Shown: in pieces, positions 1-27,344 of the stretch
Layout: the number at the start of each line of letters is the position of its first letter
Position numbering within the stretch: position 1 is the stretch's first letter
Origin: a virus
IMG/VR virus record: IMGVR_UViG_3300025655_000231
Coordinates: 1 to 27,344 of that record
DNA: 27,344 nt
Direction: 5' to 3' (one strand)
The notes under the pieces: generated by a model
Database searches by the model: none
What the model was told of the DNA's origin: nothing
The model's input: only the letters and a program-made list of their open reading frames with translations
Position numbers and translations under genes: made by a program

Positions 1-86
1 CTTCCAGCAAACCACATAGAGATAGCATCTTGCCATCTTACATGATGCATTGGTTGATAAGCAGACGATAATACCAAAGTATCCAT
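1..86 (-). CDS. HNH endonuclease, N-terminal fragment (cut by window edge)
   Basis: Only the first 28 codons are inside the window. They begin MDTLVLSSAYQPMHHV and continue with WQDAISMWFAG. This 'LVL(N/S)..Y.P...V.W.DAI....G' pattern is the usual start of small phage and bacterial HNH endonucleases that precede a catalytic HNH core; the core itself would lie beyond position 1 and cannot be seen. The ATG at 86 is the first start after an in-frame stop and has no strong ribosome binding site. A stem-loop lies just upstream at 111-134. In phages such genes are often free-standing homing endonucleases or packaging-associated nucleases; which applies here cannot be decided. Confidence 0.6.
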   Translation of the reverse strand, partial: MDTLVLSSAYQPMHHVRWQDAISMWFAG

Positions 87-110
87 TCTATACCATAACT
101 AGTGAAAAGT

Positions 111-134
111 AAGGCATCTTTTACCCCATGCCTT
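111..134 (-). terminator. Stem-loop after the 67-residue gene
   Basis: AAGGCAT (111-117) pairs perfectly with ATGCCTT (128-134) around a 10-base loop. On the minus strand the loop begins GGGG and the stem is followed by ACTTTTCA, only moderately U-rich. It lies between the 67-residue gene (stop at 189) and the HNH gene (start at 86). It shares 14 bp (ACCCCATGCCTTCC, 123-136) with a similar stem-loop at 3271-3299. Terminator or processing site is an inference. Confidence 0.4.
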
Positions 135-188
135 CCTGCGGGTTGACCTCGACCTGTGGAAAATCACCCCCTTGGCGGTCTTGTGAGA

Positions 189-392
189 TCAAGTTACTTG
201 CTTTCCAGCATCAAACTCATAGTCCATATCATAAATGGTCACGATTTGCCATTCTAGACCTGTCCTTTCCCACTCCGTACTACGGAGAATGTTTGCTTCT
301 GATGCTGCCTCAGCAAAAGTATTTTTCTTTACATTACGAATCTTTGTTTGTCCGTAATCCAATGTTGATAAAACAATTTGAAACTTTTTCAT
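189..392 (-). CDS. Small protein of unknown function, 67 aa
   Basis: This short reading frame begins with ATG at 392, preceded by a good ribosome binding site (GGCGAGGTCAAG directly before the ATG). A textbook sigma-70 promoter sits immediately upstream at 410-438, so the transcript leader would be only about ten bases. The protein has a basic N-terminal half, an alanine/glutamate-rich helix-like middle (about residues 26-35) and an acidic, tyrosine-rich stretch ending DMDYEFDAG. No family was recognised. The strong promoter and tight leader argue for an early gene that is really expressed. Its position after the lysis cassette but under its own promoter suggests it is not a lysis protein. 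Confidence 0.65.
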   Translation of the reverse strand: MKKFQIVLSTLDYGQTKIRNVKKNTFAEAASEANILRSTEWERTGLEWQIVTIYDMDYEFDAGKQVT

Positions 393-409
393 CTTGACCT
401 CGCCTGAAC

Positions 410-438
410 ATTATAGGCGATCTTCTGGTCTATGTCAA
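410..438 (-). promoter_or_regulatory. Consensus sigma-70 promoter
   Basis: On the minus strand TTGACA (438-433) is followed by exactly 17 bp and TATAAT (415-410): a perfect match to the bacterial housekeeping consensus in both boxes and spacing. Transcription would start near 403, about ten bases before the ATG at 392. This is the strongest promoter seen in the window and should be read by unmodified host RNA polymerase, implying early expression of the 67-residue gene. Confidence 0.85.
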
Positions 439-441
439 GTC

Positions 442-1365
442 CTAAAACCAGTTCTTGCCGAATATGCAGTCTTTTGCTTCATTCCAGTAAACAAATTGCT
501 GACATTTGGAGAGTGGGTAAACTTTTAGTAGTTCCTCGCCAAACTTTGAGACACCTGGGGTAAGGGCTCGTTCGTATTGGAAATGCCACCATTCTGCTCC
601 ACCATAAGAACCACCTGTAAAGAATGATCTACGGGCTCTAATTGAATGGAATCCATGCTTTAAGGCGAGGGCTGTGAAATCAACAAACTTATCCGTGACT
701 TCTTTTTTGTGGATAATTGTTTTACCTGCTTTACGAGTGATATAAGAACCTTCAATGGTCTTTTCCTCGCCCTCTTCGCATCGCATCCAAACTCTCCATC
801 GTCTTCCACCAATGTCTTCAATCACATAGGGATCAACTGCTGGATCTTTCATGCCTGTTGGGAGAGCCATGTCGAATGCTAAACCTGTGTAATGCATTGA
901 TTTTTTGGAACGGGCGGCTCCTGCTTTAGAAGCAAGACCTCTTCTACCACCTGCTGATGTAATAATGCCACCAAGTGAGTGAACTTCTTCGTAAAGAGCA
1001 TTATATGCTTCACCAGCATCTGACCGGAGTGTAACACGGGTATATCCATCTCTTCCTGGGAACTTATCTGCTGGGCATTTTACCCAACTTAGTTTTTCTG
1101 TTGGTGGAACTAATTCTTCGCTTTGATCATCTTCACCGACTAAATCATGCCCCTTTGCCTCTAGAAGCTTGTTTAGAGCCCCGATAGTTCCTCTACCGGC
1201 AAGACCATCGACTGTTAGTCCTTGATCGCTTTGAAAGGCTTTTACAGCCCTTTCTGTGGCTGGTCCAAATGCTCCGTCGCATGAACCTAATTCATAGCCT
1301 ACTGCCTCAAGTCCTTCTTGTAATTCAACGACTTGATGACCTGATGATCCTTTCTTCAATAACAT
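442..1365 (-). CDS. Endolysin: peptidoglycan-binding domain plus M15 metallopeptidase
   Basis: The 307-residue protein should cleave host peptidoglycan at the end of infection. Residues about 5-70 form a PG_binding_1 domain (LKKGSSGHQVVELQ, then GAFGPATERAVKAFQ and VDGLAGRGTI), which anchors the enzyme to the wall. A linker follows. Residues about 110-268 look like a VanY/M15-type D-Ala-D-Ala or L-Ala-D-Glu peptidase: H158 and D165 form the S.H..G.A.D zinc motif, and E258-W-W-H261 supplies the catalytic glutamate and the third zinc ligand. There is no signal peptide, so release needs a holin; the candidate holin gene lies 9 bp upstream. Both catalytic motifs are intact. The exact bond cut is not evident. 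Confidence 0.9.
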   Translation of the reverse strand: MLLKKGSSGHQVVELQEGLEAVGYELGSCDGAFGPATERAVKAFQSDQGLTVDGLAGRGTIGALNKLLEAKGHDLVGEDDQSEELVPPTEKLSWVKCPADKFPGRDGYTRVTLRSDAGEAYNALYEEVHSLGGIITSAGGRRGLASKAGAARSKKSMHYTGLAFDMALPTGMKDPAVDPYVIEDIGGRRWRVWMRCEEGEEKTIEGSYITRKAGKTIIHKKEVTDKFVDFTALALKHGFHSIRARRSFFTGGSYGGAEWWHFQYERALTPGVSKFGEELLKVYPLSKCQQFVYWNEAKDCIFGKNWF

Positions 1366-1374
1366 TTTATATCC

Positions 1375-1677
1375 TTATGTGTTTTTTAATATTTGCCAGA
1401 TTGCCGCACCAATTGAGCCGAGGGCTCCTGTTGCCAACAACCACATAATCCTTGAGACACTTGCTTTCCAGTTCTCAAGTTCTTTTAGACGAGAGTAAAT
1501 ACCTTGATCTGGGTTGTAGATCGCTTCTTTGATTTTAGTAATGTCTTCTGCCATTTCTTCATTCTTTTCTTTGATTGTCATAATAACATCTTCAATTCTT
1601 TTGAGCGATCCTTTTAGTTCTGTAAATTCTACTGCTGTGTTTAGTGTTGAACTAAATTGTTTTCTATCATCGGACAT
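1375..1677 (-). CDS. Candidate holin (XhlA-like membrane protein)
   Basis: The 100-residue protein has a long, charged, heptad-like N-terminal region (about residues 18-72) that should form a coiled coil, followed by one hydrophobic membrane segment (about residues 75-96) and a short LKNT tail. This 'coiled coil then single C-terminal TM' layout, with an LENWK..VSRIMW junction, resembles the XhlA (haemolysin/holin-associated) family. Its position directly before the endolysin makes a role in membrane lesion or endolysin release likely. The ATG at 1677 follows ACGAGGAATAAAAC, a clear ribosome binding site, and the CTATTTA late-promoter-like motif lies 19 bp upstream. It could instead be a spanin-like or other membrane protein. 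Confidence 0.6.
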   Translation of the reverse strand: MSDDRKQFSSTLNTAVEFTELKGSLKRIEDVIMTIKEKNEEMAEDITKIKEAIYNPDQGIYSRLKELENWKASVSRIMWLLATGALGSIGAAIWQILKNT

Positions 1678-1695
1678 GTTTTATTCCTCGTAAGT

Positions 1696-1702
1696 TAAAT
1701 AG
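1696..1702 (-). promoter_or_regulatory. Late-promoter-like motif (AAACTATTTAAC)
   Basis: CTATTTA on the minus strand, 19 bp upstream of the candidate holin ATG. It is one of six copies found in intergenic positions before virion-region genes. No sigma-70 -35 box accompanies it. Confidence 0.4.
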
Positions 1703-1706
1703 TTTT

Positions 1707-3239
1707 CTATTGTTGTTCAAACCAGTTTACACTCACAGTGTTGTCGGTAACAGCATCATCAGCCCTGAAACCGATAACAAGGACTTCACCAGCGGTGGTA
1801 ACAATTTCTAAGTTCGCCAAATCGATTGTGTTTGATCCACCGCCATTAACACCAAAAGTGAATATTGGTTCATTTTGAGAAATCGCCAAACCAGTACCGC
1901 CAGCAGTTCCTAAGTCGGCATAGGAAACTGTGCTTGAACCACCATTGACCTCAATAAAGTTTACATCGCCAGTTATTTCAACACCAGTGAAAATGCCGAT
2001 AGTGAATGGTTTTGGTGTTGTTGAACCAGCAGCATTAGTAGCACTAACACTTAAAAGGTCCAACTCACCAAAACATGCTTGATTATGGAAAACACGATTT
2101 ACTTTTAGAGCAATAAGACCTTTGAAAACACCAGAAGTGTCCGCTGAATCAAAAGTTCTTACATGAGCAAACTTTGGGTCTAATGGTGTAAAAACACCCT
2201 CTGTAAAGGTTGCCATAGAAGCACAACGAACTTCGACACTTGTTGTGGCAGTTGTGTTGGTAGAGGCAACTAAACCATTTACATTTGGGTTTCTTAGAAC
2301 TGGTGTAGTTCTATTGTTCGCATTTCTAATTTGGTGAACTGGAACTGTTCTACCTGTCTTTTCATCTTCGATAGAGAAGAAGGCATTACCTTGACCTAAG
2401 TATTGAAAACCAATCTGGAAGACATTCCCTTTTTGTGGGTTTAGAGTCATGCCGCTTGGACCTGTTCCATCCATCTTATCATAGTTCCAAGCAGATTGAA
2501 GATAAACATCTGATGAAGGAGCAACACCTTCGGAAACCTGTGATGGTGTTGCTACGATTGAAGCGCCCGCTAATGAATAAGAGCCGCCGTAAGGACCAGC
2601 ACGAGCAGAAAGGAAAAACAAATCTGACCCAATAACATCAACTTGCCATCCATCGCCTACATTTGTGTAGTCGGCAAGGGAAAGTTGGTAAGCAGTTTGA
2701 GTTGTGTCGTTGTTGCCAGTTACGGGAACATCAATAGTGTCGCCATCAAGAGTTACAGTAACATCGCCAGTTCCGGCTCCTGTTGTAATAGTAAATTTTC
2801 TAATCTCTCTCTTGGAAGTGTCTTGGTGTAAAATGGCAAAGTTTTCGTTGAGATAACCAAAAAAGTAACCACACTCACCATTACCAACACCAATAAGTTG
2901 AATGTTGCCATCTACTGGTGTGTCGAAAAGAGCGGTTCCTCTGAATAAAGAACCTTGACCTGCTGAGTATTTTAGACCTCTGCGGAGTTGAACTCCACCA
3001 GAACCATTTGCGTTTGTTGAACTTGTTACAACAGCATAGCCATCTTCTTGATAAACACCGCCGCCAGCATACCTAATTGGTGTAACAATCTTCTCGTTAA
3101 TTGTGTAAACAAAATCTGCTTGAGCCGATGGAGTTAAAGTTTCAACTCTTAACTCGCCAAAAGAAGTTTGCTGTGCTGAACCGGGTTCGCCAATAGTTAT
3201 GTTTTTTCGTGGTTTATAAGAAAATCCTGATGAAGCCAT
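1707..3239 (-). CDS. Putative virion protein (fibre or head/tail decoration), 510 aa
   Basis: No family is recognised with certainty. The protein is rich in glycine, threonine, serine, asparagine and valine and poor in cysteine and charged residues, as are beta-structured phage fibre and decoration proteins. Residues about 145-215 hold a repeat-like beta segment (FTITTGAGTGDVTVTLDG, then IPVTGN) that resembles adhesin modules in other phage fibres. There are no coiled coils, membrane segments or enzymatic motifs. It lies between nrdJ and the holin/endolysin pair, has its own ribosome binding site, and a CTATTTA motif 24 bp upstream supports late expression. A receptor-binding or adsorption role is the best guess; a head fibre is equally possible. 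Confidence 0.5.
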   Translation of the reverse strand: MASSGFSYKPRKNITIGEPGSAQQTSFGELRVETLTPSAQADFVYTINEKIVTPIRYAGGGVYQEDGYAVVTSSTNANGSGGVQLRRGLKYSAGQGSLFRGTALFDTPVDGNIQLIGVGNGECGYFFGYLNENFAILHQDTSKREIRKFTITTGAGTGDVTVTLDGDTIDVPVTGNNDTTQTAYQLSLADYTNVGDGWQVDVIGSDLFFLSARAGPYGGSYSLAGASIVATPSQVSEGVAPSSDVYLQSAWNYDKMDGTGPSGMTLNPQKGNVFQIGFQYLGQGNAFFSIEDEKTGRTVPVHQIRNANNRTTPVLRNPNVNGLVASTNTTATTSVEVRCASMATFTEGVFTPLDPKFAHVRTFDSADTSGVFKGLIALKVNRVFHNQACFGELDLLSVSATNAAGSTTPKPFTIGIFTGVEITGDVNFIEVNGGSSTVSYADLGTAGGTGLAISQNEPIFTFGVNGGGSNTIDLANLEIVTTAGEVLVIGFRADDAVTDNTVSVNWFEQQ

Positions 3240-3262
3240 TTATTTACTCTCAGTTGATAAAA

Positions 3263-3269
3263 TAAATAG
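3263..3269 (-). promoter_or_regulatory. Late-promoter-like motif (TTCTATTTATTT)
   Basis: CTATTTA on the minus strand, 24 bp upstream of the 510-residue virion gene. It lies in the U-rich tract that follows the stem-loop at 3271-3299, so terminator tail and promoter-like motif overlap. Confidence 0.4.
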
Positions 3270-3270
3270 A

Positions 3271-3299
3271 AAGGCACAGGATAAAAAACCCCATGCCTT
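3271..3299 (-). terminator. Terminator-like stem-loop after nrdJ
   Basis: AAGGCAC (3271-3277) pairs with ATGCCTT (3293-3299), six Watson-Crick pairs plus one G-U in RNA. On the minus strand it is followed by TTCTATTTATTTT, a U-rich tail. Two smaller hairpins precede it: 3314-3326 (GCCG/CGGC) and 3301-3314 (CATCT/AGATG). It separates nrdJ from the virion gene and would end the replication-region transcript. Confidence 0.55.
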
Positions 3300-3325
3300 C
3301 CATCTACTTAGATGCCGTAAAGCGG

Positions 3326-5185
3326 CTAAACTACTTCGCAAGCACCGCCAGCACAAGCAAGTTCGCCTGATAAATCAGTGTTGTCCTCTGCTTCGTAAAC
3401 ATTATTTAGATCAACTTTAGTCAAGGACTGAAGCATAACCTCATAAGTTTCCTTGGAGCAATCCTCAAATGGTGCTTGTTGGTAATTACCGCCAGCATAA
3501 GGTAAAACTGAAAGACCATTGTAAACATCGCGGTTTTCCCACATCCACTCTCCAACATCTGCCCACTCATGCTCACGGATGCTTACGGTAGCGGAAACAT
3601 TATGAGTGTTTTGACCTTTTCTATGACCTTTCCTAACCCACTCGTTTGAGACCTTTGCCACTCGCTTGAGCATGGACATGGCTGATTCTGTTCGGTAAAT
3701 TGCTCCTTCTGGAGCCTTTTGTGGAATAGAGATAACAGCAGTGTCGTGGGGTCGAAAGTATTCATCTTCAATCAATTCTGGGTGTGCCAACTGTAAGTAG
3801 TTGTAAATTGCTTCATTCTTACCGACACGAATGCGACGAATGTAGTAATCATTATGCCAAGCATGAATACCAGAGGAAGTACCTAGTGTTAGGGAGGTAG
3901 TACCTGCTGGTTTTACACAAGTAGTTCTTGCTGCCTCACGAATACCAATAAGTTTAGCAACTCGACTATTCTCCACTTTAACTGCCTTGGCTCCTGCTTC
4001 CATGTCTAGATCAAGAACAACACCAGAACCAATACCAGTCATTGAGACACCGATTAAAGCATCCTTTTCAGTGTTTCGCCTCCATACATCACGGAGATAG
4101 TGAAAGTCCGTGTAACCGGCTTGTAGTGTCCCTAGAAAGGCTGCTGCCTTAACACGGGCTTCGTACTCTTCCTGACTGTCTAAATCTGAAGCATTTACCT
4201 CAGTTAGATTGCAAAACTGGTAAGGACGAAGGGCAATCTCACAACAAGGGTTGGTTCCCCAATCCTTATCATTTGATAGGTAGATGCCGGGTTCGCCTGA
4301 ACCTGATTTCTTGATACGATCCCAAAGAGACATAAAGTATTCTTTATCAACTTTGTGTCGTAGAATTACTGCGGAGTTATTAGCTCGACCTCGCTGTGGG
4401 TTTGCTTCCCACCAAGATCCTGATTTTGCTGCAATCATTTCATCATCATCTGCTGAGAAGAGCGAGATAAGAGCGGCTCTGCGAATACCACCAGCCAAAA
4501 CAGCATCAGCAATATGACAAACCATGTCGTGAACTTCGATTGGCTCAAGCTTATCGCCATCTACCTTCTCTGCTAAAATACCCTCAACCTTTACCAAACA
4601 CTCACGAAGGGGCTGTGGTCCTGGGGCTTTACCACCTGAAGTTACAAGACGGGCTCCCTTTGGACGAATGTCGCTGAAATCAAAACGAAGTTTTGATGTT
4701 CCCTTAAAGTAAGAGTAAACAAGAGCCTTTACAGCATCAGCCCAACCTTCAATAGAATCTGAGATTAAGAAGCGACGGGTTCGCTTTGAGTTTGGTTTAC
4801 GAATTTCTGGTAGCTTTTCAACATGGTGAGATTGAACTGAAAAGCCAACACCAGTTCCACCTAATAGGAGGAACATACATTCTGCGAAAGCATCAGGGTG
4901 ATCTATCGGCATATAAGCACAATTATATACACGGTTTGGGGCAACTTCAATTGGCTTGCCTGCAAATTGCATTGACCTCATTGAAGGTAGAATCTTTTTA
5001 GTTATGACATAGTTGTCATAGACTTTAGTAATTTCTTCTTTTAAGTCTGGATACTTCTTAATATGCATATCCCTATTGCGAATACAAAGTTCTACCCAGC
5101 TTTCCCTTCTTTGCTTTTCAGGAATATACTTTGCATACTTCATGTGTACTGTAATGTCTGATAAAATTTCTGATGCTATCTGCAT
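3326..5185 (-). CDS. nrdJ: Adenosylcobalamin-dependent ribonucleotide reductase (class II, monomeric)
   Basis: The 619-residue enzyme reduces ribonucleotides to deoxyribonucleotides for phage DNA synthesis, using a B12-derived radical, so it works without oxygen or a second subunit. The family signatures are in order: NRVYNCAYMP (C89, one of the redox pair), the LLGGTGVGFSV segment, the thiyl-radical region NPCCE (C314 and E316), FCNLTEV (C325, the second redox cysteine) and a C-terminal C611-x4-C616 pair that regenerates the active site. It resembles Lactobacillus RTPR (739 aa) but is about 120 residues shorter. The residue after the thiyl cysteine is cysteine, where the model enzyme has glycine. 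The ATG overlaps the helicase stop (TAATG) and follows AAGGAGAAC, so translation is coupled. Confidence 0.93.
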   Translation of the reverse strand: MQIASEILSDITVHMKYAKYIPEKQRRESWVELCIRNRDMHIKKYPDLKEEITKVYDNYVITKKILPSMRSMQFAGKPIEVAPNRVYNCAYMPIDHPDAFAECMFLLLGGTGVGFSVQSHHVEKLPEIRKPNSKRTRRFLISDSIEGWADAVKALVYSYFKGTSKLRFDFSDIRPKGARLVTSGGKAPGPQPLRECLVKVEGILAEKVDGDKLEPIEVHDMVCHIADAVLAGGIRRAALISLFSADDDEMIAAKSGSWWEANPQRGRANNSAVILRHKVDKEYFMSLWDRIKKSGSGEPGIYLSNDKDWGTNPCCEIALRPYQFCNLTEVNASDLDSQEEYEARVKAAAFLGTLQAGYTDFHYLRDVWRRNTEKDALIGVSMTGIGSGVVLDLDMEAGAKAVKVENSRVAKLIGIREAARTTCVKPAGTTSLTLGTSSGIHAWHNDYYIRRIRVGKNEAIYNYLQLAHPELIEDEYFRPHDTAVISIPQKAPEGAIYRTESAMSMLKRVAKVSNEWVRKGHRKGQNTHNVSATVSIREHEWADVGEWMWENRDVYNGLSVLPYAGGNYQQAPFEDCSKETYEVMLQSLTKVDLNNVYEAEDNTDLSGELACAGGACEVV

Positions 5186-6546
5186 TAATTGTTCTCCTTT
5201 TTAAATTTTTTGTAAATGTCTGCTAATCTCTGCTTTTGATTTTTTGCGGCATCCTTGTTAATCTCTTGAATGGAACTACCATCCGGCTCTAAGACTTCCA
5301 ACAAAACATTGGAAGTGTCCATCTTCATTGGGTAGACTAGTCCGTCTGGTCCATTTCTATTTTTAGCTACAAACATTCTCGCCGCATTGACATTCTTGTC
5401 TTCAATAGTCCGAGATAGTGTAAATATGAAGTCCGCAACAAAACATTTATTGAAAGCTTCAGAAATACTCTCCATTGTGATAACTTCAGCATTCAACCCT
5501 CCACGATTTGTCTGTGAAGCGGTCCAAATAGGGCATTGAAACTCTTGTGACAATCCCCTTAAATTTTCGTAAATTGATTCAAGTTCAATTCTTTTTTCTT
5601 TGTAGTTGCCTGTTGGCTTCAACAAATCAGCATAATCTACGATAATCATTCCAACATCAATTCCACGATTCTGTAACTTTGATAGATGGTTTCGTAGAGT
5701 TGTAACTGATGCTGATTTAGTTGGATACTCTTTAACAATTACATTGCCCTTTACTTCTTTGACCTCATCATAGATTTCTTCCTTACGATGGTAAAGATCT
5801 TTTAGATGAATGCCGGTCATACACGAGTCATAACGAGAAGCTACAACTGTGTCTGCTAGCTCTAGTGTAAAGTGAACTACTGTCTTACCGTTGATAAGTC
5901 CCTGAGTTCCCAAGTGAACCAAAGCCATTGATTTACCTGCTCCTGTTGGAGCAATAACAACACCAAGCTCTCCTGCTCCCAAGCCACCTTTGCTAATCTT
6001 ATCAATAAGGTCCCAGCCTGTTGTAACTGGACTTCTTTGTTTAAGAACAAATCGTTTCTCAAAATCTAGCTTGTAATCGTAGCCATAGGAGTTGTCCGAG
6101 CCAAGCTTTAGAGCTTCGTTGATGAGAACTGAGATCTCGTCAAATGAAGCTTTCTGTAACAAGTTGGCTGATTTCATTAGAGCTTCTTTGAGCTTCTGCT
6201 TGCGGCAAAAGTCCAAAGAAGTGTGTTTAACATAATCCTCATCCTCAACGGATGGATTAGCATGAATTCTAGCAAAAAAGTCTCTAACTTGTTTGGTTAG
6301 GACTTGGTTGCTTTCATCCAGTTCTGTTCTTAGAATCGTTGCGATAGCCTGTGAAGATGGATGAGTTTGGTACTTTTCTTTGTAATCAAACAGTTTCTCA
6401 ACGAACTGTTGTAGGTATTTTTGTTCCAAAAATTCAACCTTAAAAACCTCACCGACCTGATCGCAAAAGGCTCTATCCTCAAACATAATCTGGACTAGGT
6501 TTTCCTGAAAGTGTTTTCCAAATTTTGAAAAATCTTTATTTAGCAT
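5185..6546 (-). CDS. Replicative DNA helicase, DnaB/T4 gp41 type
   Basis: This 453-residue protein is a RecA-fold hexameric helicase that should unwind DNA at the phage fork. The N-terminal 160 residues are helical, as in gp41/DnaB. The core begins with TTGWDLIDKISKGGLGAGEL, then Walker A APTGAGKS (about 199-206), HFTLELAD, Walker B MIIVDYADLL and ASQTNRGG (sensor/H3 region). T4 gp41 is of similar size (475 aa). A longer frame starts at TTG 6552, but ATG 6546 is preferred because AAGGA lies six bases before it. It overlaps the end of the 5' nuclease gene by 11 bases and the start of nrdJ by one base, so the three form one operon. No primase gene is seen in the window. Confidence 0.9.
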   Translation of the reverse strand: MLNKDFSKFGKHFQENLVQIMFEDRAFCDQVGEVFKVEFLEQKYLQQFVEKLFDYKEKYQTHPSSQAIATILRTELDESNQVLTKQVRDFFARIHANPSVEDEDYVKHTSLDFCRKQKLKEALMKSANLLQKASFDEISVLINEALKLGSDNSYGYDYKLDFEKRFVLKQRSPVTTGWDLIDKISKGGLGAGELGVVIAPTGAGKSMALVHLGTQGLINGKTVVHFTLELADTVVASRYDSCMTGIHLKDLYHRKEEIYDEVKEVKGNVIVKEYPTKSASVTTLRNHLSKLQNRGIDVGMIIVDYADLLKPTGNYKEKRIELESIYENLRGLSQEFQCPIWTASQTNRGGLNAEVITMESISEAFNKCFVADFIFTLSRTIEDKNVNAARMFVAKNRNGPDGLVYPMKMDTSNVLLEVLEPDGSSIQEINKDAAKNQKQRLADIYKKFKKENN

Positions 6547-7483
6547 TAGCAATCCTTATGCGGTTCATGGATGTATAGAGATCGTCCCAATTTAATTCAG
6601 CAAAGCCATCCTTCATCATCATCTTGATAAACTCTGTTCTTGCGAACTCTAATGGGTAGTTCTCTACCGACTCTTTGATAACTCTACTATTCTGTGGTGA
6701 TAAGTTAATCGTTGATAGGTTCATCACTTGATAGTTCTCTTCAATGAGAGACTGACTCTCAGTTATCTTATCCCAGAATCGGTCCTCCACTATAGCAGAG
6801 TCAAACACATCTTTCAAGAGGCAATCTTCTTGCTCAAGCAAAAAGGGCATTCTTTTCGCCACAGTCTTAAGACCTACACCTTTTACACCGGGTAGGTTAT
6901 CACTCTTATCTCCAACAATAGCTCTCGCAACTGCGAAGTTTGATGGGTGAATCTTGTACTCTTCAATAATGTTATTCTTGTTTAAAATCTGTTTTTGTGT
7001 TGGACGATAAAGAACTGTAGAGTCGTCTAGGAGTTGGAAGTAGTCTTTATCACTTGAGACAATAACTTTTTCCTTGCCCTTAAAACGAGCTACCAAAGCT
7101 CCAATAATGTCGTCCGCTTCTGAGTAATCAATGTTAATCTGGCAAACTGGTAGCTGGTTGAAGTATTCAGCCAAGCGAATCATCTGCCAAATTTTATTTT
7201 GGGCTTCTTGTTGTTCTGTTAGGTTCTTAACAGCCCTGTTTAATCTGATAGGCTTTCGCCCTTCCTTGTAGCCTTTGTTAATCTTTCGTCGCTTTGATGA
7301 TCCCTCACGACCATCCCAGCAAATGTAAACTTGTGTGGGTTTGATTTCTCTACATAATTTTTGTAGAATCTTTAGTGATCCCTTGATTCCTCCAATCGGC
7401 TGACCGTTAGAAGATAGTGAAGGATCCACAATGTAAGCTCTGTAGTACATGTTTAACATGTCTACGATCATAATTCGTTCCAT
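6536..7483 (-). CDS. rnh: 5'-3' exonuclease / RNase H, FEN family (T4 rnh-like)
   Basis: The 315-residue protein should remove RNA primers and 5' flaps during lagging-strand synthesis. It carries the FEN-family acidic metal ligands: D in IMIVDMLNMYYRAY near the N-terminus, CWDGREGSSKR with the basic arch helices after it, SEADDIIGAL, SSDKDYFQL, and GDKSDNLPGVKGVG, the last being the helix-3-turn-helix DNA-binding loop. T4 RNase H is about 305 aa. The frame can be extended to an ATG at 7507, but that lies in the loop of a strong hairpin; ATG 7483 has AGGGG seven bases upstream and gives MERIMIVD. The AGGGG is itself the 3' arm of the hairpin at 7491-7520, suggesting controlled translation. Confidence 0.9.
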   Translation of the reverse strand: MERIMIVDMLNMYYRAYIVDPSLSSNGQPIGGIKGSLKILQKLCREIKPTQVYICWDGREGSSKRRKINKGYKEGRKPIRLNRAVKNLTEQQEAQNKIWQMIRLAEYFNQLPVCQINIDYSEADDIIGALVARFKGKEKVIVSSDKDYFQLLDDSTVLYRPTQKQILNKNNIIEEYKIHPSNFAVARAIVGDKSDNLPGVKGVGLKTVAKRMPFLLEQEDCLLKDVFDSAIVEDRFWDKITESQSLIEENYQVMNLSTINLSPQNSRVIKESVENYPLEFARTEFIKMMMKDGFAELNWDDLYTSMNRIRIANAK

Positions 7484-7490
7484 AAAATAA

Positions 7491-7520
7491 CCCCTGGTAG
7501 AGATCACATTCTACCAGGGG
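7491..7520 (-). terminator. 11-bp stem-loop with U-rich tail, masking the rnh ribosome binding site
   Basis: CCCCTGGTAGA (7491-7501) pairs perfectly with TCTACCAGGGG (7510-7520) around an 8-base loop. On the minus strand the stem is followed by TTATTTTAT, so it fits a rho-independent terminator for the recA/43-aa transcript. Its 3' arm contains AGGGG, the ribosome binding site for rnh, so readthrough RNA would hide that site. Confidence 0.75.
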
Positions 7521-7536
7521 TCGGAGGAGAAGTCAA
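7508..7536 (-). promoter_or_regulatory. Sigma-70-like promoter embedded in the hairpin
   Basis: On the minus strand TTGACT (7536-7531), 17 bp, then TAGAAT (7513-7508). The -10 box straddles the 5' arm and loop of the 7491-7520 stem-loop, and the predicted start near 7501 lies at the base of the 3' arm. RNA from this promoter would lack the 5' arm and leave the AGGGG ribosome binding site of rnh free. Confidence 0.6.
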
Positions 7537-7543
7537 GTTGTTT

Positions 7544-7675
7544 CTACCTTCCTTGACCTCTATAGGGTTTCTTGTAGCCCTTTACTCGCTTGTTATGAAA
7601 CTTTTTAGTAAAGGTTCCGTTGCCTTGTCGTGTTACCTTTTTATTTGACTTATGTTCTTTCTTTTTTTGATTCAC
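7544..7675 (-). CDS. Small basic protein, 43 aa, GTG start
   Basis: This frame begins with a GTG that overlaps the recA stop codon (GTGA), preceded by AAGGAGAATGATAA, a strong ribosome binding site inside the end of recA. The product starts MNQKKKEHKSNKKVTRQ and ends YKKPYRGQGR, with 12 lysines, 4 arginines and only one acidic residue. The coupled start, good spacing and position between recA and its terminator support real expression. No family is recognised. The composition suggests an RNA- or DNA-binding peptide, possibly a recombination or replication accessory, but this is inference from charge and neighbours only. Confidence 0.65.
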   Translation of the reverse strand: MNQKKKEHKSNKKVTRQGNGTFTKKFHNKRVKGYKKPYRGQGR

Positions 7676-8784
7676 TTATCATTCTCCTTATCTTCGTAAA
7701 AATCAGTTGAATCGCCTATCCTTTTATCAAACTTCATGACGACTTCTTCTTCTAGTAACTCTACTACTCTATCATGAAACTTTTGTTCTTCAAGTTTTTC
7801 AAGCCACTGCTTTGATTGAAACTTATCGTGTGTTCCATCTTCATAGTGTAAGGTAAACCAAGCTCCAGCATTAGTTAGTTTTTCTGAAGACTTAATTGCT
7901 TCAAACCAGCTTTCCTTATCCATAATCTTGACTTCATCGCCAGCCCATAGAATCTTAAAAGCACACTGACGACCTTGAGTTCCAAAGCGAGACTTCTCAA
8001 TCTTAGCTTTTACTTCTGTACCAATTCTAAATCCCTTATCATCAAAGATAAAAGATGACTTTCCCTTACGAGCAGTTAGCCAAATCCTTAAAGAGTAGGA
8101 GTAAGCTAGGGCTTTACCACCGGGAGTAAAGTAAGGTGTAGTAAGGGCTTCTGCTGGTGTACGAGTAATGTTTGTCTTTAGCTGATTTAGAATCAATAGA
8201 GTTGACTTTGTGTTAGCAATAGGCTGAATCAACTTCGACATTCCCTTTGATAGAATACGAGGCTTTACAGCCATTGTTGATAATGGGTTAAAGTCAGACT
8301 CAATGTCTGAGACTGATGGTGTTAGAGCCATAGAATCCCAAATGAATAGCATTTGACTATCATTGTTCGCAAGTAGACTCTCAATTGTCTCTAAGACAAA
8401 CTCTACTGAACTAGCTTGAACATAAAGCAATTTCTCAATATCGCAGCCAGCATTAGCTAAAAACTCTGGATCAATAGAGTTCTCTGAATCAAAGTAGATT
8501 ACATCAATGCCCATTCGTTGAGCATTACCGGCTACTTGTGCCGCCATGTAAGATTTACCAGTTGCTTCCAAGCCAGCAATCTCACTTACCTTGCCTACAG
8601 GAATACCACCCCAATCTCCTCGTTTGATAATCCCGTCAAGCCATTTACAGCCAGTTGGAATAAACTGGTTTACTTCTGTTGGATTATCATCAGATAGAGA
8701 AAAGGCAACATCCATTCCTGCTTTCTTATTAATTAATTTTTTCATGTCGGCTATGTTTAACCGACCAGTTGCTGCTTTTGCCAT
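7672..8784 (-). CDS. uvsX: RecA/UvsX-type strand-exchange recombinase
   Basis: The 370-residue protein should form filaments on ssDNA and drive homologous pairing, used by T4-like phages for recombination-dependent replication. The ATPase core has Walker A GLEATGKS (71-78), YFDSENSID, Walker B LFIWDSMALT, and LLILNQLKTN with the loop L2 region TPYFTPGGKALAYS after it. Length is close to T4 UvsX (391 aa) and bacterial RecA (about 350 aa). The C-terminal end is acidic (STDFYEDKENDK), as in many recombinases. The ATG at 8784 follows TATGGAGAAAAA. The next gene upstream encodes the ssDNA-binding partner. Whether it is closer to UvsX or bacterial RecA cannot be settled without a tree. Confidence 0.92.
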   Translation of the reverse strand: MAKAATGRLNIADMKKLINKKAGMDVAFSLSDDNPTEVNQFIPTGCKWLDGIIKRGDWGGIPVGKVSEIAGLEATGKSYMAAQVAGNAQRMGIDVIYFDSENSIDPEFLANAGCDIEKLLYVQASSVEFVLETIESLLANNDSQMLFIWDSMALTPSVSDIESDFNPLSTMAVKPRILSKGMSKLIQPIANTKSTLLILNQLKTNITRTPAEALTTPYFTPGGKALAYSYSLRIWLTARKGKSSFIFDDKGFRIGTEVKAKIEKSRFGTQGRQCAFKILWAGDEVKIMDKESWFEAIKSSEKLTNAGAWFTLHYEDGTHDKFQSKQWLEKLEEQKFHDRVVELLEEEVVMKFDKRIGDSTDFYEDKENDK

Positions 8785-8803
8785 TTTTTCTCCATAATAA
8801 CGG

Positions 8804-8825
8804 AGGGGGAGCTTTCGCTCCCCCT
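8804..8825 (-). terminator. GC-rich stem-loop with GAAA tetraloop between SSB and recA genes
   Basis: AGGGGGAGC (8804-8812) pairs perfectly with GCTCCCCCT (8817-8825); on the minus strand the loop is GAAA, a GNRA tetraloop that makes very stable hairpins. The sequence after it, CCGTTATTATGG, has no real U-tract and runs into the recA ribosome binding site. It may be a partial terminator or an RNA 3'-end stabiliser that sets the SSB:recA ratio. Confidence 0.6.
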
Positions 8826-8834
8826 ACCAAACAA

Positions 8835-9578
8835 TTAACTAGCGAGTAGATCCTTGAAGGCATCATCTACGGATGAGCCACTAGACTTGTCGCTAACAAC
8901 AACTCCATCAGAATCATCTCCATCTTCACCGAGTAGGAACTTATCTAGGATAGCAGAAACATCATCCTTTGACTTAACCTCAAAGAGCTTGTCAAAATCT
9001 ACTTCATTGTCGAGTAGTTCACTCATCTGATCGGCATCTGGAACTAGAGCAGATGTCTTACGGCGAGCAGTAATATTGGTTGATGGGAACATCGCACCTG
9101 GAGCCTTACCATAAGTTAGAACCAAGTCAGTACCATTGTGAGCATCAGTAATATCACCGTAATCAGGATTTAGTACTAGTTGTAGCAAGTTCTCATAAAC
9201 AGTCTTGCTGTAACCCCAAACCTTAACACCTTCAGCCTCTTCACCACGAACCAAAACTGGTGAAAAGAATCGGCTCTTTGCTACAAGCTTACGAGCTAGT
9301 TGTCGTGACTCATCATCACCATCATTATAAAGCTTTGAAACAAAGTCGCAAACCGGACAATCATCGCCAAAGTTCTTCTTTGGACATAGGAATCCAGCTT
9401 TCTCACCTACATTGTAGTGAAAGTGAAAGTGTTTAAAGGGATCGCCATCTGGTGATGGTAGAATACGAATAACATTCTCGCCTTCAGATGGCTTCCAAAA
9501 TTTAGCTCCACCACTATTACCGCCCTTGTTGTGTAGGTCGGCTAGCTTTTGTCGCATTTTCTTAAGATCAATACCCAT
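8835..9578 (-). CDS. Single-stranded DNA-binding protein, T4 gp32-like
   Basis: The 247-residue protein should coat ssDNA at the fork and recruit replication and recombination proteins. It keeps the three-part gp32 layout: a basic N-terminal segment for cooperativity (LKKMRQKLADLHNKGG), an OB-type core with a zinc site, and an acidic C-terminal tail (EDGDDSDG to the end) for partner binding. The zinc ligands fit H52-x12-C65-x8-C74-x2-C77, against H-x12-C-x9-C-x2-C in T4 gp32. It is shorter than T4 gp32 (301 aa). The ATG has CGGAGGAATAA upstream, one of the best ribosome binding sites here, as expected for an abundant protein. A promoter candidate lies at 9762-9790. Confidence 0.9.
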   Translation of the reverse strand: MGIDLKKMRQKLADLHNKGGNSGGAKFWKPSEGENVIRILPSPDGDPFKHFHFHYNVGEKAGFLCPKKNFGDDCPVCDFVSKLYNDGDDESRQLARKLVAKSRFFSPVLVRGEEAEGVKVWGYSKTVYENLLQLVLNPDYGDITDAHNGTDLVLTYGKAPGAMFPSTNITARRKTSALVPDADQMSELLDNEVDFDKLFEVKSKDDVSAILDKFLLGEDGDDSDGVVVSDKSSGSSVDDAFKDLLAS

Positions 9579-10418
9579 TTATTCCTCCGTTTTATTTTGG
9601 GTTGTTTGAACAACATTTGTAAATGCTTCTACATAAACATGATTATCAGACCATTCTGAATCAATAATTTTGAAAGAAGCTTGTTCATTATTTTCTTGAA
9701 TTTGATTATTTATTTTTTCGACGACACCGGGTGTCTCCAGTGCCTTCTTGCTCATAACGAAATAGTAACACTTTTCTCGGATGCTGTCAAGAGGAAAGTG
9801 TAACATCTCTTCTCCATTCTCAGGGTTTACCATGCCAAAGCTAGAGATTCTGTTGACTTCCGATGGCTCTTCTACATTTGAGAATAAGCCTTCTGTGTTT
9901 TTAATGTAATTGGTCATGTGAAACATTCCTGCTATTGTACTGGCAACATAGTCTTTTTTCTGTAAGAAGTTGACTTCTGCCCCTTTTAGAACCTCTAAGG
10001 CATCATAAAGATAAATTTTACTAAACACTCCTGAGCGAGATAACTCTTGTAGTATACCACAAGTCATTCGCTCTCTTAACTTTTGCTTGTTAGATAGAAA
10101 GTTCTTTTCTGGTCTAACATAGTGGATAGTAATTTTTTTATCTTTGATCCTCTCTAAGATTCTAAGTGTTGCTCCGGTAGTCTTACCACCTCCGAACAAG
10201 AACACATGAACAACATTATGCCCCACTTTCTTACTAATGTCAAGACTTGTTTTCTCTTCGTAATCCTTGATTGTTTCTTGACTATCAATTAAAATTTGCT
10301 CGACATTATTTAATTGTTCTTTAAAGCTGGTGTCAATCACCATGACATCATAAGCTTCATGCTGGGCTAACTCAGTGGCAATCTGACTACCACCTGTTCC
10401 GATTCCGATTACCTGCAT
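9579..10418 (-). CDS. Divergent tubulin/FtsZ-like GTPase
   Basis: The 279-residue protein has the pattern of a tubulin/FtsZ nucleotide-binding domain. Residues 2-13 (QVIGIGTGGSQI) match the first beta strand and T1 glycine loop; YDVMVIDTSFKEQL matches the FtsZ '.F.A.NTD...L' strand; HVFLFGGGKTTGATLRILERI (71-91) matches the tubulin signature GGGTGTG with two substitutions. Residues 165-200 resemble the central helix region, with NVEEPSEV (181-188) at the T7 position where FtsZ has NVDFADV. CYYFVMSKKALETP and VYVEAFTNV fit C-terminal strands. It is shorter than FtsZ and phage PhuZ. It overlaps the polymerase end by 10 bases and abuts the SSB gene. A role in DNA positioning or a filament is inference; no homolog could be checked. 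Confidence 0.6.
   Translation of the reverse strand: MQVIGIGTGGSQIATELAQHEAYDVMVIDTSFKEQLNNVEQILIDSQETIKDYEEKTSLDISKKVGHNVVHVFLFGGGKTTGATLRILERIKDKKITIHYVRPEKNFLSNKQKLRERMTCGILQELSRSGVFSKIYLYDALEVLKGAEVNFLQKKDYVASTIAGMFHMTNYIKNTEGLFSNVEEPSEVNRISSFGMVNPENGEEMLHFPLDSIREKCYYFVMSKKALETPGVVEKINNQIQENNEQASFKIIDSEWSDNHVYVEAFTNVVQTTQNKTEE
9762..9790 (-). promoter_or_regulatory. Sigma-70-like promoter inside the tubulin-like gene, upstream of SSB
   Basis: On the minus strand TTGACA (9790-9785), 17 bp, TACTAT (9767-9762). It points at the SSB gene, whose ATG is about 180 bp downstream. The -35 is perfect and the -10 matches four of six consensus positions; it could provide extra SSB transcript. Confidence 0.4.
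10215..10243 (-). promoter_or_regulatory. Second sigma-70-like promoter inside the tubulin-like gene
   Basis: On the minus strand TTGACA (10243-10238), 17 bp, CATAAT (10220-10215). It lies in the coding region and points toward SSB. Spacing and boxes are good, but coding constraint or chance cannot be excluded. Confidence 0.35.
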
Positions 10419-11599
10419 AATTCTTTCATTTCTCCGTAGTTCACACCAGCAGCGATGTTAACCTTAAACTCTCCAAGACTAGTGTTGCCGTAAGTCTCTA
10501 CAAGGTCTTTCAAAAGGTCTCTGTCTTCCTCATTATAATCTATTAAAACCGAATCATGAATCACTGCTGTAATGTAGCTTTTCCTGTTGTTTAGTAGCTT
10601 ATCTAACTTGATTGCTTGAGTTAAGCACACATCTGAAGCTGTGCTCTGAATTAGGTAGTTTAGAGCATGAAAATCATCGCTAGGAATCTTACGATCAAAA
10701 GGTGTAGTGATGATACCATCCTTGTAGTAGGTTGACAAAATCTTATCTTTATTGTAAAATCTAGACATTAGGTGATCTTCAGAGTTGGGATTGTAGAGCC
10801 AAGCAAAAGCCCGTTTCTTCGCTTCTGCTCGGGTTCCTAGCCCTCTAAAAACATTCTTGATGTTCCACTCGTGGATGTCTTCTTTCGGCTGTTCTACACC
10901 GTTTAGAGCCTGTAGAACACGAAGTTCATTCGCATTGAAGTCTAGCTCTAAGAACCAGTGGTTATGTGGCTTCAAAATCTGACGGAATCTCTTATCAAAA
11001 GCCAAGATTGGAAAGCTATTTTTCTGAGTAGAGAGGCGACCCGTCTTGGACTTAAAGATGTTGTAGCTGATTTTGTCGCTGCTGTTTAAGAACTTTTGAA
11101 CGGCAACAAAGTCAGTCTTCTTCATAAATCGCTGATTCAGCTTGCTTTTATCAATGATTAGCTTTTGACCAGAGATCTTGGTTAGAAGCAAGTTAACTTC
11201 TTTTAAGAAAGAATAGTTAGCAGGCTTACTAAAGTTTTCAAACACAAACTTTGTAATCTCAGTCTTGTCCTCATAGAAGTCTGTGAGGAACTTGTCTGGA
11301 ACTAGGTCATAGAAGCAGTGGTCGTCTAAGCTGACCTTAGCCTTACCCAATGACTTGATAAACGACTTCATTCGCTTGGTGGAGTACTCCCACCTAGAGT
11401 GGAGGTGGTCGGGTAGTGGGACATCATCTATGTCATCCACCCCGGCATAGAGTTTAGCATAATCTACACTCTCAGACATAAAGTTAGGAGAGCTATCCCA
11501 AGTCTGGGTAAAGCCATGTCCAACATCTTCTTTGTAGATTTTGCCGTCACTATAGTAGCCGACACACTCAATCTTGTTATCAAGAATCTGAAAAATCAT
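10409..11599 (-). CDS. Family A DNA polymerase, polymerase domain only
   Basis: The 396-residue protein should be the replicative polymerase. The motifs of DNA polymerase I are present: TGRLST (187-191), motif A LELDFNANELRV with catalytic D220 and E225, motif B R257-x3-K261-x3-F265-x3-Y269 on the O helix, the NYLIQSTASD helix (314-323), and motif C VIHDS with catalytic D349. Residue F265 is the position of E. coli F762. The usual HDE of motif C reads HDS. The N-terminal 180 residues do not show the exonuclease motifs, and the length allows no such domain; T4 itself uses a family B enzyme. The start overlaps the upstream gene by 20 bases, and a promoter at 11653-11681 can supply its own transcript. 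Confidence 0.9.
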   Translation of the reverse strand: MIFQILDNKIECVGYYSDGKIYKEDVGHGFTQTWDSSPNFMSESVDYAKLYAGVDDIDDVPLPDHLHSRWEYSTKRMKSFIKSLGKAKVSLDDHCFYDLVPDKFLTDFYEDKTEITKFVFENFSKPANYSFLKEVNLLLTKISGQKLIIDKSKLNQRFMKKTDFVAVQKFLNSSDKISYNIFKSKTGRLSTQKNSFPILAFDKRFRQILKPHNHWFLELDFNANELRVLQALNGVEQPKEDIHEWNIKNVFRGLGTRAEAKKRAFAWLYNPNSEDHLMSRFYNKDKILSTYYKDGIITTPFDRKIPSDDFHALNYLIQSTASDVCLTQAIKLDKLLNNRKSYITAVIHDSVLIDYNEEDRDLLKDLVETYGNTSLGEFKVNIAAGVNYGEMKELCR

Positions 11600-12902
11600 T
11601 TAAATATCTGTTGTCCTCACCAGTCCTCTTGTCGAACTGATCTTGTGGGGACATCATAACACCTTCGTCAAATCTTGTCAAGTTGTTTTCGTTGAGGGTA
11701 ACGTCTCTATAGGCAGTCGTTCCCAAGTTGTATTGAATGTAATCAAGAGCTTTAGATAGAGCTTTTTGATTATTTTTACTTCGAAGGCTTTTGTAAATTG
11801 TTAAAGCATTTTTGATATGAAAGCCTCTTCTCTTTTGAGAAACAGTCAAACCGGACTCAGCCAATCTAAAATCATAATATAAGCCTATAGTAGTTTCTGT
11901 CTGGTTATAGTAAGCTGGTGTAGCGATACTTGTCTCTCTTAACTTTGGAAGTTCTCTATCTTTGTATGTATAAAAAGCATTAATACAGTTTGATCTAGCA
12001 GTTCTATTTTCTTTATATCGAGGATAAGCTTGTACAAATGTAGTATAAAATACAAATAATTCATTATAAAATTCTTCGAAGTATTTTGTAAGGTCTAGTC
12101 TTTCATAAAATGTTTCAAAAAATTCTTGTGTTGTTATAACTCTATTCTCATCAGTAATTTGCTCTTTAACAAAAGGTTCTGACTTTTTACTTTTAAAGTT
12201 TGATACTATTCTCCACGGTGAGTTTCTATCTATTCTAAATCCATATCTACCGCATAGTTCTTGAAAAACTTCAAAGTTATTATCATTTACAAATTCAAAA
12301 GCTAGAGAGTCGTCTCCATATTCTCCTTCGTAGATTTCTATAGCCATACCACTATTATTAACGGTAGTTCTATTTGACTCGTGAAAACCAACTCTAGTAA
12401 ATGGTTGCTTTGTATCTCTAATATATTGTAATAATAAAAGTATAAAAGAATTAAAATCTTTAACGTCTTCTGTTTCTAAAACATTTTCAAGTCTATCATT
12501 AAAAAAACTTTCATATAAAGATTGCTGATTGTCCTGATATTTTAATGTTGGGCTATTCCAGCCTTTAATTGGTTGTAAGGTTCTTTGAAAGAAATCTGAT
12601 TTGGTATCAATATAACCATCTAAATAAAGAGTCTCATAATGTAATCTCATTTTCTTAAATGCTTGTGAGACATAATTTAAACACAATACAGTGTTTTCAT
12701 CTGAATCTTTACTTACAATCTCTAAGAAAGATTCCTTTGGATAAACAACTCTTCCTAACTCATCAACCTTACCATATAAAGGTGTATCATACCAAAGATC
12801 GAACTGTCTGTCGGTCTGGTCATAAAGATAATCATACAAAACTCTACTATTATAAAGTTCTTTAGTTGTAGAATCATTATTAGCGCTTGGTATGTTAGTC
12901 AC
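11580..12902 (-). CDS. Unknown protein of the tail/baseplate gene block, 440 aa
   Basis: No family is recognised. The protein is rich in tyrosine, phenylalanine, asparagine and charged residues, with no signal peptide, membrane segment or enzymatic motif; a middle stretch (about 250-300) holds many aromatic and acidic residues, and the last 100 are mixed helical. It begins with GTG overlapping the stop of the preceding gene (TAGTG), and AAGGAG eight bases upstream is a strong ribosome binding site, so it is translationally coupled to the 916-residue virion gene. That makes a baseplate or other virion role the best guess. Its last 20 bases overlap the polymerase gene, which marks the junction between structural and replication modules. 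Confidence 0.6.
   Translation of the reverse strand: MTNIPSANNDSTTKELYNSRVLYDYLYDQTDRQFDLWYDTPLYGKVDELGRVVYPKESFLEIVSKDSDENTVLCLNYVSQAFKKMRLHYETLYLDGYIDTKSDFFQRTLQPIKGWNSPTLKYQDNQQSLYESFFNDRLENVLETEDVKDFNSFILLLLQYIRDTKQPFTRVGFHESNRTTVNNSGMAIEIYEGEYGDDSLAFEFVNDNNFEVFQELCGRYGFRIDRNSPWRIVSNFKSKKSEPFVKEQITDENRVITTQEFFETFYERLDLTKYFEEFYNELFVFYTTFVQAYPRYKENRTARSNCINAFYTYKDRELPKLRETSIATPAYYNQTETTIGLYYDFRLAESGLTVSQKRRGFHIKNALTIYKSLRSKNNQKALSKALDYIQYNLGTTAYRDVTLNENNLTRFDEGVMMSPQDQFDKRTGEDNRYLNDFSDS
11653..11681 (-). promoter_or_regulatory. Sigma-70-like promoter for the polymerase/replication operon
   Basis: On the minus strand TTGACA (11681-11676), 17 bp, TATGAT (11658-11653). It lies in the last 80 bp of the structural gene and about 50 bp before the polymerase ATG. 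This is where a separate early promoter would be expected, because the genes upstream are virion genes and those downstream are replication genes. Confidence 0.6.
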
Positions 12903-15640
12903 TAAATTGGCTCCTTAATATCTTTATATAGATCGTTTTGAGGTGGCTGATCAGCGTTGGTCTTTGCCGAGGGGCTAAAGTCACTATTAAGTCCATTGGA
13001 CAACAGTACAGAAGCATCTAAGCTAAATAAGTCTTCCAAGTATTGTACTACGCTGAGCTTTAATCCAATTGGTGGAATTAAATCTTCTACGTTTTGTTGT
13101 GTTACATCAGTACCAGACTTACCTTTTTGAGATGCTGGGTTGAATACCCAAGTTCCTGCTAAAGTTGTTTCATAACTACCAATCGAAACACTGTCGGTTA
13201 CATTCTGAATAGCGTAATACCCAACGATACCAGGATCAAAAGTGTCCTTATCAATACCAAGTGGGTTCGCTGGTACAGTAAAGAAGCCACCCTTGAAAAA
13301 TACATTGTTACCAATTGTAGTAACATTAGCAGAATATCTGTACTTTAATAAGACCTCTGCTGAATCTACAAGGGAGTCAGCCCACAAAGCAGTTCTTAAA
13401 CCTGGAAAATCCTGAGCATTAAAACTAATACTTTTTAATAGACCTGAGTCTGCTCCAATTTTTATATGAGGAGCATTATACCTGATATCTTGTACCTCGT
13501 CAAATGGAGGAGTAATAGAAGATAAATTTCTTAAAAGATATGGACTTGTTGTAGGACTACTAATGCTTTTAAGTGGAGTATATAAAACAACTGTTCTTAA
13601 ATTATCTCTTGTAGCTGATTGGTCTGTTGTCTTTAACTTAGAGGAAAAAGTTTTTAATCTACTCTTTGAGTTTGTTTTATACACCTCTCTAAACAAGGCT
13701 ACATCTTTTTTATTTCCCGTCATCTTTGTTAAATAAAAGAAAGGTCTAATTGAACCTATGTTGTTTCTACCGAACAAAGAACTATTACTTTCATTACAAA
13801 TCTTTGGTACTAAGTCAGTCATAATATCATTTAAGAAGTCGCCAAAACTATAGATAATAACATTTTTTGATAAGTAATTTCTGTAATACCATTTTTGAAA
13901 TTCATCTACAGAGATTAATATATCACCTAAATTTAATGAGTAATCCTTTCCAAAGGCTTTTGTTCTTATATTACTGAATCCGATAAACGGAGCTTGATTA
14001 TCTTTAAAGTCTTTTTCTAAGTTCTCGTAGGCTGCTGCTACTAAAGCCCTTAAAGAAAAGAACCCAATATCACCAAAAGTCTTGTCTTTGTTAGATCTAT
14101 CCGCTCCAATAGGAGTATTCATGATAGAACCAATAGTTCTATCTAAAACATTTAATGCCTCATCTCCTGTCTTACCTTTAATTGTTTCAAAAACAATATT
14201 GTCTTTAAACTTTTCTGCCGATGAGATTGAAAAAGAAGTTGTCCCCAATAGTGTTGAATCTTTTGCTGTTTGACCTTCTTCTAAAAACATGTTTGTTTTT
14301 ATTTTAAATTTTCTAGTTTCACCTTCTTTTTCAGAACTGGCTTCAAAGTTAATTTTAAATAACTCTTTATTATTTCTGATAGTCTCAACAATGGTTTGTT
14401 TTACTAGTGGACCTAACTGCTCTTTTAGCTTATTAAGAGTTCTTCTTTGCTCTCTAAGTTTATTTTCTAATTCTTTTTTCTTAGATTCAATATTAATTTG
14501 GTTATTTTTATTTTGACTTGTACCAGTTACTCTTGCTGCCTGCTTTCTTCTTTCTGATTGAACTTTTAAAATTCTTAACTTGTTTTCTATTTCATTTGAA
14601 TTTTTTACAAGGTCTCTATAATCTCTTAATAATTTTTTAGTTGATTCGCCAGATGAGAAGTTACCAATTACAAAATCCCCTTTTGGTATTGATACATCAG
14701 AGTTTTTGTTAAACAAATCTTGATCTTGTTGAGTTGTATAAGATGTTGATAATCTAATAGAACCATCTTGCTCAAAATTAAATGTGTGTGATTTATATCT
14801 TAAAATGAATCTCTTCTTTTCTTTTAATAAAATCTGAGTTTGAATTTTTGGTGGAATAATGGTTGGGTCTGTAAACCTTGAAATACCATATCCATATTCT
14901 AAAACCAACTCTTCAAACTTTGGAGCTAAGAAAGCCATCACTTTAATAAAACTGAAGTCTTGTCCATCAATAATCTGTTTTCTTGTTAAAACATTAATAT
15001 TCTGAAAGAAGAAGTTAATGTCTACATTTACGCTGAGAATATTGCCCAACGCTGGAAACTTTCTATTGACGGTTACAGAGTTAATGCCTGCTCCATCGCC
15101 TCTAGCAAACTTACCACCTAGTATTTTAGTCTTTTCGTCTTTAGTGTGTGGATTATATTCATTTTCAGTAGAGAATGATTGGAAAGGGACAACTATCTCT
15201 CTCCATGGATCGTTTTCTTTCTTTCTATACCTGTAAATTAATTTTACATAAGGGGTCATCGCAGCTAGCTCTTCAGAACCAATATTAGACATAAACTTTA
15301 AATACTCTTCATGCTCTTTTAATAATCTTGGGTTTGCTGGCTTTCCCGGTGTAAAACCTTCTTCGAAATCCTGATGGTGGTCTGGATGGATACTAAAAAT
15401 TCTATTTCTTGTATTAGCTCTACCATTTATTATTTTTTTATAAACATCGTCTGGTAATCCAGGGACATTGCTTTTCTCAAAGTAATCGTCATATAAAATT
15501 CTAGCAAGAGCGCTCCGTGATGAATCTGTAGAACCTCTTTGAACTTGCGGAGTTAAAACTTCATTCAAAAAAGTTTGACGTGATAGACCACCAGGGACTA
15601 TTGGAAAAAATAATTGTAATGATCCTAAATCTACCGACAT
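12902..15640 (-). CDS. Large virion protein, probably baseplate, 912 aa
   Basis: The family is not recognised. The protein starts MSVDLGSLQLFFPIVPGG and contains beta-rich regions, an FFFQNINVLTRKQIIDGQDF segment near residue 220, and a highly charged helical stretch (about 345-415, with repeated lysine/glutamate/arginine and leucine) predicted as a coiled coil. There are no enzymatic motifs or membrane segments. It follows the gp53-like wedge gene within the tail block, so a baseplate hub, wedge or tail-fibre-network role is likely. The frame can be extended to TTG 15652, overlapping the previous stop, but ATG 15640 is preferred, although neither has a strong ribosome binding site; coupling to the preceding gene (TTATAATATG) is likely. 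A candidate internal sigma-70 promoter lies at 13475-13503. Confidence 0.65.
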   Translation of the reverse strand: MSVDLGSLQLFFPIVPGGLSRQTFLNEVLTPQVQRGSTDSSRSALARILYDDYFEKSNVPGLPDDVYKKIINGRANTRNRIFSIHPDHHQDFEEGFTPGKPANPRLLKEHEEYLKFMSNIGSEELAAMTPYVKLIYRYRKKENDPWREIVVPFQSFSTENEYNPHTKDEKTKILGGKFARGDGAGINSVTVNRKFPALGNILSVNVDINFFFQNINVLTRKQIIDGQDFSFIKVMAFLAPKFEELVLEYGYGISRFTDPTIIPPKIQTQILLKEKKRFILRYKSHTFNFEQDGSIRLSTSYTTQQDQDLFNKNSDVSIPKGDFVIGNFSSGESTKKLLRDYRDLVKNSNEIENKLRILKVQSERRKQAARVTGTSQNKNNQINIESKKKELENKLREQRRTLNKLKEQLGPLVKQTIVETIRNNKELFKINFEASSEKEGETRKFKIKTNMFLEEGQTAKDSTLLGTTSFSISSAEKFKDNIVFETIKGKTGDEALNVLDRTIGSIMNTPIGADRSNKDKTFGDIGFFSLRALVAAAYENLEKDFKDNQAPFIGFSNIRTKAFGKDYSLNLGDILISVDEFQKWYYRNYLSKNVIIYSFGDFLNDIMTDLVPKICNESNSSLFGRNNIGSIRPFFYLTKMTGNKKDVALFREVYKTNSKSRLKTFSSKLKTTDQSATRDNLRTVVLYTPLKSISSPTTSPYLLRNLSSITPPFDEVQDIRYNAPHIKIGADSGLLKSISFNAQDFPGLRTALWADSLVDSAEVLLKYRYSANVTTIGNNVFFKGGFFTVPANPLGIDKDTFDPGIVGYYAIQNVTDSVSIGSYETTLAGTWVFNPASQKGKSGTDVTQQNVEDLIPPIGLKLSVVQYLEDLFSLDASVLLSNGLNSDFSPSAKTNADQPPQNDLYKDIKEPI
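13475..13503 (-). promoter_or_regulatory. Possible internal sigma-70-like promoter
   Basis: On the minus strand TTGACG (13503-13498), 17 bp, TATAAT (13480-13475), inside the 912-residue gene. Only one base differs from consensus, but it is far from any gene start, so it may be a coding coincidence in AT-rich DNA. Confidence 0.25.
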
Positions 15641-15641
15641 A

Positions 15642-15986
15642 TTATAAACCAATTATACTTAATAGTTCGTCTAAAAATAATGGAACTAAGATTGTCTCTC
15701 CAAGTTCAACGTGTTGTTCTGTTGGCTTTTTATTAAACCAAGCAATTACCCACCAATACTCAGGGTTATTATAATACTTTGAAGACAGTTTGTAAAATCT
15801 ATCTCCCACTTTCCAAGTCACAGCAGCAGTTTCAATTAAGTCATATACCTGCTGATTTGGATAAAGTAACTGATTGACGCCAGTTTGTCTTATACCCTGC
15901 TCTCCATAGCGTCCTTTAAACGACTTACGGTAACCAGAAGTTGAGTTAATAAATTCTAATAAATTGTTGTATCTAGAAACAGCCAT
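15642..15986 (-). CDS. Baseplate wedge protein, T4 gp53-like with LysM-type end
   Basis: The 114-residue protein has the gp53/LysM-like ending: VTWKVGDRFYKLSSKYYNNPEYWWVIAWFN, then LGETILVPL. The pattern 'GD....LS.KYY..P.YWW.IA..N....L..G....P' is shared by T4 gp53 and phage tail protein X (LysM) proteins, which join wedge proteins in the baseplate. The N-terminal 50 residues are basic and specific to this group. It is shorter than T4 gp53 (196 aa). Start ATG 15986 overlaps the stop of the upstream gene (TAATG), and its own end runs right up to the next gene start, so the three genes are coupled. Confidence 0.75.
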   Translation of the reverse strand: MAVSRYNNLLEFINSTSGYRKSFKGRYGEQGIRQTGVNQLLYPNQQVYDLIETAAVTWKVGDRFYKLSSKYYNNPEYWWVIAWFNKKPTEQHVELGETILVPLFLDELLSIIGL

Positions 15987-16825
15987 TACTTAATAGCTCC
16001 TGTTATTTTACCTATATTTTTATTCTGCTCTGTCCCATTACCTGATGCGGTATCACCAGCGGCTCGTGAAGCGGAGGTACTTGTTGCTTGTGTGTTCGCA
16101 TCACCTTCTGACTGATTCTTAAAAAATGGTGAGCCTGATGAATCTAGAGTATAAGGGTATTGACCGTTCTCCACATCTAAGAACTCACCTCGCTCGTTAA
16201 AACCTGGAGTTCCTTCGTGTAAGACACTCATGTTGAAAGATACTTCGTAAGTTTTAACGTAGACAGCCCCATCTCCATTTCCAGAATCAATTAGAAAGAT
16301 ACCATTAGATTCCAGACCGTGAGTGATATTAATAGAGCCGTTAATATAACCAAGCAAACCTCTTGCTGGATTTGTGTAATCACAAATAAGATTTGCGAAT
16401 TTAACTCTGATTAATGGTGGAGAGTTAATGATTTTTGTTTTATCATTTTGTGTATTCAAATATGTTGGATATAAATTCTTTACTATTGTGTTAATGTCCG
16501 ACAAAATTTCTCTAGCGTGTTCTTCCTTAAAGGCAGGCATCATCAAACTAAATGATATTGCTCTTGATGTTCCCTGATAAACTGGGATTGGATCTACACG
16601 ACCAAATACATCAATAGTGTTAAACTTGGGACTAAAGCTATCTTGTAAGTTTTTCATGTAAGCTGGGAAAGTAAGACTTTCTCCAGTTGTAGGAAACTGA
16701 ATAAACACGTTAGCAAAAGGATATTTTAATCTAAGCTCTCTTTCTTCATTAGAAGAGTATTGAAGCTTTTGATCTTCCTGTAGCGTTTTCTTTAAAACTT
16801 TTAATGCGTCTGCGTTATTATGCAA
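15986..16825 (-). CDS. Tail tube-associated baseplate protein, 279 aa
   Basis: The protein has features of phage baseplate/tube proteins: YQGTSRAISFSLMMPAFKEEHA, LYPTYLN, SPPLIRVKFANLI, ARGLLGYINGSINITHGLESN and YEVSFNMSVLHEGTPGF. This series of short beta motifs ('LYP.Y', 'SPPL.RVKF.NLI', 'G...V.......G') recurs in phage and contractile-system proteins that form the inner tube start or baseplate cap, comparable in position to T4 gp48/gp54. The C-terminal 55 residues are low-complexity serine/threonine/asparagine and probably flexible. It starts with TTG at 16825, which has AGAGGA seven bases before it and no competing ATG. Assignment to gp48 versus gp54 is uncertain. Confidence 0.55.
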   Translation of the reverse strand: MHNNADALKVLKKTLQEDQKLQYSSNEERELRLKYPFANVFIQFPTTGESLTFPAYMKNLQDSFSPKFNTIDVFGRVDPIPVYQGTSRAISFSLMMPAFKEEHAREILSDINTIVKNLYPTYLNTQNDKTKIINSPPLIRVKFANLICDYTNPARGLLGYINGSINITHGLESNGIFLIDSGNGDGAVYVKTYEVSFNMSVLHEGTPGFNERGEFLDVENGQYPYTLDSSGSPFFKNQSEGDANTQATSTSASRAAGDTASGNGTEQNKNIGKITGAIK

Positions 16826-16837
16826 TTTATTATCCTC

Positions 16838-18475
16838 TTATTTAACGACTCCAGAGAGACCCATCGTTGCCATTACTTGTTTATAGGCAGCGATTTCTGC
16901 GGTGGTCATATTACCTCTGCCTTTCAAAGCAGCCATAATGGCGTTTGCTTGGACCGTCTGTCCATTTATTAATTGTTTCAACGTTTCAATCAACTGTGTT
17001 GTATTAATATTACCAGCTTTTGCTTCTACAGCAAAATTATCAATTGCTTTTGCGGCGGTATCAATTGAAGGAGTAAACTGATCTAATTTACCCAATAATC
17101 TACGCTGAGCTTCCTGAAAACCAAATTGTTTAATATCGGTTACAGATTGAGCTAGTTTTTCAACACCAATTGTGAACTTACCCATTAATTGTTCATTAGT
17201 AATTTGAGCTTTTTCTGATCTTTTTGTCATTTCTCTAGCCATACGAGCTTGATCTTCAGTGGTCATAGCCGCTAGGCTTGTAGTCCCTGTAACAAACTTT
17301 TGAATCTCTGCTGATTTATCTCTGTTTATTAAAGATCTAATTGTTGCCACATCTACGTTTAATGTACCAGCCAACTCTCTTAAAATAGCTCTCTGACCAA
17401 TATCGCTCATGCCGCGAATTCGATCACCGACTTGTCCGACTTGTTCAGCAATGTAACGCATTCTTTCAGGCTGGCTCATAAGGGTAGCTTGAACTGCGTC
17501 AAATGAACCACCTAAGTTTGAAAGAAGCATGTTGAGCTTACCACCAAACTCCATACCACCTTCAATGGTCTCAAACTGATCTGTTAATCTTGTTAAGTTT
17601 GATACATCAGTACCTAATCTACGAGCCACTTGTTGAAAAACTGTAAATTTTCTTAGAGCCTTGTCTGGGTCTAACTCTACAAAGAAGTCCCCAGCGGCAG
17701 CAGTGAAATCATTAAAGACTTTCTTTACTGGTTGTCCTGTATCTAAAGCAAACTTTTGTAGTCTTCTAGAAAATACATCTGTTTGAGCAGCAGTAAGCTG
17801 TAAACCAGTATCTAGCTGATTAATAAATCTAGTTGAAGTACTTATATCAATATTAAATTTTTTATTAACAGCGGCAATTCTTAGCAAAGCTTCTCTTTGC
17901 TGTGGGTATCCTCTAGATAATACGCCCGCTAAGTTGTCTTGGAAATCTTCAAACGCTGCGTTCAGAGTTTTGAAAGTAACATTATAGTTGCTAAGAGCAT
18001 CTTGCTGCCTTCTTAGTTCTAAAATAAACTTTCTACCATCAACACCACTACGATTTAAACTTATTCTATAATCTTCAATCCTAGTAACAGTACCGCTAAA
18101 AGCTTTCATAAGAACATTAGCTGTACTTCCAAGAGTTTTTAGGCTTGTGATTGTAAGATCTGAAAGTGAGCTAACTTGAGAAAGAGCTTTAGCATTTTCT
18201 AAAGTTGTTTCGGTTAAATCCTTTAAAGCGTTTTCAAAATCTGTAGCGCCACCAGTCATGGCGATAAATGTATTTGCTAAGTTTTTACCTTCGCCGGTTA
18301 AGCTTCCAAGAGATTTACTAGCGCCAGTTCTAGACTTTTGACCAGAAGAGATAGCTTCCTTTAGTCGCTTACCTTCGCCTGGGCTTAACGAACCTTTATT
18401 AACTTCACTAACAATATCACTAGAATTAATTCGTCCTGCTAAAGCATCAGCTAACAATTTTTCCGTAATTGGCAA
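16838..18475 (-). CDS. Tail tape measure protein candidate (T4 gp29-like position)
   Basis: The 545-residue protein is almost wholly helical in appearance, with alternating hydrophobic and charged residues, and lacks aromatic-rich beta segments; residues about 60-130 and 380-545 are alanine/threonine/lysine/glutamine-rich helices. It lies after the tube genes and gp26/gp51-like frames, where tape measure genes occur, and its length is near T4 gp29 (590 aa). There is no obvious transmembrane segment. The start is TTG at 18475, with AGAGGT nine bases upstream; no ATG lies close in frame. Function is inferred from position, size and helical nature rather than a diagnostic motif. Confidence 0.65.
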   Translation of the reverse strand: MPITEKLLADALAGRINSSDIVSEVNKGSLSPGEGKRLKEAISSGQKSRTGASKSLGSLTGEGKNLANTFIAMTGGATDFENALKDLTETTLENAKALSQVSSLSDLTITSLKTLGSTANVLMKAFSGTVTRIEDYRISLNRSGVDGRKFILELRRQQDALSNYNVTFKTLNAAFEDFQDNLAGVLSRGYPQQREALLRIAAVNKKFNIDISTSTRFINQLDTGLQLTAAQTDVFSRRLQKFALDTGQPVKKVFNDFTAAAGDFFVELDPDKALRKFTVFQQVARRLGTDVSNLTRLTDQFETIEGGMEFGGKLNMLLSNLGGSFDAVQATLMSQPERMRYIAEQVGQVGDRIRGMSDIGQRAILRELAGTLNVDVATIRSLINRDKSAEIQKFVTGTTSLAAMTTEDQARMAREMTKRSEKAQITNEQLMGKFTIGVEKLAQSVTDIKQFGFQEAQRRLLGKLDQFTPSIDTAAKAIDNFAVEAKAGNINTTQLIETLKQLINGQTVQANAIMAALKGRGNMTTAEIAAYKQVMATMGLSGVVK

Positions 18476-18500
18476 TGTATTTCACCTCTCTATAATTAGA

Positions 18501-18752
18501 TTAGTTATCAACTTTATTAGCATCAGTGTGATATTTCAAAAGTTTATCAAAAAACCAGTTTCTTAAATTAATTGGAAGAGAATAAGCTTCAGTGAAACTA
18601 AAGTTTGATTTAAATACCATTAAGAATATCTGTTCATAAACAGATTTAAAGTATTCACTCGACAAGCCAAAAAAAGTTTGCCCCGATCGGGACACCTCCT
18701 TTGTTGAGATGTCCACATTCTTTACATTCCTGCTGAAAAGTGAAATCAACAT
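18501..18752 (-). CDS. gp51-like baseplate assembly frame, start uncertain (possible frameshift product)
   Basis: The well-supported part runs from about 18668 down to 18501 and reads GLSSEYFKSVYEQIFLMVF, then FTEAYSLPINLRNWFFDKLLKY. 'F.....Y..I+.+.....FT..+.Y.LPI.LR.WF.+..' is typical of small T4-type baseplate hub assembly proteins. The first ATG in this frame (18752) lies well inside the preceding gene and has no ribosome binding site, so the N-terminal 28 residues read from there are probably not made. Possible true starts are TTG 18665 or GTG codons upstream, but the frame also joins smoothly to the preceding protein by a +1 shift at the run of seven T (18669-18675). The fused product would be about 341 aa. 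Confidence 0.55.
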   Translation of the reverse strand: MLISLFSRNVKNVDISTKEVSRSGQTFFGLSSEYFKSVYEQIFLMVFKSNFSFTEAYSLPINLRNWFFDKLLKYHTDANKVDN

Positions 18753-19527
18753 CGGGGCTAAAACTATTGTATTGTTTCTTTAAAAACTTTGAATCTTTAA
18801 GCAACATTGATTGTACAAATCCATTAATTGTATTTGGATTGTTGTTACCGTCCACAGATACAATCATTCTTCTGTGAAGCTCAACTGTTTCATTTGGTTG
18901 AATACCATGCTTCTTTTGTTGTTCTGCTGCTTTATTAATTTGTTTTAGATCGCCAGCAGTCATTATCTTGAACTCAACTTCTTTATTTGATAATGGTAAA
19001 GTTACACAAACAGTGTTATTCTCTGTAACTCTCTCTAAATCTATTTCAACAGAACCAAGATCAGATAAACTAATAGAACACTCTACATCTGAGAGGCATG
19101 TATTACAACCTATAACAAACTCGTACTCATTGCCGTATGAGTTCTTTCTAGCATTAATTAAAATGGCGTTTCTATCACCCGGTAATAAAGTAGTTGAATC
19201 AACTCTGTCTACGGTTACGCTTTCAATTAATCTGTCGAACATGACGCCAGCCTTAGCGTAAGCCTCGGAACTTAAAATATCTTCTTCTTTTGTAGTCATG
19301 TAGCGAACTTCAACGCTTTCTTTGTTATGCCATGGGTGATTTGGACTATAAAACATTCCCTTCGATGGTAGCTCAACAAAATCAGTTGGTACTTGATAGC
19401 CTGTGGCTGCTGGGACTGTTTGGGGAGCAGGTACTGGCTGCTGATTATCAAACTTTTCTTCCTGCTGCTTCATAAACTGTTCTAGAAGCTCAGGAGGGAT
19501 TTGAGTTCTTCCCTCATTGTTTCTCAT
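18655..19527 (-). CDS. Baseplate hub assembly protein, T4 gp26 type
   Basis: The 290-residue protein has the T4_baseplate family pattern: FVELPSKGMFYSPNHPW near residue 50, then VRYMTTKEEDIL, LLPGDRNAILINARKNSYG, and a cysteine pair C141-x2-C144 matched by C268-x2-C271 (CKECGH), which should bind zinc and close the fold. The first 45 residues are glutamine/proline-rich and probably unstructured. It is longer than T4 gp26 (208 aa). In T4 such proteins help build the baseplate hub. Its last 98 bases overlap the next frame, with a run of seven T just before the final four codons, so ribosomes may shift and make an extended form. The ATG follows AAGAGGTTTAA. Confidence 0.8.
   Translation of the reverse strand: MRNNEGRTQIPPELLEQFMKQQEEKFDNQQPVPAPQTVPAATGYQVPTDFVELPSKGMFYSPNHPWHNKESVEVRYMTTKEEDILSSEAYAKAGVMFDRLIESVTVDRVDSTTLLPGDRNAILINARKNSYGNEYEFVIGCNTCLSDVECSISLSDLGSVEIDLERVTENNTVCVTLPLSNKEVEFKIMTAGDLKQINKAAEQQKKHGIQPNETVELHRRMIVSVDGNNNPNTINGFVQSMLLKDSKFLKKQYNSFSPDVDFTFQQECKECGHLNKGGVPIGANFFWLVE
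18669..18702 (-). promoter_or_regulatory. Candidate translational frameshift signal
   Basis: In minus-strand order: AAAGGAGGTG (18702-18693), close to a perfect Shine-Dalgarno sequence, the palindrome CCCGATCGGG (18691-18682) and seven T (18675-18669). No start codon sits at the right distance from the Shine-Dalgarno-like sequence. A +1 slip of tRNA-Phe on the T run (TTT TTT T/GGC) would fuse the gp26-type frame to the gp51-like frame. Confidence 0.45.
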
Positions 19528-19536
19528 TTAAACCTC

Positions 19537-20181
19537 TTAAAATAAACCTTGACCAAGCTCTAACTTAGCCCAATCATATTGTACCGTAACATTAATATCT
19601 GTTAAGCCCTCATCTGAATAACTATTATCACTGAACTTAACAGAGGTAATCATACCATTATAAATTGTCCACGTTTCAAACGTAGTTCCATCTGGCTTTA
19701 AAGCAACAATCTTTAGATTACCTAATGCTCTTGTTAGGTTCTCTTTTGTTAGATTTCTTGTACCAAAAGCAGCGTCTCTGGCGGTGTCTAAAGGATTTGC
19801 GATAGCTGATAGTACACCAAGATTCTTTGATGTATTAACGTCGTCTGGGTAGTAGTAGGAGTGGGCTAATAGCTTAGCCATAACGTTACCACCAACAGAA
19901 CCTACTGTTTGACCATCATAAATCTCTCGTATTGTAAAACTAATTTGATCCCACTTAACTCTAACTGGATATCTGACCACATGATCTAATAAAACGTGTT
20001 CTACGGTTGATACTGTGTAAGATGGGCGATCAATACGACTAATATAAAAAGCTGGAATGTTATCAATTAAAGCTACGAAACGAAACTTCTGTTGAGCATA
20101 AACCTCTAGATCGTTTCTAAACAATTGTGATTGACCGTCAAAGACGGTATACTTTGCTATATTTCCAAGTGTTCCAGCCAT
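19537..20181 (-). CDS. Second tail tube-like protein (gp19 paralog), 214 aa
   Basis: The protein follows the gp19 pattern of the gene upstream: FRFVALIDNIPAFYISRIDRPS, then LLDHVVRYPVRVKWDQISFTI, and a C-terminal YSDEGLTDINVTVQYDWAKLE that parallels YSDEGLIELGLTISYDWAELE in its neighbour. It carries an extra segment of about 30 residues (near 115-145), so it is longer than T4 gp19 (163 aa). The tube fold is also used for tube initiator and terminator rings in contractile tails, so this copy could cap or start the tube rather than form its body. It begins 26 bases after its paralog and ends 9 bases before the gp26-type gene. Confidence 0.75.
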   Translation of the reverse strand: MAGTLGNIAKYTVFDGQSQLFRNDLEVYAQQKFRFVALIDNIPAFYISRIDRPSYTVSTVEHVLLDHVVRYPVRVKWDQISFTIREIYDGQTVGSVGGNVMAKLLAHSYYYPDDVNTSKNLGVLSAIANPLDTARDAAFGTRNLTKENLTRALGNLKIVALKPDGTTFETWTIYNGMITSVKFSDNSYSDEGLTDINVTVQYDWAKLELGQGLF

Positions 20182-20207
20182 ACTAATATAATTAGTTAGA
20201 CTTTAAA

Positions 20208-20753
20208 TTATTCAGTTGGACTAAAAGTCTCTAATTCAGCCCAATCGTAAGAAATGGTTAAGCCTAACTCGATCAAGCCCTCATCACTGTAGCTCATCTG
20301 GTTGTAAGTTACTGACTTGACCCAAACAGAGTTGAGTCTCCAAGTCTCAATTGTTTCACCAGCAGTGTTTAGTGTATCAATTGTAACCTGACCTAACTGA
20401 TCAATAAAGCTAGCTTTACCAACTGACTTTCTTAGGTAGTTGGGATCTGAAGGGGATGCGCTAAAGTCACCAGGGTAAACATAACCGGCATTTCTTACTA
20501 GAGCTAGCAATCTACTAGAGACATCAGGATCAATTGGATCTACTAGGTTAATGCTAATATCATTCCAAGTGACTCTGCCTGGGAACTTAAAATCGTGAAC
20601 CAAAAACTCATGCTTAGCCTCACCAACTGTTACTGTTGGTCTGTCTGTAGTCTTAACAACATAAGCTGGGATGCCTGCGATGTTAAGAATAAACTTATAT
20701 TTTCTTTTTGGTTCTGTTAGTGGGTTTGCCCAAACTGGAATTGCTGTAGCCAT
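20208..20753 (-). CDS. Tail tube protein, T4 gp19-like
   Basis: The 181-residue protein should polymerise into the inner tube through which DNA is ejected. Its length and motifs fit gp19: RKYKFILNIAGIPAYVVKTTDRP, HDFKFPGRVTWNDISINLVD, ETIETWRLNSVWVKSVTYNQ and YSDEGLIELGLTISYDWAELE. The gene directly follows the sheath gene, as in T4 and most contractile-tail phages. The ATG at 20753 has TTTAGGAGACAAAAAATAA before it, a good ribosome binding site, and a CTATTTA motif lies 22 bp upstream, consistent with strong late expression of an abundant protein. Confidence 0.88.
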   Translation of the reverse strand: MATAIPVWANPLTEPKRKYKFILNIAGIPAYVVKTTDRPTVTVGEAKHEFLVHDFKFPGRVTWNDISINLVDPIDPDVSSRLLALVRNAGYVYPGDFSASPSDPNYLRKSVGKASFIDQLGQVTIDTLNTAGETIETWRLNSVWVKSVTYNQMSYSDEGLIELGLTISYDWAELETFSPTE

Positions 20754-20774
20754 TTATTTTTTGTCTCCTAAACC

Positions 20775-20781
20775 TAAATAG
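20775..20781 (-). promoter_or_regulatory. Late-promoter-like motif (AAACTATTTAGG)
   Basis: CTATTTA on the minus strand between the sheath and tube genes, 22 bp upstream of the tube ATG. The eight bases AACTATTT are identical before the sheath and candidate holin genes. Confidence 0.45.
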
Positions 20782-20793
20782 TTTGTCCTTAAA

Positions 20794-23793
20794 TTAATCA
20801 TCAAAAGATGCCCCAGTGTTGGTGATGATGAAGTCTAGAGCAATGTATTCAATTGCTCTTGCTGGCTTGATGAACAGCTTGGCGTACAAGATGTTTTGGT
20901 CAATCAAGTCAGGTGTTGTTGTGGTTTCATCTAGAACCAACTTGTAGTCGGTTAGACCAAAGCGAGTCTTAACATCAGTTAAGAATGGAATTGCCTGATT
21001 CTTAAAGTTGCTCCAAGTGTCTGGGACATTTGGCTCAAATAGAATTCTATTGGCAATTCTTGAAATGCCCCTCTTAAGGAAAATCATTAATCTGCGAACG
21101 TTAATTCTATCTAGGGCTGAACGCTCAACCTGTAGAGTCTTCTGACCAAAGATGACTACGCCCTCATTTGGGAATGTAGCGATTGGGTTAACACCAACCT
21201 CGTAGAGATCATCTCTGTCGTCCTTAAATAGTTTAAGGGCTGTAGAAACTACTGCGGGACCAGAGACGCCAGAGGATAGTCCACCGCGATTAAACCCAGC
21301 AGGAGCGAACCATGGGGCTTGTACGCGGTCTGTGTAGGACATTGCGCCAAGAGCAGCAATAGATGGTGGAACCCAAACATCTTTAGCGTTGATGTTGTCG
21401 CGAATCTTGACCCATGGGTAGTAAGTTGCTGCGTAGCTTGAGTTGTATTTTCTATCCTTTACCTCATTAACTGCTTGTGTTAAATCACCATTTGAATCTA
21501 CATTTAGATTGAATGTTGAAACGCTAGAGTAAAGCCTTTCATGTCTTGGGATGTAACCAAATGGAATATCAAAGACTGCAAGGGCGTCTGCTCTTTCTGC
21601 TGTGTTTGCTACCAATTGATTAATTAAGCTTTCGTTAATCAAGCCGGGTATTGAAACCACATTGTAAGAAACCTGCTCTGGATTTGCAACAGTTTCAATA
21701 GCTCTGTAGTATGTAAACATCTCATAGCTAGTGAATCTGTCGTTGATACCGCTAGAGGCAATTTCATTTTGAGCCAATGGGTCAGACTTTGTAATATCAA
21801 ATCCATCAGTACCACCAAAGAATAGAGTGGTTAAATTACCTGCTCCAGCATTCAATACTGCCTTGTAAGTTCCAGCATCGCCAGATGGTCCAGCATTAAA
21901 GTTTGTTGGATATGAACCAGTTGATGATAGCGAGTAGCCACCCTTACGCGCATCAGCATCATACAATAGGACACTTGCTGACGCCTGCAATGTTGTGGGG
22001 TCTGCGTTTAATACTGATCCAGTGATAACAACATTGTCTAAGAAAGTAATGAATTGGTATTTTAAAACATTTGTAACAGCGTCGTACTGATTATTAATGT
22101 TTGCTGGTTTAATTCTAACCAAGTCTATGGTATCTGCCTTGAAGTTATCGCTCTTGTCTGGTGTGGGTAGAGCACCAAAGTGAGCCATTCTAAAATCTTC
22201 TAGATTGGTTGTTGATTCGCGAGTTGCCGCTGAAGGGAACTGGACTCTAAATCCTGCGCTCATCTCTATGGTACCACTTAGAATTATACCTGAATAACCA
22301 CCATACCCACCAACGTAATCACCTAAACCACCAACAACTCCGTAAGAGCCAGACTGTGTTGACTGAGCAAACACAGTATCAACAAATTTGGTTGGACCTG
22401 TAACACCGAATGGTGATAAGCCCTCCATACCGCCAGCTTCAAATTCTGGGTTTAACTCTACACGAATGTATTTTGATCTATTTTCGTACTCACCTTTTTC
22501 AATAACGCGATTAGTACTTTCATCAAATGTATTGTACTTATCACCAATCTTGTTGAGGATATAATCATCGGAGTTTGGATTTAAGTTACAACCACTGAAT
22601 CTTTCTACAATCTGCTTGTTATCGTCTGAGTCTCTTAATCGTCTAACAACAACATCAAATGTTCCGTAAGGGTTAACGTCTTCATTAACTGGGGCGCGAA
22701 TATTAGAAACAGACACTTTTAGATTTTGCTGTGTCCACTCGCCAGCATCTAAACCAACAAGTCGGAATAGTTTTTTAACTCTACCGTCAGTAATGTTATT
22801 TGCTTCATTTACATTATCCCACGATGAAGTGTCGCCTGATGTGTCTTGGCTTAAAATCCAACCAGACTTAGAGTATGTGGTGGACTCAAGAGCAGCCTTT
22901 TGCACATCGTGTAATACAACGTCTGAAATAGCTGGACTAGCTTGATGCATGGAACCAGTGCCTAGTCCGACAATAGCAGCAATATATTTGCCGCCGCCCG
23001 CATCAGGTACTGAGTTCTCAAACGTCTCACCTAAAAAGTAGCGTACTTCACCGTTTGTGACGCCTTGCCTACCAAGTAAAGTTGGGTCTGTATTAAAGAC
23101 ATTTCTTACATAATTTGAACTTCCTTTTGTAAAGTTAAATTCAAATGTTCCACTTGGAAGATACTGCCCTGTTTCAAACTCTACTTTAAAGCTTGTTCCA
23201 TCTGTTACTAACAAAGCTGACGAGCCAGTAGTAGATACACCGACGACTGATTTATCAAGAGAAGTACCAGCTAATTTCATTGATCCTTGCTCAAGATACC
23301 AAATTGCTGCAATTGAGCCTGTAAAGCCAGTTGCTTGAGAAAGACTAGCGCTTGTTGCAACAACAAGGGCATATGCACCACCAGTGTTGTTAGATGAGTT
23401 GTAAGCATCCTCAAAATCAGCAGTTCCAACTTTCCAACCAGCTTCGCCGCCAGTAAGTTTGTTATCCGACTCAACACCCAATGTTCTAACGAAAGTTAGG
23501 GCTTCGCCGTTTCTTAACCATGACTGGGCTGCGTAGGTAGCATACATTGGAGAAGTGTAGTTGCCTTCTCTCCAAACATCACCACCGTTACCACCGGCTA
23601 CTGGCTCGCCAAAGGTGGCTACAAAATCTGAAAAGCTTCTTACCTCTACTGGGGTAAAAGCTGGACCTCTTGCTGCTCTACCAATTACACATGCGCCAAT
23701 TGCTGGCTCATCTGCTGGGATCTGTGAACGGTCGATTTCCTCAATTCGGATACCGGGTGAAATGAATCTAAAGTTTTTTGCTGAAACTGCCAT
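20794..23793 (-). CDS. Tail sheath protein, T4 gp18-like (enlarged)
   Basis: The 999-residue protein should form the contractile sheath. The N-terminus reads FISPGIRIEEIDRSQIP, then GACVIGRAARGPAFTPVEVRSF..FVATFGEP, the start of phage sheath proteins. The C-terminal quarter has the sheath core: WVPPSIAALGAMSYTDR, PWFAPAGFNRGG, LYEVGVNPIATFPNEGVVIFGQKTL, ALDRINVRRLMIFLKRGI and LFEPNVPDTWSNF. The middle 550 residues are beta-rich, glycine/serine-rich and much longer than in T4 gp18 (659 aa), so they probably form extra surface domains. The ATG has CCGAGGAGTTTTAACAC before it. A CTATTTA motif is 32 bp upstream. Confidence 0.92.
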   Translation of the reverse strand: MAVSAKNFRFISPGIRIEEIDRSQIPADEPAIGACVIGRAARGPAFTPVEVRSFSDFVATFGEPVAGGNGGDVWREGNYTSPMYATYAAQSWLRNGEALTFVRTLGVESDNKLTGGEAGWKVGTADFEDAYNSSNNTGGAYALVVATSASLSQATGFTGSIAAIWYLEQGSMKLAGTSLDKSVVGVSTTGSSALLVTDGTSFKVEFETGQYLPSGTFEFNFTKGSSNYVRNVFNTDPTLLGRQGVTNGEVRYFLGETFENSVPDAGGGKYIAAIVGLGTGSMHQASPAISDVVLHDVQKAALESTTYSKSGWILSQDTSGDTSSWDNVNEANNITDGRVKKLFRLVGLDAGEWTQQNLKVSVSNIRAPVNEDVNPYGTFDVVVRRLRDSDDNKQIVERFSGCNLNPNSDDYILNKIGDKYNTFDESTNRVIEKGEYENRSKYIRVELNPEFEAGGMEGLSPFGVTGPTKFVDTVFAQSTQSGSYGVVGGLGDYVGGYGGYSGIILSGTIEMSAGFRVQFPSAATRESTTNLEDFRMAHFGALPTPDKSDNFKADTIDLVRIKPANINNQYDAVTNVLKYQFITFLDNVVITGSVLNADPTTLQASASVLLYDADARKGGYSLSSTGSYPTNFNAGPSGDAGTYKAVLNAGAGNLTTLFFGGTDGFDITKSDPLAQNEIASSGINDRFTSYEMFTYYRAIETVANPEQVSYNVVSIPGLINESLINQLVANTAERADALAVFDIPFGYIPRHERLYSSVSTFNLNVDSNGDLTQAVNEVKDRKYNSSYAATYYPWVKIRDNINAKDVWVPPSIAALGAMSYTDRVQAPWFAPAGFNRGGLSSGVSGPAVVSTALKLFKDDRDDLYEVGVNPIATFPNEGVVIFGQKTLQVERSALDRINVRRLMIFLKRGISRIANRILFEPNVPDTWSNFKNQAIPFLTDVKTRFGLTDYKLVLDETTTTPDLIDQNILYAKLFIKPARAIEYIALDFIITNTGASFDD

Positions 23794-23824
23794 GTGTTAA
23801 AACTCCTCGGACAATAGTCTAATG

Positions 23825-23831
23825 TAAATAG
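23825..23831 (-). promoter_or_regulatory. Late-promoter-like motif (AAACTATTTACA)
   Basis: CTATTTA on the minus strand, 32 bp upstream of the sheath ATG, in the 58-bp gap after the gp15-like gene. An 11-bp sequence beside it (AATAGTCTAAT, 23813-23823) recurs at 26475-26485 upstream of the gp13-like gene. Confidence 0.45.
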
Positions 23832-23851
23832 TTTTTCAAAAGCCAAAATGC

Positions 23852-24217
23852 TTATTGTCTAAAGAATCCATCATCGTTGTTAGGGTTTTTCTCACTCAGC
23901 ATACTACGTTCTCTAGTGAATCTAATCTTAGCTGGTGATTCACGACTTACAACGTAAGGAGTATCTTGATTTATTCCATCGGCAGTAACATAACCTAAAA
24001 CCTTTATTTTGATCTCGGCATCAAATTTCTTTTCTTCACCGCCTAGATTAGAAGCATTGCTGCTAATTGAGTAATCATCTTCAATAAAAGCTTCGTATTT
24101 ATGGTTTTCATGTTTTACTAAGAACTGATTAATACCACCTGTGAATCTTTGGAAGGGTAATAAGATTTCATTTAATTGTTGAATGTAGATTGTTCTAATC
24201 TTAATTGTGTAGTTCAT
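23852..24217 (-). CDS. Tail sheath stabiliser / tail completion protein, gp15-like C-terminal half
   Basis: The 121-residue product reads MNYTIKIRTIYIQQLNEILLPFQ, then INQFLVKHENHKYEAFIEDDY, LGGEEKKFDAEIKIKVLGYV and RFTRERSML. These match the second half of T4 gp15-type proteins, where 'I.I.T.Y..Q.N.I..P', a '+YEAFI..D' strand and 'R...V...I.VLGYL' occur after an N-terminal half. The first half is in the gene directly upstream, whose stop overlaps this ATG (ATGA). The two add to 282 residues, close to T4 gp15 (272 aa). So this is either a genuinely split gp15 kept together by translational coupling or one gene interrupted by a frameshift. It contributes to the ring that caps the tail. Confidence 0.6.
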   Translation of the reverse strand: MNYTIKIRTIYIQQLNEILLPFQRFTGGINQFLVKHENHKYEAFIEDDYSISSNASNLGGEEKKFDAEIKIKVLGYVTADGINQDTPYVVSRESPAKIRFTRERSMLSEKNPNNDDGFFRQ

Positions 24218-24699
24218 GTTAAAAATACTGGATAGCCAGTGTAGAGTGTTTCATAAACAACTTCATTTGATTCAAAAGGTAGTTTAAACGTGTTTTGTGT
24301 TTGATTTGTGAATCTTTTAGCTGCTGCGTTTTGAAAGTTTTGCGTCTTATCTTTTACCACTCTTCTGTAAAGAGGGAATGCTCCACGTTTTCTATCCATC
24401 TGTGGAAAAATGTTGCCTGGGATAACCCTCTGATCAGCAGTGGTTTTAGAAACTGAATTTCTTTCTACAACCATAGCCGGGTAGATAATAGATTGTGAAT
24501 CAATTTCTCTTAATTCTTTATCATTTTTAACTTGGAAAGCTCTCTCTGCGGTGATCCAAATGATTGGAACCTTTCTACGACCTTCGTTAGAGTCTGTGTA
24601 GATGTCTAGCTTTTCATTTAGCCAGTTGTAAAGAGCAAAATCAACCGTCTCTAAAGTTGATGGGCTAAGTGTTTTTTGTTTTGTAGATTTATTCGGCAT
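24214..24699 (-). CDS. Tail sheath stabiliser / tail completion protein, gp15-like N-terminal half
   Basis: The 161-residue product contains TVDFALYNWLNEKLDIYTDSN, RRKVPIIWITAERAFQVKND, a variable loop with VVERNSVSK, FPLYRRVVKDKTQNFQNAAAKRF and VVYETLYTGYPVFLT. The 'KVP+I+.T.ER......D' and 'VYETLY...P' segments fit the N-terminal portion of gp15-type proteins, which join tail and head. It ends at 24214, where the normal protein would continue into the NYTIKIRT frame read by the next gene. It overlaps the gp14-like gene by 11 bases at its start. Family assignment rests on pattern and gene order (between neck genes and sheath), so it is tentative. Confidence 0.6.
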   Translation of the reverse strand: MPNKSTKQKTLSPSTLETVDFALYNWLNEKLDIYTDSNEGRRKVPIIWITAERAFQVKNDKELREIDSQSIIYPAMVVERNSVSKTTADQRVIPGNIFPQMDRKRGAFPLYRRVVKDKTQNFQNAAAKRFTNQTQNTFKLPFESNEVVYETLYTGYPVFLT

Positions 24700-25183
24700 T
24701 GAACTTACCCTTCCTTGCTCTTACGCATTTAGCTTCGATCTCGTAACGGAAATCAATCTGTCCGAATAATTGCTTTGGTTCATTTAACTCTGTGATCTCA
24801 TAGAAGATGTCACCGTAAAGAACAAAATCACCTTCTCTTACAAAAACATTTTGATCTTCACCCAGTCTTCTTTTGTGGAACTTTACATTAATAGTTGCTC
24901 TTTTATCCACACCAAAGTCTGAAGTCTCAGTTTGAATTCCTTCAAAAGTTACAAGAGCATAGACTCTAATAGGTGGTAAAAATGTCTTCTCAATTGCCTC
25001 ACCATAAAGTGGGTGATAGTTTGAGTGTTCTATGCTTAGAGGATAATAAGCAACCGGCTGGGCTACAACTCGATCTGTAACTTCGTCAGTTACTTGCTTA
25101 ACGAAGTCTCTTTCCTTCTTATTAAAGAAGACTGGACCGGGTGGGGCTGCTGGTTGTGACCATTTGTCTTTTGGATCTGGCAT
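24689..25183 (-). CDS. Neck protein, gp14-like position
   Basis: The 164-residue protein begins with a proline-rich, probably flexible segment (MPDPKDKWSQPAAPPGP) and a charged helix, and then has beta strands: PPIRVYALVTFEGIQTETSDFG, ATINVKFHKRRLG, REGDFVLYGDIFYEITEL and GQIDFRYEIEAKCVRARKG. The 'G.F+.YGD..YEI' and 'P.Q+FGQ.DF+YEI.A' pattern resembles phage neck and head-completion proteins. In T4 the order is gp13-gp14-gp15, followed by gp18, and this gene lies between gp13-like and gp15-like genes. Function as the neck ring is inferred from order and pattern. The ATG follows AAGGATAAATA. Confidence 0.6.
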   Translation of the reverse strand: MPDPKDKWSQPAAPPGPVFFNKKERDFVKQVTDEVTDRVVAQPVAYYPLSIEHSNYHPLYGEAIEKTFLPPIRVYALVTFEGIQTETSDFGVDKRATINVKFHKRRLGEDQNVFVREGDFVLYGDIFYEITELNEPKQLFGQIDFRYEIEAKCVRARKGKFNAE

Positions 25184-25187
25184 TTAT

Positions 25188-26450
25188 TTATCCTTGAAAA
25201 ATAGGCATTGGAACCTTTGCAAATATTTCGTCGTTTGTCTTAACCAACTCTGCGTCTTTCTTAGATAACTCAACATAAGTAAGCTGATCTAAGATTGTGT
25301 TAAGTTCTGTTTTTAGAGCTTCTTTTTCCGATGCGGCTTGACTTAATAGATCTCCTGAGTTTAAACTTACATTGTCGCCGGGGATTGGCACAGAGCCTCC
25401 AAATTTGCCTCTGATTTGTCCTAGCATCTCTTTGGCTAAGGCAAGGGCATAACGACGAATCCACTGTTTACCAATAGAGTTAATGCTAACATAGGAAATA
25501 TTATTAAATGGTAAGGTGTTCATGTTATTGACGCCCTCCATCCCTTCTTTACGAGTTGAATCTTCGTCGTAAGCTCCACCGTCTACATAAAATCTAAACC
25601 AAAACTTATCAGGCATAGCCCCCGCTTCTGGTCTTGGAAAGAGTCTAAGTCTATTATCTATCAACTCAAACGAAAAGTGAGCCACTCTTGTGTAAATTGA
25701 GTCCTCATAAGCCATTGCCTGAGCTTTGTTTTGCCAAGTTGGAACTACTTCAAATGTTGTATCATCTGAGTATTGTCCATAAGTTGATAAGTTTCCAATA
25801 ACATTAAGGGCGCCGTAATAAGCAAAAAACCTCCACATTGTAAATGGCGTTTTATACCAAACGTTAGTAATTGTAGCTCTTTGATTATCCGTAATAACGT
25901 TTGGGAAACTTGATGAAATAATTTCTTGTAAATCATAATCTTGTTGTGAGCTAGTTGGTACAAAACTGGCTGAATAATAGCGAACATCACCATTAGTACC
26001 AGCGTATTTTGCCAGCCCTCTAGCAACTCTTACCGGATAAGTTAGTTTAAACTTGGGATATTTTAACTCAGCTTGCAAATTTTGAGCATCACCAGCAATA
26101 GGATTACCGTTGTGGTCAAAACTAGCTGTTGCGGAGCCTAGGACGTTCGACAAGGCATTTTTAGCTTGATGTAGGTTAATGATGTAGGAATACTCTAAAA
26201 CAGCTTCTTCGTAGGCAGCAAACACATTTCCTTCAGTTAGCTCGATATCTAAGACATCGCCGCCCAATCTCTTATAAGTAAATGCTACTTGATCTGATGC
26301 ACCTGAAGCAAAGTATTGTGATTCTAGTGGTCCACCTGAGCCGTATATACCAAATGGATAACTAAATGTAAATGCTGAGCTTGCTAACGAAGCAGAAGGC
26401 AAAATATTTGTCGGTGTTGAACTAGCCGGTGTTAGAGTTGGTTTAGCCAT
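25188..26450 (-). CDS. Neck protein, T4 gp13-like head completion
   Basis: The 420-residue protein should seal the filled head and prepare it for tail joining. Its first 60 residues are low-complexity serine/threonine/proline/alanine. The core has NVFAAYEEAVLEYSYIINLHQ near residue 75, ending in the typical gp13 segment: NTLPFNNISYVSINSIGKQWIRRYALALAKEMLGQIRGKFGG, then PIPGDNVSLNSGDLL and a charged helix (EKEALKTELNTILDQL). The 'WI+.YALAL.KE.LGQIRGKF' block is the best recognised gp13-family signature. The ATG at 26450 has GGAGAACAACTTAA upstream, and the next gene begins just 5 bases after its stop. Confidence 0.75.
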   Translation of the reverse strand: MAKPTLTPASSTPTNILPSASLASSAFTFSYPFGIYGSGGPLESQYFASGASDQVAFTYKRLGGDVLDIELTEGNVFAAYEEAVLEYSYIINLHQAKNALSNVLGSATASFDHNGNPIAGDAQNLQAELKYPKFKLTYPVRVARGLAKYAGTNGDVRYYSASFVPTSSQQDYDLQEIISSSFPNVITDNQRATITNVWYKTPFTMWRFFAYYGALNVIGNLSTYGQYSDDTTFEVVPTWQNKAQAMAYEDSIYTRVAHFSFELIDNRLRLFPRPEAGAMPDKFWFRFYVDGGAYDEDSTRKEGMEGVNNMNTLPFNNISYVSINSIGKQWIRRYALALAKEMLGQIRGKFGGSVPIPGDNVSLNSGDLLSQAASEKEALKTELNTILDQLTYVELSKKDAELVKTNDEIFAKVPMPIFQG

Positions 26451-26472
26451 TTAAGTTGTTCTCCTACATTAT

Positions 26473-26479
26473 TAAATAG
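26473..26479 (-). promoter_or_regulatory. Late-promoter-like motif (GACTATTTAATA)
   Basis: CTATTTA on the minus strand, 23 bp upstream of the gp13-like ATG and just after the stem-loop at 26491-26520. The order terminator - motif - gene repeats that at 3.3 kb. Confidence 0.45.
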
Positions 26480-26490
26480 TCTAATAGAAG

Positions 26491-26520
26491 AAGACCTCCC
26501 AGTTTTCACTGAGAGGTCTT
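26491..26520 (-). terminator. Stem-loop with GAAA tetraloop
   Basis: AAGACCTC (26491-26498) pairs with GAGGTCTT (26513-26520), and after one mismatch CAGT pairs with ACTG around a loop that reads GAAA on the minus strand. The following sequence, CTTCTATTAG, is pyrimidine-rich but not a proper U-tract. It closes the two-gene unit at 26.5-27.3 kb. Confidence 0.6.
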
Positions 26521-26543
26521 GTATAAAGCTTTGGCTATTAGGA

Positions 26544-26786
26544 TTAGAGTTTGCTTAATTCGTCAGATAAATTTCTCAACAATTCATTCCACTTTTTAAT
26601 TTCACTTTTATCGCCACACCTTTTAGCTTCTTTTAATGAATTATGGGCTTTGGTCCACTCTTTTTTTAAATCCTCTTTTGAGGGCTTTTTAGTAACAGCT
26701 TTTTTAGCAACTTTAGGTGCTGATGGTGTAATTTTTTTAACTTTTTTAACTTTTTTAACTGTTGTTTTTTTATTATCTTCTAACAT
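26544..26786 (-). CDS. Lysine-rich small protein, 80 aa
   Basis: The product begins MLEDNKKTTVKKVKKVKKIT and its first 40 residues are a lysine/valine/alanine/proline/threonine low-complexity tail resembling histone-H1-type tails. The second half (about 39-80) is a charged helix pair ending LRNLSDELSKL. The basic tail is encoded by three perfect 9-bp repeats (TTTTTTAAC on the plus strand, 26733-26759). A clear ribosome binding site (GAGGAAAGG) precedes the ATG. No family is recognised. The composition suggests nucleic acid binding, perhaps in the capsid; the gene shares a unit with a putative virion gene. Confidence 0.6.
   Translation of the reverse strand: MLEDNKKTTVKKVKKVKKITPSAPKVAKKAVTKKPSKEDLKKEWTKAHNSLKEAKRCGDKSEIKKWNELLRNLSDELSKL
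26733..26759. repeat. Three tandem 9-bp repeats inside the lysine-rich gene
   Basis: TTTTTTAAC occurs three times in a row on the plus strand and encodes VKK-VKK-VKK on the minus strand. Such runs are prone to slippage, so copy number may vary between strains. Confidence 0.9.
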
Positions 26787-26801
26787 GCCTTTCCTCTAAT
26801 A

Positions 26802-27260
26802 TTAAGTTGTTGTTAATGAACCACTTGTGATTGCTTCAACATACCAAAGGTTACCAGTTAAAGCGCCGCTAGCCATAGTAACCTTTACAACGTCGCCGTT
26901 CCGTAAAACCGAACCGGGAATGGTTACTGTTGCTGCGTTATCTGAAACGCCATTTGTGCCGTCTTTGATTAAGTTTTGACCTAAAACCACAAATGGCGCA
27001 GTCTTTGAGTCACCAATAGAACCAGTCCAAACTACGTTTTGGGACGCGGGACCTGTGCCAGAGCCACTTTCCATGATAAAGGTTGCGTTCCAACCATCCT
27101 CTGCCTTTCCTCTGTTGGGCAATACAATATCTACTGCGGATCCCTGTGTTACTGAGTCAACAATAAAAGTTTTACCACAGTCATTTACTGTTAAAGTCTT
27201 GTCTGCTGTGATCTGCTCTACAGCAACTCTGTTTGACATTGAAAAACCATTCTTAGCCAT
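26802..27260 (-). CDS. Putative virion (capsid decoration or head fibre) protein, 152 aa
   Basis: The protein is beta-rich and poor in charge: an N-terminal SNRVAVEQITADKTLTVNDCGKTFIVD segment, then strands such as VDIVLPNRG, WNATFIMESGSGTG, TVTIPGSVLRNGDVVKVTM and a serine/threonine C-terminus. No family is certain; the 'D.G.TFI+D....+.I.LP....G....F+...' run resembles short tail-spike or decoration proteins of marine phages. It stands first in a late unit with its own CTATTTA motif 49 bp upstream and an AAGGAGAAAATAAATC ribosome binding site before ATG 27260. Its closeness to the neck genes suggests a head-surface role, but this is a guess. Confidence 0.5.
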   Translation of the reverse strand: MAKNGFSMSNRVAVEQITADKTLTVNDCGKTFIVDSVTQGSAVDIVLPNRGKAEDGWNATFIMESGSGTGPASQNVVWTGSIGDSKTAPFVVLGQNLIKDGTNGVSDNAATVTIPGSVLRNGDVVKVTMASGALTGNLWYVEAITSGSLTTT

Positions 27261-27308
27261 GATTTATTTTCTCCTTGTTAATAATCGCCTTTAGGCTTTA
27301 TACATTAA

Positions 27309-27315
27309 TAAATAG
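27309..27315 (-). promoter_or_regulatory. Late-promoter-like motif (TACTATTTATTA)
   Basis: CTATTTA on the minus strand, 49 bp upstream of the 152-residue gene, followed by a longer leader than at the other sites. Confidence 0.4.
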
Positions 27316-27322
27316 TATTCCC

Positions 27323-27344
27323 AAAAAGAAGATTCCCCGCTGAG
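27323..27344 (-). terminator. Possible 3' half of a terminator cut by the window edge
   Basis: The minus strand enters the window with CTCAGCGGGGAATCTTC followed by TTTTT. This would be the 3' arm and U-tract of a rho-independent terminator if the matching arm lies just beyond 27344. It fits the terminator - CTATTTA - gene order seen elsewhere, but the pairing cannot be verified here. Confidence 0.3.

Follow-up and report, generated by a model that had tools for sequence, protein, structure and literature searches.

Tubulin-like proteins encoded by phages have been described in two settings, as PhuZ in nucleus-forming jumbo phages and as TubZ in plasmid-like phages (PMC3678025, PMC4244570, PMC7824862). 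In the protofilaments of tubulin, FtsZ and phiKZ TubZ, the subunit interface is made by T7, the base of H8 and S9 (PMC3678025). Jumbo-phage tubulins are mentioned by Iyer et al. (2021, PMC7824862) as well as by Al-Shayeb et al. (2020, PMC7162821), and none of those in the passages covered lies in a T4-like replication operon. The literature that we covered likewise contained no tubulin homologue in such an operon; most subscription papers lay outside this coverage, and priority is therefore unproven. A reading of the locus described here from its sequence alone had claimed that known phage tubulins sit outside T4-type replication operons, and we found no published counterexample.

The window analyzed here is a 27,344-base IMG/VR virus record, which is probably a fragment. 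It encodes a 279-residue protein, a member of what we call family A, for which the sequence-only reading had proposed a divergent tubulin/FtsZ-like GTPase tied to replication. We find that the fold and the tie to replication are well supported, while the catalytic and filament-forming parts of the proposal are not.

The Locus and Its Operon

The reading frame exists and is encoded on the minus strand, with an ATG start and a TAA stop at positions 9579–9581. As Table 1 shows, it sits, as had been claimed, between genes for a PolA-family DNA polymerase and a gp32-like single-strand DNA-binding protein (SSB). In the direction of transcription the order is a 440-aa protein, the polymerase, family A, SSB, UvsX/RecA, a 5'-3' exonuclease and a DnaB helicase. 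The polymerase and family A ORFs overlap by 10 nt, the Shine-Dalgarno sequence of the SSB gene (GGAGG) is located inside the 3' end of the family A ORF, and the SSB ATG directly follows the family A TAA. On the basis of these three features, translation of family A in the window is likely to be coupled with that of its operon neighbors.

Several other features of the window deserve mention. The polymerase is only 396 aa long and its PolA-family match falls mainly in the C-terminal half; within the window we identified no gene for a separate proofreading exonuclease. The 440-aa protein (11580–12902) directly upstream overlaps the polymerase gene by 20 nt and has a counterpart in a second locus, L037, and it has no significant match in Pfam or PHROGs. 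A ribonucleotide reductase-like gene, recognized by reading only, lies near family A at 3326–5185.

Table 1. Positions of the features discussed. Coordinates are those of the window except for family B, a second phage tubulin, which is given on its own contig.
Feature	Position	Strand	Evidence or remark
Family A tubulin/FtsZ-fold protein (predicted), 279 aa	9579..10418 (stop codon included)	-	AF2 model, Foldseek, VIA-align, 156 distinct homologues
T1 phosphate-loop equivalent GIGTGGSQ, residues 5-12	10383..10406	-	G5, G7, G10 near-invariant in 156 proteins
Degenerate tubulin signature (T4) GGGKTTG, residues 76-82	10173..10193	-	profile-aligned to FtsZ/family B GGGTGTG
Motif Q124-E-L-S-R128-S129-G-V-F132, end of helix 110-128	10023..10049	-	Q124, R128, S129 in 156/156
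NVEEPSEV, residues 181-188, at T7 place	9855..9878	-	conserved in window clade only
PolA-family DNA polymerase, 396 aa, obligate upstream neighbor	10409..11599	-	PF00476 E 2.7e-14
gp32-like SSB, downstream neighbor	8835..9578	-	PF08804 E 2.5e-17, phrog_1192 E 1.5e-27
UvsX/RecA recombinase	7672..8784	-	PF00154 E 1.5e-31, phrog_97 E 2.9e-49
5'-3' exonuclease	6536..7507	-	PF02739 E 2.4e-29
DnaB-like replicative helicase	5185..6552	-	phrog_19 E 3.1e-75
Family B tubulin, 364 aa	L139:1027-2121	-	signature GGGGGTGSA; invariant D249, D252 (TFDSKDLE) at T7 place

Distribution of Family A

An initial search of IMG/VR gave 16 loci with 68–100% identity over the matched parts, and iterated alignment searches then reached relatives at 62% and, finally, 30% identity. 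There are at least 568 confirmed relatives in IMG/VR. Conservation was read from 156 distinct full-length proteins, 19 of which form the clade of the window protein (≥60% identity) and 137 of which lie outside it.

Searches elsewhere were negative. With tblastn, three different family A members gave zero matches to 50,697 phage records, phiKZ included, and genomes of bacteria and archaea, scanned once with a GGGK-type pattern that covers only part of the family, yielded zero relatives. Pfam, PHROGs and the PDB sequences contained no significant match, even to a 68-sequence profile. As far as searched, family A is exclusively viral, and its carriers are uncultured, mostly marine viruses of bacteria that belong to a T4-like lineage. 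One locus (L254:4667-5518) carries a family A gene with one in-frame stop, and both halves match the family; what appeared to be a double copy is thus one gene split by the stop, which reflects either an error in sequencing or a copy that has decayed.

Linkage to Polymerase and SSB

The arrangement seen in the window is general. Among 100 distinct loci retrieved through the family A gene, the polymerase is the upstream neighbor in 86 of the 88 that could be tested (in 12 the position is off the contig end, and in the 2 exceptions none was recognized), and SSB is located downstream in 95 of 96 (4 are off the contig end, and 1 has RecA next). The association also holds when approached from the polymerase: a search seeded with eight aligned polymerase sequences, themselves taken from family A-carrying loci, places family A next to the polymerase in all of the best 80 matches, which were the ones kept. 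The position between polymerase and SSB is fixed across very divergent loci. The identity between the same loci is ∼30% for family A versus 42% for the polymerase, 52% for SSB and 67% for RecA. These data lend strong support to the earlier claim of a replication-tied role, and we consider it very probable that family A acts within phage replication or alongside it.

The association is the mark of a single lineage, since Flavobacterium phage immuto and Microcystis phage Mel-JY01, which are more distant and in culture, have related operons with other genes between polymerase and SSB. Contigs with family B and no family A also have a different gene before SSB; in 4 of the 7 such loci read (L229, L230, L232 and L233) this ORF resembles a DnaQ-type 3'-5' exonuclease with a VETTGL motif. 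The gp45 clamp model PF02916 had zero matches in family A contigs, as it did in the S-RIM2 cyanophage used as a control.

Predicted Tubulin/FtsZ Fold

At the sequence level the family is difficult to place. The best-scoring Pfam match of the protein is an NAD(P)-binding oxidoreductase family, PF03435 (E 3.9e-4, 21.2 bits against a cut-off of 25.1), Tubulin PF00091 is likewise below its cut-off (E 0.007), and hhalign of family A to four FtsZ sequences or to a single PhuZ is weak (E 0.1), with too few templates. Identification by sequence failed, and the fold was settled only by a model built from a diverse alignment. A model based on just 11 close relatives was of low quality (pLDDT 55), yet Foldseek already ranked FtsZ first for it. 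The AlphaFold model from 68 diverse relatives (m626602c14a78) has a pLDDT of 91.7 and a pTM of 0.90, and it contains the two-domain tubulin arrangement of a Rossmann-type nucleotide domain, the core helix H7 and a C-terminal α/β domain.

The structural comparison that the sequence-only reading had proposed was then run on this model. In Foldseek against the PDB the best match is FtsZ (E 3.3e-13, TM 0.71), and the 50 best matches are all FtsZ or CetZ. VIA-align 2 places TubZ first (4ei7_B, Z 24.1, rmsd 3.2, 273 residues aligned, 18% identity), followed by CetZ (3zid, Z 23.9) and FtsZ (Z 23); overall, the matches to these three proteins have Z values of 21–24 over 250–273 residues. The best matches in a viral structure library are annotated as 'FtsZ', 'cell division protein' and 'tubulin' and come from uncultured phages. 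A profile–profile comparison further aligns family A with family B, which carries a canonical GGGGGTGS, over 174 columns (E 3.4e-4).

The competing possibility, that an ordinary Rossmann protein of the dehydrogenase, TrkA_N or ThiF type had been misread as a tubulin, draws on Pfam hits to NAD(P)-binding families that cover residues 3–55 and stay below the cut-off. It is rejected at the level of the predicted fold, as the model matches tubulin/FtsZ over residues 1–277 and the 50 best matches in both PDB structure searches are all tubulin/FtsZ proteins; we regard it as having only the slightest chance of being correct. The high-confidence model thus bears out the claimed fold in both domains and over the whole length, and another Rossmann family, the outcome named beforehand as speaking against it, is not what the comparison returned. 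According to the model, family A almost certainly has the tubulin-superfamily fold, and it forms a large viral branch of the tubulin/FtsZ superfamily that had not been named before.

A Second Phage Tubulin

Family B was found with the Pfam tubulin model in a 166-kb contig (G001), and its 364-aa protein is encoded far from family A. By phmmer it matches CetZ (3zid, 1.7e-6) and FtsZ (4.5e-5), and TubZ was also matched in the PDB. Its 107 relatives (L141–L220 among them) reside on viral contigs of up to 281 kb, and a search of the 50,697 phage records gave zero matches. The proteins are ∼360 aa long with an acidic N-terminal extension, and the gene adjoins a sigma-like gene (weak match to a late sigma factor, phrog_234). 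By its sequence, family B looks like an intact, uncharacterized phage tubulin, and it deserves separate study.

The two families belong to the same superfamily, as the profile match indicates, and occur in overlapping sets of large T4-like phages. They differ in that GGGGGTGS and D249xxD252 are retained in family B, whose gene is located outside the replication operon. An α/β-like pairing of the two was considered and rejected as a general arrangement, since they co-occur only in some contigs: of 16 large contigs chosen for family B, 5 also carry family A, while family B is present in 1 of 16 contigs chosen for family A and in none of 10 chosen by polymerase, five of which are 147–204 kb.

Anatomy of the Nucleotide Site

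The four motifs quoted in the sequence-only reading are present in the protein (GIGTGG, residues 5–10; YDVMVIDT, 23–30; GGGKTTG, 76–82; NVEEPSEV, 181–188). The third and fourth are not chance occurrences, as G76-G77-G78-K79-T80-T81-G82, N181, E183, P185 and E187, together with N189 and R190, are invariant in the 19 proteins of the window clade. What these motifs represent is a separate matter. In the T1 loop, the position of FtsZ N24 is occupied by Q. The T4 segment departs from the signature [SAG]GGTG[SAT]G, reading GGGKTTG in 19/19 window-clade proteins, and outside this clade it is variable, with GGSG, GGAG or CG plus [IV]S (IS[GA]).

The NVEEPSEV segment had been read as a T7 loop with substituted aspartates. 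It is fixed in the window clade and not elsewhere, position 183 being mostly S/F/A/T in the other proteins, and given this lack of conservation in the wider family it cannot be read as an ancestral T7 loop that underwent conservative substitutions. DSSP assignment of the model shows a helix at 151–173 (H7) followed by a strand at 191–197 with no helix between them, so that H8 is missing. Family A accordingly has neither the T7 catalytic acids NxDxx[DE] nor helix H8.

The base pocket shows a different distribution. A weak, in-register profile alignment places residue 140 on FtsZ Asn165 (IPN) and residues 159–160 on Asn186-Asp187 at the start of H7. In FtsZ and tubulin, the positions aligned to 140 and 159 contact guanine. 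Outside the window clade, N140 and N159 are each found in 127/137 proteins, and Y, H or F occupies position 155 in most. Within the window clade, Asn occurs at 140 or 159 in 0/19 proteins, which mostly have A/V/T140 and A/S/I159. The window clade thus reverses the family pattern: the glycine-rich T4 and the acidic NxExPxE loop are fixed, and the guanine-contacting Asn residues are lost.

Judged from these residues, most of family A looks able to hold a guanine nucleotide without canonical hydrolysis, and in the window clade even base recognition may have been lost. The term GTPase finds no support in this anatomy, given the altered signature, the absence of T7 and H8 from the model and the lack of guanine-contacting Asn in the window clade. 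The same holds for filament formation, as T7 and H8, which make the catalytic longitudinal contact, are absent from the model. By its motifs, family A appears to be no tubulin/FtsZ GTPase of any named family.

Among the residues tabulated, only Q124, R128 and S129 are identical in 156/156 proteins, and the motif in which they occur has no FtsZ counterpart; we infer that these three are the likeliest to form a surface for a partner. Y23, H167, R190 and Y218/Y219 are nearly invariant in the family.

Proposed Role in Replication

The explanation that we favor, at about an even chance, is that family A is a tubulin-fold obligate partner of a PolA-type phage replisome that probably does not hydrolyze nucleotide. 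A more specific form, in which it is a fixed non-hydrolyzing subunit of the viral polymerase holoenzyme (a processivity factor, tether or factory scaffold), is put forward tentatively. A phage tubulin would have been captured by the polymerase operon and would then have lost its hydrolysis element. Made in step with the polymerase and SSB, the protein would be active at the fork or factory where phage DNA is replicated. It would serve there as a scaffold, an anchor or a subunit that confers processivity, in the form of a monomer or short oligomer. A treadmilling cycle driven by hydrolysis would not run, as the protein lacks the element with which one subunit completes the active site of its neighbor. 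The base pocket of most members (N140, Y/H155, N159) may hold GTP/GDP in a structural or regulatory capacity, and in the window clade even this binding may be gone. The invariant patch of Q124, R128 and S129, with Y23, H167, R190 and Y218/Y219, would dock a replisome protein, most likely the polymerase. Linkage and translational coupling suggest a role in replication, short of proof of polymerase contact; this contact, the absence of filament dynamics and the role of the GTP ligand are inferred, whereas the predicted fold, the linkage, the close packing of the genes and the loss of catalytic parts are shown. Two points count against the replisome reading. Family A diverges faster than its operon neighbors, unlike a tightly constrained core subunit, and non-canonical filaments built without the T7/H8 contacts are conceivable.

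Such filaments lead to the alternative that family A is a cytomotive or cytoskeletal tubulin like PhuZ or TubZ, with filaments that position the phage DNA or factory and an operon location that sets timing only. The fold itself, TubZ as the best structural match, the guanine pocket kept by most members and a T1 and T2 like those of phiKZ PhuZ (G.AG..I.e.F..Y ... IDTS in both) are all consistent with it, and PhuZ is described as centering replicating phage DNA (PMC4244570). The missing canonical longitudinal contact and the altered T4 argue in the other direction, as does the absence of a long C-terminal tail, there being about 10 residues past the last strand. Moreover, the linkage to polymerase and SSB is near-absolute, whereas phiKZ PhuZ is found among unrelated genes. 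We consider a filament role unlikely on balance.

The same incomplete subunit, which has a top face and lacks the catalytic bottom one, could poison the end of a protofilament. Family A might then inhibit host FtsZ, capping the Z-ring or joining its assembly so that the infected cell no longer divides. Phage proteins that halt host division are known, which provides a general precedent. Host-takeover genes, however, are usually scattered, variable and dispensable, whereas family A is syntenic in nearly all testable loci, and it is no closer to FtsZ than to TubZ or CetZ; this role appears improbable. We attach a similarly low likelihood to a nucleotide sensor, in which the tubulin pocket would bind GTP/dGTP and gate polymerase activity. 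The retention of the base pocket in most members with loss of catalysis, and the nearby ribonucleotide reductase-like gene, would fit such a sensor, but the window clade has dispensed with the guanine-contacting Asn residues and nevertheless keeps both the gene and its place.

If the replisome partner reading is correct, family A would be the first component of a replisome with a tubulin fold, and it would be widespread in a large lineage of uncultured, mostly marine phages. Tied to the polymerase across hundreds of uncultured viruses and having shed its catalytic parts, it makes the recruitment of a cytoskeletal fold into a replisome testable. The many natural sequences in which the base pocket is kept and catalysis is lost should be useful for dissecting tubulin mechanism, and the family points to an entire replication module of phages that has no representative in culture.

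Comparison with Known Tubulins

The known phage tubulins, PhuZ and TubZ, are filament-forming GTPases encoded outside replication operons, and family A contrasts with both. It resembles TubZ of Bacillus plasmids and phage c-st in fold, with the highest Z, and TubZ likewise serves an extrachromosomal element. Where the TubZRC system has an adjacent TubR, however, family A has polymerase and SSB as its neighbors in the testable loci and no neighboring TubR, and it lacks T7/H8, an unaltered signature and a long C-terminal tail. With PhuZ of phiKZ-like jumbo phages it shares a phage-encoded tubulin fold and similar T1 and T2; PhuZ differs in retaining its GTPase site and filaments (PMC3678025, PMC4244570), and in phiKZ its gene lies outside the replication operon. 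With FtsZ and CetZ the likeness extends over both domains of the fold, but identity is only 11–16%, and family A is without GGGTGTG, NxDxxD, H8 and the C-terminal linker and peptide.

Follow-up and report, generated by a model that had tools for sequence, protein, structure and literature searches.

Tail assembly chaperone frameshifting is among the most conserved recoding events of phages. In lambda, a short (gpG) and a long (gpGT) chaperone are made from one gene located upstream of the tape measure gene, the long form arising by a −1 shift near the 3' end (PMC5009743). Atkins 2016 describes this scheme as conserved, lists T4 as an exception, and considers a haloarchaeal myovirus very likely to shift +1 (PMC5009743). 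T4 itself has two paralogous genes, gp26 (short) and gp51 (long). As related in papers citing Vladimirov 2022, the chaperones of T4-like phages come from two genes, one short and one a longer fusion (PMC10885494), poly-T −1 signals are known in T4-like chaperone genes (PMC12846349), and gp26/gp51-type proteins have already been proposed as tail assembly chaperones. By these accounts, gp26 and gp51 are not an additional case beside the tail assembly chaperones, as a sequence-only reading of the present locus had supposed, but would themselves be the chaperones of T4-like phages.

The influence of RNA structure on shift direction has been described in engineered systems, where an upstream hairpin or Shine-Dalgarno (SD) duplex stimulates +1 shifting and counteracts −1 shifting, downstream structures having the opposite effects (PMC6321510, PMC3639245). 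Upstream hairpins boosted +1 shifting both in a 70S system (PMC6321510) and in yeast (PMC3639245); as described for the 70S system, the effect was seen only when RF2 was left out and the site contained a stop (PMC6321510).

The DNA analysed here (the window) is a 27-kb fragment from a 27-kb virus record. On its minus strand lies a gp26-type gene that, judged by comparison with related sequences, very likely yields a pair of tail assembly chaperones, the longer one through a programmed +1 ribosomal frameshift. The features of this locus are as follows.

19527-18655, minus strand: short form, 290-aa ORF of the gp26 family (PF12322, phrog_150) ending in ..NFFWLVE and a stop (ORF and profile match)
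18752-18501, minus strand: second-frame ORF of 83 aa (ORF list)
18702-18694, minus strand: AAAGGAGGT, SD-like element internal to the gene, with 18 nt between it and the first TTT downstream (GGA 21/21, GGT 18/21)
18693-18680, minus strand: hairpin GUCCC-GAUC-GGGGC between the SD-like element and the shift site (energy tests and covariation)
18669-18678, minus strand: shift site AAC TTT TTT T, Phe codon(s) then T, with a predicted +1 slip (conserved junction)
18504-18668, minus strand: +1-frame C-terminal extension of 55 aa (GLSSEYF..KVDN), gp51-tail-like, with its stop at 18501-18503 (coding constraint and homology)
18504-19527, minus strand: predicted long form of 341 aa, one T skipped (conceptual fusion)

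The two ORFs overlap by 98 bp, with the second in the +1 frame relative to the first, and the run of seven T lies at 18669-18675 on the minus strand, both as the sequence-only reading had described. The 3' end of the 290-aa ORF reads TTT TTT TGG CTT GTC GAG TGA, and translation with one T skipped yields the smooth fusion ..ANFF-GLSSEYF.. of 341 aa anticipated by that reading. The window has no classical −1 site (an in-frame X_XXY_YYZ with an open −1 frame): the gp26 frame reads C_TTT_TTT, and in the −1 frame a stop is reached 35 nt beyond that of gp26. A run of seven T is by itself nothing unusual in the window, where eight are found on the two strands; such runs are depleted relative to dinucleotide shuffles of the window (32 expected on average), none of which had fewer than eight. 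No tRNA genes were found in the window.

The 290-aa ORF is preceded by a tail sheath gene and two tail tube genes, and followed by a 545-aa ORF in the tape measure position. The 545-aa ORF had no family match in PHROG and Pfam profile searches, and its counterpart is annotated as tape measure in immuto, LIS04 and SP-15. The tail tube genes (19537-20181 and 20208-20753) stand in tandem and both belong to phrog_4542; elsewhere, the gene at 3326-5185 is of the class II, B12-dependent ribonucleotide reductase type and matches an insertion domain. Against PF12322 the 290-aa protein scored 48.7 bits, above the curated cut-off of 24.5. T4 gp26 and gp51 both cover the full PF12322 profile, gp51 being ~48 residues longer, and among ten records T4 has two PF12322 genes, seven others have one each, and immuto and Mel-JY01 have none, although tblastn finds one place in each of these two. 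The predicted structure of the short form (pLDDT 84.4, pTM 0.74) has its best fold match in the HK97 tail assembly chaperone (probability 0.75, Z 5.4, 71 residues; next match 2.7), a clear margin at a Z below the level that settles a fold. VIA-align gave no other chaperone chain among the matches listed, which excludes nothing, and a single-sequence model of the 341-aa fusion was poor (pLDDT 36.5) and was set aside. By position, homology and this modest fold match, the gp26-type protein would be a tail assembly chaperone. The arrangement resembles that of lambda gpG/gpGT as described in PMC5009743, with short and long chaperones from one gene, a 3'-end shift and a tape measure gene downstream, except that lambda shifts −1 and the window is predicted to shift +1; the fold comparison made here consists of the HK97 match at Z 5.4.

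Two scans for relatives of the window, with L021, L040 and L041 left out because the extension was absent or the sequence cut, provided 50 locus records from 44 contigs; 33 of the sequences are distinct, and 21 representatives remain below 90% identity. The extension lies in the +1 frame in all 33 distinct sequences of this window clade, and the junction, which begins 21 nt ahead of the point where the gp26 stop codon ends, reads TTT TTT TGG in all but L038, where it is TTT TTT CGG and the +1 frame still encodes Phe (TTC) (33/33 fit). A scan with Mel-JY01 yielded at least 600 relatives, of which the best 80 were taken and two incomplete loci (L190 and L219) dropped. All 78 usable loci from these best 80 of at least 600 have an open +1 frame, complete in 76, and their junctions are TTT TTT TGG (73), CTT TTT TGG (3) and TTT TTT TAC (2). 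A slippery site near the 3' end of the gene with a conserved extension in another frame is found in 33/33 of the window clade and 78/78 of the Mel-JY01 group (best 80 of at least 600). UGG as a universal next codon was considered and rejected, given CGG in L038 and UAC in two Mel-JY01-group loci.

Nine of 15 GenBank matches were examined, the other six being named duplicates or close relatives of these. The +1 relation, UUU_C variants included, is present in six of the nine (LR756508, immuto, Mel-JY01, LIS04, SP-15 and GXN1), and a −1 relation with a T_TTT_TTY heptamer in three (LR756511, RAS14 and Atu_ph07). Viral-contig scans with the LR756508 and SP-15 proteins gave zero and one locus, respectively, and GenBank phages gave no match to the region at the DNA level or to the extension alone by tblastn. 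What goes beyond chance, as these alignments indicate, is the conservation of the +1 relation together with TTTTTT[TC]GG, and ribosomes in a large group of uncultured bacterial viruses probably skip one base at the conserved T run.

The sequence-only reading had proposed alignment with relatives and had raised a sequencing error in the T run as an objection. Homopolymer runs are error-prone; the T run and the frame relation of the overlap are nonetheless kept in 44 contigs, and sequencing error is therefore excluded. The same arrangement occurs in isolates such as Mel-JY01, and a decayed, split gene is contradicted by protein-level constraint on the extension, so that the probability of an error or a decayed gene is practically nil. 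It might also be supposed that transcriptional slippage on the run of seven T deletes one base in some mRNAs, and some slippage on runs of this length is possible. This origin of the long form is extremely unlikely: the frame relation persists where a C leaves six T (L038) or TTT C (LR756508), and the SD-like element and hairpin are elements that act on ribosomes. A shift of −2 in place of +1, adding one Phe, is permitted by the window itself, where seven T allow both re-pairings, but is very unlikely in view of LR756508 (AAC TTT CTA), GXN1 (TTC TTT CGT) and immuto (AGC TTT CTT), which mispair at −2 and pair at +1.

Synonymous conservation is highest, for the gene as a whole, within the final 20 codons, which include the SD-like element and the shift site; here GGA (21/21), GGT (18/21), NNC (21/21) and TTT TTT (21/21) are retained among the 21 representatives. 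The near-perfect SD sequence reported upstream of the T run is indeed present, as AAAGGAGGT. In the window clade the strongest anti-SD energy (mean −10.7, 17/17 dereplicated sequences) lies at −26 relative to the first T, and GGAGG followed by TTTTTTTGG at the spacing seen here is found a single time in the window and in 0/100 dinucleotide shuffles. The element is weaker elsewhere: in the dereplicated Mel-JY01 group (best 80 of at least 600) the SD-like peak is weak and farther upstream, with the strong element absent, and SP-15, LIS04 and GXN1, read by eye, have no GGAGG just upstream. The stimulators are therefore not universal.

The palindrome CCCGATCGGG of the sequence-only reading sits inside GTCCC-GATC-GGGGC (18693-18680), which forms a hairpin abutting the codon before TTT TTT (AAC in the window). 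Stems in the window clade are mostly 4-6 bp with loops mostly of 4 nt; those of L016 and L038 have 3 bp only, and the hairpins of L026 and L051 are not significant singly over 18 nt. Hairpin energy was −7.38, compared with −2.94 when codons were redrawn synonymously (0/1000) and −5.73 when codons for the same amino acid were shuffled among relatives (0/1000), tests that overstate independence because the representatives share ancestry; the excess is also seen over the −27..0 window. These amino-acid-preserving tests show selection on the hairpin beyond amino-acid constraint. Of 22 distinct junctions, 12 in register I and eight in register II were used for pair counts, with L048 and L054 omitted for other loop sizes. 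In the register-I alignment, pair 15-24 is CG in nine, GC in two and UA in one of the 12 sequences, which constitutes covariation; the eight register-II hairpins have 92.5% of cells paired and no covariation. Upstream structure in the dereplicated Mel-JY01 group (best 80 of at least 600) also exceeds synonymous expectation (0/300; column shuffle 1/1000). The dereplicated subsets in these windowed tests comprised 17-19 sequences of the window clade, 39-47 of the Mel-JY01 group and 27 of the cyanophage type. A downstream stimulator was sought in both +1 groups and none was found (mean z −0.11 for 19 sequences of the window clade and +0.27 for 47 of the Mel-JY01 group, best 80 of at least 600).

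An SD-like sequence inside a gene could also serve as a ribosome binding site, with the extension made as a separate small protein by internal initiation or re-initiation. AAGGAGGT would be a strong binding site, and nine of the 21 representatives have a +1-frame TTG at −11, ~8 nt behind the SD-like sequence; the window and the other 12 lack it. Some ATG, GTG or TTG is in frame in 31/33 distinct window-clade sequences and 49/78 Mel-JY01-group loci (best 80 of at least 600), and the missing conserved start is therefore no proof on its own. Two of the 33 (L011 and L016) and 29/78 Mel-JY01-group loci (best 80 of at least 600) have no such start at all, L013 has only a TTG behind the shift site, and internal initiation leaves the invariant TTT TTT T/C unexplained. 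It is accordingly judged improbable. Relatives with separate genes and a clear start for the second, which the sequence-only reading had thought would speak against a frameshift, were not encountered, and its statement that the second frame lacks a well-placed start stands, to be refined in one respect: a +1-frame GTG lies directly after the SD-like sequence, but is not spaced as a start for that sequence because it overlaps it.

The extension itself behaves as a real coding domain: past the gp26 stop, the first, second and third codon positions of the +1 frame differ between relatives by 0.39, 0.24 and 0.54, respectively, as coding DNA does. It carries the motif G-L-x-x-x-Y ... Y-x-x-P-[IV]-x-x-R, and in L051:2974-3162 and L054:2968-3144 some seven additional residues follow the shift site ahead of the conserved Y motif. 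The extension of the window matched no PHROG or Pfam family. Profile comparison joined the window-clade and Mel-JY01-group extensions (P 4.9e-24), the +1 extensions and the cyanophage −1 extensions (P 3.7e-7), and the cyanophage extensions and T4-like gp51 tails (P 1e-12), with reversed controls from 0.09 to 0.5; directly, the +1 extensions and gp51 tails match weakly (P 0.011). An alignment mixing short forms with extensions misplaced the latter and was set aside. The predicted long form thus carries the gp51 C-terminal tail by a chain of profile matches that runs through the cyanophages, and the earlier label "gp51-like" was right even though the tail in the window matches no profile. Like the window, T4 has PF12322 proteins in a short and a long form with a homologous C-terminal tail; the window, a 27-kb fragment, differs in showing one gene and a predicted +1 shift in place of two paralogs. 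Among L056:3226-3489, L057:3234-3470, L058:3208-3439 and L059:3175-3394, the annotated start of the extension is too late, downstream, in immuto and SP-15, LIS04 has no gene at the extension, and both parts are "hypothetical" in Mel-JY01.

The +1 programmed frameshift put forward in the sequence-only reading is well supported by these comparisons, and we infer the following course of events. Most ribosomes would read NFF-WLVE-stop and produce the 290-aa short form, and a minority would skip one base at AAC UUU UUU U GG, adding the 55-aa C-terminal domain to give a long form of 341 aa, the counterpart of T4 gp51. The Phe tRNA would leave its UUU and pair again one base ahead, with UUU or, in some relatives, UUC. 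Behind the ribosome, after its passage, the hairpin GUCCC-GAUC-GGGGC would reform beside the AAC codon, and the SD-like AAGGAGGU would pair with 16S rRNA; with the hairpin folded out, the 18-nt spacing would be reduced to ~4 nt, and the two upstream duplexes may push the ribosome forward. A ~4-nt spacing is close to that at the release factor 2 (prfB) +1 site, where ~3 nt separate the Shine-Dalgarno sequence from the slip codon downstream and the A site holds a stop codon. P-site +1 re-pairing with an upstream SD duplex, as discussed for prfB in PMC6321510, is common to that site and to the proposal made here. The window differs from prfB in having UUU or UGG and no stop codon in the A site, in an 18-nt linear spacing that holds a hairpin, and in being a structural gene and not a case of autoregulation; it is not a prfB-type member, but may work similarly. 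Slipping on the first or the second TTT gives the same protein. We favour the first, since LR756508 contains a single TTT, and the hairpin read there by eye (CGCAUCC-CGUU-GGAUGCG) also sits directly against that AAC codon. The UUU_C re-pairing of the Phe tRNA would be shared with influenza PA-X (UUU_CGU), and GXN1 has the same TTT CGT; PA-X differs in using eukaryotic ribosomes, and as summarised in PMC3498833 no SD or upstream hairpin is named for it.

Phages of the cyanophage S-PM2 type have an orthologous gene in the same place before the tape measure gene and a homologous extension, and differ in their signals. In the best 80 of 276 relatives found with S-PM2 gp26, T_TTT_TTC lies close before the stop with an open −1 frame in 80/80. 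Among 27 dereplicated loci from these best 80 of 276, an SD-like peak at −16 is present in 59%, a strong downstream hairpin is evident (mean z −3.40; 21/27 at or below −1.5), and no excess upstream structure was found. S-PM2 (L066:1160-1235) and L075-L154 show a textbook −1 junction of T_TTT_TTC, upstream SD-like element and long downstream hairpin, and the annotation nonetheless gives the cyanophage gp51 a gene of its own, beginning at an ATG beyond the gp26 stop. In the 595-kb phage genome LR756511 (L061:3150-3430), T_TTT_TTC stands well before the stop with a long −1 frame, and the extension also has an ATG. Shift direction and the side of the structure seem, from these sequences, to switch together across the groups. 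The E-site-adjacent hairpins that raise +1 and lower −1 shifting were designed reporters (PMC3639245, PMC6321510), whereas that of the window is a natural, conserved element; by analogy, the phages seem to use naturally the geometry that those studies built.

The machinery looks new, namely a strong SD-like element followed by a covarying hairpin that abuts the codon before TTT TTT, within the limits of the literature searched, as Vladimirov 2022 may already describe some of the sites. We consider it moderately probable that the whole account holds together: a natural +1 site of bacterial ribosomes stimulated by a conserved, covarying, E-site-adjacent upstream hairpin and an internal SD; a family that switched direction by moving structure from 3' (−1, cyanophages) to 5' (+1, window clade) of the site; and T4 having swapped frameshifting for gene duplication. 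It would also follow that the long chaperone is truncated or missing in the annotation of phage genomes arranged in this way. One gene family would thus reach the same protein pair by three routes, a −1 shift, a +1 shift and two genes, and the paired change in shift direction and in the side on which the stimulator lies would amount to a natural experiment on a mechanism so far described in engineered reporters.
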